From positions 1 to 64,000 of IMG/VR virus record IMGVR_UViG_3300034071_000338: a stretch of 64,000 nucleotides of DNA; one strand, given 5' to 3'. A program made the translations under genes and the position numbers. This document shows positions 1 through 64,000 of this stretch, piece by piece. Position 1 is the first letter of the stretch, and each line of letters opens with the position of its first letter. This DNA comes from a virus. The notes beneath the pieces are model-generated. The model made no database searches, was not told the DNA's origin, and worked only from the letters and a program-made list of their open reading frames with translations.

Positions 1-66
1 GTGTATCCAATCGATATGAGAATCGAGGACGGAATCAGAATCTATCACGTAAAAAAATCCAAGTAA
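1..66 (+). CDS. 3' end of an unidentified early protein (partial)
   Basis: The window opens inside a reading frame that runs from base 1 and stops with TAA at 64-66, leaving 21 residues (VYPIDMRIEDGIRIYHVKKS...). One base separates the stop from the next ATG, as expected inside a tightly packed early operon. Nothing about function can be said from this tail. Confidence 0.55.
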   Translation: MYPIDMRIEDGIRIYHVKKSK

Positions 67-67
67 G

Positions 68-349
68 ATGAATCACAATCAAGACTTATGGAGATGCCAC
101 GAGTGTGGCAATGACTATGGCAGACACGACCTTTGGTTCGATGGCGTGTGTGAACCTTGTAATGAGAGAAGCAAACCAAGATGTAGGGGTTGCGATAGTA
201 AGGAGAATGTTCAGGAGCAATGCGATGCCTATGGATATTCTACGGGATATTGGTGTGACGAGTGTTACGATAGTAACAAGTACCCATATCGTAAAGATAA
301 GTACTTCGACCCATCGTTAGCAAATGAAAGATTGGAGGATGATTATTAA
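68..349 (+). CDS. Small cysteine-rich zinc-ribbon protein
   Basis: This 93-residue protein carries four CxxC pairs: CHEC near residue 10, CEPC near 28, CRGC near 39 and CDEC near 63, plus a lone Cys. That pattern fits one or two structural zinc sites. It starts one base after the previous stop. No family is recognised. A nucleic-acid or protein-binding role is an inference from the zinc knuckles only. The acidic C-terminus (LEDDY) is the only other feature. Confidence 0.75.
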   Translation: MNHNQDLWRCHECGNDYGRHDLWFDGVCEPCNERSKPRCRGCDSKENVQEQCDAYGYSTGYWCDECYDSNKYPYRKDKYFDPSLANERLEDDY

Positions 350-366
350 TTCTAAATCAAATCAAT

Positions 367-528
367 ATGGAAAGTCAACACTATTTTCAAATCTTCTATG
401 CAAATGTATTGGTCTTGTCGGTTGTTGCATACTCAAAGTATGAGGCGATTGACAAGGCGTGTCAAAAGTTAGGGGGTGAGTCCCCTAACTACGATAGAAG
501 AAAGTTCAGAGCCAAGAAGGTTTACTAA
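367..528 (+). CDS. Small hypothetical protein (53 aa)
   Basis: ATG at 367 is preceded by the AAATCAAATCAAT leader seen at many starts here, and the frame stops at 526-528. The product begins MESQHYFQIFYANV and ends in a basic RRKFRAKKVY tail. The coding DNA contains a strong hairpin (GTTAGGGG-GTGAGT-CCCCTAAC, about 468-489). Function unknown. Confidence 0.6.
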   Translation: MESQHYFQIFYANVLVLSVVAYSKYEAIDKACQKLGGESPNYDRRKFRAKKVY

Positions 529-536
529 AAATAAAT

Positions 537-567
537 TTGGTAATGTCTAATTTATGTCGTATCTTCG
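537..567 (+). promoter_or_regulatory. Probable Bacteroidota-type promoter
   Basis: TTG at 537-539, 20 bp, then TATCTTCG at 560-567, one mismatch from TAnnTTTG. It lies 68 bp upstream of the glutamine amidotransferase start, so the transcript would carry the hairpin at 596-611 in its leader. Confidence 0.45.
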
Positions 568-595
568 TTCAAATCAAGTTCATTAATCGGGTTCT

Positions 596-611
596 GTGTC
601 TTCAAAGACAC
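596..611 (+). repeat. 16-bp palindrome GTGTCTTCAAAGACAC, copy 1
   Basis: Exact copy of the dispersed palindrome, 24 bp before the start codon at 635. Flanking GGG and CCC can extend the hairpin. No hammerhead core follows this copy. Confidence 0.9.
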
Positions 612-634
612 TGCCCACAAATCAAATCAAGTCT

Positions 635-1753
635 ATGTGTGTAATTATTATCAAGCAGAAGGGCAAGAAAGTCCCTCAGGAGGTTGCAAAGACCTCCGCA
701 AGAATCAATCCTCACGGGTTGGGTGTAGTGTGGTTGGATACGTTCGAGGTAACGTATCACAAATCAGCAGAGTACAAGGTACTCGATACGGCAAGACCAT
801 TCATTGCTCACTTTAGATATGCGACCATTGGTGCTGTCAACAAAGAGAACACGCATCCATTCAGATGTGGTAGCAACAAGAACGAGTGGTTGATGATGAA
901 CGGGACGATAAGAGAGTTGGGCAACCACAAGAAGAGTGACTCAAAAGTATTGGCCGAGAACTTGGGTGAGATACCACGCCATCAGTGGAAGAAAGAGTTG
1001 GAGCGTTACGAGTGTAGGTTCGTGTCAGTTAACACGCATAGCAGAACGTATCAGATGTACAACAAAGAGTTGTGGGTTCAGAGAGATGGGGTTTGGTACA
1101 GCAAGGACAACGTCCTTGAGGATAACCTGATAGCGGTGTATGGTACGTTGAAGAAGGGGTATAGTAACTACAACCATTACTTGACGAGTTCAAAGTATGT
1201 GGGTAAGGGTAAGACCAAAGACAAGTATCCCTTGGTAGTTAGTGGACTACCTTATTTGATTGAGGAGCGTGGACAAGGGTTCAATGTGGAGGTGGATGTG
1301 TTCAAGGTGAGTGCGTCAGTACTTGCTAACTTGGATAGGTTGGAGGGTCACCCGACTTGGTATAGACGTAAGCAGATTGACATTCAGATGAAAGGCAAGG
1401 TGCTTAAGTGTTGGGTTTATTTCAACCTGAGAGAGAGGGCGAATGGTCAGACATTGCATAGTACGTACACGCAAGTACCGAGCAGACTTAAGTGGTACGA
1501 GGAGGAGGACGAGAAGGAGAGTGCAAAGGAGGTAAGTATCTTTAGTCAGATGGGTTACGAGGAGCCGAAGAGTGCGAGGCTGATAGATATTTTAGAGGAC
1601 GAGTGTGACGATTGCGAGTTCGACATAACAAATGAGAAGCCCGTATGTGTGAATTGCTTTCACGATTTGGAGCACGATATGTTTGCGAACTACCATTGTA
1701 GCAGTTGCGATGAGTGGTTCACCGAGTCTGATGTGATTATGTTCAGGAACTAA
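635..1753 (+). CDS. Class II glutamine amidotransferase - gamma-glutamylcyclotransferase fusion with zinc-ribbon tail
   Basis: I start at ATG 635, not the upstream GTG at 596, because this puts Cys at position 2 (MCVIIIK), the nucleophile freed by Met removal in class II (Ntn) amidotransferases, and because the ATCAAATCAA leader lies just before it. Residues 1-150 show FRYATIGAVNKENTHPF (60-76) and a MNGTI motif, matching the HxRxAT, HPF and NG signatures. Residues about 167-270 read VYGTLKKG ... LDRLEGHPTWYRR, the AIG2/gamma-glutamylcyclotransferase fold. The last 50 residues hold CxxC pairs (CDDC, CVNC, CSSC). Expected roles are releasing ammonia from glutamine and cleaving gamma-glutamyl bonds. 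An amidoligase is encoded at 61470-62339, and such enzymes recur as partners. A hammerhead ribozyme follows the stop by 35 bases. Confidence 0.82.
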   Translation: MCVIIIKQKGKKVPQEVAKTSARINPHGLGVVWLDTFEVTYHKSAEYKVLDTARPFIAHFRYATIGAVNKENTHPFRCGSNKNEWLMMNGTIRELGNHKKSDSKVLAENLGEIPRHQWKKELERYECRFVSVNTHSRTYQMYNKELWVQRDGVWYSKDNVLEDNLIAVYGTLKKGYSNYNHYLTSSKYVGKGKTKDKYPLVVSGLPYLIEERGQGFNVEVDVFKVSASVLANLDRLEGHPTWYRRKQIDIQMKGKVLKCWVYFNLRERANGQTLHSTYTQVPSRLKWYEEEDEKESAKEVSIFSQMGYEEPKSARLIDILEDECDDCEFDITNEKPVCVNCFHDLEHDMFANYHCSSCDEWFTESDVIMFRN

Positions 1754-1762
1754 CCTGACTCA

Positions 1763-1788
1763 GGGTGGTGTCTTCAAAGACACTACCC
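1763..1788 (+). repeat. Perfect hairpin on palindrome copy 2, abutting ribozyme 1
   Basis: GGGTG + GTGTCTTCAAAGACAC (1768-1783) + TACCC gives a 10-bp stem with one G-U pair. Its 3' edge touches the first base of ribozyme stem III at 1789. It would form the 3' end structure of the upstream message after self-cleavage. Confidence 0.85.
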
Positions 1789-1839
1789 TCCGTAGTAGAG
1801 TGAGTACTCTACCTGATGAGCTCAAAAGAGCGAAACGGA
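1789..1839 (+). ncRNA. Type III hammerhead ribozyme, HHR1
   Basis: All elements are present in order. Stem III is UCCGU (1789-1793) with ACGGA (1835-1839). The cleavage base is A1794, in a GUA triplet. Stem I is GUAGAG/CUCUAC (1795-1800, 1807-1812) with loop UGAGUA. The core is CUGAUGA (1813-1819). Stem II is GCUC/GAGC with loop AAAA, followed by GAAA (1832-1835). Cleavage is predicted between 1794 and 1795. It sits 35 nt after the amidotransferase stop and 52 nt before the next ATG, with no promoter visible between, so it probably acts inside a polycistronic RNA. Confidence 0.9.
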
Positions 1840-1840
1840 A

Positions 1841-1862
1841 ACACGTGCACTTGTGCACGTGT
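1841..1862 (+). repeat. Perfect 10-bp hairpin downstream of ribozyme 1
   Basis: ACACGTGCAC, TT, GTGCACGTGT: a fully self-complementary hairpin directly after the ribozyme in the leader of the gene at 1892. After cleavage it would stay on the downstream RNA. No U-tract follows, so a terminator is unlikely. Confidence 0.8.
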
Positions 1863-1891
1863 CCCCTCAGTAACCGATAAATATAATCAAG

Positions 1892-2218
1892 ATGAAACCT
1901 GAATTAAAATTTGACCACGATGCAATCACAGTAGTTGATGCGTTGGGTATGAAAGAAACGGCAGAACAAATGTCTGACAAAATCACCGAGGTGGTGAAGG
2001 GTTGGATGTTAGATGACAACGAGGGGAAGCAAAGTAAGTTAGCTGAAGCTATTCACAAGAACTTATACTATGAAGTAATATTGTTCTTGGCTACAAAAGA
2101 AGTTAATCGAACATTAAAAGAAACCTTATCAGAAACAGATGCGTTAAGGGATTTGGTTAAAGCAATGGATGAGTTGGTTGAAAGAATAGAAGTTGAAAAG
2201 AAAGCAAAACTTAATTAA
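1892..2218 (+). CDS. Hypothetical early protein (108 aa)
   Basis: ATG follows an ATAATCAAG leader. The protein is charged and mostly helical, with no motif I recognise. It ends in a long Leu/Lys/Glu helix (residues 75-108) that could be a coiled coil. It is the first gene downstream of hammerhead HHR1, so its message would start with the ribozyme's 5'-hydroxyl end. Confidence 0.7.
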   Translation: MKPELKFDHDAITVVDALGMKETAEQMSDKITEVVKGWMLDDNEGKQSKLAEAIHKNLYYEVILFLATKEVNRTLKETLSETDALRDLVKAMDELVERIEVEKKAKLN

Positions 2219-2235
2219 ATTTATAAAAAAATTAT

Positions 2236-2361
2236 ATGACAAAGATTCTATTTGGTGAGTTGCTATTCGTATTATTTTATACGGTGACATTTATATGTTG
2301 GGTATTCATTTTTGCCTATGGCATTATCAGATTGAATGAAAAGAAAAACAAGAAGCTATGA
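2236..2361 (+). CDS. Small membrane protein (41 aa)
   Basis: The frame begins MTKILFGELLFVLFYTVTFICW and has one long hydrophobic stretch (about residues 4-31) followed by a basic tail (RLNEKKNKKL). This fits a single-span inner-membrane peptide. It overlaps the next small frame by ATGA at 2358-2361, typical of coupled phage genes. Confidence 0.55.
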   Translation: MTKILFGELLFVLFYTVTFICWVFIFAYGIIRLNEKKNKKL

Positions 2362-2516
2362 ATAAATCATATCAAATCGTTCTCGGGGTTGTGCATTTTT
2401 GTTGGCAAGGCTTATGGTTCTTTTTAATATCAGTCCCATTGGCTATCACAATTTATATTTTTTTACAATCAATAATCTTAATCAAATCAGTATGTCAAAA
2501 AATTATTACCAAATGA
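2358..2516 (+). CDS. Small membrane protein (52 aa)
   Basis: Starts at the ATGA overlap with the preceding gene and reads MNKSYQIVLGVVHFCWQGLWFF. It is strongly hydrophobic through residue 42 and ends with a basic tail. It overlaps the start of the next gene (2492) by 25 bases. The pairing of two tiny membrane proteins suggests a shared role, but nothing identifies it. Confidence 0.45.
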   Translation: MNKSYQIVLGVVHFCWQGLWFFLISVPLAITIYIFLQSIILIKSVCQKIITK

Positions 2517-2806
2517 GCGAAAGTGCGTCAGCACAAATTGAGATTGACTACCTTAGAAGTGAGGTAGCAAAGTTAAAGGAGCAATTAAAAGATGATAAGG
2601 TGGCAAGAGAGTTGCTCAGGAAGAAAGGGTTCTTTGTCGACAATCTTTGGAGCGTTGACGATGTTACGTCTAATTATATTTGCTCACAGGAACAGGCGCA
2701 CAGGGTGCTTGAGTTGGCGTTAAAGAACGAGGCTACTATGGAGCAAGTATGGTGGGCAATTGACGATGCGGCTGAATTATTAGAAATCAAATCAAATCAA
2801 AACTAA
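2492..2806 (+). CDS. Hypothetical early protein (104 aa), coiled-coil N-terminus
   Basis: I choose ATG 2492, which follows TTAATCAAATCAGT, rather than the longer non-ATG start at 2399. Residues 15-45 (IEIDYLRSEVAKLKEQLKDD) form a probable coiled coil. The rest is acidic and helical. It ends in the repeated KSNQN coded by the AAATCAAATCAAA leader of the next gene, so that leader is translated here. Confidence 0.65.
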   Translation: MSKNYYQMSESASAQIEIDYLRSEVAKLKEQLKDDKVARELLRKKGFFVDNLWSVDDVTSNYICSQEQAHRVLELALKNEATMEQVWWAIDDAAELLEIKSNQN

Positions 2807-2807
2807 T

Positions 2808-3029
2808 ATGGAAAATGTAATCAATGCTACGCCAAAGGCTACGTTCTACCTGAACGAATTGGCATCGGAACTAACGGCACTTATCATCGACAAGAAGTAT
2901 GAGAATACGGGAGTCGTAACAATGAGAGCAAAGAATAACATTATGACTTATGTTGGACATATTCAATACGAGTATGACACAATCTATGATGAGGTATTTG
3001 AATATTTAACACGCAATCAAATCAAATAA
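2808..3029 (+). CDS. Hypothetical early protein (73 aa)
   Basis: Starts just after the AATCAAATCAAAACTAAT leader. The product is compact and mixed alpha/beta without recognisable motifs. Its last codons (RNQIK) again come from the AATCAAATCAAA leader of the following gene at 3031. Early-operon member of unknown function. Confidence 0.65.
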   Translation: MENVINATPKATFYLNELASELTALIIDKKYENTGVVTMRAKNNIMTYVGHIQYEYDTIYDEVFEYLTRNQIK

Positions 3030-3030
3030 T

Positions 3031-3426
3031 ATGGAAATCAAAATCATTCAAGGAGTAAAGCGAGAAGTCTTAGAAGATGTTTTCGTAACGGCAATTGAAG
3101 GTGGTAGTAACTATTGGTACTTTCTAAGCGACCACGCCATTGGCAAAATCAGAAGAGCAGTACCTAAAGAGGAAGACCCGTACTTGAGTACGGCAATACT
3201 CAAAGCAATCTTAGACCACGATGTTAAGGTTGAGATAAACGATGCGGATGATGAGGATGAAGTAATTGGAGTTATTACACGTGGCACTATGCAGTCACGT
3301 TTGCAGTTGCTTGCTGAGAGCGAACTTAAATGGGCATTAGATGCGCATATCAAAGAGCAAGGTGACGCTGACTCTGCAGATATAGTATTCCAATACATAA
3401 CAATGGGGGAGGTAATTTATGGATAA
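3031..3426 (+). CDS. Hypothetical early protein (131 aa)
   Basis: ATG follows CAAATCAAATAAT. The protein is acidic, with a DADDEDE stretch near residue 73, and shows no motif I know. It overlaps the next gene by 8 bases, arguing for translational coupling. Function unknown. Confidence 0.65.
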   Translation: MEIKIIQGVKREVLEDVFVTAIEGGSNYWYFLSDHAIGKIRRAVPKEEDPYLSTAILKAILDHDVKVEINDADDEDEVIGVITRGTMQSRLQLLAESELKWALDAHIKEQGDADSADIVFQYITMGEVIYG

Positions 3427-3616
3427 GCAAGAAACATTAATAGACAGACTGAGGATGTTGCAAGAGCAAGCGTCCTCACTTATTCAGGAGTTGGAAGCCA
3501 ATCCTAACTTTCCTGATGGGCATATCATTACAAAAGAGTCTTGGGACAACGCAGACAAAATCATCCACGATGGGTTTGTCTATGTGAAGTACACTGACCT
3601 ATTGTTTTATAAATAA
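3419..3616 (+). CDS. Small hypothetical protein (65 aa)
   Basis: A 65-residue acidic protein with a Leu/Gln-rich N-terminal helix (LIDRLRMLQEQASSLIQELE). It overlaps the gene before by 8 bases and ends just before a strong promoter, so it is probably the last gene of its transcription unit. Confidence 0.6.
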   Translation: MDKQETLIDRLRMLQEQASSLIQELEANPNFPDGHIITKESWDNADKIIHDGFVYVKYTDLLFYK

Positions 3617-3631
3617 ATTGTACTATATTTG
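3602..3631 (+). promoter_or_regulatory. Bacteroidota-type promoter for the 3686 gene
   Basis: TTG at 3602-3604, 19 bp spacer, TATATTTG at 3624-3631: an exact fit to TTG-N19-TAnnTTTG. Transcription should begin near 3638, leaving a 48-nt leader containing the hairpin at 3654-3670. Confidence 0.75.
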
Positions 3632-3653
3632 TACAAGAATTAATCAAATTAAC

Positions 3654-3670
3654 GGGAGCCTTGTGCTCCC
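3654..3670 (+). repeat. Leader hairpin GGGAGC-CTTGT-GCTCCC
   Basis: Six G-C rich base pairs around a 5-nt loop inside the 5' leader of the gene at 3686, followed by AATCTAATCAA and the ATG. It may stabilise the message or space the start site. No catalytic core and no U-tract. Confidence 0.6.
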
Positions 3671-3685
3671 ATAAAATCTAATCAA

Positions 3686-3931
3686 ATGGAAAAGAAATTA
3701 AAAGGGTTGGAAGAATTTTGTGATAGAGGAAGGTTCACAAGCAGAGAAGCGTATCTTGATAAGAATCCTGATGCAGTCCTCCACAATCAATGCACGGACG
3801 TTGTTCAGTACGTTGATGGACATATCATTCAGGTATTGCAGTCAGGTTTATTTATGGTAGACGAGCAGTTCAGTAGCCGTTCGCTTGATGAGGCGGAGGT
3901 GTATTTATACAGAAAAAATATTAGCAAATAA
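3686..3931 (+). CDS. Hypothetical early protein (81 aa)
   Basis: It has its own promoter and a hairpin-bearing leader ending TCTAATCAA before ATG. The protein is alpha/beta with no motif I recognise. Having a dedicated promoter on both sides suggests its level matters independently. Function unknown. Confidence 0.65.
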   Translation: MEKKLKGLEEFCDRGRFTSREAYLDKNPDAVLHNQCTDVVQYVDGHIIQVLQSGLFMVDEQFSSRSLDEAEVYLYRKNISK

Positions 3932-3964
3932 TTGAACTATGTATGAACATATTCACTATATTTG
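3932..3964 (+). promoter_or_regulatory. Probable promoter for the DnaA-like gene
   Basis: TATATTTG at 3957-3964 with TTG at 3932-3934. The 22-bp spacer is slightly longer than usual. It lies 20 bp before the ATG at 3985. Confidence 0.6.
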
Positions 3965-3984
3965 TTCTCAAATTAAATTAAGTT

Positions 3985-4287
3985 ATGAAGCACGATGTAT
4001 TCAATCAATATGTAGAAAGGGTTGCCGACCTATTTGGTGTGGCAAAGGAAGATATATTCTCTAAGTCAAAGAAGAGAGAGTATGTAGATGCAAGGCACTT
4101 GGTTTACTATCTATGTGCTAAGAGACCAATGCAGATAACGTACATTCAAAAGTATATGAATGATGCGGGGTATAAAATCAAGCACTCCTCTATCATCCAC
4201 GGCATCAGCTCAGTTGAGCAGAAGATAGCAGAAGACAAGGACTATGTGTCTATTGTCAAGGATGTAGAGAGAGCAGTTTTCATTTAG
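3985..4287 (+). CDS. Stand-alone DnaA domain IV-like DNA-binding protein (1)
   Basis: Residues about 26-85 (DIFSKSKKREYVDARHLVYYL ... KHSSIIHGISSVEQKI) match the C-terminal DNA-binding domain of the initiator DnaA: the basic loop, the R-x-Y-V-x-A-R-x-L helix, and the H-S-S-I-I-H signature equivalent to DHSTVxHA. No AAA+ ATPase part is present; at 100 residues the protein is domain IV plus a short tail. It may bind DnaA-box-like sites in the phage or host origin. A second such gene lies at 13743-14255. Confidence 0.75.
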   Translation: MKHDVFNQYVERVADLFGVAKEDIFSKSKKREYVDARHLVYYLCAKRPMQITYIQKYMNDAGYKIKHSSIIHGISSVEQKIAEDKDYVSIVKDVERAVFI

Positions 4288-4318
4288 TGTAATCAATCAA
4301 TAATCAAATCAAATCAAA

Positions 4319-4963
4319 ATGGAAAAGAACAAATCAGTCTTTGAAAGACTATCGTCTATCAACGTCAATGAGCACGTTGAGAAGAAAAGCAATCTAACTT
4401 ATTTATCTTGGGCTTGGGCTTGGACGGCTACAAAAACAGAATGCCCTGATGCCACTTATAAAATCGGACAGACCGAGTATGACGAGGCGCTTGGGTTTAT
4501 GTGTCATACGTCAGTTACAATCGAAGACGAGACGCTTGAGATGTGGTTGCCGGTAATGGATGGTGCGAATAAGTCAATGAAGAAGACGGCTTATAGTTAT
4601 AGCTCACGCTATGGCGACAAGACAGTCGAGGCAGCTACAACTTTCGACATTAACAAAACTATTATGCGTTGCTTAGTTAAGAACTTAGCGATGTTTGGGT
4701 TAGGGATTTATATCTATGCCGGTGAGGATTTACCTGAGGGAGACTCTGCGTCTACAAAGGTTGAGGCTCCTAAGAAGACAGCTCCGGCAGTAAGCGATGG
4801 CTTGGTCGACTTAAAGAAAGGTACTGACAATTGGGATGCGGTTGTGAAATACGTAACCACTAACAAAGCATTAGGTATCGAGAAGATTGGTGCTCAGTTG
4901 GTACGTAAGTACAAAGTTAGTCCGGCATTGAAAAAAGAAATCGCTAACCTTATAAACGCATAA
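4319..4963 (+). CDS. Single-strand annealing protein, DUF1071/Sak3-like
   Basis: The N-terminal half reads INVNEHVEKKSNLTYLSWAWAW (residues 14-35), followed by a conserved alpha/beta region with TVEAATTFDINKTIMRCLVKNLAMFGLGIYIYAGED. This is typical of the DUF1071 recombinase family that anneals single strands in phage recombination. The remainder is a flexible linker and a short basic C-terminal domain. It is followed two bases later by a PD-(D/E)XK exonuclease, the usual partner. ATG is preceded by repeated AATCAAATCAAA. Confidence 0.82.
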   Translation: MEKNKSVFERLSSINVNEHVEKKSNLTYLSWAWAWTATKTECPDATYKIGQTEYDEALGFMCHTSVTIEDETLEMWLPVMDGANKSMKKTAYSYSSRYGDKTVEAATTFDINKTIMRCLVKNLAMFGLGIYIYAGEDLPEGDSASTKVEAPKKTAPAVSDGLVDLKKGTDNWDAVVKYVTTNKALGIEKIGAQLVRKYKVSPALKKEIANLINA

Positions 4964-4965
4964 TA

Positions 4966-5706
4966 ATGGCAGACATAGATGTTATATCAGTACTACGTGA
5001 TGACAACGAGTACTACAATGGTATTGGCAAACAATACCTATCTAATTCAGACATAGGCATATTGCTTAACAATCCTCAAGACTTCGGTAAGACACGTGAA
5101 GATAACAAAGCGTTTATGGATGGCAGATACTTTCACCAATTAATATTGGAGCCTGAGAAGGCGAAGGCTATGCCATTTGTAGATGTTAGCACACGTACTA
5201 CCAAAGAGTACAAAGCATTCTGCGAAGAGAATAACTTACCTTTTTGTATGTTGAAGAAGGAGCAAGACGAGATTCAAAACCTTGTGAACATTATCAACGG
5301 GAACATTGCGTTCTATGATGAGATTTACAAGGCCGGTAATCAGTACGAGACTCCGGCAATTGCTGAGATTCAAGGTATGATGTGGAAAGGAAAGGCTGAT
5401 ATTGTTACTGACAATGCGGTGATTGACCTTAAGACTACAAGTGATATTCATAAGTTCAAGTACAGCGCTAAGTCATATAACTATGATAGTCAGTGCTACA
5501 TTTATCAGGAACTATTTGGCAAGCCATTAGTGTTCTACGTGATTGATAAAGGTACCGGAGTTTTAGGTATCTTTAGACCAACGGAGGACTTTGTAAAAGG
5601 TGGCGAAGCCAAAGTAGGTAAAGCAATTGAGGTGTATAATAAATACTTTAGCGCTAAACCAACAGATGATATAGTGAACTATTACATTGACGAGTACTTG
5701 TTATAA
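4966..5706 (+). CDS. PD-(D/E)XK exonuclease, RecE/DUF3799-like
   Basis: The catalytic core is visible: MWKGKADIV (about residues 138-146), AVIDLKTTSD (149-158, the D-x-K pair) and YDSQCYIYQELFG (172-184), the Gln-Tyr motif of RecB/RecE-type nucleases. Upstream, YLSNSDIGILLNNPQDF and the MDGRYFHQLILEPE helix match the family's N-terminal region. At 246 residues it is the expected length. With the annealing protein just upstream it forms a two-component recombination pair: the exonuclease resects, the partner anneals. Confidence 0.82.
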   Translation: MADIDVISVLRDDNEYYNGIGKQYLSNSDIGILLNNPQDFGKTREDNKAFMDGRYFHQLILEPEKAKAMPFVDVSTRTTKEYKAFCEENNLPFCMLKKEQDEIQNLVNIINGNIAFYDEIYKAGNQYETPAIAEIQGMMWKGKADIVTDNAVIDLKTTSDIHKFKYSAKSYNYDSQCYIYQELFGKPLVFYVIDKGTGVLGIFRPTEDFVKGGEAKVGKAIEVYNKYFSAKPTDDIVNYYIDEYLL

Positions 5707-5728
5707 GATTTGCATTCCCCCAATGCGA

Positions 5729-5744
5729 GTGTCTTCAAAGACAC
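5729..5744 (+). repeat. 16-bp palindrome GTGTCTTCAAAGACAC, copy 3
   Basis: Lies between the exonuclease gene and the tRNA, ending 4 bases before the tRNA 5' end. It could mark a processing or regulatory point in the tRNA precursor. Confidence 0.9.
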
Positions 5745-5748
5745 AGGC

Positions 5749-5829
5749 AGTCAGGAGTCGTTGCGGTAAACGAAAGCTGAGATTAAAGACCTCAGTCTGC
5801 TCTTGTAGGTTCGAGTCCTACCCTGACTA
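5749..5829 (+). tRNA. tRNA with atypical anticodon loop, possibly Leu(UAA)
   Basis: The acceptor AGTCAGG (5749-5755) pairs fully with CCTGACT (5822-5828), with discriminator A5829. D arm: TCGT-TGCGGTAA-ACGA. T arm: GTAGG-TTCGAGT-CCTAC (5805-5821). The anticodon stem CTGAG/CTCAG closes a 9-nt loop, ATTAAAGAC, instead of 7. T33 followed by TAA suggests Leu(UAA), but an expanded loop could also read more than three bases. The variable region is about 9 nt. CCA is not encoded. The long loop makes the identity uncertain although the overall tRNA fold is convincing. Confidence 0.72.
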
Positions 5830-5904
5830 CAACTAACTATTAGCTTAGCCTCAGAGGTTAATGGTTGGTATAAATAGACTGAGGCAACAAATAAATTTAG
5901 AACG

Positions 5905-6219
5905 ATGGCAAACGAAGAAAAAATCTTTGCAGACGGATTCTCATTCAAGAGAAACGAAAAGGCACCTGACTTTGTAGTTGGGAGATTATCAATGAAAGTA
6001 GATGAAGCGGTAGCGTTCATCAGACAGCACGAGAAAGGTGGATGGGTAAACCTAAACATTAAGACTGCACGTAGTGGTAATCATTATGTTGAGTTGGATA
6101 CCTACGAGCCGACTGCTCAGAGTGGTATGAAACCACAATCAGAGACAGTTGCTACTCCGAAACAAAAAGCACCTCAATCTCAGGTAGCTGATGAAGAAGA
6201 AGAGGTACTTCCATTTTAA
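5905..6219 (+). CDS. Small SSB-like protein with acidic SSB-type tail
   Basis: This 104-residue protein has a basic/aromatic beta-rich N-terminal 70 residues, a Gln/Pro/Ser linker, and an acidic tail ending DEEEEVLPF. That mimics the DDDIPF tip through which bacterial SSB recruits partners. It follows the recombination pair and precedes the primase-helicase, so a replication single-strand-binding role fits. No classical OB-fold signature is clear by eye, so this is an inference from tail and context. A strong terminator follows 28 bases after the stop. Confidence 0.6.
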   Translation: MANEEKIFADGFSFKRNEKAPDFVVGRLSMKVDEAVAFIRQHEKGGWVNLNIKTARSGNHYVELDTYEPTAQSGMKPQSETVATPKQKAPQSQVADEEEEVLPF

Positions 6220-6247
6220 AATTGACACCAATTTAGAAACAAGAATT

Positions 6248-6274
6248 GGGGGAGTGAAAACTTCCCCTTTTTTT
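6248..6274 (+). terminator. Rho-independent terminator
   Basis: Stem GGGGGAGT/ACTTCCCC (8 bp, one G-U) with a GNRA-type GAAA loop, followed by seven Ts (6268-6274). It ends the unit containing the annealing protein, exonuclease, tRNA and SSB-like gene. Confidence 0.88.
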
Positions 6275-6286
6275 ACCTCTAATGCG

Positions 6287-6443
6287 TGACGAAAATGTCG
6301 ATGTGTTTTCCCTATATTCTCTATATGTGTTTTTCTATTCTTCTTATTTTTTTAAATTATATTCTGAATAAAAAATTGACATAATCGACATTAATACTAA
6401 TAATCAAATAGTTAGATACTTAAAACCGACATAAAACCGACAT
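6287..6443 (+). promoter_or_regulatory. Iteron-like region upstream of the primase-helicase (possible origin or operator)
   Basis: This AT-rich non-coding DNA contains ATGTCGA (6295-6301), TTGACAT (6376-6382), TCGACAT (6385-6391), and two tandem CCGACAT copies at 6426 and 6437, spaced exactly 11 bp as CCGACATAAAA. The last ends 3 bases before the ATG at 6447. The same layout recurs at 59605-59921, including GACGAAAATGTC and AATACTAATAATCAA-like text. Helical-phase spacing suggests a protein-binding array: either a replication origin or an autoregulatory operator. Confidence 0.65.
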
Positions 6444-6446
6444 ACA

Positions 6447-8870
6447 ATGGTACATAATGTGACGATATTCCAAAATATTAGAGATACTGACACGCCATTC
6501 TTCCGAGATGTACACGTTATACTCGAGAGAATTAAAGACGGAGCCGGTGCTACTAAGGATTTGGTTAAGAAGATACGCTTAGAGAAGCGTAAACCTGAGA
6601 GGCAAGAACTAAAGAAGCAATTGCCGGCAATATGTTTCAGTGGTACATTCAACAAGAGGACAGACGCATCATTGATTGAGCATTCAGGATTGATATGTTT
6701 GGACTTCGATGGATATACAAAGCAGAAAGAGTTATTGCAAGACAAAGAGAATTTATCAAAGAATAAGTATGTGTTCTCTGTATTCATTTCCCCTTCGGGT
6801 AATGGGCTGAAAGTTTTGGTGAAGATTCCGGCAGATGCAGAGAACCATACAATGTACTTTAATTCATTAGAAAAGTACTTTAATTCGGCTTACTTCGACA
6901 AGACGAGCAAGAACCTCAGTAGAGTTTGTTACGAGTCCTATGACCCTCTAATTGCGATTAATGAGAATAGTAGTATTTGGGATGTGATTGAGGAACCTGA
7001 GTACACTGAGGTAAGCAAGACAAGAGACAAGGCAACGATACCAATTACGGATGAGAATAAAATTGTGGAGATACTTGTAAAGTGGTGGGAGAAAAAATAT
7101 CCTATGCACGAGGGACAGCGTAATCAGAATGCGTATGTGCTTGCGATGGCGTTCAATGACTTTGGTATTAACAAGAGCCTTGCATCGTATGTACTTAATC
7201 AGTTTGCGTCAGAAGACTTTACGCTTAGGGAGATTGGGACGACCATCGACTCTGCGTATAGGCACACTGCGAACTTCGGTACCAAGTACTACGAAGATGA
7301 AGAGCGCATCAATACCATTAAAGCAAAGCTGAGACGTGGTGTATCAAAAAAAGAGATTCGCATCCAACTGCAGGACTCCAATTTGGACAGCGATACTATC
7401 GAGTCTGTACTAAATAAGGTTGAGGAAGAGAATGCGATGCAGACATTTTGGGACAGGAACGACAGGGGAGTCATCAAGGTTGTGCACGTACAGTTCAAAC
7501 AGTTCTTGGAAGATAATGGATTCTATAAGTACTGCCCTGAGGGTGGTAAGAATTATATATTCGTAAAGGTTACCAATAACTTGATTGACCATACGAGTGA
7601 GAAAGAGATTAAGGACTTCGTGCTTACGCACTTGTTGGAGTTAGATGATATTGGTGTGTACAATTACTTCGCTGACAATACGAGATTCTTCAAAGAAGAG
7701 TTCTTGTCATTGCTATCAACGATTGAGATTTACTTCATTGCTGATAACAAAGATTCATCGTACTTGTACTATAAGAATTGTGCGATTAAGATTAGCAAAG
7801 AAGGTGTGACAACGCTTGACTACTTGGACTTGGGAGGGTACGTGTGGAAAGACCACGTGATAGATAGGAACTTCAACCTATGTAGTGTGACTGAAAGATG
7901 TGACTTCAAAAAGTTTGTGAGCAATATCAATGGCGGTGACCCAAGCAGAGTTAAAGCAATGGAGAGCACGATTGGATTCTTGCTACACGGATATAAGAAC
8001 CTATCATTTTGTCCGGCTGTTATTCTAAATGATGAGGTGATTAGTGATAACCCTGAGGGTGGAACCGGTAAGGGTCTACTGATGAGTGCGCTAAGTAAGA
8101 TGAAGAAATTGGTTGTGATTGATGGCAAGTCATTTGCTTTCGAGCGTAGCTTCGCTTATCAGTTGGTGTCAGCAGATACGCAGATACTATGCTTCGATGA
8201 TGTGAGAAAGCATTTTGACTTCGAGCGTTTGTTTTCAGTAGTTACTGAGGGTCTAACGCTTGAGAAGAAAAACAAGGACGCCATCAAGATACCATTCAGT
8301 AGGTCTCCTAAGATTGCCATCACAACGAACTATGCAATTAAGGGTGCCGGTAATTCATTTGCGAGAAGAAAGTGGGAGTTGGAACTTCATCAGTACTACA
8401 ATAAGGAGTACACTCCGCTTGATGAGTTTGGTAAGTTGATGTTTGGCGATTGGAATGACGATGATTGGTGTGAGTTTGACAACTATATGATTGGTTGTTT
8501 AACGAACTATTTAAAGACGGGACTTGTGAAGAGCAAGTTTGTGAACCTTAAGATTCGTCAGTTGTCAGCAGAGACTTGCCACGAATTTATTGAGTGGTGT
8601 GGTCTTGTAGATACGCATCATAACAGAGAGGTAATGTTGCAACCGGATGTTAGGCTTTATAAGAACGAGTTGTATGCTAACTTTGTAGATGAGTATCCTG
8701 ACTACGGGCCTCGAGGTAGAATGAGTATAAGCAGAACCAAGTTCTACAAATGGCTTATTGCTTATGGTATTTATAAGGAAGGAGTAATGCCACAGGAGGA
8801 TAGAGACCAACAAGGTAGATGGATAATCATTAAAAGTAAACCTGAGGGACTTGAAGAAGCACCTTTTTAA
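6447..8870 (+). CDS. Primase-helicase: BT4734/VirE-type primase domain plus SF3 helicase
   Basis: At 807 residues this is a two-part replication enzyme. The N-terminal part resembles the BT4734/VirE N-terminal (archaeo-eukaryotic primase-like) domain: LICLDFDGY (about 81-89) and FISPSGNGLKVLVKI (112-126). A helical PriCT-like region follows (about 205-280). The C-terminal half is an SF3/D5-type helicase: Walker A NPEGGTGKG (about 536-544), Walker B ILCFDDV (580-586), sensor KIAITTNY (622-629), then an arginine-finger-like FARRKWELEL. It should unwind and prime phage DNA. Iteron-like repeats abut its start codon. Confidence 0.85.
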   Translation: MVHNVTIFQNIRDTDTPFFRDVHVILERIKDGAGATKDLVKKIRLEKRKPERQELKKQLPAICFSGTFNKRTDASLIEHSGLICLDFDGYTKQKELLQDKENLSKNKYVFSVFISPSGNGLKVLVKIPADAENHTMYFNSLEKYFNSAYFDKTSKNLSRVCYESYDPLIAINENSSIWDVIEEPEYTEVSKTRDKATIPITDENKIVEILVKWWEKKYPMHEGQRNQNAYVLAMAFNDFGINKSLASYVLNQFASEDFTLREIGTTIDSAYRHTANFGTKYYEDEERINTIKAKLRRGVSKKEIRIQLQDSNLDSDTIESVLNKVEEENAMQTFWDRNDRGVIKVVHVQFKQFLEDNGFYKYCPEGGKNYIFVKVTNNLIDHTSEKEIKDFVLTHLLELDDIGVYNYFADNTRFFKEEFLSLLSTIEIYFIADNKDSSYLYYKNCAIKISKEGVTTLDYLDLGGYVWKDHVIDRNFNLCSVTERCDFKKFVSNINGGDPSRVKAMESTIGFLLHGYKNLSFCPAVILNDEVISDNPEGGTGKGLLMSALSKMKKLVVIDGKSFAFERSFAYQLVSADTQILCFDDVRKHFDFERLFSVVTEGLTLEKKNKDAIKIPFSRSPKIAITTNYAIKGAGNSFARRKWELELHQYYNKEYTPLDEFGKLMFGDWNDDDWCEFDNYMIGCLTNYLKTGLVKSKFVNLKIRQLSAETCHEFIEWCGLVDTHHNREVMLQPDVRLYKNELYANFVDEYPDYGPRGRMSISRTKFYKWLIAYGIYKEGVMPQEDRDQQGRWIIIKSKPEGLEEAPF

Positions 8871-8880
8871 AATATAAATT

Positions 8881-9138
8881 ATGAAAACAGCAATGCAAGA
8901 ATTTGAAATATTATTTTATAAGAAAGCACAACCAACCATTAATACGAATAGTTGGGTAGTACATAAAGACGAGTTTGAAAAATTAATCTTAGCTGCCAAA
9001 GAAAAAGAAAAAGAGCAGATAATTACCGCTTTTGAAGTTGGATATAAATCTTGCGATTTAGATGAAACGTTTGAAATTAATAGGAAATTAGCAAGTGGAG
9101 AACTGCACTATAACAAAACCTATAACCAAAACAAATAA
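8881..9138 (+). CDS. Hypothetical early protein (85 aa)
   Basis: Follows the primase-helicase by 10 bases, so it is probably co-transcribed. It is small, helical and Lys/Glu-rich (AAKEKEKEQIITAFEVGYK), with no family signature. Similar small proteins are common after phage replication genes, but no function is assigned. Confidence 0.65.
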   Translation: MKTAMQEFEILFYKKAQPTINTNSWVVHKDEFEKLILAAKEKEKEQIITAFEVGYKSCDLDETFEINRKLASGELHYNKTYNQNK

Positions 9139-9141
9139 CCT

Positions 9142-9762
9142 ATGAAATTAAATTCAAGCATACCAAGTTTTAAAGCAATGGTAAAGAAATCTTACTTTAC
9201 TAAAGATGAAAAAGACAGCAATGAATACTACAGTGTTTACGTATTTGGTATTCAGTCTTGCGGGGGTAAGATACTTACATTTCACGTTATGACTGATTCG
9301 GGAATGTTAAGAAGCAGAGTACCGCTATCAGAGATATATACCAAAGTACCAACCAATGATATACCATTTAACTATAAGCAGTTATGGGATTGCTTTAGTG
9401 AGAACGTGGCCGTTGTTGAATACGACTTCTTAGCATTTCATAGATGTCAAGTTGTGCTAAGAGATGGCACTAAGGTATGGGCTACGTATATATTGACGGT
9501 GGATTGGTTTAACAATCCTTATAGTGATGAACCGTCTGACTATAAATGTGGGCATATCTTGGAGGCAGATGATGGGTACCTACTTTGTATGCCTAACAAT
9601 AGAATCTTTTGGAAAGACTCTAACTTTGTAACAAAGCAATTACCTGAAGATTTAAAGCAGTTTAAGGTAGATACCGAACTTCATTCTGTAGAAAATCAAT
9701 CAGACAGATGGGTAGCTGAGGATACCAATTCATTTTATTACGACATAATAGAAAACAAATGA
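9142..9762 (+). CDS. Hypothetical protein (206 aa)
   Basis: Three bases separate it from the previous stop and it overlaps the next start by 4 bases. The protein is mixed alpha/beta, rich in aromatic residues and Cys-poor, with a central beta-rich segment (CQVVLRDGTKVWATYILTVDWF). No catalytic motif seen. Unknown role within the replication operon. Confidence 0.65.
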   Translation: MKLNSSIPSFKAMVKKSYFTKDEKDSNEYYSVYVFGIQSCGGKILTFHVMTDSGMLRSRVPLSEIYTKVPTNDIPFNYKQLWDCFSENVAVVEYDFLAFHRCQVVLRDGTKVWATYILTVDWFNNPYSDEPSDYKCGHILEADDGYLLCMPNNRIFWKDSNFVTKQLPEDLKQFKVDTELHSVENQSDRWVAEDTNSFYYDIIENK

Positions 9763-10094
9763 CACAAGAACAAACAATTCACGTAGGAATAGTTAATTCA
9801 TTTAACTTAATTACTGAACGAAATAGTTTTGAGGAGATAGTTGAATCAGACTTAAGTCTATTTGCTCACAATCCTAACACAGACCCATCCATTGAGGTGA
9901 TTAACTTTATGATAGACTACTTCAAGTCCTACGAGATGTTTGAAAATTGCGTAGAGTTGATGCAATATCTTGGTGAAAACTATGATGACAATGGCGTATT
10001 TATACATAAAGAGTGTGATTGCCAATTGCCATTAATAACAGAGTATAGCGAAAAGATGTATTGCGGAACCTGTAATCAACGATTAAAGAAATGA
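9759..10094 (+). CDS. Small protein with C-terminal zinc-binding motif (111 aa)
   Basis: The N-terminal 75 residues are acidic and helical. The C-terminus has CDC near residue 85 and CGTC near 104, a plausible single zinc knuckle. It overlaps both neighbours by four bases (ATGA-type), so translation with the following helicase is probably coupled. Function unknown. Confidence 0.65.
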   Translation: MTQEQTIHVGIVNSFNLITERNSFEEIVESDLSLFAHNPNTDPSIEVINFMIDYFKSYEMFENCVELMQYLGENYDDNGVFIHKECDCQLPLITEYSEKMYCGTCNQRLKK

Positions 10095-11551
10095 CAAACA
10101 TAATAGAGAAGACGTCAGGTGCCACAAACAAATCAATGTGGGACTATTGCGAAGCGCTTAAGCGTGTGATACTGCAGAAGACAGAGGTTAAGGTTGGTAG
10201 AGGCAAGAACATTGAGACGCTTGAGATATATAAATACAAGAACAATGCTGATACTGTTGAAAAAATTATTAATAGCTGCGAGCATTATAAAAAATTACAC
10301 GAGATGGAAAGTGCGCAAGGATTTAACTATAGAGATTATCAGATAGAGATTATCGAGAAGGGTTATCAGATACTTTCCAAGTATGGCTTTTTGTATTTGG
10401 CAATGGAGGTTCGTACCGGCAAGACCCTGACAAGTCTCGGTATAGCTGAGCGTGTGCACGCAAAGAATGTGCTGTTCATTACCAAGAAGAAAGCGCTGAG
10501 CAGTATATCAGACGACTACTCAACGCTTAGCCCTTCTTATAATATGCAAGTAATCAACTACGAAAGCCTACACACCGTAATGGATGAGAAGTATTGGGAT
10601 TTGATTATATGCGATGAGGCACACGGAATGGGAGCATTTCCTAAACCAAGTGGTCGTGCTGAATTGGTTGCTGAAGTGATTAAAAAATATAGACCAATGG
10701 TAATACTATTGAGTGGTACACCAACGCCTGAAAGTTATTCTCAGATGTACCATCAGGTCTATGCCATACCTAATAACCCATTCGAAGAGTTTAGAAACTT
10801 CTACCGCTTCTGCGATAAGTATGTAGCAGTCAAGCAGCGTAAGATTAATGGACTACTTGTAAAAGATTATAGCAATGGCTTAGAGACCATCCTCAAGGAG
10901 ATGGAGCCGTACACTATTAACTACACACAGCAAGAGGCAGGCTTTATGACAGAGACCACAGAGGAGATACTTGAGGTAGAGATGAAGGAGTCTACCTATA
11001 AACTTATCAAAAAGTTAAAGAAGGACTTAGTTGTAGAGGGTAAAGAAGAGTTAATTTTAGCAGACACACCGGTTAAGTTGATGATGAAGGTGCATCAGTT
11101 GTGCAGTGGAACGATTAAGTTTGAGAGTGGAAGCTCAATGATACTCGACCTTAGCAAGGCTGAGTTCATCAAAGAGCAGTTTGATGGGTGCAAGATTGGA
11201 ATCTTCTACAAATTTAAAGAAGAGTACAATGCACTCAAACAAGTATTTGGCGATGACTTAACCTCTGAGTTAAGTGTCTTTGAAGACACCGGTAAATCTA
11301 TAGCTTTACAAATCGTATCCGGACGTGAAGGTATCTCTTTACAAAAAGCAGAGTACTTGGTTTACTATAACATAGACTTCAGTGCTACGAGTTATTGGCA
11401 GAGCAAAGACCGAATGACCACAAAGGAACGCCTCGAGAATCAAGTGTATTGGATTTTTGCAAAGGGTGGTATTGAATATGACATCTATAAGGCCGTTACA
11501 AAGAAGAAAGACTACACACTAAAACATTTCGAGAAGACGTTAATAGAATAA
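10091..11551 (+). CDS. SNF2-type (SF2) DNA helicase/translocase
   Basis: This 486-residue protein shows SF2 motifs in order: Walker A MEVRTGKTLTS (about residues 103-113), DEAH box ICDEAHG (172-178), LLSGTPTP motif III (206-213), and the motif V/VI region SGREGISLQKAEYLVYYN ... YWQSKDRMTTKER (about 413-447). The EVRTGKT Walker A and the compact second lobe resemble phage SNF2-family helicases thought to remodel forks or displace proteins. It overlaps the upstream gene by 4 bases. A copy of the 16-bp palindrome lies in its coding sequence. Confidence 0.85.
   Translation: MTNIIEKTSGATNKSMWDYCEALKRVILQKTEVKVGRGKNIETLEIYKYKNNADTVEKIINSCEHYKKLHEMESAQGFNYRDYQIEIIEKGYQILSKYGFLYLAMEVRTGKTLTSLGIAERVHAKNVLFITKKKALSSISDDYSTLSPSYNMQVINYESLHTVMDEKYWDLIICDEAHGMGAFPKPSGRAELVAEVIKKYRPMVILLSGTPTPESYSQMYHQVYAIPNNPFEEFRNFYRFCDKYVAVKQRKINGLLVKDYSNGLETILKEMEPYTINYTQQEAGFMTETTEEILEVEMKESTYKLIKKLKKDLVVEGKEELILADTPVKLMMKVHQLCSGTIKFESGSSMILDLSKAEFIKEQFDGCKIGIFYKFKEEYNALKQVFGDDLTSELSVFEDTGKSIALQIVSGREGISLQKAEYLVYYNIDFSATSYWQSKDRMTTKERLENQVYWIFAKGGIEYDIYKAVTKKKDYTLKHFEKTLIE
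11274..11289 (-). repeat. 16-bp palindrome, copy 4 (inside helicase gene)
   Basis: GTGTCTTTGAAGACAC on the plus strand, the reverse complement of the leader copies. It encodes residues within SVFEDTG of the helicase. An exact 16-mer maintained within coding DNA is unlikely by chance given the other ten copies. Confidence 0.88.
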
Positions 11552-11567
11552 ATACTAATTTTGTAAT

Positions 11568-12539
11568 ATGAGAATAAAAAACCAATTGGGCATAGAATAC
11601 TTGGAAAAATTCCCTTCTATAAGTAAAAGTTCAATAGCTGCAAAACTATACAACGACAATGCTCACATATTTTCAAATGTAGAAGATGCAAGAACAACTT
11701 TAAGAAGATTGACAGGAGCTAATAAAGAATTTTCGTCAAAGAAAATTAATATACCACACACACCTGACTTACCTCCTTCTATTATGAAGAACAGGGAGTT
11801 TGTTGATTTGCCAATTAGTAGCAATAAGATTTTATGGTTAAGTGATATTCATATTCCTAATCAAGATAATGATGCACTTAATTTAGCAATTGAATATGGA
11901 GTTAAAAATAAAATAAATTGCATTGTATTAGGAGGGGACTTGTTGGACAACACACCTTTTACTAATCACGATGCGCCACCTCCATCAGCAAATGATGTAA
12001 TAGATTGGTTTGAGTATTGTCAAATATTCTTAAGCCATTTAAGAACTAAATTTCCTAAGGCGCATATTGTTTGGATAGAGGGAAATCACGATAATTGGTA
12101 TGTTAGATATTTAATGAAGAAAGCACCAATGCTTTTTAATGATGAATATTTTAGACTACCACAGAGGCTTGACCTTAAAAAATATAATGTAGACTTTTAT
12201 GAACAGCATATTGTAGTTCGTGCGGGTAAGCTACATATGTTACACGGTCACACAATTGTAAGAGGATTTATGGCACCGGTCAATGCTGCACGTGGAGTAT
12301 TTATGAGAGCAAAGAGTTCAATAATTATAGGGCACGTTCACTCTACCTCAAATCACTCAGAGACCAATATAAAAGAGGAGCCTATATCTTGTTGGAGCAC
12401 GGGATGTCTTTGTACACTTGCACCTGATTATGACCCTCATAATACAAAACATAACTTAGGGTTTGCGCATATATTAGTGGAGGAAAATGGAGAGTTTGAA
12501 GTGATTAATAAAAGAATAATCAACAATAAAATACACTAA
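11568..12539 (+). CDS. Calcineurin-like metallophosphoesterase
   Basis: The metallophosphoesterase blocks are complete: LSDIHIP (about 90-96), GGDLLDN (122-128), WIEGNHDNW (166-174, the GNHD signature), HMLHGH (222-227) and GHVHSTS (253-259). These residues bind two metal ions. The N-terminal 80 residues are a helical extension that may recognise the substrate. Phage homologues have been linked to DNA repair and recombination or nucleotide phosphate removal; the substrate here is unknown. Confidence 0.85.
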   Translation: MRIKNQLGIEYLEKFPSISKSSIAAKLYNDNAHIFSNVEDARTTLRRLTGANKEFSSKKINIPHTPDLPPSIMKNREFVDLPISSNKILWLSDIHIPNQDNDALNLAIEYGVKNKINCIVLGGDLLDNTPFTNHDAPPPSANDVIDWFEYCQIFLSHLRTKFPKAHIVWIEGNHDNWYVRYLMKKAPMLFNDEYFRLPQRLDLKKYNVDFYEQHIVVRAGKLHMLHGHTIVRGFMAPVNAARGVFMRAKSSIIIGHVHSTSNHSETNIKEEPISCWSTGCLCTLAPDYDPHNTKHNLGFAHILVEENGEFEVINKRIINNKIH

Positions 12540-12542
12540 TAG

Positions 12543-12974
12543 ATGCTCAGGGCGAAAAAAATATTTAGCTTTGGTAGGGTTATTAATGATGACCTATACC
12601 ATCGTGTACAGATAATGGACAAGAATATTTTTTCAGGATGCAATGATGAGTTTCAAACAAACAGAGAGTGGTGGGTATTCTTAGATGATAAAGGAAGTGT
12701 TGGAGCATATTGTGGGTCGATATATGCAGAAGGGATTTGTATATTTATCAGGGCTTGGGTTAAGAAATCCTATAGAGGAAAAGGAATCCAAAAGAAATTG
12801 ATAAGCACAAGATTAAGAGCAGCAAAACAAAAAAATTACAAAGTAGCTATAACTTATACTACTCCTAATAACTATCCAAGTGTAAATAACTTGATAGGAA
12901 AAGGCTTTAAGTTTTACTTTCCTGAGTACGCTTATGGAGGTAAAGAGATGTTATATTGGTCAAAGCAGTTGTAA
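12543..12974 (+). CDS. GNAT-family N-acetyltransferase
   Basis: The acetyl-CoA-binding signature VKKSYRGKGIQKKLIS (about residues 75-90, R-x-x-G-x-G/A) follows a beta strand (CIFIRAWV), and the C-terminal half contains NNYPSVNNLIGKGFKF, the typical Asn/Gly-rich helix 4 to beta 7 region. At 143 residues it is a single-domain GNAT. It starts three bases after the phosphoesterase stop. The substrate cannot be told from sequence. A second GNAT-like gene occurs in the virion region at 25725-26135. Confidence 0.78.
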   Translation: MLRAKKIFSFGRVINDDLYHRVQIMDKNIFSGCNDEFQTNREWWVFLDDKGSVGAYCGSIYAEGICIFIRAWVKKSYRGKGIQKKLISTRLRAAKQKNYKVAITYTTPNNYPSVNNLIGKGFKFYFPEYAYGGKEMLYWSKQL

Positions 12975-13197
12975 ATATGCGCATATATCCGTATTTATGC
13001 GCATTCATACACTTATTCGTACGATAATGTGTCATAAAACGCATTTTTTGACACATATTTGTCCCATATAAGTCATTATCAATCATTTTTGAGTCGATTA
13101 TCGCTCATTTACGGCTCATTAATGATTGATAAAGTAAAGCAAAGGTTTATAATTTTAAAAAAGGTAGTAGTATTACTACCAATTATATAAAAAACTT
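12975..13197 (+). other. Non-coding region rich in inverted repeats
   Basis: This 223-bp AT-rich gap holds ATGCGCAT motifs near 12977-13004, a TGTGTCA ... TGACACA pair (about 13029-13054), a 12-bp inverted repeat TTATCAATCATT (13076-13087) / AATGATTGATAA (13121-13132), and hairpin GGTAGTAGTATTACTACC (13163-13180) shortly before the next ATG. It is a candidate regulatory region or secondary origin. No clear TAnnTTTG promoter box was found. Confidence 0.5.
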
Positions 13198-13533
13198 ATG
13201 ATAAAATGTATTTGTGTAGACGATAAGAATCGTCCAAGTAAAGTGCCTGAATCTAAATGGGTCAAAAAAGGGCAAGAGTACACTGTTATTTTTACCTTAA
13301 TAGTTCTCCCACAGAAAACTTTAGCAGTGCAATTGGATGAGATTGACCTTGATGAAAGCTGTATGCCTTATTCTTTTTTCTTAGCCAATAGGTTCTCGTT
13401 TAGACAAGAAGATATGGGTAAGCTGATTGACTTTATTGAAGAGTGTACCGAAATTAATATGTCAATCCAAGAGTTATTAAAACAAACAAATGAAAGAGCA
13501 ACAAGTACAAGCCAAGAAAATCAAGGAGCTTGA
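13198..13533 (+). CDS. Hypothetical early protein (111 aa)
   Basis: It starts 18 bases after a perfect hairpin in the upstream gap. The first half (IKCICVDDKNRPSK ... WVKKGQEYTVIF) is beta-rich and the C-terminal part is an acidic helix with a Ser/Thr/Gln tail. It overlaps the next gene by 44 bases in another frame. No known family recognised. Confidence 0.6.
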   Translation: MIKCICVDDKNRPSKVPESKWVKKGQEYTVIFTLIVLPQKTLAVQLDEIDLDESCMPYSFFLANRFSFRQEDMGKLIDFIEECTEINMSIQELLKQTNERATSTSQENQGA

Positions 13534-13777
13534 GGCTCAGGGATACTACGTTATCAAACTTACAATGACAAACAAGAATGGGATACCTGACTTACTTGCC
13601 ATACCAAGAGATAGTGACGTAGTATTTATTGAAGTGAAAGCAACAAACGGTAAACTATCTAAGCTGCAAGAGTATAGATTAAAAGAACTACAAAACCACG
13701 GAGTAAAGGTGGAAGTATATAAAGAACCTAAAACAGAAGAAGATGCAAGGCCGAAAAGAAATAGAAGAGTTGATTGA
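13490..13777 (+). CDS. VRR-NUC domain nuclease
   Basis: This 95-residue protein has the compact VRR-NUC/PD-(D/E)XK core: KNGIPDLLAIP (about 29-39, catalytic Asp in GxPDL), VVFIEVKATNGKLSKLQEYRLKELQNHG (44-71, E-x-K then the Q-x-x-Y/R helix). Stand-alone VRR-NUC proteins in phages act as structure-specific nucleases in replication or recombination. It overlaps both neighbours (44 and 35 bases), typical of dense phage coding. Confidence 0.85.
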   Translation: MKEQQVQAKKIKELEAQGYYVIKLTMTNKNGIPDLLAIPRDSDVVFIEVKATNGKLSKLQEYRLKELQNHGVKVEVYKEPKTEEDARPKRNRRVD

Positions 13778-14255
13778 TATTATTAAGAACGTTATGAACG
13801 TAGATATAACCAAAAAGACCAATGAAAGAATATATGTAGATGGCAGAATGATATTCTCAAAGATACTAAATGACAGAGGTTATGGCATAGCCATATTGGG
13901 TAGAGCGCTTAAAAAACACCATTCAAGTATCATCCATTATAGGACTTCAGCCAATGATTTATTGGATACCAATGAGTTATTTGCTCAGAAATACTTTGCC
14001 TGTAAGGATAAATTTATGTCAGATAAGGAAGATGTATTCAAAATATCAAACAAAGAACAGCTACTTAATCAAATAGATGCACTAATTTTGGATAGAAACG
14101 CCTTATTAAAAGAAGTTCAAAAGCACAGAAGACTTAAGAATATAATTGAGTATGTAGATAAAAGGACACCAAATGGTAAAGAGTCTTTAGTGCTTAGAAA
14201 AATTAATTTAATGTTTAATGGACTAACCGACTATGGACAAGAACTTGAATGGTGA
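13743..14255 (+). CDS. DnaA domain IV-like DNA-binding protein (2) with helical C-terminus
   Basis: Residues about 20-75 (KKTNERIYVDGRMIFSKILNDRGYGIAILGRALKKHHSSIIHY) follow the DnaA C-terminal domain: a basic loop, V-D-x-R helix, I-x-x-L-G-R-x-L, and the HHSSIIHY signature. The remaining 95 residues are helical (a possible coiled coil). As with the 3985 gene there is no ATPase domain. Two unrelated-looking copies in one phage suggest different DNA targets or a role in redirecting host initiation. Confidence 0.75.
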   Translation: MQGRKEIEELIDIIKNVMNVDITKKTNERIYVDGRMIFSKILNDRGYGIAILGRALKKHHSSIIHYRTSANDLLDTNELFAQKYFACKDKFMSDKEDVFKISNKEQLLNQIDALILDRNALLKEVQKHRRLKNIIEYVDKRTPNGKESLVLRKINLMFNGLTDYGQELEW

Positions 14256-14427
14256 AAATGCTCGAGCCGAGCGTATAGCCTTTAGAATCAATGAACATCA
14301 TTTGCTATTGGCAAATATCTACGAAACCATTGTGGACAGGGACTTTGTGCCTGCGGAAAAGGACATAAGAAATCTTATTATAGACCTTAGATTAATATTA
14401 AAATCATTAGAAGACGATGACTTTTGA
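14233..14427 (+). CDS. Small acidic hypothetical protein (64 aa)
   Basis: Overlaps the DnaA-like gene by 23 bases and the next gene by 11. It is all-helical (LLLANIYETIV ... LIIDLRLILKSLEDDDF) with an acidic end. No motif. Overlaps on both sides make it likely to be genuinely translated. Confidence 0.55.
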   Translation: MDKNLNGENARAERIAFRINEHHLLLANIYETIVDRDFVPAEKDIRNLIIDLRLILKSLEDDDF

Positions 14428-14830
14428 AACAGAGGTAGACTTAATCAGAGAGAAGAAAGCAATTGAATTATTCGTAAGCATATTTGATGGGTCATACAAG
14501 AAGCTCGACCCACAAGATGTAGACTATAAAATATTTGACAAGGATAAGAACTTAATCGCCTATGCTGAGGTTAAAGGACGCATTAGAACAATGAAGACAG
14601 CATATCCCCTTCCGGTATCAGCAAGAAAATTAGTGAAGTTAATTGATAAAAGATTAGCACCCGTATTAATATGGGCGTGTGAGGACGGTATCATCTATGG
14701 CAAAGCAAACAAACTACAAGGACAAATCAAGTGGGGAGGTCGCCCTCCCCGTGATGGTTCATTTAGTGATTCCGAGATGATGGTCTACTTTGACAATCAG
14801 AAGGAGCTTAAGTACATTAGGTACGTTTAG
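14417..14830 (+). CDS. Putative PD-(D/E)XK-like nuclease (137 aa)
   Basis: Residues about 37-60 (DVDYKIFDKDKNLIAYAEVKGR) resemble the D-x(n)-E-x-K nuclease core, and a basic helix follows (PVSARKLVKLIDKR). It ends the plus-strand early arm; its TAG stop overlaps the stop of the opposing 2,858-codon gene by four bases, with no terminator between. The nuclease assignment rests on one motif and could be wrong. Confidence 0.6.
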   Translation: MTFETEVDLIREKKAIELFVSIFDGSYKKLDPQDVDYKIFDKDKNLIAYAEVKGRIRTMKTAYPLPVSARKLVKLIDKRLAPVLIWACEDGIIYGKANKLQGQIKWGGRPPRDGSFSDSEMMVYFDNQKELKYIRYV

Positions 14831-17800
14831 TACAGTTTCTGTAATCCTCCTTTACCCTTTTTAGGCTTAGGAGTATAATCGTACATCTCATCTTTCATTG
14901 CTCTTTCTACACTATCCTTCTCTCTCTTAATTAATTTTTCCGCTTGTTTTGCATCATAGTCAGGAGCGTCAGGACCGAATGTTCTATACCAAAGGTCATA
15001 ATCATAGCGCTTCATATCCTCTTGGTTTTGAAATCCTTGAAGTTTTTCTTCCTCAGCTTTCTTTTTATCTCCTTTAGTTCTATCAGCTTTCTCAAGGTCT
15101 TTGTAAAGGTCTTTCATTACAGCTTTACGAATGTCTTTGTATAAAGGAACAAGACCTAAGTTTCCTAATACCTCAAGAGGAATTCTTACATTAAGTTCTT
15201 TTTCTCTTCTCGCAATAGCATCTTCTTTTACCTTTTCTTTCTCTGTCACTTTTTTAACAATAAAAGCAGCAGTATTTAACGCAGGAGTATAAGCACCTCC
15301 CATATTCATAAGTAATTTACCTAAGTCTGTTTGTTTGCTATCGTCCCTTGGTATTAATGTGTAAGCAATACCATCTTTGTATGGGTCGTAATCTCCTTCT
15401 CTTAAAAAGTCAAGGTACTTTTCATTTGCTTCTTCTATACCATAGTTTAATACATTCTTAACAGCGTTACCGAAATCTCTTCCGATTAATAATGAACTAA
15501 ATGCAGAAGCGAATGCTTGACCAAGTTTCTGCATAAATGATTTTTCTGTTTCAGGCTCTTCATCATCAAAGAATAATCCCATAAGACCCGTGCCCAACAT
15601 TTGAAAAATTAATCCATATAACACCATACGTGTAGCAACTGCTCCAAGAACTGCACCACCTTGTTGTTTAGTTAATGAGCCATTACCAATCGCTGCCATA
15701 ATAGCTGTACGTGCTGTAACATATTCAAATATCAAAAACTTTGTCATAAAGTTATTCATATTATTAAATGCTCTTAATGCAAGTTTTTGGTCAGGCTTTA
15801 CAGTTCCTTTTAAAATACCCATAAATGGATTGTCAGTTGCTCCCACCATTACAGACCTTTCATCTGCAAGTTCAGTAGCTTTATCAAGAGCCTCTTTGTT
15901 GGCTTCCATATACGCTTCGTCATTTGCTGCAATCTTTTCAAAGTCTACCTCTTTTCCTGTGATATTTTCAAATTGATTAGCAAATGAACCAAACCACATA
16001 GGTCTCATTATAACTTTATCAGGAGTCGAAATCAAAGCATCAGCTTGAAGCTCAACTGCATTAACATATTTTTTACCTGACCTATTCCAAATTTGTTGAA
16101 TTTTATTTTTAACAGGATTCTTTGATACAGCACCTTTAATTCCACTTGCTTGACTTAATATTGAAGTATCAACTAATCTTCCTGATAATGTATCTGTAGG
16201 GAAAATTCTATTAGTCTGCTTGCTTTTTAAGTTTTCCATTATAGTAGGAGCATCTGAAGACATAATAATTCCTCTATATTTTACACCTGATGCAAGAGCT
16301 TTAGGGTCGCTAATTACTGCAAAACCAATGTTTGAACTTAATTCGGATACAAACCTGCTTGTACCTGCAAGTACTGCACGGTATCCTTGCTTATTTATGT
16401 AATCAAGTGCTATGTCTAATGTTGAATCCTGAGTAAATGTATTTGTCAATAAATTATCTACCGTCTCTTCAAATGCAGCATTGATAGCGTTTATTATTTG
16501 TCTTTGCTCTTTAGGTATTCTTCCTTTACTTTCTAAATTAGCAATAGTACCATTGATAGTTTTACGAGCTGTACGTATTGGCTTCGTCAAATTAAAATCC
16601 ATCAATACAAACTTAGCACCACGCTGAGCACTTGCGAATACGTCAAAGTTTAATGGAGACACCTTGCCTGTTCTTGCAATCAAAGACTTTGCTTTAGTAG
16701 ATGGCCTCATTGCGTTGTTATATTCAGTAACAAATGCACTTCCTGATGTTAAATCGCTTGGTTGAAATTCGTGTAGTACGTTTAAGTGAACATAGTTATT
16801 CAACGGGTCAATTCTATCGCCACGAATAATCGCTGCAGTAAACTCAGCTTGCTCTCTTAAAGATTCGTTTATACCACGAATATCATTAATGGCATCTTTC
16901 TCAGCTTGATTAAATGATTTGTATAACTTTTCATTATCAATATTTCCATCAGTAGAAAAATCTTTAAGTATTTGTTGCAACATTTCAGCATCACGTTCTC
17001 CAAATCGAGACTTGCCTGCATCAATGTGCTTAATGGTAGCTTTTAAATAATCAGCAGCAGGATTTACTTCCTTGTTTCCTTTGTTTGATTCGTACTCAAG
17101 CTGAATCATATATGTCATCATCTTAAACTTAGACATAGTCACTGCATTAGGTTCAAGCCCAAGCGATTTAGCTACTTTTTCTTCAGCTTTCTCTAATATA
17201 TTTTGAACTCTATTTAATTGAGTTTTAAATGCAGCAACCGCTTTTGCAGGCTCACTGAATAATGAATTAAATATATCCTTTGTTTTAAAGTTTCCAAATA
17301 ATTGGTCAATATAAAATAAAGGGTTTCTTCTAATCATCTCTAAGACACCTGTTCTTCCTTGCATTGCAACTTCAGCTTTTACTTTAGAATACAATTGAGA
17401 AAACTTATACATTTTACTTTGCTCAACGGCTTTAGTTAAGACCTTGTCAGTATTAAGTCCATTTAATTTCTCTAACATTATCTCTCCGTAGTGAGGTAAG
17501 TAGTTGTTATTTATATTATCAATAACCTTAAGCAAGTTCTTTAACTCAGTGTTGGTTAAACCATCTACTGCATCAGTTTTAACAACCCTACTTAACTCCT
17601 TAATTGTATCTCTTTCATACTTAGTAGAAAGACCTGAGCCATCAATAGTAGATTTTTTTACTGCATCAGTTAGTTCTTTTCTTTCTGCTGCTAACTCCTC
17701 TTCGGTAAGCTCAGTTTCTTCAACTTGAGGAGCAATATCATCCTTATACTTACGCATAGTCTCTGCTTCCTTATCGTCAATCTCTTTCTCATCAAGCATT

Positions 17801-20800
17801 TTCTTAACTGATGCTGCGTAGTCTAACTCATTATCCTTATATACCTTGTTCTCTGAATTATTGAATCTATCAGCTAACTCATCAGCTTTTGATTGTTCGT
17901 TGTCAATCTCATCAAGGATAGCTTGAACATCTTTAGTTACTACAGACTTCTCATCAAGTGTAAGCACTGCTTGTCTTGCGCCAAACATATCAACCAATTC
18001 TAAGTAACGACCAAGGAACTGATTAGGTATAAGTGTTGGGTTAATAGAAAATAATCTATTCAATGGTCCTACTAATCCATCAGCGATACCAATCTTAGTA
18101 ACAATGTTCTTCTTAGCCATCTTTAACTTGCTCTTAGCTACGTCAATCTTATCAGCATACTCTGCGTTTGCAAACACCTTAGCCATATAGTCAACAAAGT
18201 TTGACACTGAAATCTCGTTTAGCATATTCACCTTGCCAAATCTTGATACAATATTAGCTGCTTGGATAGATGTAATCTTTCCTTTTGATGCCATCTCTCT
18301 AATGTCCTTAGCCAATTCCTTAGCTGCATCTCTTGATAAGTCTCTGATTTGCTTGATGACAAGCATCTTCTCTTCTCTTGAGATATTGGTAATGTCTTTT
18401 AATGCGCCAAGCACACGTCCAATTGACACAGCACGCTTAGCTCCAACACCCATTTTAAATCTACCTTCACGCTCCATTACTTTCTTCTGAGCATCTGTAG
18501 CTCGACTATACACCTCAGAGTTTCTAATTAAAGTATCTAAGTTTGATATTATCTTGGCATCAGCTATACCTCTTCTTTTTTGACGAGTAATTAACTCATC
18601 AACCTTTGTCATTAATTCAGTGTAGCCCGGCAACTTATCTTCAGTAACTTTTTCTCTTTCATTGAAAAAGTCTGTTACCGTTTTTTCTATATTATTTCTC
18701 TTAGCTTCTCCTAATACGTTTACTATTTCTTTTATGGCTTCTTTTAATGCGACAGAAAATTCTACTCCTCTATCCATTAACCTACCAATCTCAACAACTG
18801 ACTTAGCTATTAATCTCTTAAATTCATCTGCGCTTAATCCTGCTTTTTGAGTTCCTTCAGGTAGCGTAGGAGTAAACCAAGATGGCAATTCAAAGTTATC
18901 TATATCTTCAGCTAACTTTAATGCTTTGGTTTCAAACTCACCTTTAGCTTTAGTCTTAGCTTTTTTAGCTGCAACTTTAGCTTTTTCTTTAGCCTTTTTA
19001 TTTTGCTCTTTGTCAAACTCTTTCTTCTTAATCTTATTATAACTATCAGCAACTGCTTGCTTAGCTTCTCCTAATGTTTCAAATCCATCAAAGCCAATCT
19101 CATTACCATCAATATCCTCTGCGGTAAATGAGAACATTTTATCTTCATCAGTAAGTTTTGTTATAGTTCCAATAGGGTCACCATCTGCATTACGTGCTTC
19201 AACAGTAAGTGATGATATGTATGTTACAGTTCTTCCACTTTCAGTTTCTTTTTCATCTTCAAGATAGTCAATAGCATTATCCTTAGTGAACGCATCAGTC
19301 TTAACTTCAGACGCTTGCACAGGGACAAACTGCTCTTCTTCTTCTATTACAAGAGTAGCTTCTGCTTGAACAGGCTTATAGTCTATTAAAGATTGCGGAG
19401 CCTTACCATTGTTACCTGCATCCCATTGTGACTTATCAGCAGCATCTACATTGTTTTTAAATGCTTCTACATCATTCATAAAGGATTCGGCAAGTGTAGA
19501 ATTTGGATTAGTAAATGCATCATAATATAAGTCGCTTAATCTTGCGGCCTCATCTCTTAAATTATCATCTACATTAGTATCTCTTTGAATCTCATAAAAA
19601 TAATGACCAAGCCCATCAGGGATATTCCAACCAAGACGAGCACGTACTGCATCTAACTTTTGTTTAGCTGTAGCTTTTTGTTTCTCATCTCCGGTAAATC
19701 CTTTTAAGCCATCTTTAGCTAAATAGGCTTCATTGGTAATCACTTGAACTTCTGCGATTGTACCATTAGATGTACGAATTTCAATAAGTCTTTTTGGATA
19801 ACCTAAGTCTGTAGTCTCGGTAATTCTTCTTAATTCTTTGTCGCCCGGATATTTCTCATCAATTGTTTTAAATACTTTATCAGCATTAGCTTCAGTATCT
19901 ACTACAATATTTACACGTGCGCCATCACCAAGTTTTTCGGTGAATGCATTATACCATCTGATAGCTTTAACAGATGCACGTTCAGGGCGTTTAATTGGGA
20001 ATGGGGATATGGATGCATCAACTTCAGCAATGGCATCTTGTGCAATGCTTTCTACTTCGGCCTTAGCGTCTTCGTAAAGTTTTTTATTTGTTTCAAATGT
20101 ACGCTGCACTGCAGGCTGTACTACTTTATTTAACTCGTTAAATCGAGTTTGTTCTTCAGGAGATAACTTTTTTCCTTCTTTTTGTAAATCAATTTCTTTT
20201 TGACGCAAGTCAGCAAGTTCAACTGCAAGTGCTTCTACTTTTGTGGTTGATTCTTTGAACGATTTAAGAACGTCACTTCTATCGAATTGTCTTGTTGGGT
20301 CTGAGGTTCCTTCATTTTTGGCTCCTTGGTAAGAAGATTTTTTGATTCTAACCGTTGGTTTAACTTTGACATTAGGTCCGAGTACATCAGCCGTTGCTTT
20401 TTCGGCTGCGATTGACTTTGAGTCAAGGTCTCTTGTTCGTTCTTCATATTGTTCATCTTCTGTTAAATTTTGTTGGTCAGTATCTTCAAAGAATTTAATT
20501 ATAGATACTTTAATCTCGTTATTATTAATGTTGAATGCCTCAACACCATTCTTTTCAAGTTCAACTGACAGGTCTGTAACTTGTTCGTCAGTTATTGGTT
20601 CATCAAAGGTATAAATAATTTGTGGATAATGCATCAAATTATTTTCATCAAATTCAGTAAGAGGTATATCTCTCTTTCCACTAAACACATCTGACTCATA
20701 TTCAGAGTCTGTTTCTAATATAAATGCATCTTGAGAATACTTCTCAGCAAAGTCAAATAATAACTTACTAACTGCTTCAGTATTAGCTTGTGGACTAATT

Positions 20801-23403
20801 GATAGAATCATATTAAATGATGGCTCAAATGAACCATTCCATAAGCCACGCTTAGGGTCGCTAAACTTAACAGCTACACCATCAACTTTTGCTACTTCAT
20901 CAATAATATCTTGCTTAGCATCGTTTAATATTTGATTTTCAGCTTCCTTTATCTTAGCAAGAACTTTAGGGTCTTTCTTTTTAGCGTATTGCTTAACAAA
21001 CTTGTCATAGTTCAATGACAACTTCTTAATCCTTTTAGTTACAGGCGTAGCTTCACGTACTGTAGCCGGAGTAATTAATACAGATATATCTCTAACTAAC
21101 TTAGGAGCTTGTGTCTTTAAAGACACTTTTTGTTCTGCTTTTAATGTTTCTAACTCACTATTTATCTCATCAATACGAGCACGTGTTTTTAATTGAATTG
21201 GAGAATTAGGCATTTGCTTTAACGCTTTAGAGGTCAAAGACACCTTTTCTTTTTCAAGTTTATTTATTTTTTCAATTACTTCTTGCGTCCCGATTTCAGG
21301 AGTGACCTCTTCGGTCCTTGTGGTAACGACTTGAGGTCCTTGGTCTCCTTCGACCACTTGCTGCAATCCCACTTCGGGTTGTTCTGTGCGTAGCACGCCT
21401 TCATCTGTTGTTTGTTTTTGAATGGCATAATCTTTTGCTTGTTTACCGGTTAATGTATATGAATATCCTTCTCCTATTTTTCCTGATATTTTTTTTCCTA
21501 ATGGAAGACCAAATATCATTTTTCTACCCTCGAACTCAATGCCTTCTTTTTTTACGGCTATATCTCTGAATTGTTCAGGTACTTCTTCAAGTGTTTTTAC
21601 ATTGAAAGTAACATTTTCATTATCATCTAATGAAGATATTTCTTCAGGAATACCTAATGTCACTTCTTCCACTTGTGGCTTAGACTCCATTATAATCTGT
21701 TGTATTTGATTGTTGAGGTCAGCAATCTCTTGCTTTTCTCTTGCTACAAGTACATCATCTTTATTCTGAATGTCAGTTTTTAATTGGTCTCTTTGTCTAA
21801 GTAAAGTAGCAATCTGAGCCTTCTCTGCATTGGTAACCTTTAAGTCTTTTACAGCATTTGAAACCTGCTGTACCTTATCGAATACATACAATGATTGCTT
21901 TGCTTCATCTTCTGAAATCTCACCATCCTTTACTTTCTTAGTTAAGTTCTTAGATAATATATCTCTTGACTTATTAGTATTAGCTATTTGGATTTGTTCT
22001 GCTGTAATAGGAGCATCTTTTGATACATTAAATACTTGGTCTAATTTTGTATCAGTGTCTTTTAATACGGCATTTATCTCTTCCTTAGACTTGTATGTCT
22101 CAACAAGATTAGTTACCTTATCCTTTGCTTTCATTGCATTGATAGGAGCTGTGAATACCACACCACTGCCTGCACCTGTTACAAATGCATCAGCAACACC
22201 TTCAAACGTAGGCTTATTACTAAGCACATTCTGAGTGATTTGAGTAGCTGCTTCTTCAATACCTTCACCCAATAGACCAATAGGAGCACCATACTTTGTC
22301 AATGCACCTTTATAAGCCTGAACTAAACCATCTCTAAAAATATTCTTTCCTACTTCTACACCTTCTTTCTTAACAATGTCTTTATAAACCTGACCAATTG
22401 TACCTGTACCAATTGCACTAAATACAGTCTCAGCCGCAGACATACCTAATGCCTTTACGGTCTTTTCAATCTCAGGCATATCAGGATTTTCTTCGCCTAA
22501 TTGCTCTCTATTTTGTTCAAGGAATCCGGCAGTACTAATTGCTGCTAACTCAGCAGGAGCAAGCGTAGCTCCTCCCATCATCATAGCTATACTTACAGGA
22601 GCAGACTCTACAATGCTACTTCCAAGTAATTCAAATGCATCATTATAGTTGCCCTTCTGTATATTGTCTACAATACCTGAGCTTTCGTATCTTTCTTTAT
22701 TAAATTTAGCAGTAACCTCTTGTAATCTTTTTTCTTCTTCGTTTAACTTGTTTAATACGGGATTGCTTATGCCAAACTGCTTTTTAAATGTATCAGCGTT
22801 AGCTGCAATATCCCAACCTGTAGCCCAAGCCAATGCATTCTGAGGTATAGATGCAATATTGATAACCGTCTCAGGTATAGATGCAACCATCTTCTCCAAT
22901 GAGGTAAGACCTGATAATGCTCTTGTGCCTATGTTTTTTAAGTAAACGTTTTCTTCCTCAGGCATTTCAAGCGCTCCTAAATTCTTAAGTAATTTTTCTT
23001 TTTTAGGCGGAGCCATCTCAGGTATAACATTCGTTATAGTTTCAGGAAGAGGCGTAACACCTGTTGGCGTTGCAAATCCTGTCTCTGCTGCTACTTGTCC
23101 TTCTCTAAGAAATTTAGGAAGCGGTTTTGACGAAACCAAAGAAGTATCTTCCGAAGGTAATTCCGTAGTACCTTTTTTTTTTAATTCAGGCTGAGCACTA
23201 AATCCAAACTCAGGGAACTTGCTAAACACCTCATCTTCCGTAGCATACTTGCCACTATTAGAAGTAGCAACAAAGTCTCTTAAAGCCTGAACATCATATC
23301 CTTTTAATTCAGGAAACTTAGAAAGTAACGTAGCTTCGTCAGCATATTTACCACTATTTGATGTAGCAACAAAATCTCTTAACGCTTGTTTTAAATCCGA
23401 CAT
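14827..23403 (-). CDS. Giant virion-associated polyvalent/ejection protein (2,858 aa)
   Basis: This is the last gene of the virion operon and the largest in the window. The N-terminus holds two tandem copies of a unit containing ALRDFVATSNSGKY (residues about 7-73). A Gly/Ala-rich hydrophobic region (about 265-420) could insert in membranes. Residues about 1110-1270 (RINIVVD..., LGYPKRLIEIRTSNG, IAEVQVITNEAY, GLGHYFYEIQRD) resemble a RelA/SpoT-type nucleotidyltransferase fold, but catalytic function is unproven. A Lys/Ala stretch (about 1455-1490) precedes long helical regions. Two hydrophobic spans lie near 2555-2610, then a basic tail. It fits the large, multi-domain internal proteins injected by podoviruses. 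No RNA polymerase metal-binding motif was seen. Confidence 0.72.
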   Translation of the reverse strand: MSDLKQALRDFVATSNSGKYADEATLLSKFPELKGYDVQALRDFVATSNSGKYATEDEVFSKFPEFGFSAQPELKKKGTTELPSEDTSLVSSKPLPKFLREGQVAAETGFATPTGVTPLPETITNVIPEMAPPKKEKLLKNLGALEMPEEENVYLKNIGTRALSGLTSLEKMVASIPETVINIASIPQNALAWATGWDIAANADTFKKQFGISNPVLNKLNEEEKRLQEVTAKFNKERYESSGIVDNIQKGNYNDAFELLGSSIVESAPVSIAMMMGGATLAPAELAAISTAGFLEQNREQLGEENPDMPEIEKTVKALGMSAAETVFSAIGTGTIGQVYKDIVKKEGVEVGKNIFRDGLVQAYKGALTKYGAPIGLLGEGIEEAATQITQNVLSNKPTFEGVADAFVTGAGSGVVFTAPINAMKAKDKVTNLVETYKSKEEINAVLKDTDTKLDQVFNVSKDAPITAEQIQIANTNKSRDILSKNLTKKVKDGEISEDEAKQSLYVFDKVQQVSNAVKDLKVTNAEKAQIATLLRQRDQLKTDIQNKDDVLVAREKQEIADLNNQIQQIIMESKPQVEEVTLGIPEEISSLDDNENVTFNVKTLEEVPEQFRDIAVKKEGIEFEGRKMIFGLPLGKKISGKIGEGYSYTLTGKQAKDYAIQKQTTDEGVLRTEQPEVGLQQVVEGDQGPQVVTTRTEEVTPEIGTQEVIEKINKLEKEKVSLTSKALKQMPNSPIQLKTRARIDEINSELETLKAEQKVSLKTQAPKLVRDISVLITPATVREATPVTKRIKKLSLNYDKFVKQYAKKKDPKVLAKIKEAENQILNDAKQDIIDEVAKVDGVAVKFSDPKRGLWNGSFEPSFNMILSISPQANTEAVSKLLFDFAEKYSQDAFILETDSEYESDVFSGKRDIPLTEFDENNLMHYPQIIYTFDEPITDEQVTDLSVELEKNGVEAFNINNNEIKVSIIKFFEDTDQQNLTEDEQYEERTRDLDSKSIAAEKATADVLGPNVKVKPTVRIKKSSYQGAKNEGTSDPTRQFDRSDVLKSFKESTTKVEALAVELADLRQKEIDLQKEGKKLSPEEQTRFNELNKVVQPAVQRTFETNKKLYEDAKAEVESIAQDAIAEVDASISPFPIKRPERASVKAIRWYNAFTEKLGDGARVNIVVDTEANADKVFKTIDEKYPGDKELRRITETTDLGYPKRLIEIRTSNGTIAEVQVITNEAYLAKDGLKGFTGDEKQKATAKQKLDAVRARLGWNIPDGLGHYFYEIQRDTNVDDNLRDEAARLSDLYYDAFTNPNSTLAESFMNDVEAFKNNVDAADKSQWDAGNNGKAPQSLIDYKPVQAEATLVIEEEEQFVPVQASEVKTDAFTKDNAIDYLEDEKETESGRTVTYISSLTVEARNADGDPIGTITKLTDEDKMFSFTAEDIDGNEIGFDGFETLGEAKQAVADSYNKIKKKEFDKEQNKKAKEKAKVAAKKAKTKAKGEFETKALKLAEDIDNFELPSWFTPTLPEGTQKAGLSADEFKRLIAKSVVEIGRLMDRGVEFSVALKEAIKEIVNVLGEAKRNNIEKTVTDFFNEREKVTEDKLPGYTELMTKVDELITRQKRRGIADAKIISNLDTLIRNSEVYSRATDAQKKVMEREGRFKMGVGAKRAVSIGRVLGALKDITNISREEKMLVIKQIRDLSRDAAKELAKDIREMASKGKITSIQAANIVSRFGKVNMLNEISVSNFVDYMAKVFANAEYADKIDVAKSKLKMAKKNIVTKIGIADGLVGPLNRLFSINPTLIPNQFLGRYLELVDMFGARQAVLTLDEKSVVTKDVQAILDEIDNEQSKADELADRFNNSENKVYKDNELDYAASVKKMLDEKEIDDKEAETMRKYKDDIAPQVEETELTEEELAAERKELTDAVKKSTIDGSGLSTKYERDTIKELSRVVKTDAVDGLTNTELKNLLKVIDNINNNYLPHYGEIMLEKLNGLNTDKVLTKAVEQSKMYKFSQLYSKVKAEVAMQGRTGVLEMIRRNPLFYIDQLFGNFKTKDIFNSLFSEPAKAVAAFKTQLNRVQNILEKAEEKVAKSLGLEPNAVTMSKFKMMTYMIQLEYESNKGNKEVNPAADYLKATIKHIDAGKSRFGERDAEMLQQILKDFSTDGNIDNEKLYKSFNQAEKDAINDIRGINESLREQAEFTAAIIRGDRIDPLNNYVHLNVLHEFQPSDLTSGSAFVTEYNNAMRPSTKAKSLIARTGKVSPLNFDVFASAQRGAKFVLMDFNLTKPIRTARKTINGTIANLESKGRIPKEQRQIINAINAAFEETVDNLLTNTFTQDSTLDIALDYINKQGYRAVLAGTSRFVSELSSNIGFAVISDPKALASGVKYRGIIMSSDAPTIMENLKSKQTNRIFPTDTLSGRLVDTSILSQASGIKGAVSKNPVKNKIQQIWNRSGKKYVNAVELQADALISTPDKVIMRPMWFGSFANQFENITGKEVDFEKIAANDEAYMEANKEALDKATELADERSVMVGATDNPFMGILKGTVKPDQKLALRAFNNMNNFMTKFLIFEYVTARTAIMAAIGNGSLTKQQGGAVLGAVATRMVLYGLIFQMLGTGLMGLFFDDEEPETEKSFMQKLGQAFASAFSSLLIGRDFGNAVKNVLNYGIEEANEKYLDFLREGDYDPYKDGIAYTLIPRDDSKQTDLGKLLMNMGGAYTPALNTAAFIVKKVTEKEKVKEDAIARREKELNVRIPLEVLGNLGLVPLYKDIRKAVMKDLYKDLEKADRTKGDKKKAEEEKLQGFQNQEDMKRYDYDLWYRTFGPDAPDYDAKQAEKLIKREKDSVERAMKDEMYDYTPKPKKGKGGLQKLY
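21111..21126. repeat. 16-bp palindrome, copy 5 (perfect GTGTCTTTAAAGACAC)
   Basis: A fully symmetric version inside the giant protein gene, coding KVSLKT on the minus strand. The centre is TA rather than CA/TG. A half-site-like AAAGACAC also lies about 110 bp away near 21235. Confidence 0.88.
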
Positions 23404-23414
23404 AGTATTTTTTT

Positions 23415-24995
23415 TTATCTTTCGTTACCACCCTTTATAGTTCCACTTACAGGAGTTGCACTAACACCTGCCGGTGGAGTATATGATTGAAGAGTAAATG
23501 GATTAGGAGGAGTAGCTCCCAATCTTACTGCTTCAGCCGTTGCTCTTCCCGATGGGTTAAAGGTAGCATTTTTTATAAAACCACGTTGATTTACTGCATT
23601 ACCAATATTTGGATTGCCTGTTAGTAAAACTCCTGCTGATTTAACAAACTGCTCATCACTCATAACTTTTCCATCTGCACCCTTAAATGGTATCACCTTT
23701 TGAGTTAATCTACCTGCTTCATCAGCAAGTGTAACAGTTACACCCGTTGCATCCCTTGTAACTTTTCTAACTGCAGGATTAATGTCTCTAAAGAAAGTAG
23801 TAGCACCTTGAATAGCTTTATTGTCTCCGCCATATAATGCACCAACTTGATTAGCAACTAATACATCGCTTTGAGCTTGTTGTTGTTGAGCTAATTGCCA
23901 TTGTTGTGGCTGAGGTCCATAAGGTTGGAATCCTGTTGGCTTAATATCTTTCTCGTTATCCAATCTTGCTAACAACTGAGTTCTAACCCAATCTTTAGCC
24001 TCGGTTAATTGAGCTTTATAATTAGCTCCATCAGTATCTATTGTAGGTAATCCTGTAGATGGATTAATCTTAATTAATATCTTGCTCTTGTCTTTAGCTG
24101 CCTCTTCTTTATTATAAGTAAATGATTCTTGGCTATATGTACCTACATTCTCTGTTAAAACTGAAGTGATATTATATGGATTAGCAAAGTATGAATTTAT
24201 CTGTTGGTCTATAGCCTTATTTGCATTATCAACCACAGCTTTTACAGCAGGGTCAGTAGATGCTTCATTTTGTTTTAAACCCAAAAGCTCAATTACACTA
24301 CCTTGTTTTGTAGTAGTAGCAGCAGTAAATAAAGTATTCTTTATCTCCCCCATATTCTTTACCGTATTATTAATGGCAGCATTAGCATCCCAAGTAGGAA
24401 TATCTGCTAATATTTTGCCCTTTAATACGTTTACAGGAGCTACATCTTGAGTCAACTCCATCACTCCTGTATCAGGATTAGGTCTCATTATACCAACATT
24501 TACCACACCCGTTGATGGGTCAATGATAGCTTTAGATTTTGAGAAATCAGCAAAGCCTTCTATTGATGCCATATTAGCACCTGTTAACGCCTGAAGTTTA
24601 CCACTTTGGATACCCTCCATTTTAGTCTTATAATTGTCTTGATATAACTTTTGTAATTCAAATAATGTATTTGTACCATCTACATAGTTCTGTCTTCTAT
24701 ACGTATAATCTTGTAGCTTCATTTGACCTGACTTTAATAGTCGGTTGTCAATCATCTGCTGCTCCATCATTGAATGCGCATAATCATTTGTAAACTTATT
24801 GGCATCCTGATACTGTCCCTGTGGTGCGTTCTGTAATACGTTTTGAAATTCACGTGTAGCTTGGTCGATGTCAGCTTTCTTTTTATTACGAATCTCCACC
24901 TCTTGTTTAAGCATATCAGATATGCCTTTGCCGACTTCAGCCCAATTGACCTGACTATCTGCGTTTCGTTCTGCGTATTTATAATATGTAGCCAT
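23415..24995 (-). CDS. Internal virion/ejection protein candidate (526 aa)
   Basis: The N-terminal 130 residues are helical and charged (WAEVGKGISDMLKQEVEIRNKKKADIDQ), followed by mixed regions and a Gln-rich segment (QPQQWQLAQQQQAQ, about residue 360). It lies between a small Ala-rich helical protein and the giant protein, the position of ejection-complex genes in podoviruses. No enzymatic motif is seen. A few Gly/Pro-rich tail residues end the protein. Confidence 0.65.
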   Translation of the reverse strand: MATYYKYAERNADSQVNWAEVGKGISDMLKQEVEIRNKKKADIDQATREFQNVLQNAPQGQYQDANKFTNDYAHSMMEQQMIDNRLLKSGQMKLQDYTYRRQNYVDGTNTLFELQKLYQDNYKTKMEGIQSGKLQALTGANMASIEGFADFSKSKAIIDPSTGVVNVGIMRPNPDTGVMELTQDVAPVNVLKGKILADIPTWDANAAINNTVKNMGEIKNTLFTAATTTKQGSVIELLGLKQNEASTDPAVKAVVDNANKAIDQQINSYFANPYNITSVLTENVGTYSQESFTYNKEEAAKDKSKILIKINPSTGLPTIDTDGANYKAQLTEAKDWVRTQLLARLDNEKDIKPTGFQPYGPQPQQWQLAQQQQAQSDVLVANQVGALYGGDNKAIQGATTFFRDINPAVRKVTRDATGVTVTLADEAGRLTQKVIPFKGADGKVMSDEQFVKSAGVLLTGNPNIGNAVNQRGFIKNATFNPSGRATAEAVRLGATPPNPFTLQSYTPPAGVSATPVSGTIKGGNER

Positions 24996-25021
24996 AATGT
25001 TATTCGGTTTCTTTTTTATTA

Positions 25022-25723
25022 TTAACTACCACCTAATCCGGGTACATTAAAAGGATTTGTTATAAATGGACTTGAGTTTACAAATGGATTTACAGGAACA
25101 GGAGGTGGAGTAGGTAAAGCATATTTATCAGGTCTAACTGAAATAGGATTACCTAAGGCATCTGTATCTACTTTAGAATATAATGGAGCAAGCTGCATAG
25201 CCTGTTGACCCATACTTGCAAGACCTTTAAATCCTTGTTCAGTAGCTTGAGCCGCCAATTGCTGAGCATCTCTTGCAGCTTGTTGTGCACCTGCTACTTC
25301 TTGCAAAGATAAAGATGATTGAAGACCTGCTAAACGAGCTTCTTCTGCAGCAGATAACTTTTCAAGATTCATTAAATCTTGACCCATTGCAGTTCTTATT
25401 CCTGCTTGTGCTTGTTGTTGTGCCATTTGAATACGTCCTGCCGTAGCAGCCGCACCTCTTTCGCTCTCTACTCCTGCTTGAATAGCTTGAGCACCTTGAG
25501 AAAGTAATGCTTCTCTTTCTAATTCATATGGTTCTTTTTGAATACCTAAGTTGTCATAAAAGTTTACCTCAAGTTTTTTTCTTGCTTCTGCCATAGCTTG
25601 CTCAGCATCTTGCTCAGCTTGGCGCTGTGCTTTTTTCTGCTTTCCTGCTTGTGCAAAAGACATACCTGTACTTCCTGCTGTTATAGCTAAACTTGCTATT
25701 GCTAATGATGTTGCTGCGGGCAT
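25022..25723 (-). CDS. Ala/Gln-rich internal virion protein (233 aa)
   Basis: An N-terminal hydrophobic stretch (MPAATSLAIASLAITAGSTGMSFAQAG) is followed by a long Ala/Gln/Glu helix (residues 25-180) and a Pro-rich tail. This composition is typical of small podoviral ejection proteins that form part of the channel across the envelope (T7 gp14-like in role, not clearly in sequence). Its place directly upstream of two larger internal-protein candidates supports this. Confidence 0.65.
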   Translation of the reverse strand: MPAATSLAIASLAITAGSTGMSFAQAGKQKKAQRQAEQDAEQAMAEARKKLEVNFYDNLGIQKEPYELEREALLSQGAQAIQAGVESERGAAATAGRIQMAQQQAQAGIRTAMGQDLMNLEKLSAAEEARLAGLQSSLSLQEVAGAQQAARDAQQLAAQATEQGFKGLASMGQQAMQLAPLYSKVDTDALGNPISVRPDKYALPTPPPVPVNPFVNSSPFITNPFNVPGLGGS

Positions 25724-25724
25724 A

Positions 25725-26135
25725 TTATAATAATTTAATCATTTCGTTTATTTGTTTGTCACCTTTTATATATCCTAAGTCTTCGTAGACACCTATTAAT
25801 GATTGATTTTGTAATAGAGCGTAACTATATTTACTTCCTGATTTTTTACAAATCTCTGTCAACGCTGACACCAATAACTTAATGGCGTCTTTTCTTTGTA
25901 GCTTGTTGGTATATTCCTTGTTCGATATTATCCAATCTACCCAAGCTACTTTGGAATTAGTCAGATACATAAAGCCGGCACATATAGGCGTATCACCATC
26001 ATAAATTATGATACCACCCTTGCCATCGTTAGGAAGGAAATCTCTTTGAGGAGGCTCCCATCCCCACTGTTTCCACCATCCTACGAGAATATCATCGTAA
26101 TCGGTTTCGCTCAGTTCTTTTATGATTAAATCCAT
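25725..26135 (-). CDS. GNAT-like acetyltransferase in the virion operon
   Basis: The order is typical of GNAT proteins: IIIYDGDTPICAGFMYL (about 42-58), AWVDWIISNKEY (64-75), a helix where the R-x-x-G signature would be (LQRKDAIKLLVSALTEIC, 78-95), then SLIGVYEDLGYIKGD (111-125), the usual beta 7 end. The Q/R-x-x-G/A loop is degenerate, so activity is uncertain. Such proteins occur among phage structural genes; the target is unknown. A TATCTTTG box lies just upstream on the minus strand (26143-26150). Confidence 0.62.
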   Translation of the reverse strand: MDLIIKELSETDYDDILVGWWKQWGWEPPQRDFLPNDGKGGIIIYDGDTPICAGFMYLTNSKVAWVDWIISNKEYTNKLQRKDAIKLLVSALTEICKKSGSKYSYALLQNQSLIGVYEDLGYIKGDKQINEMIKLL

Positions 26136-26156
26136 ATTCTTACAAAGATATTAAAT

Positions 26157-26960
26157 TTAAGGAAAACTTTTCATAACTTCTGTCTGAACAACAAACAGTT
26201 CAACCTTATCTGTAGACGAGTTTTCGATATTAAATGTACAATAGTGTCCAAGTACCCCGTGAGACTCAGCAACAGAGTTCTTAATATACAAGAAAAAGGC
26301 ATCTTGTATAGGTATAGCAGTAGTTCCCGGTATTGTGGTATTAATGGTTAATTGGTTAACACCGTTAGGTAAATCTACTGTAATTGCGGTAACCTTGCCA
26401 CATAAGACCGGAGTGGTATAAGGAGGCAGTGAATAGTACAATAAGTCTCCAATACTAATAATACTACCTATTTCTATACCAATTGCAAACTTAATCACAT
26501 TGCCGCCTGTTACTTGACTGCTTCTTCCAATACCGTTTACGCTTCTTAAAGCAAGCTCACCAACAGAGTTATTTCTAACAAATGCAAAAAATGAAGCCTC
26601 TTTCTTCTCAAACCAATTGGCATCAATAAATCCTGAGTATTGCAAGTCAGTCTCTAAAGTAACAGCCCATTTAGCGTCTCCCTCTAAGTTAATAGTCTTG
26701 AATAGCTTATTCTCAAGCGGTGCTGCATTAAATACGCTTTGTACTGTTGATGGAGTGTAAGCTGCTGCAGCGTCTCCAATTTTTACAAACCAAGGCGCAT
26801 AAAAAGTGTTTCTATTCTCATTTACATTATGTCTGTATAAATCACCCCCCTTAAAAGTATAGAAATAGTTATTCATCCCTATCATCCACTCAGGAATAAA
26901 GGAGTAAAAGGATACCCACCCGTTGACCATATTGCTATACGATAATGTATAATTTGCCAT
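26157..26960 (-). CDS. Tail/virion structural protein candidate (267 aa)
   Basis: A beta-rich protein with many aromatic residues (SNMVNGWVSFYSFIPEWMIGMNNYFYTFKGGDLYRHN) and no charged clusters, as in tail or adsorption proteins. It sits next to the 1,613-residue tail protein gene and its small paralogue. The N-terminal WVSFYSF...YTFKGG pattern recurs in Bacteroidota phage tail proteins. Specific role unknown. Confidence 0.6.
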   Translation of the reverse strand: MANYTLSYSNMVNGWVSFYSFIPEWMIGMNNYFYTFKGGDLYRHNVNENRNTFYAPWFVKIGDAAAAYTPSTVQSVFNAAPLENKLFKTINLEGDAKWAVTLETDLQYSGFIDANWFEKKEASFFAFVRNNSVGELALRSVNGIGRSSQVTGGNVIKFAIGIEIGSIISIGDLLYYSLPPYTTPVLCGKVTAITVDLPNGVNQLTINTTIPGTTAIPIQDAFFLYIKNSVAESHGVLGHYCTFNIENSSTDKVELFVVQTEVMKSFP

Positions 26961-26972
26961 AGTTTATTTATT

Positions 26973-27482
26973 TTAGATTGGACATAAAGGCAACATCGGC
27001 CAAAACGATTGATGTGTTAATGAAGTGCTATATGTTGCTATTATTGTACCTCCCGAATTTCTCAATTCCAATGTAAAATAAACCGGAGTAGCCGAGCCAC
27101 TTGGTTCAAAATACAATAATTCTCCCGTAGGTGGCGTTGAATCAGATACCGTAACTGTTGCTGTACTTGAAGGCGTTCCTGTAGTTCGTGTTATATAAGA
27201 GCCGGCAGGAGCATTGGTTGTGTTAATTGCGTATCTAACCGAACAAGCTGCATTATCATTACAATTATTTTGCCTACATATAGGAGCACCTAATGAAATA
27301 CTTACTTCGCAAGAAGGGCATTCTTGTTGTGGTAGCAATACGCAATCTGCCTGCTCTCTTACTATTACACCATTAGAATAGAATCCATCAGGCGCACATT
27401 CAGTCAAAGCATCATCCGTGAATACTGCTGTTGCAGACCCAAGAGATGGTGCGTTTAAATAGTATGATGAAGTTGTTGCCAT
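26973..27482 (-). CDS. Small beta-domain protein, duplicate of the C-terminus of the 1,613-aa tail protein
   Basis: Residues about 62-167 (ISLGAPICRQNNCNDNAACSVRY ... LTHQSFWPMLPLC) are nearly identical to the final ~105 residues of the next gene upstream in transcription (27500-32341). The first 60 residues are unique and Cys-containing. The DNA copies are also clearly similar, so this is a recent tandem partial duplication. It may offer an alternative distal domain of the tail. Cysteines are conserved in both copies. Confidence 0.75.
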   Translation of the reverse strand: MATTSSYYLNAPSLGSATAVFTDDALTECAPDGFYSNGVIVREQADCVLLPQQECPSCEVSISLGAPICRQNNCNDNAACSVRYAINTTNAPAGSYITRTTGTPSSTATVTVSDSTPPTGELLYFEPSGSATPVYFTLELRNSGGTIIATYSTSLTHQSFWPMLPLCPI

Positions 27483-27499
27483 TTATTTTTTATTTAAAA

Positions 27500-30400
27500 T
27501 TAACACAATGGGAGCATTGGCCAAAATGATTGATGAGTTAATGACGTATTTGACGTAGCTATTATTGTTCCACCTGAATTTCTTAACTCAAGAGTAAAGT
27601 AAACAGGAGTAGCTGAACCGCTTGGTTCATAATATAATACTTGACCTGTAGGCGGAACTGAGTCGCTTATAGTAACCGTTGCTGAACTTGATGGGAATCC
27701 TGTAGTAAGCGTTATATAAGAACCTGCCGGTGCATCAGTGGTATTAATACCATATCTTACCGAGCAAGCCGCATTATCGTTGCAATTATTCTCTCTACAA
27801 GTAGGAGCACCTAATGAAATAGTTGGTACAATGCAATTAGATTGACATTCTTCTAAAGTGGCATAAGTACCGCTACCATCACCCGGGTCTACACAATCCC
27901 CGCTTTCGCAATTATAAGACTCTACAGCGAGGCTACAATCACAACAAACATCTTCTATGCTTACGGCAGAATAACACAATGTAGTGGCTACAGCAGCCCT
28001 AAAATCCCATATTAGATATAAGTTGTTCTCTAATGCAGGCACAGTGAACTCAGCGTAGTTATTTGTACCACTTCCTTGGTTTGGAGTAGCTGTAGTAGCT
28101 ACTGCCAACAAGGCATTAATATCAGTACTATTATTACTATAAATAGTATCAGACATCAAGTACTTAAATTCATCTGTTGCAGGATTAAATACAAAAGTAT
28201 CAGTTGAGAATTGATTAGAAATCAAGCTAACTGTGCTACCCGAAGGAGGGAATGCTCCCGTTCCTACAAAGTTAGTGGTAACATTATATCTTGATACAAG
28301 AGGATTAGTCGTACCTGATGCAAAAGTCACAAGACTTGATTGCAATGGTGACACGTACGCTCCATCTACATACCTATATTGAGTATGTATGGTATCCCCT
28401 GAGTCGTAGTCATTTGTTAAAACCACTTGTATAATAGTAAGCGATGTTGCATTAGTGCAATTTGCAAGCACATTTAATGTTATATCGCCAATATAATTGA
28501 TAGTAATATTAGCAACCTCTACAGCCACATTATTCTTATCAAAAGTTAAAGTACCATTTGTATCTACAAATCCTGTAGTAGTTGTAACTCCATCATACTC
28601 AACCACTATCTCAAATTCAGCACCTGAACTTATTGTTGCAACACTGTAATCAATATCAGTTAATCCAACAGTAGGTCCCAAGTCAACGCAGAACTGAGTA
28701 GACTTCTCTTCAGCAAGAGGTGTTGTCAAACTAAATGTCTGAGAAATACCACATTGTAAACACTGAGGATTTTCAGGTAAGTTTATTTCATTACTTGACA
28801 ATACATATTCGTTCATATACGGGTCAAATCCTCCTATCTTTTGAGTGTTAAATGACTCATTGAAGGTGTCTCTAAACCACGTTCTCATATTCATTTCAGA
28901 TATTACAATTAGCTCGTCATTCTTGGTAGTCAAACTACCTCTAAGTTGAATAACCGCTCCACGTTTTACATCGGTAAAATATCTATCATATCCCCATTGA
29001 ATATAACTCTCAGGATTAAAGCTAATACCATATTTCTCAGTACGAGCAATCTGAGTACCTAATATCTCAGGTACAGATGCTACAACTCCTCCTCCTGTGG
29101 AGTCAGAGATTAAGTTTTTACTTGCTAAAACGTACGAAATTTTATCTTCTTGTAATACAAGAACATCTGTTTCTCTACCGTCTAATACATAAATAGCTCC
29201 AAAAGAAGGCTCACAAACTTTGTAATTAAGTAAACCTAAGTTAAATTCATTTAGCTTATTTACGTTTGACTCAGCACTATATACTCCGCTATACGTAATA
29301 TCGGCAAATCTATCTGCTGCTCTGTAATCTTGAGCAGATACACTTGTAACTCTATTACCAAGATTAAACGAGTTGCCTACTATTGAGTCTCTAATCTTAT
29401 AGCTTTCCGCTCCGTTTCCAAAAGAAAAGCAGTTAAAGAACTTAGTATCTATAATAGCAGATGTTCCTAATGCAATATTTTGGTCTTGGATATTACCTAT
29501 ATGGTTTCCATTCACTATAGGGAAAGACATTTCATTCTCAAAAAACACATCAGGTAATGCATTAGATGGTTGTGTTTCAAATATTAAAGTCTTATCAGAA
29601 CGGAATACCGTTATATTAACCTCAACAGTAGATGCTCTTGCATTTGGATAATTCAATCCCGTACAAGGCAATGTACCTGTTACCATCAATTGTAATTGAT
29701 TGGTAGAAGTATTTCTATAAAATCTATAATAGTTAGTACATAAAGCTGTTGATATATCACCTGCAGTATTGGTAATTGATGTAGTAAACTCATTGTCAGG
29801 AATACATTGACCACCACCCGCATATCTTATACCATCATTTAAAAATTGACCTATATCTTCTCCAATAAACCAATCATACATATTGTCATATGCATTTGCT
29901 GATATAAATGTTTTTTCTAATAAATTTCTTCTTTCCTCACAATCATTTCCAACTCCACCCCTTGACTGCCTAATGTACATTACAATTCTACTTCCTGCCG
30001 GAACGTCATAATCTACCCAAGCAGAAGTAACTGAATCATATCTGTTCATTGGATAATAAAGAATAGGATAAGTTCCTCCTCTTGGAGAGGTTTCAGTTAT
30101 TTTCCCCGGTGCTATAATAGCTAATTCATCCTGAACAATATTAAAACTATTAGGATTAATCTTCATATAAACTCCCGCAGGAATTGGTATAAATACGTCA
30201 GGGTCTAATTCACTTGGTATCTCTATAAAGTTTGTTGCTTGAGATGATTTTTCAAGCACGGTTGCGTACACACAAGAAGTGGTAGCACCATTTGAGTCAG
30301 CCTTTACAATCAATCTATCGCCTGCCTCTACCTTGCGAGCGTTCTCCCCTTCAAGCAAGAAGTAAGCATTATTTGTTAATGGGTCTTCAAAGAATATGCT

Positions 30401-32341
30401 ACAATAAATTGTCTCATAGTTTTCTTCGTCAGGCTTAATAACAAACTTATATCTTGTCGCCCAAACAGGCGGTAATTGAGTTGGAGGTATCGTTACTTGA
30501 ATAGAGTTCTTGTAGGCAGAAAATCCACAAGGGATATGCTCTGTATTATTAGGACTTACAAGTGCAGTTGTTGCTCTATTAAACTCATCCATATATACAA
30601 TACCAATCTCATAATCACGATTGCTATGTAAACTTTGTGTGTTTGCAATTTCTTGAAATGTAGCTTGAGCTAATGTCACCTCATAATACTCATACACTGT
30701 TTGAGTAGGTGTGGTTAAATTATTAACGTAACGCATAGCAGGAAATTGGAATCCAATCTCAGTGCTACTCGGACTTGTAATAATATTAATTCCTTGACCA
30801 ACTGCGCTTATACCACTACCACTTTTTATTAAAGCATCTAAGTTATTTGGTATAGCACAGTTAAATGCATCTGTAAAAGTTGTACCATTACAAGCATTTG
30901 CAATAAGTTGAATATTGGCTGCAGTGCCAACTGCGTTTTGAAACTCAACACTTGTAGCTAAATCATACACTGACGCATAATTAGTAGACAAGAAAAATGC
31001 AAAGTTCAATCTAACTATATCTGTTGTCTCAGTTGGGAATGGAGTTTGACCGGTAAATTCAGAATGTGTTATACTAACATCTAAGCTAATTGCAGAACCT
31101 GAAACTAAATTTTGGCCTCCTAAATCAAACGTAACGACTGCATTAGCAATAGTTACACTACCATTAATTGAGTAATTGCCTAAGTCAAGACCATCATTAA
31201 TGCTTGTATTTCCTATAGGAGTTGATATTAAGTCAGTTGTATATTCAAATTTAACAGGAGCTCCATATTGGTCTATTAAATCATAACCCTCTACATAGTT
31301 GCCATACATCAATCTATTGCCCATAATAGTCTGAGCCTTTGCAAATCTTGGTACATTGTCGTATAATCTAAGCAATTCTGCTTCTGACAATACAGTAAAT
31401 ATCTTGCTATTAGTAAATGTATATTGATACTCAGTATCATTTGCAAGTCCTAAATTAGACTTATCAAGTTTTTCAATCACCTTAATAATACTACCATCTG
31501 CGCTCTTAAATAATAAATCTAAACCAACTACAAGAGAACTTCCTGAGTTGTAAGTAATTATAGCAGAGTTACAAAAGTTAGTCATACCATCATTCAAAAA
31601 ACTCTCAACACTAAAGCTAAAAGGATTAGGAATAAAGGCAGGTTGAGACCACTGAGACGTAGCACTATACTCTCCATCTATATATCTATATCTATATGCA
31701 AAGCAAATAAATCTTGTGTTTAAAAAATTCTCTTGACCATTAGTTACGATAGGCTCAACCATTGGTGATTCTACCGGTGGCTTTTTAATAACAAGCAAAG
31801 ATTCTGCTGTGATTTGGTCTATATCTGCAATTGGATTAGGATAGTTCCTTTTGATGTTCATACATCTTGGAGCATTGTAATCATCGGTAAAAAAGAACAA
31901 ATCGTTTAATATGTCAATACCCGTAACTAAATAACTTGGATTAAAGTTTAATGTAGTATTAACGCCTCCGCCATCATCAATAGAGACAACGTGATAAGTT
32001 AACACACTTGTATAAACATTAAAAGAAACAATTAGGTCAAGTTTTCCTGTAGCACCTTCTGAGAAATTTGGGTCGTGTATAAGCCAATAGATAGTCTCAG
32101 TAGCACTATCTTGCAATGCACCAATACATCTTGCAGATGAACTAAGCGGAGTTCCGTCAATATACGCCAATGAAGTAAGAGGTATATTACCTTTTGTGTT
32201 TTCAATAACCCCCATCTCTGAGTTCTCTGTAGAACCCATTCTAATATTCATAGCATCAATATACTCTCCTTCAGGTAATAGGCGTTGGTCTACAACCTTA
32301 TTCATTCTACCTGCCGTAAAGTTCCTTGTAAATTTTGCCAT
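27500..32341 (-). CDS. Large tail protein, crAss-like stabilisation/muzzle type (1,613 aa)
   Basis: The N-terminus reads FTRNFTAGRMNKVVDQRLLPEGEYIDAMNIRMGSTENSEMGVIENTKGN, the 'N-x-R ... E-G-x-x-x-N ... KGN' pattern of podoviral tail-tube/stabilisation proteins that build a propeller around the tail. A long beta-rich body follows. Near 1480-1500 is a Cys-rich linker (CCDCSLAVESYNCESGDC) and then a ~105-residue C-terminal domain duplicated in the neighbouring small gene. Its place right after the two connector genes matches tail-assembly order. Confidence 0.72.
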   Translation of the reverse strand: MAKFTRNFTAGRMNKVVDQRLLPEGEYIDAMNIRMGSTENSEMGVIENTKGNIPLTSLAYIDGTPLSSSARCIGALQDSATETIYWLIHDPNFSEGATGKLDLIVSFNVYTSVLTYHVVSIDDGGGVNTTLNFNPSYLVTGIDILNDLFFFTDDYNAPRCMNIKRNYPNPIADIDQITAESLLVIKKPPVESPMVEPIVTNGQENFLNTRFICFAYRYRYIDGEYSATSQWSQPAFIPNPFSFSVESFLNDGMTNFCNSAIITYNSGSSLVVGLDLLFKSADGSIIKVIEKLDKSNLGLANDTEYQYTFTNSKIFTVLSEAELLRLYDNVPRFAKAQTIMGNRLMYGNYVEGYDLIDQYGAPVKFEYTTDLISTPIGNTSINDGLDLGNYSINGSVTIANAVVTFDLGGQNLVSGSAISLDVSITHSEFTGQTPFPTETTDIVRLNFAFFLSTNYASVYDLATSVEFQNAVGTAANIQLIANACNGTTFTDAFNCAIPNNLDALIKSGSGISAVGQGINIITSPSSTEIGFQFPAMRYVNNLTTPTQTVYEYYEVTLAQATFQEIANTQSLHSNRDYEIGIVYMDEFNRATTALVSPNNTEHIPCGFSAYKNSIQVTIPPTQLPPVWATRYKFVIKPDEENYETIYCSIFFEDPLTNNAYFLLEGENARKVEAGDRLIVKADSNGATTSCVYATVLEKSSQATNFIEIPSELDPDVFIPIPAGVYMKINPNSFNIVQDELAIIAPGKITETSPRGGTYPILYYPMNRYDSVTSAWVDYDVPAGSRIVMYIRQSRGGVGNDCEERRNLLEKTFISANAYDNMYDWFIGEDIGQFLNDGIRYAGGGQCIPDNEFTTSITNTAGDISTALCTNYYRFYRNTSTNQLQLMVTGTLPCTGLNYPNARASTVEVNITVFRSDKTLIFETQPSNALPDVFFENEMSFPIVNGNHIGNIQDQNIALGTSAIIDTKFFNCFSFGNGAESYKIRDSIVGNSFNLGNRVTSVSAQDYRAADRFADITYSGVYSAESNVNKLNEFNLGLLNYKVCEPSFGAIYVLDGRETDVLVLQEDKISYVLASKNLISDSTGGGVVASVPEILGTQIARTEKYGISFNPESYIQWGYDRYFTDVKRGAVIQLRGSLTTKNDELIVISEMNMRTWFRDTFNESFNTQKIGGFDPYMNEYVLSSNEINLPENPQCLQCGISQTFSLTTPLAEEKSTQFCVDLGPTVGLTDIDYSVATISSGAEFEIVVEYDGVTTTTGFVDTNGTLTFDKNNVAVEVANITINYIGDITLNVLANCTNATSLTIIQVVLTNDYDSGDTIHTQYRYVDGAYVSPLQSSLVTFASGTTNPLVSRYNVTTNFVGTGAFPPSGSTVSLISNQFSTDTFVFNPATDEFKYLMSDTIYSNNSTDINALLAVATTATPNQGSGTNNYAEFTVPALENNLYLIWDFRAAVATTLCYSAVSIEDVCCDCSLAVESYNCESGDCVDPGDGSGTYATLEECQSNCIVPTISLGAPTCRENNCNDNAACSVRYGINTTDAPAGSYITLTTGFPSSSATVTISDSVPPTGQVLYYEPSGSATPVYFTLELRNSGGTIIATSNTSLTHQSFWPMLPLC

Positions 32342-32342
32342 T

Positions 32343-33266
32343 TTATTTTATTTGCTTGTCCAATCCTCTTAAGTTCATTAAAAGTCTGCCCGGATGAATA
32401 TTGCTAATTCTTATTTTTGCATTGCTTAACAACGCTCTTCTTTTCTTACGTGCACGAGCAACGATATACTCTTGAACACCAAGTTTAGAACTTAGTATCT
32501 CATATTCAATTGCGGCATAAATATATGCCTCAAATAACTTATTCACCGTAATCAAAGAATTGTCTCCGCCTTCCATACCATCAGAAACATATTCAAGAAT
32601 ACAAGACTGACCTGACATTGACGAGTCAAAGTTAATAACTCCTGCTTTTCTATCAATATTAAATGTAGGATTAAAATTAGCTGTCTCTGTATTTAATCCA
32701 TAAGCAGTTCCAATGTTGCCTTCAAAATACCACATTCCATCATAGTTCCAACCTAATTCACCATTAAATTGATTCCCTTGATTTAAGTAGATACTCTTTT
32801 TAGTCTTAGTCAATCTATCAAAGTCTATGTTTGAATACTGAGGACTTAATGCATTTCCATCTTGGTCAAATAAAATACGACCTGTATTGTCTTGCAAGTA
32901 TGCTTTAGATGAAAGCGTTTGAATATTCTCAGACAATGGACGTAACCATCCATCTTTGTATAATGAAACACGAACCCAATTCACATAATCAGAAGGTAAT
33001 ATGTATCTCAACATATCAGGAACCGTAAGCTCCAATACTTTAATTTCTTTAAATGCATCGTAATTTAATTCCTGAATAGCACGCTTCGCGTGAAATAATA
33101 CCTTATAACGCTCTTCATTATTAACTAATGAGTGGTTTCCTGAGTACATCAATAAGAAGTTATTTACAATGTCTTGTAAGCTAACATACTGATACGACCC
33201 CCAATTGGTATCTTCAGGCGTTACTCCTCCATTCTCGTAGTATTGATACTGTGATATATATGCCAT
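32343..33266 (-). CDS. Neck/ring protein, tail tubular gp11-like (307 aa)
   Basis: The helical N-terminal half (LQDIVNNFLLMYSGNHSLVNNEERYKVLFHAKRAIQELNYD) followed by LELTVPDMLRYILPSDYVNWVRVSLYKDG is typical of crAss-like ring/tail-tubular proteins that stack beneath the portal. It lies one base from the large tail gene and directly after another connector gene. A basic C-terminal helix (VARARKKRRALLSNAKIRI) could contact portal or DNA. Confidence 0.72.
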   Translation of the reverse strand: MAYISQYQYYENGGVTPEDTNWGSYQYVSLQDIVNNFLLMYSGNHSLVNNEERYKVLFHAKRAIQELNYDAFKEIKVLELTVPDMLRYILPSDYVNWVRVSLYKDGWLRPLSENIQTLSSKAYLQDNTGRILFDQDGNALSPQYSNIDFDRLTKTKKSIYLNQGNQFNGELGWNYDGMWYFEGNIGTAYGLNTETANFNPTFNIDRKAGVINFDSSMSGQSCILEYVSDGMEGGDNSLITVNKLFEAYIYAAIEYEILSSKLGVQEYIVARARKKRRALLSNAKIRISNIHPGRLLMNLRGLDKQIK

Positions 33267-33276
33267 ATCTTATTTT

Positions 33277-34215
33277 TTATGGGTTATTTTCTTGTTGCTC
33301 CTTAGTCATACTAAATTGTGTAACCTGCGTTTCACGAATAGATATACCACAATATTGAAGAATCCTTGTAACTAATTTATATTCATCTTCAAGAGGCAGC
33401 TCAAAATCTTGGTAATCATTTTGTGATTGGTCAAATATAGGCTCACCATTACTAAGTGTTATGTATGTCCATTTAGGAACCTTAGGGAATCTAAAGTAAG
33501 TAGCTTGAACTTGACCCTTATTGCTTATTGTAGCAGGATAGATAGTTAAATCAGTGCCCTGTACAGTATATGAAGGATATTGAATTGTAGGCGGAGTTAA
33601 GTTAGAATTATTAAGAAGTGTCATATTTGAATTAATAACCTTCTCTGCTTGTACAACAGTTGCAGACGAGAATATGCTATAAGCATTTCCTGATGCTAAA
33701 AATATGTTTGAATCCAACTGAATTGCTGTATTACTCAATACTGACACAACTGTAGATACTAACCCTGTTGTAAGGTTTGTAACAACATCTCCTGCTGACA
33801 AATCATTAGTAGTAAAAGTTGCAGTGCTATCAACTAATTGACCACTTACAACTGCTGTGTTAGTGCCTGTCTTTAAACTTATAGGCTTACACTCAACATC
33901 TAATATCATATAAGAATAATACCCCGTTGTAGTAGGAGTAGGTACTGAGAATCTATTAGCTGAAATTTTAGATAAATAGTCTTTTCTTAAAAAAGATTCT
34001 AATGTCTCAGCAATTGGCTGTTCCATATCGGCATAATTAACGCCTGCGGTACGAGCATTTTCTAAATTTATAACAGCATTGTAACTGCTAAAATACTCCT
34101 CAAAGATTTCCATTTGCGCATTTTGAGCATACAAATTAAAATCAGAAGGAGAGATGTATCCGTAGTTATTCTTATTCAGTACAGACAACACCGTATTTCT
34201 TACTGAGTTTATCAT
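33277..34215 (-). CDS. Head-tail connector/ring protein with inserted beta-domain (312 aa)
   Basis: The ends (residues 1-100 and 235-312) form a helical connector fold (SDFNLYAQNAQMEIFEEYFSSYN ... DEYKLVTRILQYCGISI). Residues about 115-190 are an inserted beta domain (TGTNTAVVSGQLVDS ... GDVVTNLTTGLVSTVVSVLSNTAIQL ... ASGNAYSIF), which is also the core of the protein at 54914-55405. It has its own TATATTTG promoter after a terminator, so the neck and tail genes can be transcribed separately from the capsid gene. Confidence 0.72.
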   Translation of the reverse strand: MINSVRNTVLSVLNKNNYGYISPSDFNLYAQNAQMEIFEEYFSSYNAVINLENARTAGVNYADMEQPIAETLESFLRKDYLSKISANRFSVPTPTTTGYYSYMILDVECKPISLKTGTNTAVVSGQLVDSTATFTTNDLSAGDVVTNLTTGLVSTVVSVLSNTAIQLDSNIFLASGNAYSIFSSATVVQAEKVINSNMTLLNNSNLTPPTIQYPSYTVQGTDLTIYPATISNKGQVQATYFRFPKVPKWTYITLSNGEPIFDQSQNDYQDFELPLEDEYKLVTRILQYCGISIRETQVTQFSMTKEQQENNP

Positions 34216-34229
34216 TACTTCTTTTTTTA

Positions 34230-34237
34230 CAAATATA
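34230..34237 (-). promoter_or_regulatory. -7 box TATATTTG (minus strand)
   Basis: CAAATATA on the plus strand, 14 bp before the connector gene and immediately after the upstream terminator. The -33 element is not clear. Confidence 0.6.
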
Positions 34238-34239
34238 CA

Positions 34240-34271
34240 TAAAAAAAAAGAGGGTACAATAAGTACCCTCT
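34240..34271 (-). terminator. Rho-independent terminator after the 34301-35044 gene
   Basis: Minus-strand stem AGAGGGTAC / GTACCCTCT (9 bp) with loop TTATT, then a run of nine Ts. It should reduce read-through from the capsid region into the neck and tail genes. Confidence 0.88.
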
Positions 34272-34300
34272 TCTAACCAATAATCAATAATCAAAACCTA

Positions 34301-35044
34301 TTATGCCAATGTCGCTTCTAACATTTTTAAGGAATCAATACCTTCATCACTTTGCAAGAAGTGGGCTACCATCTCATAAGGGTCTTCTCCGAATGGAACA
34401 GATAACATCTTCTTTTTGTTGGTTGCGGTATTAAACCACACCTCTTTCTCACCATTTCTTAATACCAACAACTTATTTTCAAAGAATAAACGAACCTTAG
34501 CTTGAAACTTCAATTCAGGGTCATTTAATATATTTAAGAACTCTTTAGGGTCTCTTTTAGCAAATACCAAGATGTCACGCTTTAACTCAGCAGTAGACAC
34601 GGTAGATGGGTCTTTTCCAAACATCACTCTTGTAAGTGTTTCAATTTGGTCAAGTGATAACTGACGAGCTTCAATTAGAGCCTCAACTTCTAAGTTTAAG
34701 TCTTCTACCTCAGCAGCAGCATCTTTTTCTTTATCTACTTCAGCAAATATAGTACCATTTAATGGATGGTAATGTAAAAATTGCTGTAATACAGGGTTGT
34801 TTTTTGGAACTCTCAAGAAGCCATCTTCAAAGATAATTGGCTCTATAATTGCATTTCCATCTTGTTCGTCCTCAAATGGGGACTGTTGATTCGTTGAATA
34901 TCTCAATGAACGATTAACATTGTTTTTCTCGTCAAACCACATTAGTGGGAATCGAGGGTGGTTTCTTGACGCTAACGTATATGATAGCGGATTTCCTATT
35001 TTTAACTTGTAGACTTTGTCCACAGGTGTTGTACCTTTTGCCAT
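34301..35044 (-). CDS. Head-associated protein next to the major capsid gene (247 aa)
   Basis: Residues 1-90 include LASRNHPRFPLMWFDEKNNVNRSLRYSTNQQSPFEDEQ and FLRVPKNNPVLQQFLHYHP, followed by an acidic helix and KRDPKEFLNILNDPE. Proteins of this size and position follow the capsid gene in crAss-like phages, but the function here is unproven. It could be a head-completion or auxiliary capsid protein. It is bounded by terminators on both sides (35069-35102 and 34240-34271). Confidence 0.62.
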   Translation of the reverse strand: MAKGTTPVDKVYKLKIGNPLSYTLASRNHPRFPLMWFDEKNNVNRSLRYSTNQQSPFEDEQDGNAIIEPIIFEDGFLRVPKNNPVLQQFLHYHPLNGTIFAEVDKEKDAAAEVEDLNLEVEALIEARQLSLDQIETLTRVMFGKDPSTVSTAELKRDILVFAKRDPKEFLNILNDPELKFQAKVRLFFENKLLVLRNGEKEVWFNTATNKKKMLSVPFGEDPYEMVAHFLQSDEGIDSLKMLEATLA

Positions 35045-35068
35045 TTTGTATTTAATTTAATTAGATTT

Positions 35069-35102
35069 AAAAAAGGGAGAGTGTCTTTAAAGACACCCTC
35101 CC
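35069..35102 (-). terminator. Rho-independent terminator after the capsid gene, built on palindrome copy 6
   Basis: The perfect palindrome GTGTCTTTAAAGACAC (35081-35096) is extended by GGGAG/CTCCC with one mismatch, and six Ts follow on the minus strand (35069-35074). Here the dispersed repeat has plainly been used as a terminator stem. Confidence 0.88.
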
Positions 35103-35119
35103 GGTATATTTACCACCTA

Positions 35120-36538
35120 TTATCCATAACGGAATAATACGAAGTTGTTTGCACCCAAAGTACATACGCAACGCTCAGACAAGAAGTTTACCTCCATTGC
35201 ATCCAAGTCGCTTGTGGCAGCACCACCGGCAGAACCTGTAATCCAAGTCTTGTATCTTCTATCTTCTGCTTCAGAAGCACGGTATCTTACGTGTAAGAAA
35301 GGACGCTTAGCGTTCTTACCCATAATTTGGTCGTACACTGAAGTAGAACCTGCAGGAACCATCAAACCTGTGATAGTACCTGTTGCAGTACCTGCTGTTT
35401 GGTTTAAACCACCACGCATTGTTGGGTCGTTTAGGTATTTCCAATCAGACTTGTAGAAGTCATAACCTCTACGGAATCCTGTGAAACCTAAGTTTAACGC
35501 CATATCAACATCGTTATCGAAAAGACCGAATGAAGCTGATTGAGCAACACCACCTGAAGTGTAGCCGTTCAATGTAGCTAACATATTGTCAATATCGAAG
35601 CTCAATCCACGATTTACGAATACTACGTTCTCTTCGATAGCACCTTGCTTATCTAAACGAGAAACGATAGAATCCCAATCAGAAAGAGTTGTTGGAGTAC
35701 CACCACCCCAAACGTTACCACGATTGTTTACTACGTAGAAGATACCCTCAGAACCAATGAAACCTGCAGTTGCCGCACCTGAAGATGCTGCAGCAGGAAC
35801 TGCTTCAATCATTGAAGTCTCTAAGTAATCTTCAAAACGTAAACGAGTCTCGTGCTCTGATTTCAAATACCACAAGTATCCTGTAGCACCGTTCTCAGTA
35901 GTCACTTCAACCCAACCGATTTGAGCCATATCAGAACCGTTAACCGCATACTTATCTTTGATGATAATAGGGTTGTTAGAGAAGATGCTATCTTCAGATT
36001 CTAATGAACCAATCATTCCGTTAGTTCCTTTCTTGAACTCAGAACCGTAAATGAATACAGTACATTGAGTAGAAACTGCGAATGCTTGACCTGCAGTCTC
36101 GTAGTAAGCTACTGTGAAAGTAGTTGCTGAAGGAACTGCTGTAACGATTGCTTTGTTGAAAACACCTGAAGTGTTATTCTGAATCATAACAGTTTGTCCA
36201 ACACGGATTGCGATGTAAGTTACACCACTATCAGCTACAGTGAAAGTTGCGGTTGCCGCACCTGCTGCTGCTGCTGAAGTAATATTAGTGTACTTAATGT
36301 GTAAACGTCCTTGTTCTGCCCATTTAACTTGGTCTGAATTAGACGGCATCTCTGCTCCTACCATACGTAAGAAAGATGCAATTGTTCTATTACCATAACG
36401 CTCAAATTCCTTCTCATAAGTATCAGGAAGATACTGATTCAAGAAATTAAAGTTGGTAATGTAGTTAGTTTGTAAGGCCACCTGCTCAGCACTCGGCTGC
36501 AACGCAAAGGTAGGGTTACTTAATAATGTACCTGCCAT
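35120..36538 (-). CDS. Major capsid protein (HK97-like, crAss-type)
   Basis: 472 residues, placed directly after the scaffold gene. The N-terminus (NYITNFNFLNQYLPDTYEKEFERYGNRTIASFLRMVGAEMPSNSDQVKWAEQGRLHIKY) resembles the capsid proteins of crAss-like phages. A beta insertion follows (ATATFTVADSGVTYIAIRVGQTVMI), then helical regions and a C-terminal RYRASEAEDRRYKTWITGSAGG. Bounded by a strong terminator, as expected for a highly expressed gene. Function is inferred from size, position and pattern. Confidence 0.78.
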   Translation of the reverse strand: MAGTLLSNPTFALQPSAEQVALQTNYITNFNFLNQYLPDTYEKEFERYGNRTIASFLRMVGAEMPSNSDQVKWAEQGRLHIKYTNITSAAAAGAATATFTVADSGVTYIAIRVGQTVMIQNNTSGVFNKAIVTAVPSATTFTVAYYETAGQAFAVSTQCTVFIYGSEFKKGTNGMIGSLESEDSIFSNNPIIIKDKYAVNGSDMAQIGWVEVTTENGATGYLWYLKSEHETRLRFEDYLETSMIEAVPAAASSGAATAGFIGSEGIFYVVNNRGNVWGGGTPTTLSDWDSIVSRLDKQGAIEENVVFVNRGLSFDIDNMLATLNGYTSGGVAQSASFGLFDNDVDMALNLGFTGFRRGYDFYKSDWKYLNDPTMRGGLNQTAGTATGTITGLMVPAGSTSVYDQIMGKNAKRPFLHVRYRASEAEDRRYKTWITGSAGGAATSDLDAMEVNFLSERCVCTLGANNFVLFRYG

Positions 36539-36557
36539 TTTAATTAATTTTTAATGT

Positions 36558-37637
36558 TTATATTTTTTTTATGCTGCGAATTTTCAGGTTTCGTCCTGAA
36601 TCAGGGTTTATCGCTTTCACCTGCATTCCATCTGTAGCCTTTCCTACTTCAGGAGCTTTACGCTCAGACATATTGATGTTCTTGATTTTACGAGTAACAT
36701 CATCTGTGGCGTCAGCTAATCCTTGTTCGTAGAAGTACTTAGCAAACTTTTCAGGATGCATTGCTATTGCCAAAGACCTATGATAACCTGATGCGTCTTT
36801 CATCAAACCTTGGTCATCCAAAAACTTGTTTATAAAGTTTTGTGGAGTTGCTTGGTTCTTTTTCAACTCATTGGCGTCTCCCGGAGCAAACGTGAACTTC
36901 TTGTCATTAACACTGAACTCAAAACCTTTGAACTCTCCGTTAAAAACTTCGTTCGTCTTTTGGTCAAACCATTGACGCTTACGATTGTTCTCCTCTTCTA
37001 TGGTCTTTGCCTGTTGGGTATATTGCTTATAGCTTTCGTACACTTCTTTTTCTGCATCCGGAACAAATCCCATTCTTGACTCAAGCGGCATTTTATATTG
37101 TTCCTTTTGGGAATTGAAGTATTTCTTGGCTTCAGCAAGAACTTTCTTCTTTGCGATTTTTGCCTTTTTAACGGTTGACTCATCGTCTAACTCTACGTCA
37201 AACTTGTACTCATCCATTAACGTCTCAATGTCATCACTATCAAGACCTTCCTGTGTGGAAGCAAGGTATTCTTTAAGAAGTTGGTCAGGGTCCATTGCTT
37301 CAAAGTCCTTTGATAATTTAACAAAGTCTTCAAAACCACGTCCTGTCTCCTTTTTATATTTCATAAAAGCAGCTACATCTTCAGGTAGTTGCTCAGCTTC
37401 TTTACGCTCAGCCACTAAATCATCTAATGAATTAATCTGCTTGTTATATCTTTTACCAATATATGAAAGAACATCTTCGTCTTTTAATTCAACCTCATTT
37501 GCTTGTGGCTCCGGTTCATTTATTTCCGGCTCCGGTTCTTGATTTAACGACTCTTCGTGTTTCTCAAGTAATTGTTGCTCCACTTCTTGAACACTCTTTG
37601 GTTCAATTACGTCTAACGCTCTAACTTTTAATTCCAT
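36558..37637 (-). CDS. Capsid scaffolding protein candidate (359 aa)
   Basis: Highly charged and largely helical, with a Glu/Pro-rich N-terminus (EPEPEINEPEPQANEVELKDE) and a basic C-terminus (NPDSGRNLKIRSIKKI), as in scaffolding proteins that bind capsid through a basic tail. It lies between portal and capsid genes, the usual place. The leader carries AAATCAAATCAA before the ATG. Confidence 0.7.
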   Translation of the reverse strand: MELKVRALDVIEPKSVQEVEQQLLEKHEESLNQEPEPEINEPEPQANEVELKDEDVLSYIGKRYNKQINSLDDLVAERKEAEQLPEDVAAFMKYKKETGRGFEDFVKLSKDFEAMDPDQLLKEYLASTQEGLDSDDIETLMDEYKFDVELDDESTVKKAKIAKKKVLAEAKKYFNSQKEQYKMPLESRMGFVPDAEKEVYESYKQYTQQAKTIEEENNRKRQWFDQKTNEVFNGEFKGFEFSVNDKKFTFAPGDANELKKNQATPQNFINKFLDDQGLMKDASGYHRSLAIAMHPEKFAKYFYEQGLADATDDVTRKIKNINMSERKAPEVGKATDGMQVKAINPDSGRNLKIRSIKKI

Positions 37638-37657
37638 TTGATTTGATTTAATTTATA

Positions 37658-37665
37658 CAAAAATA
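37658..37665 (-). promoter_or_regulatory. Possible -7 box TATTTTTG (minus strand)
   Basis: CAAAAATA on the plus strand, 20 bp upstream of the scaffold gene's ATG. No convincing -33 element, so tentative. Confidence 0.35.
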
Positions 37666-37683
37666 GATAAAAATTTCGACATT

Positions 37684-40119
37684 TTATCGAGGTTCAAATT
37701 CCGCTAAGTCAAATCCATCTAAGCTATCCTCGTTTGATTCAAAGCTCATAGGAGGAAGATTGTTCTTTCTTTGATTAATTAACTTAGATTGCTCGGTGTT
37801 TTGTTGACTAATTCTTTGCGATTTTAAATCCTCTTTCATCTTATCTCTATCAGTAATTTCTTTTGATTCAATACCCTTAAGTTGCATATTGTAGTCAAAC
37901 TCTTCTCTCATTAATTGAGATTTTAATTTAGCTTCAGCTTCAGTTCTTTGAATTTCAAATGCAACTTCAGCTTGTTTGATTTGCATCTTAGACCTTGTCT
38001 CCATTTCAATTTTCTGCATTGCCACTTGTCCTGCCAACTCCTGAGACTTCAATTGTTGTTGAGAAATCATTGCTTGCTGTTGCATTTGCATTTTCTCTTT
38101 TTGCTCTTGAGTCTTAATACGCTTCATCTTTAATAACTGATTAGCTAACTTAAGATTGCGAATCTCACGAATGTCAATTGCATCCTCAAGGTTAATGTCA
38201 CCTTTAGATAATGCCATTTGGATATTAGCTTCAAGCTGTGCTTTTTGCTCTTCATCAGGAGAAATCTCAATGAATATACCAAAGTCGTAAATATAAAGGT
38301 CCTTAATATCATTTAAGATAGATACATTGTACTTTCCAATTTGATTAGCAAACTCTTCTTTAAAGTCAGAATATTGAAGAATGTCACCTACTCTATAGGT
38401 TAATGCCTCAGCTAATGAACGATAAATGTACAAAGAAGCGTCAAGTATGTGTCTTGTAGCTGTATTTGAATTTAATGCAGCCAATTTTTGTAACCCAACC
38501 AATGAGTTAGGGTCAGGATTTGAGCCATCTCTTGCCTCGTTAAGACCGGTCACAGACCTAATCATATCGATGTAATGGTTCATATTGGTAATAAGCATCT
38601 GAGTTTTAGCCGCACCTGAGCTTGAGTTAAGCTGAGTAATAGGCACTCTTGCATTATTAAACTCACCATCTTGAGTATAGCTTCTACCAATTACACTACC
38701 CGTTTGGAAGTATAATCTTAAAGCATCCTCAGGATTGTATGCATTACCCGTTCCTAAGTCAATCTCGTTCAGACCATCAGCATCGATGAAGACACCATCA
38801 GGTACAGTACGAGCAATAACTTGTTGTAATTTTAAATGCGTGATTTGAATCAAATCAGCAAATGGTATCATTCTTCTACATAATGACTCAATAACGCCCT
38901 TGTACATACGAGGTGCACAAGCAACGTAGTTTGGTAAAGCGTGTTGAGAAGCTGACTTAGGACGAACCATATTCTCAGACATCTTCCACTGCAATAAGAT
39001 ATTGGTACCCATTACCATAATACCTTCATACCAAACATCAATAGTCTTTTCTATTTTTTCAAAGTTGCCTTCCTCCATCATTTCAACAGGAGGATTAAAA
39101 GTCTCATCTTTCTCAATAACACGAGAGCCACCGCCTTCAAGTCGCTTCTTCTTATAAACCACCTTTTTAGATGTTTTATAGTTAAAGTACATTAAAGTAC
39201 AAGTGTCTTTATTGAATAAGCTATTCTCATAGAATTGAGCCACGTTATAATAATCATACCACGCTTGGCTATATTGAGTTATCTCTTGTAAATCTTCTTT
39301 TGTAAGACTTTGGTCAATCTTCATTAATTCCATAATAGGAAGCGTCTTAATCTCTCCCCAATAGAAACAATCTTTAAAGAATGGGTCTTCAGTATAGCTA
39401 TACACAATATTAGCAGGGTCAACGTATGAAACCTCAACACCTGTTCCTAATAAGAACTCGTGCTTAGCTACGCCAATACCTACAACAGCAATGTCGTAGT
39501 CTATTCTTTTTCTAATATCGTCATAGTGATTCTCATCAAATATGGTATTGATTGCTTCTTCTTCTGCAATCTCAATAGCAGGCTTATACTTAAGCTGCAT
39601 ATATAATGATAATTCTTCGTCAGTTTCAGGAAGCTCCTCAGGGTCCATCATAAAAGTATCAACGCCTGTCTTTTCTTTGATGGTGCTTAATATATCTTTT
39701 GAGACCATTTGAGCCTCAATCATATCTTGATACTTGCTTCTCTTAGCTTGAGACATTGCATCTTGTGCATAGGTCTTAACTTTAAAAAGTCTATCAGACA
39801 TACCATTTACAACAATGTCAATGAATTTAGGAAGGATAGGAACCGGTGTCCAATCTAAGTTTAAATGAGACAAATCACCATCAATAGCAATTTCATTTTT
39901 ATATTTTGCAATAGATTGTTCTCCACGTGCATACAATCGTAATCTACGGAAATCTCTCCATTGGCTATAGTATCTACAGGCGTTTCCATCTTTACGAAAC
40001 CATTCATATTGGATGGCCTGACCCACTTGTAAACCAAATGTGTCAGATGCCTTTTCTGCGTCAGTAGCTAACTGACTTGGAAAGGACACACTATTTATTT
40101 CGATTGCTACATTTTTCAT
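37684..40119 (-). CDS. Portal protein
   Basis: 811 residues, immediately after the terminase large subunit (4-base overlap). The N-terminal and middle part contains the helical and beta features of crAss-like portals (WFRKDGNACRYYSQWRDFRRLRLYARGEQSIAKYKNEIAIDGD; SYVDPANIVYSYTEDPFFKDCFYWGEIK; NEARDGSNPDPNSLVGLQKLAALNSN). Residues about 660-780 form a long Gln/Glu/Lys coiled coil, the barrel extension. The ring of 12 would carry DNA into the head. Confidence 0.82.
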   Translation of the reverse strand: MKNVAIEINSVSFPSQLATDAEKASDTFGLQVGQAIQYEWFRKDGNACRYYSQWRDFRRLRLYARGEQSIAKYKNEIAIDGDLSHLNLDWTPVPILPKFIDIVVNGMSDRLFKVKTYAQDAMSQAKRSKYQDMIEAQMVSKDILSTIKEKTGVDTFMMDPEELPETDEELSLYMQLKYKPAIEIAEEEAINTIFDENHYDDIRKRIDYDIAVVGIGVAKHEFLLGTGVEVSYVDPANIVYSYTEDPFFKDCFYWGEIKTLPIMELMKIDQSLTKEDLQEITQYSQAWYDYYNVAQFYENSLFNKDTCTLMYFNYKTSKKVVYKKKRLEGGGSRVIEKDETFNPPVEMMEEGNFEKIEKTIDVWYEGIMVMGTNILLQWKMSENMVRPKSASQHALPNYVACAPRMYKGVIESLCRRMIPFADLIQITHLKLQQVIARTVPDGVFIDADGLNEIDLGTGNAYNPEDALRLYFQTGSVIGRSYTQDGEFNNARVPITQLNSSSGAAKTQMLITNMNHYIDMIRSVTGLNEARDGSNPDPNSLVGLQKLAALNSNTATRHILDASLYIYRSLAEALTYRVGDILQYSDFKEEFANQIGKYNVSILNDIKDLYIYDFGIFIEISPDEEQKAQLEANIQMALSKGDINLEDAIDIREIRNLKLANQLLKMKRIKTQEQKEKMQMQQQAMISQQQLKSQELAGQVAMQKIEMETRSKMQIKQAEVAFEIQRTEAEAKLKSQLMREEFDYNMQLKGIESKEITDRDKMKEDLKSQRISQQNTEQSKLINQRKNNLPPMSFESNEDSLDGFDLAEFEPR

Positions 40120-42365
40120 CTAATCAATTGACTTGTTTTTCCTTCATTGCTATATTTAGCGAAGTTAATAATTAATTTCGATTCTTTTTTCTCAGGCACA
40201 TACAAATGCTTCTGATTGGCCATTATACATAAACCCGAGCTAATAGAGGCGTCAAACTTTGTTCTGTCGTTGATGTCAAACTTTGCCCAATCCTCAAGTG
40301 TTCTTGTAAATGGCATTGTTCCCATTTCCTCAGGGTCTCTATATTTTGCTTCTAAATCTAACCCCACAAACTTCTCTATATACGACTCAATGGCAGAAGC
40401 GTGCGCTTGCTTAACATCTTCTGATGAGTTTGGAATACCTCCTAACTCACGCTCAGTTTTAGTTAATTTAGCCATCTGCTTATCAGGTCTATTAATAGAA
40501 AAGCCTCTATATCCCCTATTTTTAATATGGTATAAAAGCCTTGGTTTATTATTCTCCACTAAGATAGGCATTCCGTAGAATATACAAGCCATCAAGACCT
40601 CTTCAAAGAATATCTCTGCCGTCTGTGGACGAGCAACATACTCCAAGAAAAACTCATTAACAGGCGCATCGTCCATATGAAATTTAGTCATACCGTGCAA
40701 CGCACCATTAGAACCACGTCCACCTACTACGGCTGATATATCATATGAGTCACAACCAAATGAACCAAGGTGCTCATTGCCGGGATATTTAATCCCATTG
40801 CGTATGTGCACATTGTTTTGCATATGCTTTGGTGGTGCCCAACTAATAAGAAATCTACCACGTGTATCAGGTGTCCATATTACCTCAGTATCTCTTATGC
40901 CATCTCTCCAAGAGAACGACCCACGAGTTAGATAATGCTCTTTAATCATTGAATCATTATAGTCAATCTGCTGATATAACTTAGTTAAATTAAATAGCGA
41001 TTGTTTGCTCTCATCTCTAAATGCGTGAGACTCTGTTCTTGGGAACTGACGATAGAACTCGTTCAGTGCATCAGCGTCACTCTTTAAAGAGTCAACCTCA
41101 GCTTCCCAATAGTCAATGGCTCCGTTTTTAATCCAATTGCCATCTACGCCCATTAAAGGCTCTTCAGGCTTACGAAACACAGGATGACCATATCTATCAA
41201 TGAATCCTTCCATATTCCATTCCATAGGGATAAATATGGCATATAAGCCACTCTTAGTCTGTCCGTTAGCATTTCTATTCTTTACATTAGACTGCTCGTA
41301 AATATCTTTGAAGTTCTGCCCTCCTCGTGACAAAGCATTTGAGGTAGAACCCATCATACACTTTCCAATAATCTTACTACCTAATCTCAAACAAGTTTTG
41401 GTTACACGCCAATTCTCTTTAATGTTTACAGGGTTAGTCCACTTACCACTCTCATCGTGTGCCAAAAATAATAGTTTCTCTCCATCATAAGAGTTGTCAT
41501 CTGTATTCTTCCAATCTATCGTGGTGTCAAGTCCGTCAATCTCATTGTCATCAGACTCGTACATATTTTTCTTAGTAATCTTTGCAGCAGGAACTCTAAA
41601 GGCTAATTCAGTCTTTGGCTTGTCCATACCATCCATAATAGGTTTAAAAAAGAATGGAAGCCTACTATTAATAGGCACAACCTTATCGGTGAACATTTTT
41701 TTAGCATCAGCACCCGTCTTAGACAAGATGCCTATACGTGCGTCACGTGCGAGGGTACCTATGTTCACACACTCTGAGGATGACATAAATGAAAATCCTG
41801 AACGTCTAATCTTAAGATAGACCATTCCAAATGACCTTGGGTCAGCACGACAAGCCTCCCAAAATATCCAATAGATTCTGTTAGCCTCACGAAAGTCAGG
41901 ATATCCCACGTCAATGCTCGACCATTGTAAGTACATATAGTGAGAACCTGTAATGTAGGTTTTAACTCCATTATTCATAAACCAAAATCCTTGCTCACGA
42001 TAGTCAAACTCTTTCTCGATATAGTCTACCCATCTGTCTTTAAACTCTTTTGGCTTTTGATTCCATTGAAATATGGATTGTATCTTGGCTAACTCACGGG
42101 GAAGGTCTTGACGCTCCCAATACTGTTCATTCTTAGTGGAGTGTCTTTGAAGACACTTATCAGGAGCTAAAGGAAGTGCTATGCGCAATCCTTCTATCTC
42201 TATTATATCCCCTATTTGTCCTGTTTTTGAAATAACAACAACGTCATATTGGTCGTTATATCCATATAGCCACGACCTCACTCTATTCTTGTTAGATATG
42301 ACGGCTGCCGGTATGTAATCTACAAGTACACGGCACAGACTATTGTTTTGACCTTCTTTCTGCAA
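40116..42365 (-). CDS. Terminase large subunit, crAss-like
   Basis: 749 residues. The region GFWFMNNGVKTYITGSHYMYLQWSSIDVGYPDFREANRIYWIFWEACRADPRSFGMVYLKIRRSGFSF is characteristic of this TerL group. The Walker A equivalent is the variant KIRRSGFSFMSS (about 180-192), Walker B is LLFLAHDESG (about 298-307), and the nuclease Asp lies in FGCDSYDIS (about 534-542). The start is TTG at 42363-42365; no ATG occurs until about residue 139, well inside the conserved region, so a non-ATG start is needed. It overlaps the upstream gene by 26 bases. Confidence 0.83.
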   Translation of the reverse strand: MQKEGQNNSLCRVLVDYIPAAVISNKNRVRSWLYGYNDQYDVVVISKTGQIGDIIEIEGLRIALPLAPDKCLQRHSTKNEQYWERQDLPRELAKIQSIFQWNQKPKEFKDRWVDYIEKEFDYREQGFWFMNNGVKTYITGSHYMYLQWSSIDVGYPDFREANRIYWIFWEACRADPRSFGMVYLKIRRSGFSFMSSSECVNIGTLARDARIGILSKTGADAKKMFTDKVVPINSRLPFFFKPIMDGMDKPKTELAFRVPAAKITKKNMYESDDNEIDGLDTTIDWKNTDDNSYDGEKLLFLAHDESGKWTNPVNIKENWRVTKTCLRLGSKIIGKCMMGSTSNALSRGGQNFKDIYEQSNVKNRNANGQTKSGLYAIFIPMEWNMEGFIDRYGHPVFRKPEEPLMGVDGNWIKNGAIDYWEAEVDSLKSDADALNEFYRQFPRTESHAFRDESKQSLFNLTKLYQQIDYNDSMIKEHYLTRGSFSWRDGIRDTEVIWTPDTRGRFLISWAPPKHMQNNVHIRNGIKYPGNEHLGSFGCDSYDISAVVGGRGSNGALHGMTKFHMDDAPVNEFFLEYVARPQTAEIFFEEVLMACIFYGMPILVENNKPRLLYHIKNRGYRGFSINRPDKQMAKLTKTERELGGIPNSSEDVKQAHASAIESYIEKFVGLDLEAKYRDPEEMGTMPFTRTLEDWAKFDINDRTKFDASISSGLCIMANQKHLYVPEKKESKLIINFAKYSNEGKTSQLIR
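42141..42156 (-). repeat. 16-bp palindrome, copy 7 (inside TerL gene)
   Basis: Reads GTGTCTTCAAAGACAC on the minus (coding) strand, encoding residues within KCLQRHST of TerL. Confidence 0.88.
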
Positions 42366-42633
42366 ATCCTTGTTTTGTATCTGTTTTACTTATTCCTCTG
42401 TCTGCGGAATCAAGATTTTCTTTCTCCGCTTCTATTCTACTTAATATCTCAAAGGCGTCAAATATAGCTAACTTCTTAGCTGCTGCTGCATTCTTCATCT
42501 TGTCTGCAGATACGTCACCATTATCCGATTCGGTATTGATAATGTCCTCTTCTGCTACCTTAACAAGATGATTAACAGCCTTATATCCTGCCTCTATAAT
42601 TCTTAATTTTATTGCTTTTGTATCACTGCTCAT
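42340..42633 (-). CDS. Small protein upstream of TerL, possible small terminase subunit (97 aa)
   Basis: All-helical, with an N-terminal helix pair (AIKLRIIEAGYKAVNHLVKVAEEDIIN) and an Ala/Lys-rich second half, ending in a basic tail. Position directly before TerL is where small terminase subunits lie, but no HTH is clear. It overlaps TerL by 26 bases and the gene before by 4. Confidence 0.5.
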   Translation of the reverse strand: MSSDTKAIKLRIIEAGYKAVNHLVKVAEEDIINTESDNGDVSADKMKNAAAAKKLAIFDAFEILSRIEAEKENLDSADRGISKTDTKQGFAERRSKQ

Positions 42634-43193
42634 AACTTCATTGTTATTTGATGGTCATACATTCTATATAGCTTTTCATTATCTACCGTAAACTCATACT
42701 CGCTATCAGGGCTAAAGCATATCATATCGCCTTCCTTTATGCCACGTTCAAGTAGATACTCGTTAGGATACTTCATTAGACCCATTAGAGGCTCGTCTGA
42801 GAATGGCTTCTTGATATAACTTTCGGTTGCAGGGACAGGCTTGACAAAGCAAAACCTATCATAAGCGTTCCACGTGGAACCTTTTTTATACATAAAAAAT
42901 TGCTCGGTCTCAATAAAGAATAGGTCATCTTTAAAGAATGACTTACCACTTTTTTGTCTACCACGCATATCGTTATAAAACTTAAATACGTTATGATGTA
43001 CAAGTAGTATGTCTCCGGGTTCAATGGGTCCGTTGTAGCCCAATGGTAGTTCAACGACTTCTGCAAATCGGTTGGAAAACTTGTGGTCTTCCTCAGAGGT
43101 GCTGACGATAAAGTCAATGCCTCCTATCTCTTTTGTATTATCGTACCTTTTTCCATTAACCGGCTTGGCTATGAAATAGAATGGCGACCTCAT
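42630..43193 (-). CDS. Conserved beta-barrel-like protein before the terminase (187 aa)
   Basis: The central segment FAEVVELPLGYNGPIEPGDILLVHHNVFKFYND has the 'GxVV..P....i..GD.vl' pattern of GroES-like or related beta-barrels, and the C-terminus repeats a similar pattern (GIKEGDMICFSPDSEYEFTVDNEKLYRM). A co-chaperonin-like or structural role is possible. I cannot decide between them. It is coupled to both neighbours by overlapping start/stop codons. Confidence 0.5.
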   Translation of the reverse strand: MRSPFYFIAKPVNGKRYDNTKEIGGIDFIVSTSEEDHKFSNRFAEVVELPLGYNGPIEPGDILLVHHNVFKFYNDMRGRQKSGKSFFKDDLFFIETEQFFMYKKGSTWNAYDRFCFVKPVPATESYIKKPFSDEPLMGLMKYPNEYLLERGIKEGDMICFSPDSEYEFTVDNEKLYRMYDHQITMKL

Positions 43194-43420
43194 TAGATGT
43201 TGATGTTATATTCAATGGATATAGGAATGGTGGAGGTGAACTCTTTCCAAAGCACCACCTCCGACTTCTCATTGATAATGTAAATCTGAATAGATTCTTT
43301 CTCAGGATTAATCCTGATTAGATGAATTTCGTTACTATCATTGAGGATTTTCTGCCCTACAATATAATGCATAGCACCACCTTTGTAGTCAGGCCCTATT
43401 GATATTTTACGAATATCCAT
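43193..43420 (-). CDS. Small hypothetical protein (75 aa)
   Basis: Beta-rich, 75 residues. Both junctions are TAATG overlaps, meaning ribosomes can reinitiate directly from the gene upstream and into the one downstream. No motif recognised. Confidence 0.6.
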   Translation of the reverse strand: MDIRKISIGPDYKGGAMHYIVGQKILNDSNEIHLIRINPEKESIQIYIINEKSEVVLWKEFTSTIPISIEYNINI

Positions 43421-43563
43421 TATGCTTCTTTTACCTCTTCTTCTTTAGGAGCGTTATCTTGACTTACCTTTTGAAAGAATTGGATTAATTGAACTCCGTA
43501 CAATGTAGGGATTCCATTGATAATGTTTTGTAACTCTTGTAGTTGTTGTTCGTTTAGTTGCAT
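43420..43563 (-). CDS. Small Gln-rich hypothetical protein (47 aa)
   Basis: Reads MQLNEQQLQELQNIINGIPTL and ends KEEEVKEA. ATG is at 43561-43563, and its TAA stop shares one base with the next gene's ATG (TAATG). Helical, acidic tail. Likely a genuine short gene because of the coupled junction and the typical T-rich (minus strand A-rich) leader. Confidence 0.6.
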   Translation of the reverse strand: MQLNEQQLQELQNIINGIPTLYGVQLIQFFQKVSQDNAPKEEEVKEA

Positions 43564-43608
43564 TTTATTTGATTTTAATTAATGTAAAAGTAATAAATAT
43601 TTATTGAA

Positions 43609-43950
43609 CTAAGAAATAGTTTCTTCAACGATTGGTTCAGGTTCAGGTGTAGGTTCCTGAGGTACAGGAGCAACATAATCACCTGTGATTGTTAGTTTAA
43701 GTTTAGCAGCTAACCAATCCCAAGCATAAGCATTAGCATCAGTAGCACTATTGTAGCTAACATAATCAGCACCATTCATATCAACAGTTCCATTTACTAA
43801 AGGAGATATATTAATGTCTACTTGTTCAAATAATTGATAGTAAAAAGTTGCATTGTCTACAAGATTGTCTGAATTAACTTGTGAATATAACACAGTTGCT
43901 TGTTTTGACTCTCCATTTATCCATATTGTTAGTGGATTAATTGTTTTCAT
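43609..43950 (-). CDS. Small tail-fibre-associated protein, paralogue A (113 aa)
   Basis: Residues 1-95 (MKTINPLTIWINGESKQATVLYS ... NATFYYQLF ... AYAWDWLAAKLKLTITGDYV) are clearly related to the 91-residue product at 45213-45488. A Pro/Glu-rich tail follows. Both paralogues sit directly after fibre genes in transcription, so a fibre assembly or decoration role is plausible. Confidence 0.65.
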   Translation of the reverse strand: MKTINPLTIWINGESKQATVLYSQVNSDNLVDNATFYYQLFEQVDINISPLVNGTVDMNGADYVSYNSATDANAYAWDWLAAKLKLTITGDYVAPVPQEPTPEPEPIVEETIS

Positions 43951-43961
43951 TTTATATTTTT

Positions 43962-45152
43962 TTATTGTAATTGATAAGACCTAATGTTTCCATCTTGTTG
44001 TATTAATGCAGTTGCACCTACCGCTATTGTTATACTTGAAACAGCTGTTGCGGAATTATTTATAATATTAGTACCACTAAAAGCATTTAAAGTAAGTACA
44101 CCTGTACCTGCATTTTTAATCCAAAACATTTGATTTGTCCCACTTGGATTAGGTAATGTCCAAGTTGCCGTACCTGTACCATTGTAAATCCAAGTAGTTG
44201 TAGCAGTTGTTATTGTTAATGTTGTACTTGTACTTGCAGTTGCATTAGGACTAAATCCAAGAGTATATGTTGTTCCATTATTAATAAAACTAAATAATGA
44301 ATTATCACCTGCACCATTTACATTTAATCTTGATGTTGTATTTATAATACCAGCCGATGTGATTCTCATTCGTTCTGCACCACCAGCTTCAAAACTTAGT
44401 GCGTGGCTTACATTACCAATAAAGCAAACCCCAGATGTAGATTTTAAACCAATATAACTATTGACGTTATTTGTTTCAAAGTAAGCACTTGTTGTAGTTG
44501 CAGTTGTATAAACGTGAAGCGGTTGAGTAGGTGCAGTAATTCCGATTCCTACATTACCACCGCTTGTGATAACAAGTTCATCATTACCAGAACCATTATA
44601 GTTCATTCTGTAACTATTGTCGCTATTAGTATAAATATCCCATCTATTTGTATTAGTTGAAATATCATATAAAGCTAAATAACCTCCTGCTCTTGCATTA
44701 ATAGCACCATTTGCAGTTACACTACTTGAGAATGTAGCAGTCCCACTTACTTGTAGTTTTGCACCATTATCTGATGTAGTATTTATTAATACATTACCAC
44801 CAACACTTGGAGTACCTCCTGTTAGTGTCATAATCATATTGCCATTAGTGTATAACATTATTGGCGAAGAACCTGTACTATAAACTAATGTAGCATTTGG
44901 TGAACTACTTAAATATGAACCACTATTGTTGTTTTTACCAAAATATGTAGTTCCATCAGTATTTGTTACTTGTAAAAAAGCAGCACTTGTATTTGTTGAT
45001 GGTATAATACTTATTTGCCCATTTTCACCAGTTGTAATTGACTTTGATGAAGTTAAAAATCCTGTAATAGTACCACCACTAAGAGGCAATAAACTACTAG
45101 TAGATATACCACTATCTGTTAAAATATTACCTGTTATATTAGCTATTGCCAT
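43962..45152 (-). CDS. Tail fibre-like protein (396 aa)
   Basis: Rich in Thr, Ser, Asn and Gly with short repeated beta motifs (NVGIGITAPTQPLHVYTTATTTSAYFE; GDNSLFSFINNGTTYTLGF). This is the low-complexity trimeric beta-structure of fibres; the GNVGIG ... PLHV element recurs in Bacteroidota phage tail fibres. It follows the 2,068-residue fibre gene and shares motif style with it. Probably a distal or alternative receptor-binding fibre. Confidence 0.68.
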   Translation of the reverse strand: MAIANITGNILTDSGISTSSLLPLSGGTITGFLTSSKSITTGENGQISIIPSTNTSAAFLQVTNTDGTTYFGKNNNSGSYLSSSPNATLVYSTGSSPIMLYTNGNMIMTLTGGTPSVGGNVLINTTSDNGAKLQVSGTATFSSSVTANGAINARAGGYLALYDISTNTNRWDIYTNSDNSYRMNYNGSGNDELVITSGGNVGIGITAPTQPLHVYTTATTTSAYFETNNVNSYIGLKSTSGVCFIGNVSHALSFEAGGAERMRITSAGIINTTSRLNVNGAGDNSLFSFINNGTTYTLGFSPNATASTSTTLTITTATTTWIYNGTGTATWTLPNPSGTNQMFWIKNAGTGVLTLNAFSGTNIINNSATAVSSITIAVGATALIQQDGNIRSYQLQ

Positions 45153-45212
45153 TTTCTTTTCTTTTTTGTAGCATTTTTATATGCTTATTTGTTACGAAGT
45201 TCTATTATGGAA

Positions 45213-45488
45213 CTAACCATTTGTTACATCTTCTGTCACAAAATCTCCAATAATTGTGACATCAATTTGTTCCGCAACCCACTCATACGCATACTCGTTT
45301 GTTGCCCAATTATCGTAATCTTCTCCTGTCATTGTTAAGTTACCTTGTTGTAACTGACTTTGAGTATCACTTAAAAGTGCATAGTAGAAAGTAGCAGATG
45401 TGCTTAAATTGTCATTGATGCAGTATGCGTTTAAAATTACTGCTGTTCCTAAGTTTAGTGGGAATACCACAGGTTGAATTGTTTTCAT
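45213..45488 (-). CDS. Small tail-fibre-associated protein, paralogue B (91 aa)
   Basis: The N-terminal MKTIQPVVFPLNLGTAVILNAYCINDNLSTSATFYYALL and later NEYAYEWVAEQIDVTIIGDFV align along the length with the product at 43609-43950. It lies between the two fibre genes. The arrangement is fibre, small protein, fibre, small protein, suggesting module duplication. Confidence 0.65.
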   Translation of the reverse strand: MKTIQPVVFPLNLGTAVILNAYCINDNLSTSATFYYALLSDTQSQLQQGNLTMTGEDYDNWATNEYAYEWVAEQIDVTIIGDFVTEDVTNG

Positions 45489-45505
45489 TTTTATATTATT
45501 TTATT

Positions 45506-48500
45506 TTATACCATTGTTAAAGATTTCCAAGCACCACCGCTATACACATATACCCCTTCTGTTCCGTCTGTTTGATATACCATTAATCCTGTTGCAGGAG
45601 AAGATATTGCAGCTCTTTGAGCAGCAGTCATTCTTGGTGGTAGGAAACCTTGAGTTGTACTATCTGCTTGAATTATAGCAGAAGCTACAGGTGTATTAGC
45701 ACAATGTAAACCCCAACCGCCTCTAATATTTAATCCCCTATATCCTGAATAATTATTATTTAAATCATAAAGACTGTTACCAAGTGTCATACCAAGTGAA
45801 GTAGATACAGTAACTTGTCCATTAGGAGTTAATCTTACTCCAAAAGAATCATTATTTATTTGCAAAAATGAAGTTCCATTTTTTTGTAAATTAATTATCC
45901 CTGAAGTTGCATTTATTGTTGTTGCACCTGCAGAAACTTCAAAACTGCTCTGCACCCTTGCAGTACCATTTACATCTAACCTAAAGCCTGCGTCTGTGAA
46001 AGTGCCACCTGATTGAACTATAATATTACCTGCGTCAGTTATTCTTAATCTTTCAGTTAATGTATTTGCTCCATCAGATATGGTAGAAAATCTCATATTT
46101 GATGTAATAAAACCACTACCAAGATTGTTTTTAAACGTAACAATAGAACCTGAATTTATATTAGTTCCTACCCCTAATCCATTATCTTGACCAAATAAAT
46201 ATCCAATACCTGTATTTGTTGTATTAAGATTGCTTAATATTTGTATTCCATAATTTATTGTACCTGCTAAACCTGATGATTGACTCCAAATAGAAAATGT
46301 ATGTGGAACTGATGGTGAACCAAATTGAGTTGTGCTTGCTCTAAATAATTGTGAAATACTACTTCCACTACCACTCATTGCTCCACCAAAAGTTGTATGT
46401 TGAAACGCTATGCTATTTGCTGCACCACTTCTACCCGTAAAAATATATGCAGTATAGTTTTGTATACTATTATTTAATTGCAAACCACCATAAGTAGAAC
46501 CTCCTGTATTTACTGAATAGTTATTATTTACTCCTGTTGCGTCAATTAAAGTTGTTCCATTTATTCTTGCTGCTAAGTTCGTTACCCCCGTAAACGCACC
46601 ATTAGTAAACGTAGGGTTAATATCTAATCCTACTAATACATCATTGTTTGCTGCTGCTACTAAGGTAGTGTTTATTAATCCACCTCTTGCTATTGCACTT
46701 GATGCAGTTTGACTACCACCTAAAGTAAGTTCTGTTGCAGTTCCTAAAGTAGAAGTACCTATACCTACGTTACCACTTGTTGTTGCTAATAAGACATCGC
46801 CTGTAACTGTTTCAATTGCAATATGTCTATTCCCTCCTAAACTTGTTATTGTAGGGTTATACCAAATACCTCTATATGTGTATCCGCTTGTAGCAAAATT
46901 TAATGTTGTGTTTATCCCTAAATCAGTTTGAATACTTGCTGAAGAACTTGTATGGGTACCTTGTATTAACAAAGCATTAGCAGCGGTTCCTAAAGCTGTT
47001 CCTGAAACAACAACATTATTTTGATTGCCCACTTTAACAAGTCCACCTTGTAAAAATATTGTGCCTAGACTTCCAACTGTACCATAAACAGCTTCTCCGC
47101 CAAATGTAAATGCCTGAGCAACACTTCCAAAAGTAGTTAAACTAGTAGTAAGATTTCCTACTACTCTTGCAGTACCATTAACATCTAACTTAAATCCTGA
47201 ATCTGTGGTAGTTCCGATTAGCACATTGCCATTAACTCCTATTCTCATTTTTTCGTTAAATGATGTAGAAGCATTTGTGCTAAATATTAAAGGCACATTA
47301 TTTAAACTATTAATTGTAACCGCAGTAGCATCCGCAAACATACGACCATAAACAGTACTTGATGTACCTAATGTTAAAGCTGCTTCTGCTGAACCACGAA
47401 CATCAAGTGCAGTTGTACCTGCAGTTGTGCCAATCCATAAATTCCCTGCCATATAGTTAGCAGCCGTTCCTGCCATATACAAGTTCCATCTGTTCGTTCC
47501 ACTAGGGATATTGCCGTAGAATCCATAGTTATTCGTAGCACCTGTTAAATTACCACCTGCCCAAAATCCTGCTTGATTAGTAACACTTGAACCTGCACCA
47601 AATGCACCTTGTGTAGCTAAATAATGATATATATTAGTTAATGTAAATGCTGCAGCAGCAGTTTTTGCTTCAGTTTGATTATAAATTGCTTGTGTTACAA
47701 CATCAGATTGAATTACTCCATCTTGAAGAATTCCTATTGAAGTAGTAGAACCTGTTATGTTTTTTGATACTACTAAACTTCTTGCTGTTAAACTTGTACT
47801 ACCTATACCCAATGAACCTGTATTGCTTAATGTCATTCTTTCTGTAGTTCCAATATACCATCTGTAGCCTCCACCATTAACTGCTCCTGTTTGAAAGAAA
47901 ATATCAAAAGCAGAATTTCTTGTCGCTGCTAATCCTAATGAATAGTTATTAACTGCTGAATTTCCATTTAAGGCAAAAGATGTTCCTGCATTTATTCCTG
48001 CGGTTGGGTCAGTTGGTGTAGCAGTGCCAATAAATATTGAAGAAGAAGTTATTGTGCCTGTAGAATTAATAGTTCCTGTAACTTGTAAAGTATCACCATT
48101 ATCTGTTGTAGAACCTATTAATAATCTTCTATTTGCAGCAAATACCATTCCTGTTGTACCACCTTGACGGAATAATAAATCTGTTCCTGTTGCACCATTA
48201 AGTGTGCCATTAGTAATATCAAAGACAACACCTGAACTTGCACCACCCCAAATATTTAATAACCCATTTGTGCTTCCAACAGAAAAACCACTTGTATTTC
48301 CACCTGCTGCAGTAAATACAGATAATTTAGTAGTAATAGAAGTTGTTCCAATTGCTAAACTACCTGCTAAGTAGTTGTTAGCAGTGCCGTTCATATACAA
48401 GTTCCATCTGTTAGTGCCACTTGGTATATTACCATAGAAGCCGTAGTTATTGGTAGCACCTGTCATTGATGAATCAGCTAAAAAACCATATTGAGAAGTA

Positions 48501-51500
48501 ATTGCTGAAGTTGAACCTATTGTTATTTGTTGAGCAGCGTAATGAAAATATCCTCCTAAAGTAAATGCAGCAGCAGCAGTATTTAATTGATTTCTTATCC
48601 CATATGCAGATGTAGTTACATCACTTTGAACTGTACCATTTTGATAAATTGCAGAACTTGAAGCCGCCCCTGTAATATTTTTACCTACTGCTAAAGCATA
48701 CCCTGTCAAACTTGTTGTACCAATTCCCAATGAACCATTTAAATAGTTAGCAGCAGTACCATCCATATATAGATTCCAACGATTTGTACCACTTGCTATC
48801 CTGCCTCTAAATCCATAATTTGTTGTTGCTCCTATTAAAGTACTATTAACCTCAAAACCTGTTTGTAAAGTAACTGTTGAACCTGCACCAAAAGTACCTT
48901 GATATGCTCTATAATATACTAAATTGCCTAATGTAAAAGATGCAGCAGCAGTTTGAGCAAAAGTATCATAATAAAAGCCATTTACTGTTGCATCACTTTG
49001 GATTATACCTGCATTCATTTGTCCATATACAGATGTTGAACCTGTCATATTTACATAATTGGCAAGTCCCATATTGGTTTGAGTAGTATTTAACCATAGA
49101 CTTCCATTAAGTCTTGTATTAGAACCTAAAGTAATCAAAGAACCACTATCTGTAATATTACTATTACCTATTGCACTTGCACCTGTAAACTTTGGTAAAG
49201 TGTTTGTTGTACCTGTTCCTGTTATTGGGTTAGTTAAAACCCCTTGATATTGTGGTATGTTTAAAGTACCACCAACTAATGTAGCTGCTCCGCTTGTACC
49301 TGTTGTTGTTAAGGTAATAGCGTTTTGCTTATTGTTAAAAGTTGTCCAATCCGTTGAACTTAACTTACCTGTATTTGTAGCCGAAGCAATAGGTAGGTTA
49401 AAAGTATGAGTATCTACAAGTGAATTTATATTAAAGTCAGTTCCGCTTGTTCCTGTGATTAAGTTTTGTACTTGTGCAGTCAACCCATTTATTGCAGTAA
49501 TTCCTGTTGTAAAGGTTGTTATAACTTGACACAAATGACTATTTTCAGTATGTAAAGTAATTGTTCTACCTGCCGTTGTTACATAAATACGAACTGCTAA
49601 TCTATCCGTTAATGTTAAAGCTGTTTGAGGAACAGCTAAAGCACTAAAGTAAGCCTCTATACTTGTTCCGTCATTAATTAATTTAGGGCTTGCACTATTA
49701 GATGCTATTAAAGTAAAAACAACACCATCATATTTATATAGTTCAATATAGAATGTAGGAGAACCACCACCTGAACTTGCATTAAAATATGTTTCAAAAT
49801 TCCAATTACCTGCAGGGATTTGTAATAAAGCAGGGTCATTAACATCTGTTAAAAAAGATGCTATATAACCATTCGTACTTCTTGAAAAATCTGTACCCGC
49901 ACCTATTACAGGTACTTTATTCATTTCATAATAAGTAACACCGTCTATTGTACCTTGATTAATTGAACCATTCAAATAATAAGATACAGAAGCACCACCA
50001 CCGCCACCACCTGTTGGCAAAACAGCTAAAGTACCATCACCTCTAACATACTGAGAAGCATTACCTGCTCCTGTTATTGCAATCGTTCCATTGGCAGTCA
50101 ATGGGCTATTAGCGACATTAAATGCACTTGGCATAGATACACCTACCGAAGTAAGTCCTAAGTCAGTCCAAGAAGCCGTAATCGTTCCTGCGTCTTGCTG
50201 AGTTAATGTTAATGTTTTTGTTCCTGTACCTGTAACTGCAGCACTAATAATACTATCATTATATGCAGTATCCCAATTGGCTGAATTGTCAGTAATATAT
50301 GTAATAGTTCCGGCAGTAGACTTAACTAATCCGGTTCCACCTAAATAATTTTGCTTACCATTAAAAGTAGTCCAATCGGTACTGCTTAAGTAACCATTTT
50401 GACTACTATTTGCGACTTGAATACTAAATACCCCTGTAACATTATCATATCCTAAAGGAGATGTAGCACTTAAAGCTAATCTTGCTCTGCTATTTAAGAA
50501 ATATAAATTTGTTGTACCCTCAGGGATATTGTCAGTTGTAAGACTTACCGCTCCTGTAAACCCATTTACTGAACTAACTGACTCAGTATTGTCTACTTTC
50601 TGCCAAACACTTTCACTAAATATAGCCCAATCCCCCACCTTCCAATCAGTAATACCATTTAAGTTGGTATTACCCGCAACATTTACTACGTAATAATTTC
50701 CTTGCACACCTACGCTACTTGTTAGAACAGGTAAGTTTGCACTTGCATTCCAAGTACCTTTATATAAAACACCGCCTACTAATGCATTGATTTGACTTTG
50801 AGTCTTTCCAAATGCAGTTAATATGCTATCAGAAGCATTGATTGTTCCTGCTGTTGGATTAAATCCTGTAAGCACCTTGCCTATTACAGCAGCATTGCTA
50901 ACTGTAGCAGTTGCCGAACCCGGTCCACTTGCTGTTACTTCACCTGTTAATGCAGTAATATAATTACCTGCATTTTGTTTTCCATTAAAATTAATCCAAT
51001 CAGATGAACTTAAAAATCCACTTTGACTTCCATTTGCTTGCTGAATACTAAATACACCGGTTGCACTATTAAACAACAATGGTGATGTCGCAGAGTAAAC
51101 AGGTAATGCTACCCATTTAACGCCTGTAACTGTGCTTGATAGTACAGTACCTGCTGCTCCTACAGAAGCATCTCCATCTGTAATAGTACCATCAATTGTA
51201 ATATTGGTATTAATTGTTGCAGTGTTTGTATCAACATCTGTTGCTTCAAGACCTGCGGTTAATATAATACCTACAGTAGAAGTATTACCTTCTTCTAATA
51301 CTTGTTGTAAATTAGGAGTAAAAATTGGAGGAAGGGTAACCCATTCTACAAATTCTCCTGTGCTTGTAAGTACTTGACCCGCTAATCCAATTGAATCCTC
51401 TGAATCAAATAAGCCACCTTGGATATGTGTATCTCCTACAAAATAGCTATTTAAAAAATTTGCGGTATCTGTTACCTCAAGATTGGTAGTAGTAATGGTA

Positions 51501-51712
51501 CCAATTAAGTTAATATCTTGCGTAGCTGTATTGCCATAATCTAAAACACCCTGCAAGTTATTTGCGGGTATGACAGGAAGAAATACATCTAACAATTCTT
51601 GCAGCGTAAAGTTATACGTTACGTCTTCTATTTCACCACCAACGCTTGTACCAATTAGCTTGTCGGCCAATTTAGGTACGGGAGCGACTTCGTATGTACT
51701 AATCTTTGACAT
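45506..51712 (-). CDS. Main tail fibre / receptor-binding protein (2,068 aa)
   Basis: The first 50 residues (MSKISTYEVAPVPKLADKLIGTSVGGEIEDVTYNFTLQELLDVFLPVI) form the attachment domain, also found in the 88-residue neighbour. The body is a chain of short beta repeats, including three copies of a ~100-residue module ending GTNRWNLYMxGTAxNY. The end reads FLPPRMTAAQRAAISSPATGLMVYQTDGTEGVYVYSGGAWKSLT, a C-terminal element common in Bacteroidota phage fibres. Ser/Thr/Asn/Gly content is high throughout. Confidence 0.8.
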   Translation of the reverse strand: MSKISTYEVAPVPKLADKLIGTSVGGEIEDVTYNFTLQELLDVFLPVIPANNLQGVLDYGNTATQDINLIGTITTTNLEVTDTANFLNSYFVGDTHIQGGLFDSEDSIGLAGQVLTSTGEFVEWVTLPPIFTPNLQQVLEEGNTSTVGIILTAGLEATDVDTNTATINTNITIDGTITDGDASVGAAGTVLSSTVTGVKWVALPVYSATSPLLFNSATGVFSIQQANGSQSGFLSSSDWINFNGKQNAGNYITALTGEVTASGPGSATATVSNAAVIGKVLTGFNPTAGTINASDSILTAFGKTQSQINALVGGVLYKGTWNASANLPVLTSSVGVQGNYYVVNVAGNTNLNGITDWKVGDWAIFSESVWQKVDNTESVSSVNGFTGAVSLTTDNIPEGTTNLYFLNSRARLALSATSPLGYDNVTGVFSIQVANSSQNGYLSSTDWTTFNGKQNYLGGTGLVKSTAGTITYITDNSANWDTAYNDSIISAAVTGTGTKTLTLTQQDAGTITASWTDLGLTSVGVSMPSAFNVANSPLTANGTIAITGAGNASQYVRGDGTLAVLPTGGGGGGASVSYYLNGSINQGTIDGVTYYEMNKVPVIGAGTDFSRSTNGYIASFLTDVNDPALLQIPAGNWNFETYFNASSGGGSPTFYIELYKYDGVVFTLIASNSASPKLINDGTSIEAYFSALAVPQTALTLTDRLAVRIYVTTAGRTITLHTENSHLCQVITTFTTGITAINGLTAQVQNLITGTSGTDFNINSLVDTHTFNLPIASATNTGKLSSTDWTTFNNKQNAITLTTTGTSGAATLVGGTLNIPQYQGVLTNPITGTGTTNTLPKFTGASAIGNSNITDSGSLITLGSNTRLNGSLWLNTTQTNMGLANYVNMTGSTSVYGQMNAGIIQSDATVNGFYYDTFAQTAAASFTLGNLVYYRAYQGTFGAGSTVTLQTGFEVNSTLIGATTNYGFRGRIASGTNRWNLYMDGTAANYLNGSLGIGTTSLTGYALAVGKNITGAASSSAIYQNGTVQSDVTTSAYGIRNQLNTAAAAFTLGGYFHYAAQQITIGSTSAITSQYGFLADSSMTGATNNYGFYGNIPSGTNRWNLYMNGTANNYLAGSLAIGTTSITTKLSVFTAAGGNTSGFSVGSTNGLLNIWGGASSGVVFDITNGTLNGATGTDLLFRQGGTTGMVFAANRRLLIGSTTDNGDTLQVTGTINSTGTITSSSIFIGTATPTDPTAGINAGTSFALNGNSAVNNYSLGLAATRNSAFDIFFQTGAVNGGGYRWYIGTTERMTLSNTGSLGIGSTSLTARSLVVSKNITGSTTSIGILQDGVIQSDVVTQAIYNQTEAKTAAAAFTLTNIYHYLATQGAFGAGSSVTNQAGFWAGGNLTGATNNYGFYGNIPSGTNRWNLYMAGTAANYMAGNLWIGTTAGTTALDVRGSAEAALTLGTSSTVYGRMFADATAVTINSLNNVPLIFSTNASTSFNEKMRIGVNGNVLIGTTTDSGFKLDVNGTARVVGNLTTSLTTFGSVAQAFTFGGEAVYGTVGSLGTIFLQGGLVKVGNQNNVVVSGTALGTAANALLIQGTHTSSSASIQTDLGINTTLNFATSGYTYRGIWYNPTITSLGGNRHIAIETVTGDVLLATTSGNVGIGTSTLGTATELTLGGSQTASSAIARGGLINTTLVAAANNDVLVGLDINPTFTNGAFTGVTNLAARINGTTLIDATGVNNNYSVNTGGSTYGGLQLNNSIQNYTAYIFTGRSGAANSIAFQHTTFGGAMSGSGSSISQLFRASTTQFGSPSVPHTFSIWSQSSGLAGTINYGIQILSNLNTTNTGIGYLFGQDNGLGVGTNINSGSIVTFKNNLGSGFITSNMRFSTISDGANTLTERLRITDAGNIIVQSGGTFTDAGFRLDVNGTARVQSSFEVSAGATTINATSGIINLQKNGTSFLQINNDSFGVRLTPNGQVTVSTSLGMTLGNSLYDLNNNYSGYRGLNIRGGWGLHCANTPVASAIIQADSTTQGFLPPRMTAAQRAAISSPATGLMVYQTDGTEGVYVYSGGAWKSLTMV
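47440..49030 (-). repeat. Three related modules within the tail fibre gene
   Basis: Modules centred on GTNRWNLYM at about 47475-47500, 48390-48420 and 48760-48790 share ~100 residues: AAxFTL, Y-rich strand, FGAGSxVT, GATNNYGFxGxIxSGTNRWNLYM, and NYLxGxLxIGTT. The DNA copies are alike enough to recombine, so module number could vary. Confidence 0.7.
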
Positions 51713-51727
51713 CCGCTATAAAATTTT

Positions 51728-51994
51728 TTAATGTACTACTTTCAAATAATCTCCTGTTCTATATAATTGACCTTCTGTTAACCCGGCTAATAAAGCTGCT
51801 GCATTATCTGCATACACAGGCACATCAGCAATAACAATAGCCGGAGAATTAAAGTTTGCCTCAAATAAAGCTAACAAATCTGCCGGAGTAAAGTTATAGG
51901 TTGCATTTGCAGGTGCATTACCAACCCTTGTACCTACAAGTTTATCATTTAACTGCGGTACAGCATTAGTAGGATACGAATTAATTTTTCCCAT
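51728..51994 (-). CDS. Mini-protein carrying the tail fibre attachment domain (88 aa)
   Basis: MGKINSYPTNAVPQLNDKLVGTRVGNAPANATYNFTPADLLALFEANF parallels the first 50 residues of the 2,068-residue fibre. A short beta segment with the GLTEGQLYRTGDYLKVVH end follows. It could cap or seed fibre assembly, or compete with the full fibre for the attachment site. Immediately upstream of the fibre gene. Confidence 0.65.
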   Translation of the reverse strand: MGKINSYPTNAVPQLNDKLVGTRVGNAPANATYNFTPADLLALFEANFNSPAIVIADVPVYADNAAALLAGLTEGQLYRTGDYLKVVH

Positions 51995-52226
51995 TTTGCT
52001 TTTCTTTTTGAGTCACCTCTCCCGTTTGCATATTAATTACTGAATCAGCACCATACTTTTCAATAAGAACTTTCTCATTGTTAGTAAAGGCTTCAATAAT
52101 AGTATGCGCCTGCTTGATTAACCCTTGTTTTTGCAATTCAAGTTCGCCAAGACCGATTTTAATCTTAGTGTACTCTGCTGAACCTGTCTTAATAAAGTCT
52201 AATTCTTCTGCTGTTAAGTTTGCCAT
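51981..52226 (-). CDS. Small coiled-coil protein (81 aa)
   Basis: A Leu/Lys/Glu helix (LTAEELDFIKTGSAEYTKIKIGLGELELQKQGLIKQ) followed by a short beta segment VINMQTGEV. It overlaps the next gene by 14 bases. Similar short proteins are found near tail genes of Bacteroidota phages, but no function is known. Confidence 0.6.
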   Translation of the reverse strand: MANLTAEELDFIKTGSAEYTKIKIGLGELELQKQGLIKQAHTIIEAFTNNEKVLIEKYGADSVINMQTGEVTQKEKQNGKN

Positions 52227-52249
52227 TTAATTTGATTTTTTAATTTGTA

Positions 52250-52257
52250 CAAATATA
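52250..52257 (-). promoter_or_regulatory. -7 box TATATTTG (minus strand)
   Basis: CAAATATA on the plus strand, about 24 bp before the ATG of the 52226 gene. The leader between is AT-rich with AAATTAAATT-type text. The start of a tail-fibre transcription unit is likely here; -33 not clear. Confidence 0.55.
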
Positions 52258-52271
52258 GTAAATAAAAATTA

Positions 52272-52727
52272 TCATTTTCTTCCGAATCTCCATATAAGCC
52301 AAAGGGAAATAGGTATAAGCATTAGCCATATATAAAATAGGTAGTTTGCTTTCTTGTCAACCTTCTTATCAAAGACCTTAGATTTAACATCTTTCTTGAC
52401 CGAAACCTTATTCTCAACTGACTTAGAGACAATTATCTTGGACGTATCCACTACTTGCTTACGTGCCTTTTTTATCTTAATAGTGGCATTGTAATACTTT
52501 TTGTCCCCTATAATAATAGGTTTAGCTGTATCAATAGGAACTATCTCAATTTCTTCAGTCTCCTCATTAATAGAAATAGCGTTCTGCTGAACAGAAACGC
52601 TATCTTTCTTTTCGACAGCCGTGCTATCGATATATGTTTGAACCTCTGTCTTAGTCACCATTACCTTTCTTGAGGCACAAGAGAATAGTAAGGAACTAAC
52701 CAACAATAATGTAAGATACTTCCTCAT
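52272..52727 (-). CDS. Unimolecular spanin candidate (lipoprotein with C-terminal membrane span)
   Basis: The N-terminus MRKYLTLLLVSSLLFSCAS is a lipoprotein signal with the acceptor Cys at 17. A periplasmic Val/Lys/Asp-rich segment follows, and the C-terminus (YLFYIWLMLIPISLWLIWRFGRK) is a transmembrane span. A protein anchored by lipid in the outer membrane and by a span in the inner membrane is the u-spanin topology (as in phage T1 gp11). It lies next to endolysin and holin genes. Assigned by topology, not sequence similarity. Confidence 0.68.
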   Translation of the reverse strand: MRKYLTLLLVSSLLFSCASRKVMVTKTEVQTYIDSTAVEKKDSVSVQQNAISINEETEEIEIVPIDTAKPIIIGDKKYYNATIKIKKARKQVVDTSKIIVSKSVENKVSVKKDVKSKVFDKKVDKKANYLFYIWLMLIPISLWLIWRFGRK

Positions 52728-52733
52728 ATATTA

Positions 52734-53240
52734 TTAGATTAATACAAAGCCATTCTTGTCAACTTTGCCTGCTTTATGTAATGATTGTAATTCTGCAATA
52801 GACTTGCCAAGTGTTTTTTGAAAGTGAGGAGCGTCTACGAATTTCCAATCACCACCCCACTCATAGCCATATCTTTTAAAAATAGCTACAATTTCTTGCC
52901 AATCACTCTTGCCATCACCATCAAAGTCAGTCTTCAAGTCCCAACTTGCAGCCTCAAAAGTACCATTCTTATCTTTGTCTACTAAAAGCACAATGTCAAT
53001 AGCTAAGCCATAGTTATGGTAAGACTGACCGCCTTTAGCTTTAGTAACAATAGCACCCGGCTTTGTTCTTCCTTGAGCAAACAATCCGTCCTGCTCAGCA
53101 AATGTTCTAAGCGTATAAGCAAAACGACAAGCTGCTGTGCCTGTTAAAGCTGCAACAATCTCATCATACATAGTTAACGCTTCATCTCTTAACTTAGGGT
53201 GAAGCAATTGGATTCGCTCCAATGTTTTTTGGTCTTTCAT
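52734..53240 (-). CDS. Endolysin, M15 L-Ala-D-Glu-type peptidase
   Basis: The M15 metallopeptidase motifs are present: SYHNYGLAIDI (about 66-76, S-x-H-x-x-G-x-A-x-D) and DAPHFQ (about 138-143, the second zinc His). Two acidic loops, DKDKNGTFEA and DFDGDGKSDWQE, look like EF-hand calcium sites, a feature also known in the T5 endolysin. At 168 residues it is the typical size. It follows the holin gene with a TAATG overlap. No signal peptide, so a holin is needed for release. Confidence 0.83.
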   Translation of the reverse strand: MKDQKTLERIQLLHPKLRDEALTMYDEIVAALTGTAACRFAYTLRTFAEQDGLFAQGRTKPGAIVTKAKGGQSYHNYGLAIDIVLLVDKDKNGTFEAASWDLKTDFDGDGKSDWQEIVAIFKRYGYEWGGDWKFVDAPHFQKTLGKSIAELQSLHKAGKVDKNGFVLI

Positions 53241-53506
53241 TATTCTTCTTTTTTAGTTTCGGTTTCTTTAAATCCTTTAATTAATCCTGTTACTGACTCA
53301 ATGGTAGTAAGCCCTAATGCTACAGCACTAAGAGCAAATGTTGCCCACACAAGTGAATCAGCCGGAGCAAACTCCCCGTGTGTTTTTGAGTTGTCATATA
53401 AGGTGTAAAAAAGAGCAAACGCTCCTATTATACCTACTAATCTTTTGCTTGACGTTCCACTTTCTGAGGAAAAAAACCCTCCTAACCAACCAAATATCTT
53501 CTTCAT
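53240..53506 (-). CDS. Holin candidate (88 aa, two membrane spans)
   Basis: Spans at RLVGIIGAFALFYTLY (about 22-37) and LVWATFALSAVALGLTTI (about 52-69), a short N-terminal helix, and a charged tail KGFKETETKKEE. The size, topology and direct coupling to the endolysin gene (TAATG) fit a class II-like holin. Confidence 0.68.
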   Translation of the reverse strand: MKKIFGWLGGFFSSESGTSSKRLVGIIGAFALFYTLYDNSKTHGEFAPADSLVWATFALSAVALGLTTIESVTGLIKGFKETETKKEE

Positions 53507-53507
53507 A

Positions 53508-53909
53508 TTAATTATTTATTGTAAAAAACTGAAATATTATTATCGAAATTAACACCATTTTTTGAATAAAGTCCCATCCATCATCGTGATATTTATATTT
53601 AATTGGCATATTTAACCTCTCCTCGTATCTCAAACGATACTCATTTGCCTTTAATGTCAGTACGTTTTTAGTACTATCACTTGCTATTAAAATAGAATCA
53701 TTTACTTTAATGCTACTATCAACTAACTTCTTCAAAGAATCTATTCTATTCTTATTAATCTCGTATGATTTATTTATTTGCTCTCCTTGCTTTATTGTCA
53801 TCAAAATAACAGAGTCATTGCCTATCTTCTTAATAATTGGATATTGGCAATAACTTGAATTTATTATTAGTGTCAGCAATAGCAGAGTCAGAGTTAGCCT
53901 TAAATACAT
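53508..53909 (-). CDS. Periplasmic coiled-coil protein with C-terminal membrane span (133 aa)
   Basis: A signal-like N-terminus (MYLRLTLTLLLLTLIINSSYCQ) precedes a heptad-rich coil (NKSYEINKNRIDSLKKLVDSSIKVND), then a hydrophobic C-terminus (MVLISIIIFQFFTI). It overlaps the start of the neighbouring lipoprotein gene by 80 bases in another frame. This overlapping pair recalls two-component spanins, though the order is reversed. With a u-spanin also present, its role is unclear. Confidence 0.55.
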   Translation of the reverse strand: MYLRLTLTLLLLTLIINSSYCQYPIIKKIGNDSVILMTIKQGEQINKSYEINKNRIDSLKKLVDSSIKVNDSILIASDSTKNVLTLKANEYRLRYEERLNMPIKYKYHDDGWDFIQKMVLISIIIFQFFTINN

Positions 53910-54150
53910 TTAATTCTACTTTTAAATTGAATACTTCTTCTTTTAAATCAACAATCTTATTGACTGTCTGAGTTACAATAGCACTTTCTTTTTTAGCAGC
54001 AGCAGCTTGTGCTTGAGTAGTTAACTTGTTTTGATTGTCTACATTTTGCATCATCTTTTCAAACTCCATCTCCTTCTTTTGCTCTTCACTTACATTCTGA
54101 GTCATAGCTTGGCAAGATGTCAACACAATCATAAATATCAAATACCTCAT
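53830..54150 (-). CDS. Small lipoprotein with coiled coil (106 aa)
   Basis: MRYLIFMIVLTSC gives a lipobox with Cys at 13. A Gln/Glu-rich helix follows (EEQKKEMEFEKMMQNVDNQNKLTTQAQ) and a second coil (VNKIVDLKEEVFNLKVELNVFKAN). The 80-base overlap with the gene after it resembles the nested organisation of spanin pairs. It overlaps the gene before it by 4 bases. Confidence 0.6.
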   Translation of the reverse strand: MRYLIFMIVLTSCQAMTQNVSEEQKKEMEFEKMMQNVDNQNKLTTQAQAAAAKKESAIVTQTVNKIVDLKEEVFNLKVELNVFKANSDSAIADTNNKFKLLPISNY

Positions 54151-54467
54151 TTTATTTCTTGTATTTTACCTAACTGCACAAGCGTACTTAACTTAGTGCT
54201 TGTAACAGCCTTTAATGAATCACTTCTTCTTAAAGCATCACTAACTACATCAACTCTGTTTTCTAACTTCTCAATCCTAATGTTTTGAGAAACACCTTGC
54301 TCTTTAAATGTCGTCTTGATGTCTATGTACAAATACCCAATAGCCATAAGGACAATAAACAAGGTAGCCACAACGGGATTCTTGCTAAACTCTTTAAATG
54401 TTACAGGCAACTTTAGGTTGTCTGTAGCAGTGTCTGTTATTTTATCACCTATTGATTTTTTTGCCAT
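54147..54467 (-). CDS. Membrane-anchored coiled-coil protein (106 aa)
   Basis: One transmembrane span (VVATLFIVLMAIGYLYIDI, about 31-49) after a polar N-terminus, then a coil (NIRIEKLENRVDVVSDALRRSDSLKA). The N-terminus lacks a signal peptidase site, so it is probably an inner-membrane protein. Its neighbours are lysis and envelope proteins, suggesting an accessory lysis role. Confidence 0.58.
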   Translation of the reverse strand: MAKKSIGDKITDTATDNLKLPVTFKEFSKNPVVATLFIVLMAIGYLYIDIKTTFKEQGVSQNIRIEKLENRVDVVSDALRRSDSLKAVTSTKLSTLVQLGKIQEIK

Positions 54468-54478
54468 TGTATTATTAT

Positions 54479-54610
54479 TTATCTTCCCTGACCTCTATAT
54501 TGTTTTTTATACAACTTACTATTCTTATTTGTACTTGTCTTGCTTTTAGCAGCAACACCTCTTGTCTTTGACTTCTTTACATAAGAAGTACTGTTTGTAA
54601 TTTTTGCCAT
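54479..54610 (-). CDS. Small basic protein (43 aa)
   Basis: Reads MAKITNSTSYVKKSKTRGVAAKSK and ends KKQYRGQGR. Its ATG shares a base with the upstream stop (TAATG), which supports translation. Very basic, so nucleic-acid or capsid binding is possible. No family recognised. Confidence 0.5.
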   Translation of the reverse strand: MAKITNSTSYVKKSKTRGVAAKSKTSTNKNSKLYKKQYRGQGR

Positions 54611-54903
54611 TACTTTTTAACTATAAATTCAGTGATAACTTTTAATGCTCCGAGTCCAACTAATGTAACCAACGCATAGAAGTAAGACTTATACTTTTTA
54701 AGTTCTGCCTTAACATCTCCTAACTCTTTCTTTACTTCTTTAAACTCGCTTATTAAACCATTTGAATCTTTATCTATAGGGTTACCGGCCAAAAGAGTAT
54801 AGACATCTTTTAACATAGTCTTCATCTCAGCCATATTGCCCTTAATGGACTCTAATTCTTCTGCCATAATATCAAGTCTATTATTTTCTTGGTTGTTCAT
54901 CAT
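54610..54903 (-). CDS. Coiled coil plus C-terminal membrane span, XhlA-like
   Basis: ATG-ATG at 54898-54903 gives about 97 residues. A long coil (NNQENNRLDIMAEELESIKGNMAEMKTMLKDVYTLL) and an amphipathic helix lead to a C-terminal span (YFYALVTLVGLGALKVITEFIV). This shape matches the XhlA family of lysis-associated membrane proteins. A longer start at 54912 would be TTG and is less likely. Confidence 0.6.
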   Translation of the reverse strand: MMNNQENNRLDIMAEELESIKGNMAEMKTMLKDVYTLLAGNPIDKDSNGLISEFKEVKKELGDVKAELKKYKSYFYALVTLVGLGALKVITEFIVKK

Positions 54904-54913
54904 AACAATCAAA

Positions 54914-55405
54914 TTACCAAAGTGCGTTAATAAGAGTTGCTGTTGTACCGCTACCGCTTGAGTGAACCTTTACTACCTGAACAGGTAATACGGTTCCAAC
55001 AGGAACAGCAGTAAATGTAACTATATCTTGACCAATGGTTGTAACTCTTACGTTACCTGCACCACCTACATACAAGAAACATCCCGGATTTCCATTAGAA
55101 GTCTGAGGACTTGCTTGATAGATAGTATATACTTTACCACTTGCAGCAAAAATATCTGCATTTAATACAATCACAGTTGCGCTTGTTACAGATACAACAG
55201 TTGCAGCACTACCATCAGTTGTATTATACACAATATCACCTGTCTTTACATTCAAATTAATAAAGTTACCTGTTGTGTTTACCAATTGATTAGCAACAGC
55301 ACTTGTATTAGTACCTGAGCTAATAAGAGCAGGGTATGGCACGTTTGCGTTGTCCGTAGGGATAACAGTTAATGCTCTTGAAAATGTTGTTTTAAAAACT
55401 GACAT
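54914..55405 (-). CDS. Virion protein with the domain inserted in the connector (163 aa)
   Basis: Residues about 25-105 (SSGTNTSAVANQLVNTTGNFINLNVKTGDIVYNTTDG ... VVSVTSATVIVLNADIFAASGKVYTIYQAS) share an extended pattern with residues 115-190 of the 33277-34215 connector. The flanking regions are beta-rich (CFLYVGGAGNVRVTTIGQDIVTFTAVPVGTVLPVQVVKVHSSG). Probably a small decoration, head or tail protein. Function inferred only from the shared domain. Confidence 0.6.
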   Translation of the reverse strand: MSVFKTTFSRALTVIPTDNANVPYPALISSGTNTSAVANQLVNTTGNFINLNVKTGDIVYNTTDGSAATVVSVTSATVIVLNADIFAASGKVYTIYQASPQTSNGNPGCFLYVGGAGNVRVTTIGQDIVTFTAVPVGTVLPVQVVKVHSSGSGTTATLINALW

Positions 55406-55410
55406 ATTTT

Positions 55411-55584
55411 TTATTTTTTATCTTGATAAGGAAATGCTCTGTTTAATGCGTCTCTACGTTCCTTGCAACCACAATCTTTGCCTGCTGCTTTCGCTACAGT
55501 CTCTACTACCTTCTTAATGCCGGTAACAGTTGTGATTTTCTCAATGGTATCGCCAAGACCTTTACTTTTTTGTTGCTGTTGCAT
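55411..55584 (-). CDS. Small protein with CGC motif (57 aa)
   Basis: Starts MQQQQKSKGLGDTIEKITT and contains GKDCGCKERRDALNRAFPYQ. A short C-x-C-K-x-R-R-D-x-L-N signature like this occurs in small proteins of several Bacteroidota phages. ATG 55582-55584 is preceded by TAATCAAATG-type leader DNA on the minus strand. Function unknown. Confidence 0.6.
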   Translation of the reverse strand: MQQQQKSKGLGDTIEKITTVTGIKKVVETVAKAAGKDCGCKERRDALNRAFPYQDKK

Positions 55585-55595
55585 TTGATTAGATT

Positions 55596-55931
55596 TTAAA
55601 TATTTGAAACCCTTCTACCCATACCAACTATTGACTTCTCAGATTTCTTAGAGGCAAGTTTAGAAGGACTTATTTCCGATTTTGTTTTTGGTGTCTTTGA
55701 AGACACTCTCTTTGTTGGCCTGCAATATTCATTGCTACCACCCGCACCACAGGCTTTACCACTCTTGGTGTCTTGCCACTTCTCTTTCTCCCATCTTTTC
55801 AAACTACTACCTGCCTCAGTCTTCCTCACAACACCCGACCCCTTTCGACATTTAGCAATGGCTTGTGAAGCCCTTGCCGATGGAAAGACATCATACGATG
55901 CTTTAACTTTTTTATAACAGGCGTCCTTCAT
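55596..55931 (-). CDS. DUF5872-like basic protein (111 aa)
   Basis: The N-terminal half KDACYKKVKASYDVFPSARASQAIAKCRKG ... WEKEKWQDTKSGKACGAGG matches the DUF5872 pattern seen in phages and giant viruses (Cys-x-x-K-V-K ... PSAxAS ... KCR). The rest is a Lys/Ser-rich tail. Very basic, possibly DNA-binding. It holds copy 8 of the 16-bp palindrome, encoding VSSKTP. Confidence 0.65.
   Translation of the reverse strand: MKDACYKKVKASYDVFPSARASQAIAKCRKGSGVVRKTEAGSSLKRWEKEKWQDTKSGKACGAGGSNEYCRPTKRVSSKTPKTKSEISPSKLASKKSEKSIVGMGRRVSNI
55691..55706 (-). repeat. 16-bp palindrome, copy 8 (inside DUF5872-like gene)
   Basis: Reads GTGTCTTCAAAGACAC on the minus, coding strand. Confidence 0.88.
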
Positions 55932-56149
55932 TATTTTTTATTTCCCATTTTATCGTATCCCGGCTTACCCTTCTTTGATTGTCTTTCTAAATTAGAAGCA
56001 TCTTCTTGATACTTCTTAATAAAAACTTTTTTCAAATCACCACTTGTTCTATCTGCCATATCCATATTAGATAACATTCTTTTAGCATAAATAGATGTGC
56101 TATCTTTTATTGGTTGAGGACTTGGTGCTAATGGATAATCTCTATTCAT
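55931..56149 (-). CDS. Small basic hypothetical protein (72 aa)
   Basis: Charged and polar (KDSTSIYAKRMLSNMDMADRTSGDLKKVFIKKYQ) with a Gly/Lys-rich end. Its stop overlaps the next ATG (TAATG). No known family. It is one of a row of small basic proteins at the start of the virion operon. Confidence 0.55.
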   Translation of the reverse strand: MNRDYPLAPSPQPIKDSTSIYAKRMLSNMDMADRTSGDLKKVFIKKYQEDASNLERQSKKGKPGYDKMGNKK

Positions 56150-56153
56150 AGTT

Positions 56154-56444
56154 TTAATATTTACCTTTTCTACCTTTAGGATTACTTGTAGTAGACCCTC
56201 CCGGACCTGCCCACAAGTTTTTACAAGCCCAATATCTTGGCGTTAACTTATCATTTGCTGTGTCGCAACTATGTCTTGCTTTGAAACTCTTACGAGCTGC
56301 AGCAGAATAGTTATGACCATAACCTTTTGCTCCAAAGTGGAGGAGTTTTTCCTCCCCTCCGGAACAGGCTTTAACCATCTTTTTCTTCCCCGGTCTATCC
56401 GAGGCAGTAGGACGGTTACATTGCATTTTAGACTTGTCAGCCAT
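56154..56444 (-). CDS. Small Cys/His-containing basic protein (96 aa)
   Basis: Includes MVKACSGGEEKLLHFGAKGYGHNYSAAARKSFKARHSCDTANDKLTPRYWACKNLW, with Cys and His spaced as a possible zinc site, and a Gly/Lys-rich tail. Proteins with this HFGxxGYxxNxS pattern occur in various phages. Function unknown; basic charge suggests nucleic-acid contact in the virion. Confidence 0.6.
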   Translation of the reverse strand: MADKSKMQCNRPTASDRPGKKKMVKACSGGEEKLLHFGAKGYGHNYSAAARKSFKARHSCDTANDKLTPRYWACKNLWAGPGGSTTSNPKGRKGKY

Positions 56445-56449
56445 AGTAA

Positions 56450-56620
56450 TTAGTTTCTGAAATCACGATTTGTGTGACCCGGATACTGAACTACTTTCTT
56501 TGGTTCAGGCATTGCATACGCATCTTTAGGAGCAACAGCTTTTTTTACTTCAGCTACTACTTCTTCAGATACCTGAACGTCATCTTGGATAACTTCATCA
56601 ATTAATTTTGACTTTGCCAT
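56450..56620 (-). CDS. Small acidic/Lys-rich protein (56 aa)
   Basis: Reads MAKSKLIDEVIQDDVQVSEEV and ends PGHTNRDFRN, with an Ala/Glu/Lys helix in the middle. ATG is 6 bases after the stop of the 56627 gene. No family recognised. Confidence 0.5.
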   Translation of the reverse strand: MAKSKLIDEVIQDDVQVSEEVVAEVKKAVAPKDAYAMPEPKKVVQYPGHTNRDFRN

Positions 56621-56626
56621 AACGTT

Positions 56627-56812
56627 TTACTTTGCTTTTTTAAGTAATTTTTTAGCTACACCTGCAGATTTTACAGCAATCTTAGCGCCTTTAGAAGGTA
56701 CACCACCTGCCATTGCTAATGCTTTGCCTTTTAATGCGTTTTTGATTTGCGGTCCACCGCCTGAAGGAGGCTTCAATCTTGATGATGCCGGTAAATTTGG
56801 AGTTGATTTCAT
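56627..56812 (-). CDS. Small Gly/Ala/Lys-rich protein (61 aa), first gene of the virion operon
   Basis: Pro/Ser-rich first part (STPNLPASSRLKPPSGGGP), then AVKSAGVAKKLLKKAK, strongly basic. It starts the long leftward operon, behind the divergent promoter region at 56834-56854. Short basic proteins of this kind may be DNA-packaging or internal head components, but this is a guess. Confidence 0.5.
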   Translation of the reverse strand: MKSTPNLPASSRLKPPSGGGPQIKNALKGKALAMAGGVPSKGAKIAVKSAGVAKKLLKKAK

Positions 56813-56833
56813 CTTTTTAGTTTTTAATTTTAA

Positions 56834-56854
56834 TAACTTTGTAATACAAATGTA
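56834..56854. promoter_or_regulatory. Divergent promoter pair
   Basis: TAACTTTG (56834-56841) faces right and CAAATGTA (56847-56854, TACATTTG on minus) faces left, both TAnnTTTG. They serve the plus-strand regulator at 56870 and the leftward virion operon starting at 56812. Only 57 bp separate the genes, so binding by the regulator could control both. Confidence 0.55.
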
Positions 56855-56869
56855 ATAAAATTTAATTAA

Positions 56870-57331
56870 ATGAAATCACACCCAACTGACTATCTAAAAT
56901 TTTGGAGGGTCATCAGGTATTATGTTAAGTCAAAGCATAAATTAAGCCAAGCCGACCTCGACATCCTACTGTTCTTATACTCAGAAAGTTACTTTGGGCA
57001 AGAGAAGTTTGATGAGTTTGCCGAACTCGTTAGTTGGGACAAGCAGAGGTTTAATAAATTACTTAAACAAGGATGGATTGAGCGTTTTAGAATGAGGGCA
57101 AGAAACAGGGCACTATACCAACTCAGTGATAAGTGCAAACGCCTTATTGTTGATATCTATAGAAAACTAAACGGGGAAGAAATCCCCGTTAGTAATTCGT
57201 ATAACTCAATGTTTTTAAAGAATGTGTCCTATAACGACAAGGTCTATCGCAATATGATTCTTGAAATGAATGCATACAACAAAGCCAACAAGTATAGGTC
57301 ACCAAAAGGTGAGAACAAAGAAGACGATTAA
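56870..57331 (+). CDS. Winged-helix (MarR-like) transcription regulator candidate
   Basis: 153 residues. Residues 24-78 (LSQADLDILLFLYSESYFGQEKFDEFAELVSWDKQRFNKLLKQGWIERFR) form a winged-helix pattern, continued by NRALYQLSDKCKRLIVDIYRKLNGEE, as in MarR-type proteins. It is the only plus-strand gene among leftward genes and is divergent from the virion operon, the place expected for a late regulator. Its stop overlaps the GroES stop by four bases. Confidence 0.65.
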   Translation: MKSHPTDYLKFWRVIRYYVKSKHKLSQADLDILLFLYSESYFGQEKFDEFAELVSWDKQRFNKLLKQGWIERFRMRARNRALYQLSDKCKRLIVDIYRKLNGEEIPVSNSYNSMFLKNVSYNDKVYRNMILEMNAYNKANKYRSPKGENKEDD

Positions 57332-57585
57332 AGCACCACCACCACGTCACGCTCTGAGATGATAGTATATTGCAAATCATCTATCAGCATCGTGAAGCTA
57401 TGCGCCTTGTCATAGTATAACTCATCACCTTCGTCAATGACACTTACGTCAGTGCCGGGAGCTACCACCGATGCACGCTTATATCTAAGCTGATTGGTAT
57501 CCTCCCCTGACAATATCAATCCCGACTCAGTGGTCACTGTCTCTTGTATGTCTTTTACAACAATGTATTTTCCAATTGGTTTCAT
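57328..57585 (-). CDS. GroES-like co-chaperonin (phage Cpn10)
   Basis: I start at ATG 57583-57585, preceded by AAATCAAATCAA on the minus strand, giving 85 residues: MKPIGKYIVVKDIQETVTTESGLILSG ... VVAPGTDVSVIDEGDELYYDKAHSF ... YTIISERDVVVVL. The GLILSG matches the GroES mobile loop (GIVLTG), and GDELYY and the end match the barrel. The roof segment is shortened compared with the ~97-residue bacterial protein. It is in one operon with a phage GroEL, its expected partner. Confidence 0.82.
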   Translation of the reverse strand: MKPIGKYIVVKDIQETVTTESGLILSGEDTNQLRYKRASVVAPGTDVSVIDEGDELYYDKAHSFTMLIDDLQYTIISERDVVVVL

Positions 57586-57595
57586 TTGATTTGAT

Positions 57596-57856
57596 TTAAG
57601 TATATGTAATTTCAGGATGCTCCCACTTTTCTTTACCACATAAAATACATTTAGTCTTGGCTGTTGGATTTGGTTTATTAGATGAAAATGAATGAGTTGA
57701 ATAAGTAGTACCTGAACTAAATGTTAATGAAGTTCCTGTAGTTGTTACTCCTTGACTATTTTGTGGACAATGACTACACATACTTGTTGTTGGAGAATAG
57801 ACTCTTTTACATTTGGGACATTCCCATCCCTGTGGAATAAAGGTTGTTTGTACCAT
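57596..57856 (-). CDS. Zinc-ribbon protein between GroEL and GroES (86 aa)
   Basis: From ATG 57854-57856. CPKCKRVYSP (about 12-21), a CSHC pair, a Ser/Thr/Gly-rich linker, then CILCGKEKWEHPEIT. The CxxC pairs suggest two zinc knuckles. It lies four bases after GroEL and ten bases before GroES. It might be an adaptor or substrate-selective factor, but there is no direct evidence. The spacing implies co-transcription. Confidence 0.65.
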   Translation of the reverse strand: MVQTTFIPQGWECPKCKRVYSPTTSMCSHCPQNSQGVTTTGTSLTFSSGTTYSTHSFSSNKPNPTAKTKCILCGKEKWEHPEITYT

Positions 57857-57860
57857 AATT

Positions 57861-59477
57861 TTATTGTTGTTGCTCGTATGTACGAGCCATTGTGATAATT
57901 GCATTAGTACTTAGGATGGTGACAGCTACGCTGACAGCATTTTGAAGTGCACTACGTGTAACTTTCAACGGGTCAATAACACCCATCTCAATCAAGTCAC
58001 CCATCTGACCGGTCTTAAGGTTGTACCCGTGACCAACAGGAGTGCTATCCTTGTACACATCGCTTGGTTTTAAACCTGCATTAGCAAGTATTTGTTGAAA
58101 TGGAGCCATAAGTGCGTTGCGAACAATGTTAACTGCTGCCATATACTCAACATTACCAACAATATCACCCATATCAGCACACTCATCAAGTAATGCTTTG
58201 CCGGCACCCGGTAAAATTCCTTCCTCAAGAGCAGACCTTACTGCACACACAGCGTCATCAACCCTGTCATACAACTCTTTTTGCTCCAAGTCAGTTTGAC
58301 CACCCACAAAAATAACACCTATGCCACCCGTAAGTGATGCAATACGCTCCAATAAAAAGTCTTTGTCACCTTTCTTAGTCGCTTCTTTATGCGCATCCCA
58401 TAACTGCTTAACTCTTTCCTCAACCAATGTCAGGTCAGCCTTAGCCTCACTACGAATAATAATGGTTTTGTCTTTGCTCACTATCACCTTAGCAGCGTGA
58501 CCCAAATCAGCATAGTTGATATGGCTGATATCGTCACCCGTCTTTTCACTAAAGTATGTCGCTCCTACGCTAATGGCAATGTCTTGCATCAACTCGTGTT
58601 GCTTGTATCCAAAGTTAGGAGGAGGAACTGCAACTACTTTTAAGTTACCCTTAACTGAGTTCGCTGCAAGCGTGTTTACCACGTTTGTATTACACGGAGA
58701 GATAATCAATAACTTCTTGCCTTCAGTAATAATTGGCTTCAACACATTCTCAATCTGTAAGATATTTGCTATCTCCATATCAGCTACCAAAACCATCACG
58801 TCCTCAAACACACACTCGTCTTTCTTTTGGTCATTGATAAACATCGGGCTTAAATACCCTCTGTCAAATTTCAAACCCTTAGTTGTCTCAGCATATGTCT
58901 CTGCCGTTTGGCTTCTTTCCACTGTGACAATACCCGTCTTACCTACGTCCTTATAAACTTCTGATATGATTCGTCCAATCTCTCTGTCATTGTTTGCACT
59001 AATAGCTGCCACATCTAATAGCATACTACTGCTGACCTTCTTAGCCTTACGCTTTAACTTGTCCACCACCTTGCTTGTTATGTCCACCATATGTCTCAGT
59101 ACCTCTGTTCTGTTCATATCATCTTTGATATGCTCAAGACCACCAAGTACTAATCCCTCTGTCAATACAATAGCTGTGGTCGTACCATCACCTGCTGAAG
59201 TAGCTGTCTTGTCTGCTGCCTCCTTCATCATCTTAACTGCCAAGTTCTCACTCGGGTCAATCAAGTCAATTGACTTAGCAACTGTGACACCATCCTTAGT
59301 AACTGTAATGCCGTGTGTGTGATGCGGACTTTCAATAAGCACAGTGTTACCACTTGGTCCGAGTGTTGACTTAACAGCCTTGGACATCTTGACAACGCCA
59401 CTGATAAGTTTCTTTCTTCCGTCCGAACCGAACTGCAAATCCTTGGGTGAGTACCCAATACCTGATGTTTCTACCAT
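57861..59477 (-). CDS. groL: GroEL-like chaperonin (phage-encoded)
   Basis: 538 residues, full GroEL length. The nucleotide-binding motifs are intact: LGPSGNTVLIE (39-49), KDGVTVAKSI (61-70), AGDGTTTAIVL (95-105), and DRVDDAVCAVRSALEEGILPGAGKALLDE (the catalytic Asp in VDDA). The apical domain is divergent and the C-terminal Gly-Gly-Met tail is absent (ending MARTYEQQQ). It heads an operon with a zinc ribbon and GroES. Such an enzyme would form a folding chamber for phage proteins. The leader has AAATCAAATCAA before ATG and a TATATTTG box upstream. Confidence 0.9.
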   Translation of the reverse strand: MVETSGIGYSPKDLQFGSDGRKKLISGVVKMSKAVKSTLGPSGNTVLIESPHHTHGITVTKDGVTVAKSIDLIDPSENLAVKMMKEAADKTATSAGDGTTTAIVLTEGLVLGGLEHIKDDMNRTEVLRHMVDITSKVVDKLKRKAKKVSSSMLLDVAAISANNDREIGRIISEVYKDVGKTGIVTVERSQTAETYAETTKGLKFDRGYLSPMFINDQKKDECVFEDVMVLVADMEIANILQIENVLKPIITEGKKLLIISPCNTNVVNTLAANSVKGNLKVVAVPPPNFGYKQHELMQDIAISVGATYFSEKTGDDISHINYADLGHAAKVIVSKDKTIIIRSEAKADLTLVEERVKQLWDAHKEATKKGDKDFLLERIASLTGGIGVIFVGGQTDLEQKELYDRVDDAVCAVRSALEEGILPGAGKALLDECADMGDIVGNVEYMAAVNIVRNALMAPFQQILANAGLKPSDVYKDSTPVGHGYNLKTGQMGDLIEMGVIDPLKVTRSALQNAVSVAVTILSTNAIITMARTYEQQQ

Positions 59478-59503
59478 TTGATTTGATTTTTAATTGTATG
59501 GTA

Positions 59504-59511
59504 CAAATATA
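59504..59511 (-). promoter_or_regulatory. -7 box TATATTTG for the chaperonin operon
   Basis: CAAATATA on the plus strand, 27 bp before the GroEL ATG. No good -33 TTG at 19-20 bp, so the upstream element may differ. Confidence 0.55.
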
Positions 59512-59604
59512 GTCAATACGTGGTATATTAAGTGGTATTCTGAAAATATATTTATCCCATAAGATAGATTGCACCCGTTAGGGTGAGGAGGATTGTACTA
59601 TCCA

Positions 59605-59921
59605 ATGTCGAAAAATTGCATAGTAATGTCGATTTATGACGATTAAATGTCGGATATTAAAAAGTCGACATTGGCTGTAATGCAATGTAGTAAAGGATTT
59701 CACTATGCTTTGGCATAGCAAATGTCTAAAATGCAGAAAAACTTTCCCTACTTCTTCTATATATATTCCCTCCTTTTATTATTTTTTTCCCATATTATTT
59801 TCTCTTAAAAATCGACATTTTCGACATTAAAGAAATAAAGTATTAATAATCAATAAGTTATAAAAATAAAATCGACATAAAATCGACATAAAAACAGGAC
59901 GAAAATGTCAATATTGACATT
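59605..59921. promoter_or_regulatory. Iteron-like intergenic array (possible replication origin)
   Basis: Within about 565 bp of non-coding DNA (59478-60042): ATGTCGA at 59605 and 59626, ATGTCGG at 59647, TCGACAT at 59665, 59812, 59821, 59872 and 59883, and the perfect palindrome AATGTCAATATTGACATT (59904-59921). The 59872/59883 pair is spaced 11 bp as TCGACATAAAA. The text TTTCCCTA, TTCTATATAT, TATTAATAATCAATA and GACGAAAATGTC is shared with the block before the primase-helicase (6287-6443). The first three copies are spaced 21 bp, two helical turns. Confidence 0.68.
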
Positions 59922-59954
59922 AACTATATCATTCTATAAAAACTTTCAATGAGG

Positions 59955-59976
59955 ATACCTGAATAAATTCAGGTAT
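59955..59976. repeat. Perfect hairpin ATACCTGAAT-AA-ATTCAGGTAT
   Basis: A 10-bp perfect inverted repeat at the right edge of the iteron array. It could mark the end of the origin or serve as a second, leftward terminator element. Confidence 0.65.
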
Positions 59977-59982
59977 ATGCAT

Positions 59983-60014
59983 AAAAACAAAGAGAGCTCA
60001 ATATTGAGCCCTCC
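59983..60014 (-). terminator. Probable terminator of the 60043-60300 gene
   Basis: Minus-strand stem built on GAGGGCTCAA/TTGAGCTCTC (core GCTCAATATTGAGC, 59996-60009, one outer mismatch) followed by TTTGTTTTT. It lies just after the gene's stop. Confidence 0.7.
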
Positions 60015-60042
60015 TAATTTACCGAGTTGATTTACTTTAGGA

Positions 60043-60300
60043 CTAATCCATTTCCGGTCCTTCCATCATCTCAGTCTTAATGTTACCTAAGTAAACAGCC
60101 TCAGCCATCATCTGAACTTTCTCTGCTTTCTTAACTACCTTCTTTAAATCAGCAGCTTGACGAATGCCGGTTATACCATCAGGACGATTGTTAATTAACA
60201 TACCGTCACTAACATTCAAACCAAAGCCTGCACCCTTCTGTTGGTAGATGCTGTTTGATAAGTCTGCCTTGTAAACAGAATTTCCAAATTTTAATTTCAT
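60043..60300 (-). CDS. Small hypothetical protein (85 aa)
   Basis: Single leftward gene with its own terminator, flanked by two large non-coding regions. It is basic in the middle (LKKVVKKAEKVQMMAEAVYLG) with an acidic end (MMEGPEMD). No family recognised. Its isolation suggests an independently controlled early or regulatory protein. Confidence 0.6.
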   Translation of the reverse strand: MKLKFGNSVYKADLSNSIYQQKGAGFGLNVSDGMLINNRPDGITGIRQAADLKKVVKKAEKVQMMAEAVYLGNIKTEMMEGPEMD

Positions 60301-60602
60301 AATAATTGTTTTTGAAGTGTGAAATATTTCAAGGTAAAGATAAGATTTTTTTTAGATGGTATTAGTGTTTGGGCTATAGGGGGTTTTTGGCGATAGGACC
60401 CCCCAACGGAAATGACTTTTTTTTGACGGGTACGGGTACACGTTTTAAACTTTCCTTGCTAATTTTTTAGCTTTTTGGTAGCGCCATCGATGGAAACGAG
60501 CGCCTTGTTGCGCTCCGCTCCGCTCCCGTCCTCCGTATTGCGTCCAACGAAGCGCCTGAGACTCACGTATTCGCTCCGCTCCCGTCCTTTGCTCCGTACT
60601 TT

Positions 60603-60618
60603 GTGTCTTTGAAGACAC
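60603..60618 (-). repeat. 16-bp palindrome, copy 9
   Basis: GTGTCTTTGAAGACAC on the plus strand, at the edge of the GC-rich non-coding island. Confidence 0.88.
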
Positions 60619-60763
60619 TAAACGAGAGAGAAAGAGACAAGAGAGAGGCTTTTAGACCTCTCCCGTACATTGCAAGTACAAACTTTGTACAATATCAGGC
60701 AACCTCAAGCGCCTTATTGTATTGAGTTTCCATATATCAGATAAAAAAAAGATTAAAAAAATT

Positions 60764-60792
60764 TTGTAGTATTCAGAATTGAACTATATTTG
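60764..60792 (+). promoter_or_regulatory. Bacteroidota-type promoter for the early operon
   Basis: TTG at 60764-60766, 18-bp spacer, TATATTTG at 60785-60792. Transcription should start near 60799, 33 bp before the ATG at 60832. Confidence 0.72.
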
Positions 60793-60831
60793 AGAAACAA
60801 TTGAACAATTAATAATCAAAATTTAAACACT

Positions 60832-61467
60832 ATGAGTCAATTACTAAGCATCGAAAGTAGTTTCTTGAACTTGCCAATAGTCAAGCAGAGCTTGAACTTG
60901 CAAGAAATCAGGAGCGTTCAACGAACTATCGTAAACGCAAAGAAGAAAAAGTTCGAACAAACTTTGGCCTTGAGTAAGTTAGTTACTAAGGCGGTTGAGT
61001 GGTTTCAGTCAGAAGAGGGTCAACGAGTATGCACCGAAGAGGGTATCAGTTGGACGAATGAGGAAATTGGTCAGAAAGTTTTCGGATGGCAAAAATCATT
61101 TTTCTACAAGGTAGTCAAGGCGGGTAAGTTAGACGAGGCCGTTGTTGACACGTTCAAGGCTAAGTGTGACGAGGCCGAGACACGTGGTGAAGACCCGAAC
61201 CGCTCACTTGAGGGCTTACTGAAATTCGCTAAGCAAGTGGAAACGGGCACAAGTGAAAGTGGACAAGGTGAAGGCGGAGAGGGTGAGAGTGAGGCGCAAG
61301 TTGAGACACGTGTTGAAACCATACTCACGTTCACGTACAAAAGTGAGGGAGGCAATGTTTCAGTGCGTATCGATGCCGAGGGTAACGTGAAAACCACTAA
61401 CAGCGCCGAGCAAATTCGTGAGGCTATTGCGGTATTACAATTTTCAATCCAAAATCAAAATCAATAA
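60832..61467 (+). CDS. Early protein with HTH-like segment (211 aa)
   Basis: Residues 15-110 are helical and basic, with SWTNEEIGQKVFGWQKSFFYKVVKAGKL (about 73-100) resembling a helix-turn-helix. An acidic Gly/Glu/Ser linker (ESGQGEGGEGESEAQVETRVE) leads to a beta-rich C-terminal (TFTYKSEGGNVSVRIDAEGNV). Being first after the promoter, it may be a DNA-binding early regulator; this is inference. The amidoligase starts two bases after its stop. Confidence 0.6.
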   Translation: MSQLLSIESSFLNLPIVKQSLNLQEIRSVQRTIVNAKKKKFEQTLALSKLVTKAVEWFQSEEGQRVCTEEGISWTNEEIGQKVFGWQKSFFYKVVKAGKLDEAVVDTFKAKCDEAETRGEDPNRSLEGLLKFAKQVETGTSESGQGEGGEGESEAQVETRVETILTFTYKSEGGNVSVRIDAEGNVKTTNSAEQIREAIAVLQFSIQNQNQ

Positions 61468-61469
61468 TT

Positions 61470-62339
61470 ATGAACGGAGTAATTTACCAAACAACGGGTC
61501 AACGTGAGCGTGGTCAAGTTCAACATTACCATCGTAAGCCGAGCCCACTATTTTTGAACAAGACTAAGCACGTTGTTGACGTTGCGGGTCTTAAGAAAGC
61601 CGACCAACGTACGGCTATCAAGTTCGAGGGTCAAGACATTGAGGCTAAGTTCACCATCGGTTTCGAGGTTGAAAAAAATCAACTTCACCGAGGTGCGGTG
61701 CGTGAGTATGAATTGTTTTGTGGTTTCGAGCGTGATGGGTCTTGCGGTTACGAGGCCGTTACCCACGTGCTCCCTTTATTGCCATCGGGTGGGTGGCGCA
61801 CTAAGGTTTACGATATGATGCACAAGGCCGAAAAAATTATCGATGATAGATACAGCCCGAGCGATAGACGTTGCGGAGGCCATATCACGATAGCGGTTGA
61901 CGGCTTGAGCGGTGACCAACTTCGTGAGGCGGTGCGTAAAAATTGCGGTATCATTTACGCCTTATTCAAGAAGCGCCTTACGAACAACTATTGCAGTTAC
62001 AATAATCGTATGCAATCTTACAACGAGTGTACTAATTGGCATAGCAAGTACCAATTGGCGCTCGTTAAGGGTGGTTGCCTTGAGTTTAGGGTGCCAAGCC
62101 GTTTCGAGTCAGTAAAGCAAATGATGAGACGCTATGAGTTGTTTTACGAGGTAGTTAACGCCTCCGTATCAGGCACAAGCCACGAGGCGCTCCTTAAGAA
62201 GCTAAAGCCCGTTATCGTGTCAATGTACAACGGGGATACAGCCAAGGCTGACGAGGTGCTAAGACTCGCTAAGTTATTCAGGACGTACATTCTGAAAGGT
62301 GAGGTGCATCAGGACATTCTACCTTACTTGTCAAGGTAG
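61470..62339 (+). CDS. Amidoligase (glutamine synthetase-like COOH-NH2 ligase)
   Basis: 289 residues with the amidoligase signatures: FTIGFEVEKN (61-70, G-x-E-x-E), FERDGSCGYEAVTHVLP (86-102, the D-G-S and E-x-V/I patterns), CGGHITI (135-141, the CGxHxH-like motif) and CLEFRVPSR (about 210-218, E-x-R). These bind ATP and metals to join a carboxyl and an amino group. Class II amidotransferases and gamma-glutamylcyclotransferases are known recurrent partners, and both are fused in the gene at 635-1753. A hairpin and hammerhead HHR2 begin 8 and 32 bases after the stop. Confidence 0.8.
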   Translation: MNGVIYQTTGQRERGQVQHYHRKPSPLFLNKTKHVVDVAGLKKADQRTAIKFEGQDIEAKFTIGFEVEKNQLHRGAVREYELFCGFERDGSCGYEAVTHVLPLLPSGGWRTKVYDMMHKAEKIIDDRYSPSDRRCGGHITIAVDGLSGDQLREAVRKNCGIIYALFKKRLTNNYCSYNNRMQSYNECTNWHSKYQLALVKGGCLEFRVPSRFESVKQMMRRYELFYEVVNASVSGTSHEALLKKLKPVIVSMYNGDTAKADEVLRLAKLFRTYILKGEVHQDILPYLSR

Positions 62340-62346
62340 CAACAAC

Positions 62347-62370
62347 GGGAGTGTCTTCAAAGACACTCCC
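62347..62370 (+). repeat. Perfect hairpin on palindrome copy 10, abutting ribozyme 2
   Basis: GGGA + GTGTCTTCAAAGACAC (62351-62366) + TCCC, a fully complementary stem. Its last base is adjacent to stem III of HHR2 at 62371. No T-run follows, so it is not a plain terminator. Confidence 0.87.
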
Positions 62371-62421
62371 TCCGTAGCGGAGTGAGTGCTCCGCCTGACG
62401 AGGCCTAAAGGCCGAAACGGA
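62371..62421 (+). ncRNA. Type III hammerhead ribozyme, HHR2
   Basis: Stem III UCCGU/ACGGA (62371-62375, 62417-62421); cleavage base A62376; stem I GCGGAG/CUCCGC with loop UGAGUG; core CUGACGA (62395-62401, the variable position being C); stem II GGCC/GGCC with loop UAAA; GAAA 62414-62417. Compared with HHR1, stem I changes are compensatory (U-A to C-G and A-U to G-C). Cleavage is predicted between 62376 and 62377, separating the amidoligase message from the gene at 62468. A further hairpin around CCGAAGG follows. Confidence 0.9.
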
Positions 62422-62467
62422 ATTTTAAAACCGAAGGTTTAAAACCCCTTCAAAAATCAAAATCAAA

Positions 62468-62593
62468 ATGGGACAATCAATCACAATCTTAGAATTATTA
62501 GCTATCGGCTTAGTGACCATCGTGTTATACGCCTTTGTTAAAACTTTAATTCAAACGTGGGGACGCAATGCGGACACACATTCAAAAAACTAA
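62468..62593 (+). CDS. Small membrane protein (41 aa)
   Basis: Reads MGQSITILELLAIGLVTIVLY, one membrane span (about 7-29), and ends in a polar tail (TWGRNADTHSKN). ATG follows CAAAAATCAAAATCAAA. It is the first gene after HHR2 and overlaps the possible longer start of the next gene. Confidence 0.55.
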   Translation: MGQSITILELLAIGLVTIVLYAFVKTLIQTWGRNADTHSKN

Positions 62594-62603
62594 AACCAAT
62601 CCA

Positions 62604-63173
62604 ATGAGAAAAATCACAAGAGAAATCGTGGACGCCTTTCAAAACAGCCGTTCACTCACAATCGGCAACAGCCGTACCAATGGCGAGAGCCTATGGCTAT
62701 TCGACAATAAGATAGCCGAAATCAGGAGGGATGGCTTATGGATATGTAATGGTGGTTGGAATAGCGCAACCACAAAGGAGAGACTCAATGGCTTATCAGG
62801 TGTGCACATTGTACAACGTGGTGGCAATTGGTTCTTAAATTTCAGGCAATGGGATGGTCGATGGGTTAACGTAGATGCGTGGAATCAGGAAGCAGAATCG
62901 GTGCCTGAGGAAATTGTTCAGGAGCCTGAGTTCGATGTTACCAGCGAATGGATGGAGCAAGGGTATAGCAGACCCGTTTATTCAATCTACCATACGTTGG
63001 TGGAGTCAAACCTTGAGGAGGTGGAGCAGATGCTAAACGGGGAAGGGATACCAACCAAAAGGATGGAGTCAGATACTGAGGGTGCGTATCAACCAAACTA
63101 CTTCATCGTGGTGCGACCTGAGGATGTAGTAAGAGCGAGTTCAATATTGTGTACTAATTATTCACTTATATAA
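62604..63173 (+). CDS. Two-part protein with DUF2007-like C-terminus (189 aa)
   Basis: I choose ATG 62604, after the previous stop; an in-frame ATG at 62568 would add 12 residues overlapping that gene. The N-terminal half has aromatic beta motifs (SLWLFDNKIAEIRRDGLWICNGGW). The C-terminal 65 residues (PVYSIYHTLVESNLEEVEQMLNGEGIPTKRMES ... YFIVVRPEDVVRASSIL) follow the DUF2007-like regulatory fold. Function unknown. Confidence 0.62.
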   Translation: MRKITREIVDAFQNSRSLTIGNSRTNGESLWLFDNKIAEIRRDGLWICNGGWNSATTKERLNGLSGVHIVQRGGNWFLNFRQWDGRWVNVDAWNQEAESVPEEIVQEPEFDVTSEWMEQGYSRPVYSIYHTLVESNLEEVEQMLNGEGIPTKRMESDTEGAYQPNYFIVVRPEDVVRASSILCTNYSLI

Positions 63174-63184
63174 ATCAAATCAAA

Positions 63185-63445
63185 ATGAAATTCGATTATT
63201 TCTTAGACCAAAAAGTTACAACGTGGTATAGAACACGTTTTGAAATCAATGCAAACAATCAGGAGGAGGCTGATGAAAAAGCAAAGGAGTTTATAAGAGT
63301 CGGCAATCATTCAGATATTGAGTGGGAACAAGTAGATGGTGTTATTGATGTAATGACTCCTGAAATAAATGACAATCAGGCTACGGAAGAGTTGTTTCAA
63401 AGTAATGGGGAGGATGAAAAAATTTGGGACAATTTAAATGATTAA
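63185..63445 (+). CDS. Hypothetical early protein (86 aa)
   Basis: ATG follows ATAAATCAAATCAAA. The N-terminal KVTTWYRTRFEINANNQEEADEKAKEF resembles small phage proteins whose beta strands precede a helix. The end is acidic (GEDEKIWDNLND). HHR3 lies 64 bases after the stop. Function unknown. Confidence 0.62.
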   Translation: MKFDYFLDQKVTTWYRTRFEINANNQEEADEKAKEFIRVGNHSDIEWEQVDGVIDVMTPEINDNQATEELFQSNGEDEKIWDNLND

Positions 63446-63466
63446 AAGTGAGGGTGTACTTCGAGC

Positions 63467-63498
63467 GTATGCGAGTGTCTTCAAAGACACAAGCGTAC
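63467..63498 (+). repeat. Hairpin on palindrome copy 11, upstream of ribozyme 3
   Basis: GTATGC-GA-GTGTC-TTCAAA-GACAC-AA-GCGTAC: the palindrome (63475-63490) is extended through a GA/AA internal loop by a 6-bp stem with one G-U. Eleven bases separate it from stem III of HHR3. Confidence 0.75.
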
Positions 63499-63509
63499 AC
63501 TCAAGACAC

Positions 63510-63561
63510 TCCGTCCCTGAGTGTGTTGCTCGGGCTGATGAGTCCTAAAGGACGAAACGGA
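63510..63561 (+). ncRNA. Type III hammerhead ribozyme, HHR3
   Basis: Stem III UCCGU/ACGGA (63510-63514, 63557-63561); cleavage base C63515, giving the canonical GUC triplet; stem I CCUGAG/CUCGGG with loop UGUGUUG; core CUGAUGA (63535-63541); stem II GUCC/GGAC with loop UAAA; GAAA 63554-63557. Stems I and II differ from HHR1 and HHR2 but still pair, whereas stem III and core are the same. It ends 22 bases before the ATG at 63584. Confidence 0.9.
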
Positions 63562-63583
63562 AACCATTTTAAATCTAATCAAG

Positions 63584-63874
63584 ATGACAAAAGACAGCCA
63601 ACAAATTATGGAGGAGTTGTTCGTGGTGTACTACGAGCAATGCCCAACAGCACGAATCAAGTACGCAATCTATGACCCGACCAAGACGCAAGGGCACATT
63701 GTATTGCAAGATGAGTGGATGGAGATTATTTATTTTGCGGGAGCGGACTCGGTTAAGTTCACAATCGTGAGAGAAGATGAATGTTATTTCTTTGACAACT
63801 ACGTGGATGCGGTTAAGTATTCAAATATGCCCATCGATGAGTTCAACGAGTATGTTTTATCAATCACCCTTTAA
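63584..63874 (+). CDS. Hypothetical early protein (96 aa)
   Basis: First gene after HHR3; ATG follows AAATCTAATCAAG. Mixed alpha/beta with no catalytic motif (KYAIYDPTKTQGHIVLQDEWMEIIYFAGADSVKFTIV). The next gene has the same leader and similar first codons (ATGACAAAAGA), suggesting a duplicated start region. Confidence 0.65.
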   Translation: MTKDSQQIMEELFVVYYEQCPTARIKYAIYDPTKTQGHIVLQDEWMEIIYFAGADSVKFTIVREDECYFFDNYVDAVKYSNMPIDEFNEYVLSITL

Positions 63875-63885
63875 ATCTAATCAAG

Positions 63886-64000
63886 ATGACAAAAGAACAA
63901 ACAACGTTGAGTCCTCAAATGGAGCGCAACGAAATCATTCAGGACGTAATTGATAGGCTTATCTATCTACCTGATGAGAAGCTACAAGAGTACAAGCACT
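63886..64000 (+). CDS. Early protein, cut by the window end (partial)
   Basis: ATG 63886 after AAATCTAATCAAG opens a frame (MTKEQTTLSPQMERNEIIQDVID) that runs 38 codons to the last base. Helical and polar. It does not join in frame with the partial gene at 1-66, so the two ends of the window are not simply contiguous. Confidence 0.6.
   Translation, partial: MTKEQTTLSPQMERNEIIQDVIDRLIYLPDEKLQEYKH

Follow-up and report, generated by a model that had tools for sequence, protein, structure and literature searches.

Clusters of hammerhead ribozymes flank single phage genes or short blocks of genes, and the splitting of long phage transcripts was proposed for them in 2011 (Perreault, PMC3088659). 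Triple hammerhead arrays have been tested and cleave in vitro, one of them also in E. coli, and in the haloviruses HF1/HF2, whose hammerhead HHphage precedes an early gene by 13 nt, an early transcript has its 5′ end within 3 nt of the cleavage site (PMC3088659). The text of PMC3088659 mentions no upstream hairpin and does not set type I apart from type III, and our literature searches, with subscription journals outside their coverage, turned up no account of hairpins that precede phage hammerheads.

We analyzed positions 1 to 64,000 (hereafter the window) of the IMG/VR virus record IMGVR_UViG_3300034071_000338, which contain three hammerheads, HHR1 to HHR3. They resemble the 2011 clusters in that several same-strand hammerheads flank genes of one phage operon, but those clusters are in prophages, whereas the window belongs to a podophage group of Bacteroidota. 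The HHphage ribozyme of HF1/HF2 differs in being a single site in an archaeal virus, with no hairpin module described. In the engineered insulator RiboJ, a hammerhead and a hairpin separate neighbouring RNA parts, and the hairpin is downstream, where it frees the ribosome site; unlike this arrangement, the hairpin in the window lies upstream of the ribozyme and would cap the 5′ product.

Three type III hammerheads in the early gene block

The record comprises 64,147 bases, the last 127 of which (3522-3648 in L004) are the same as the first 127 (1-127 in the window). The assembly is therefore circular, at about 64,020 bases, and HHR2, HHR3 and HHR1 lie in that order in one contiguous early block that runs across the window ends (plus strand, from 60832 across the joined ends to 14830). 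The source phage is of Bacteroidota type and belongs to a podophage group; by terminase, its closest named relatives are a Manatee Spring podophage (79%) and Flavobacterium phages of the elemo group (45%), together with Cellulophaga, Maribacter and Tenacibaculum phages. The candidate early promoter P1, which we take to be an exact promoter of the Bacteroidota type, is found just before the first early gene, a place conserved in five related contigs, and the chance expectation for the exact motif is 1.8 matches per strand. It had been claimed from the sequence that there is "no promoter between". This holds for HHR2 and HHR3, neither of which has a recognisable promoter to itself. Between HHR3 and HHR1, however, there is a conserved promoter-like sequence (P2), from which HHR1 could be reached.

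Table 1 Features of the hammerhead modules, palindrome copies and candidate promoters in the window
Feature	Position	Strand	Remarks
HHR1, type III hammerhead	1789..1839	+	predicted cleavage 1794/1795 (GUA); 71.3 bits
HHR2, type III hammerhead	62371..62421	+	predicted cleavage 62376/62377 (GUA); 67.4 bits
HHR3, type III hammerhead	63510..63561	+	predicted cleavage 63515/63516 (GUC); 65.4 bits
11-bp hairpin GGGUGGUGUCU-UCAA-AGACACUACCC	1763..1788	+	directly before HHR1; fold z -5.3
10-bp hairpin GGGAGUGUCU-UCAA-AGACACUCCC	62347..62370	+	0 nt from HHR2 stem III; fold z -5.2 over 62345-62376
Long hairpin before HHR3	63452..63509	+	built on palindrome 63475-63490; outer stem can compete with stem III
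Leader 3′ of HHR1	1840..1891	+	followed by gene 1892-2218
A-rich leader 3′ of HHR2	62422..62467	+	followed by 41-aa ORF (ATG 62468) and gene 62568-63173
Leader 3′ of HHR3	63562..63583	+	followed by gene 63584-63874
Palindrome GTGTCTTCAAAGACAC without hammerhead	596..611	+	in leader of gene with ATG, 635-1753
Palindrome as stem of intrinsic-terminator-like hairpin (GGGAGGGTGTCTTTAAAGACACTCTCCCTTTTTT)	35081..35096	-	after structural gene 35120-36538
Palindrome copy 160 nt before P1	60603..60618		conserved in relatives
P1, candidate early promoter TTTG-N18-TATATTTG	60763..60792	+	site conserved in relatives; upstream of block with HHR2 and HHR3
P2, candidate promoter TTTG-N20-TATCTTCG	536..567	+	conserved position, 60 nt before palindrome 596; between HHR3 and HHR1

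All three hammerheads contain CUGANGA, GAAA and the U16.1-A15.1 pair, with A, A and C at H17 in HHR1, HHR2 and HHR3, and each has three uninterrupted stems, of which stems I and II are closed by loops and stem III is open. The pattern CTGANGA-N(6,36)-GAAACGGA, which covers the core and stem III, matches these three sites only in the window, where dinucleotide shuffles give an expectation of 0. The Rfam model RF00008 (Hammerhead_3), with which they share the core, three stems, cleavage triplet and conserved loop bases, scored them at 41.4, 38.7 and 37.2 bits (E = 5.9e-7, 3.4e-6 and 1.3e-5). A default Rfam scan is silent on all three because these scores fall under the curated cut-off of 48.5 bits, which is a curation choice and no biological feature. 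The scores are low because loop II has 4 nt and loop I is longer, and the window hammerheads also depart from RF00008 in having a hairpin fused directly upstream. A phage covariance model made from 33 hammerheads of other viral contigs, with the window excluded, gave 65-71 bits for HHR1 to HHR3 (E = 4e-17 to 2e-15), and its next match reached 9.4 bits. HHR1 to HHR3 are complete type III hammerheads, predicted from their sequences to self-cleave. The sequence-only reading had described them as having all required bases and lying 32-65 nt past a stop codon, and its coordinates and distances proved correct.

That reading had also placed a hairpin ahead of each ribozyme, and one is present at all three sites. 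The predicted fold of the HHR1 and HHR2 regions is exactly hairpin plus hammerhead, whereas the hairpin at HHR3 is predicted to compete with the first bases of stem III. We rejected intrinsic termination at the three modules, as the U run is absent, stem III lies directly 3′ of the hairpin, and terminator-like hairpins account for 3 of the 192 oriented palindromes described below. The leader 3′ of HHR1 contains a second perfect hairpin (ACACGTGCA..TGCACGTGT, 1842-1863, plus strand). The product of the gene between the palindrome at 596 and HHR1 (635-1753, plus strand) combines an N-terminus resembling class II glutamine amidotransferases with a gamma-glutamyl cyclotransferase domain, and in many relatives the junction of this gene and the hairpin is conserved.

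Upstream hairpins in type III and type I phage hammerheads

Type III hammerheads were collected from IMG/VR with patterns for the core and stem III that ignored the flanks, and were filtered for stems and deduplicated. The set also took in hammerheads on contigs fetched for the palindrome, and the palindrome-free subset was counted separately. The collection patterns restricted the stem sequences, and that for type I fixed part of stem II. Among the matches listed, a strong hairpin ended just before stem III in 50 of 66 type III hammerheads, compared with 22/243 decoys, 22/248 shifted sites and 19/330 shuffles under the same criterion (9%, 9% and 6%). A strong upstream hairpin accompanied 53 of 69 type III hammerheads (77%) but 25 of 161 type I hammerheads (16%) among the matches listed (Fisher p = 5e-19, to be read as indicative because related sequences remain after deduplication). 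When one hammerhead per contig was counted, the figures were 45/56 for type III and 14/100 for type I, and type III hammerheads without any repeat palindrome had the hairpin in 33 of 46 cases, again among the matches listed. The strong hairpin was absent in 16 of the 69 type III matches listed, for example in elemoA, a cultured phage of Flavobacterium. Different phage groups have hairpins of unrelated sequence, and one contig (L067) carries four type III hammerheads with four different hairpins. On bacterial chromosomes, where the patterns gave at least 120 matches, none of the loci examined contained a structurally complete type III hammerhead.

The geometry of the type III modules is tight. 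The gap between hairpin and stem III is 0 nt in most cases, and the tail from the hairpin to the cleavage site has a median of 7 nt (range 5-13, among the matches listed). The stop codon lies a median of 9 nt before the hairpin and the ATG a median of 23 nt after the ribozyme, and both are within 100 nt in 52 of 66 type III matches listed versus 8 of 137 viral decoys. Type I hammerheads occupy the same type of junction, with stop codon and ATG within 100 nt in 113 of 161 matches listed, the ATG a median of 21 nt after the ribozyme and the stop codon at a median of -1 nt. The position of the hairpin, its dependence on ribozyme topology and the gene-junction geometry are computed directly from these sets. 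Type I phage hammerheads (e.g., in L032, L582, L591, L593, and L605) begin directly at the stop codon of the preceding gene or overlap it, so that stem I may be blocked by a terminating ribosome for as long as the ribosome stays there. A role of the hairpin as a "bumper" for ribosomes between stop codon and ribozyme was rejected, as the overlap in type I indicates that spacing is not generally needed.

The hairpin-ribozyme-leader module had been put forward as new. The ribozymes are known, and transcript splitting by hammerheads was already proposed in 2011, but the rule that a hairpin precedes type III hammerheads and is missing from most of type I is apparently unreported. Nor is the module special to this phage, since unrelated hairpins play the same part in other phages.

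Type I and type II cleavage leaves an upstream product that ends in the stem III hairpin, whereas type III cleavage would leave a bare tail. On this view type III alone would require an added hairpin, as the type I product is already closed off by stem III, and the simplest reading is that selection is for a hairpin-ended upstream message. We consider it likely that HHR1 to HHR3 are active type III hammerheads that cut the long early transcript at gene junctions, with the hairpin serving chiefly as a 3′-end cap. Because the cut falls directly after the added hairpin, the upstream message would end in this hairpin and a 6-nt tail (UCCGUA or UCCGUC, with a 2′,3′-cyclic phosphate), and the hairpin would mainly cap the 3′ end against exonucleases. 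The downstream message would begin with a 5′-OH and with stems I and II of the ribozyme in folded form, and a short leader rich in A would connect these to the start codon. It is from sequence that we infer cleavage in infected cells, protection from decay and a benefit of uncoupling neighbouring messages. The splitting of early RNA into messages with hairpin-protected 3′ ends, which the sequence-only reading had suggested, is the best-supported account, given the contrast of type III with type I and the tight geometry. Lambda-like antitermination sites were rejected, as cleavage would separate the polymerase from the hairpin.

A hairpin that stacks coaxially on the open stem III, or that insulates the ribozyme against RNA upstream of it, would equally be placed directly before stem III, and the 0-nt gap of most cases and the clean folding of HHR1 and HHR2 as hairpin plus ribozyme are consistent with a hairpin that mainly aids ribozyme folding, its effect on the 3′ end being a by-product. 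We regard this as unlikely, however, since type I hammerheads face upstream RNA to the same extent and yet seldom have such a hairpin (16%, among the matches listed), and the hairpin of HHR3 would hinder stem III; stacking on stem III in particular may still play a part. A main purpose at the 5′ end of the downstream message, in the form of a defined 5′-OH leader headed by the ribozyme stems as in RiboJ, with the hairpin tidying the leftover, would fit the narrow distance to the start codon in both types and the HF1/HF2 transcript that begins near the cleavage site, but it predicts neither the upstream hairpin nor its dependence on topology and appears improbable.

Two cultured Bacteroidota phages are usable for the mapping of transcript ends. 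Phage elemoA (MT497065.1) has hammerheads on the minus strand at about 18491-18544 and 16752, one of type III and one of type I, and the Cellulophaga phage phi18:3 (KC821620.1) has one type I hammerhead near 21929-21952, between gp050 and gp049.

A genome-specific palindrome in the hairpin core

The hairpin core in the window phage group is a 16-nt near-palindrome, which occurs in 11 copies in the window versus 0.53 expected. Three of the 11 adjoin a hammerhead. The sequence-only reading had overlooked the palindrome as a genome-wide, genome-specific repeat that is mostly found without a hammerhead. Among 192 oriented palindromes, 61 adjoin a type III hammerhead under a relaxed criterion and 12 form stem III of a type I hammerhead (13 were counted, one of which, in L221, looks miscalled); the rest include 74 at hammerhead-free gene junctions, 11 in coding sequences and 3 that are terminator-like. 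In L032, L093, and L109, the palindrome that forms stem III in type I hammerheads also recurs as the hairpin before the type III hammerhead. Since most palindromes of the group are at hammerhead-free junctions, the palindrome has a further role. Window copies inside coding sequences are located at 11274 (helicase), 21111 (2858-aa protein), and 42141 (terminase), and a 3′-end role gives no account of these.

The Manatee Spring relative MW202828.1 (L243) has no hammerhead but carries, between 43745 and 55154, 14 identical copies of a changed version, GTGTCGTTAACGACAC, all of them in the early block, the majority in the interval from a stop codon to the ATG that follows and some in genes. Contig L141 (IMGVR_UViG_3300044723_002720) has 14 palindromes in 15 kb, mostly just 5′ of early genes and without hammerheads. 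Palindromes were also seen beside tRNA-like sequences in L185 (10147), L089 (7368), and L202 (minus strand, 4331); at the counterpart of these sites in the window, 5729, ARAGORN made no tRNA call. Between genomes the palindrome occurs in the versions GTGTCT, GTGTCG, GTGTCC, GTCCGT, and GTCTGT, and the stem is uniform within each contig. This concerted change of all copies suggests a trans-acting recogniser, which may read RNA or DNA.

In palindromes linked to hammerheads, pairing continues into the flanks, with 74 Watson-Crick, 26 G.U and 1 A.C pairs, an excess of G.U over A.C that flank base preferences could explain in part. The loop of 28 such palindromes is UCAA or UUAA and never the reverse complement form UUGA, and the loop orientation is CA in 22 and TG in 0 of those adjoining hammerheads, versus CA in 56 and TG in 14 elsewhere. 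Both the G.U bias and the loop orientation point to selection on a hairpin in the sense RNA. It is possible, although somewhat doubtful, that the palindrome marks early phage RNAs by its sequence, for a co-evolving phage factor to read. It would be located at the 3′ ends that type III cleavage produces, in the form of stem III at those from type I cleavage, and now and then at ends due to termination, and would act there as a private 3′ tag that protects phage messages or sets them apart from host RNA. The 3′ stem-loop of eukaryotic histone mRNA, with 16 nt (6 bp and 4 nt), is also found at a 3′ end made by cleavage, which in that case is protein-directed; the comparison concerns how the two would work and implies no homology.

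The change of all copies together between genomes, and the copies at P1 (-160) and P2 and inside genes, would also be expected of a DNA operator for a phage regulator, which hammerheads adjoin by chance and whose hairpin is incidental. The sense-strand loop bias and the 26:1 ratio of G.U to A.C in the flanks point instead to RNA, and phages free of the palindrome keep hairpins before type III hammerheads (33/46, among the matches listed), so that this account is very improbable, while an operator role may hold additionally. A strictly palindromic DNA centre (YR step) was dropped from consideration, as UCCA, UACA, and UGUA are among the loops of L093, L032, and L109. A virion RNA polymerase acting at N4-like hairpin promoters was likewise rejected, as the 2858-aa protein has no polymerase match and the palindrome comes after recognisable host-type promoters and not instead of them. 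This protein (14827-23403, minus strand) has a weak match to the Tas1 effector structure 6ox6 (E = 6e-6, residues 1103-1301).

Selection on ribozyme structure and the proposed splitting of phage messages

In an ungapped alignment of 36 hammerheads, all 540 of 540 pair cells are standard and both sides change in 12 of 15 pairs. Double changes number 175, three times the 54 found in shuffles, and sliding the partners destroys the signal. Window-type hammerheads are under selection for pairing, as the sequence-only reading had proposed from the three copies. Of the loop bases, T13 and A39 are invariant and G14 and A37 are present in at least 90%. The conserved bases of loops I and II are those expected for the hammerhead tertiary contact. 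Records that were picked solely for carrying the palindrome contain hammerheads in six of seven cases. That HHR1 to HHR3 are inactive relics or chance motifs, which the Rfam scores under the gathering cut-off might suggest, is exceedingly improbable in view of the extreme covariation and core conservation, phage-model E values of 2e-15 or better, and the one to four hammerheads that this model finds in 19 of 20 records, mostly contigs of ~60 kb.

With its own upstream hairpin in type III and without one in type I, phage hammerhead cleavage would in both types yield an upstream message that ends in a hairpin, and the hairpin rule makes the transcript-splitting role directly testable. The module may also serve, as it stands, as a natural blueprint for separating the genes of an operon. 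The recurrence of stop codon, hairpin, ribozyme and start codon in many unrelated phages suggests a general way to split long messages into shorter ones with protected ends.
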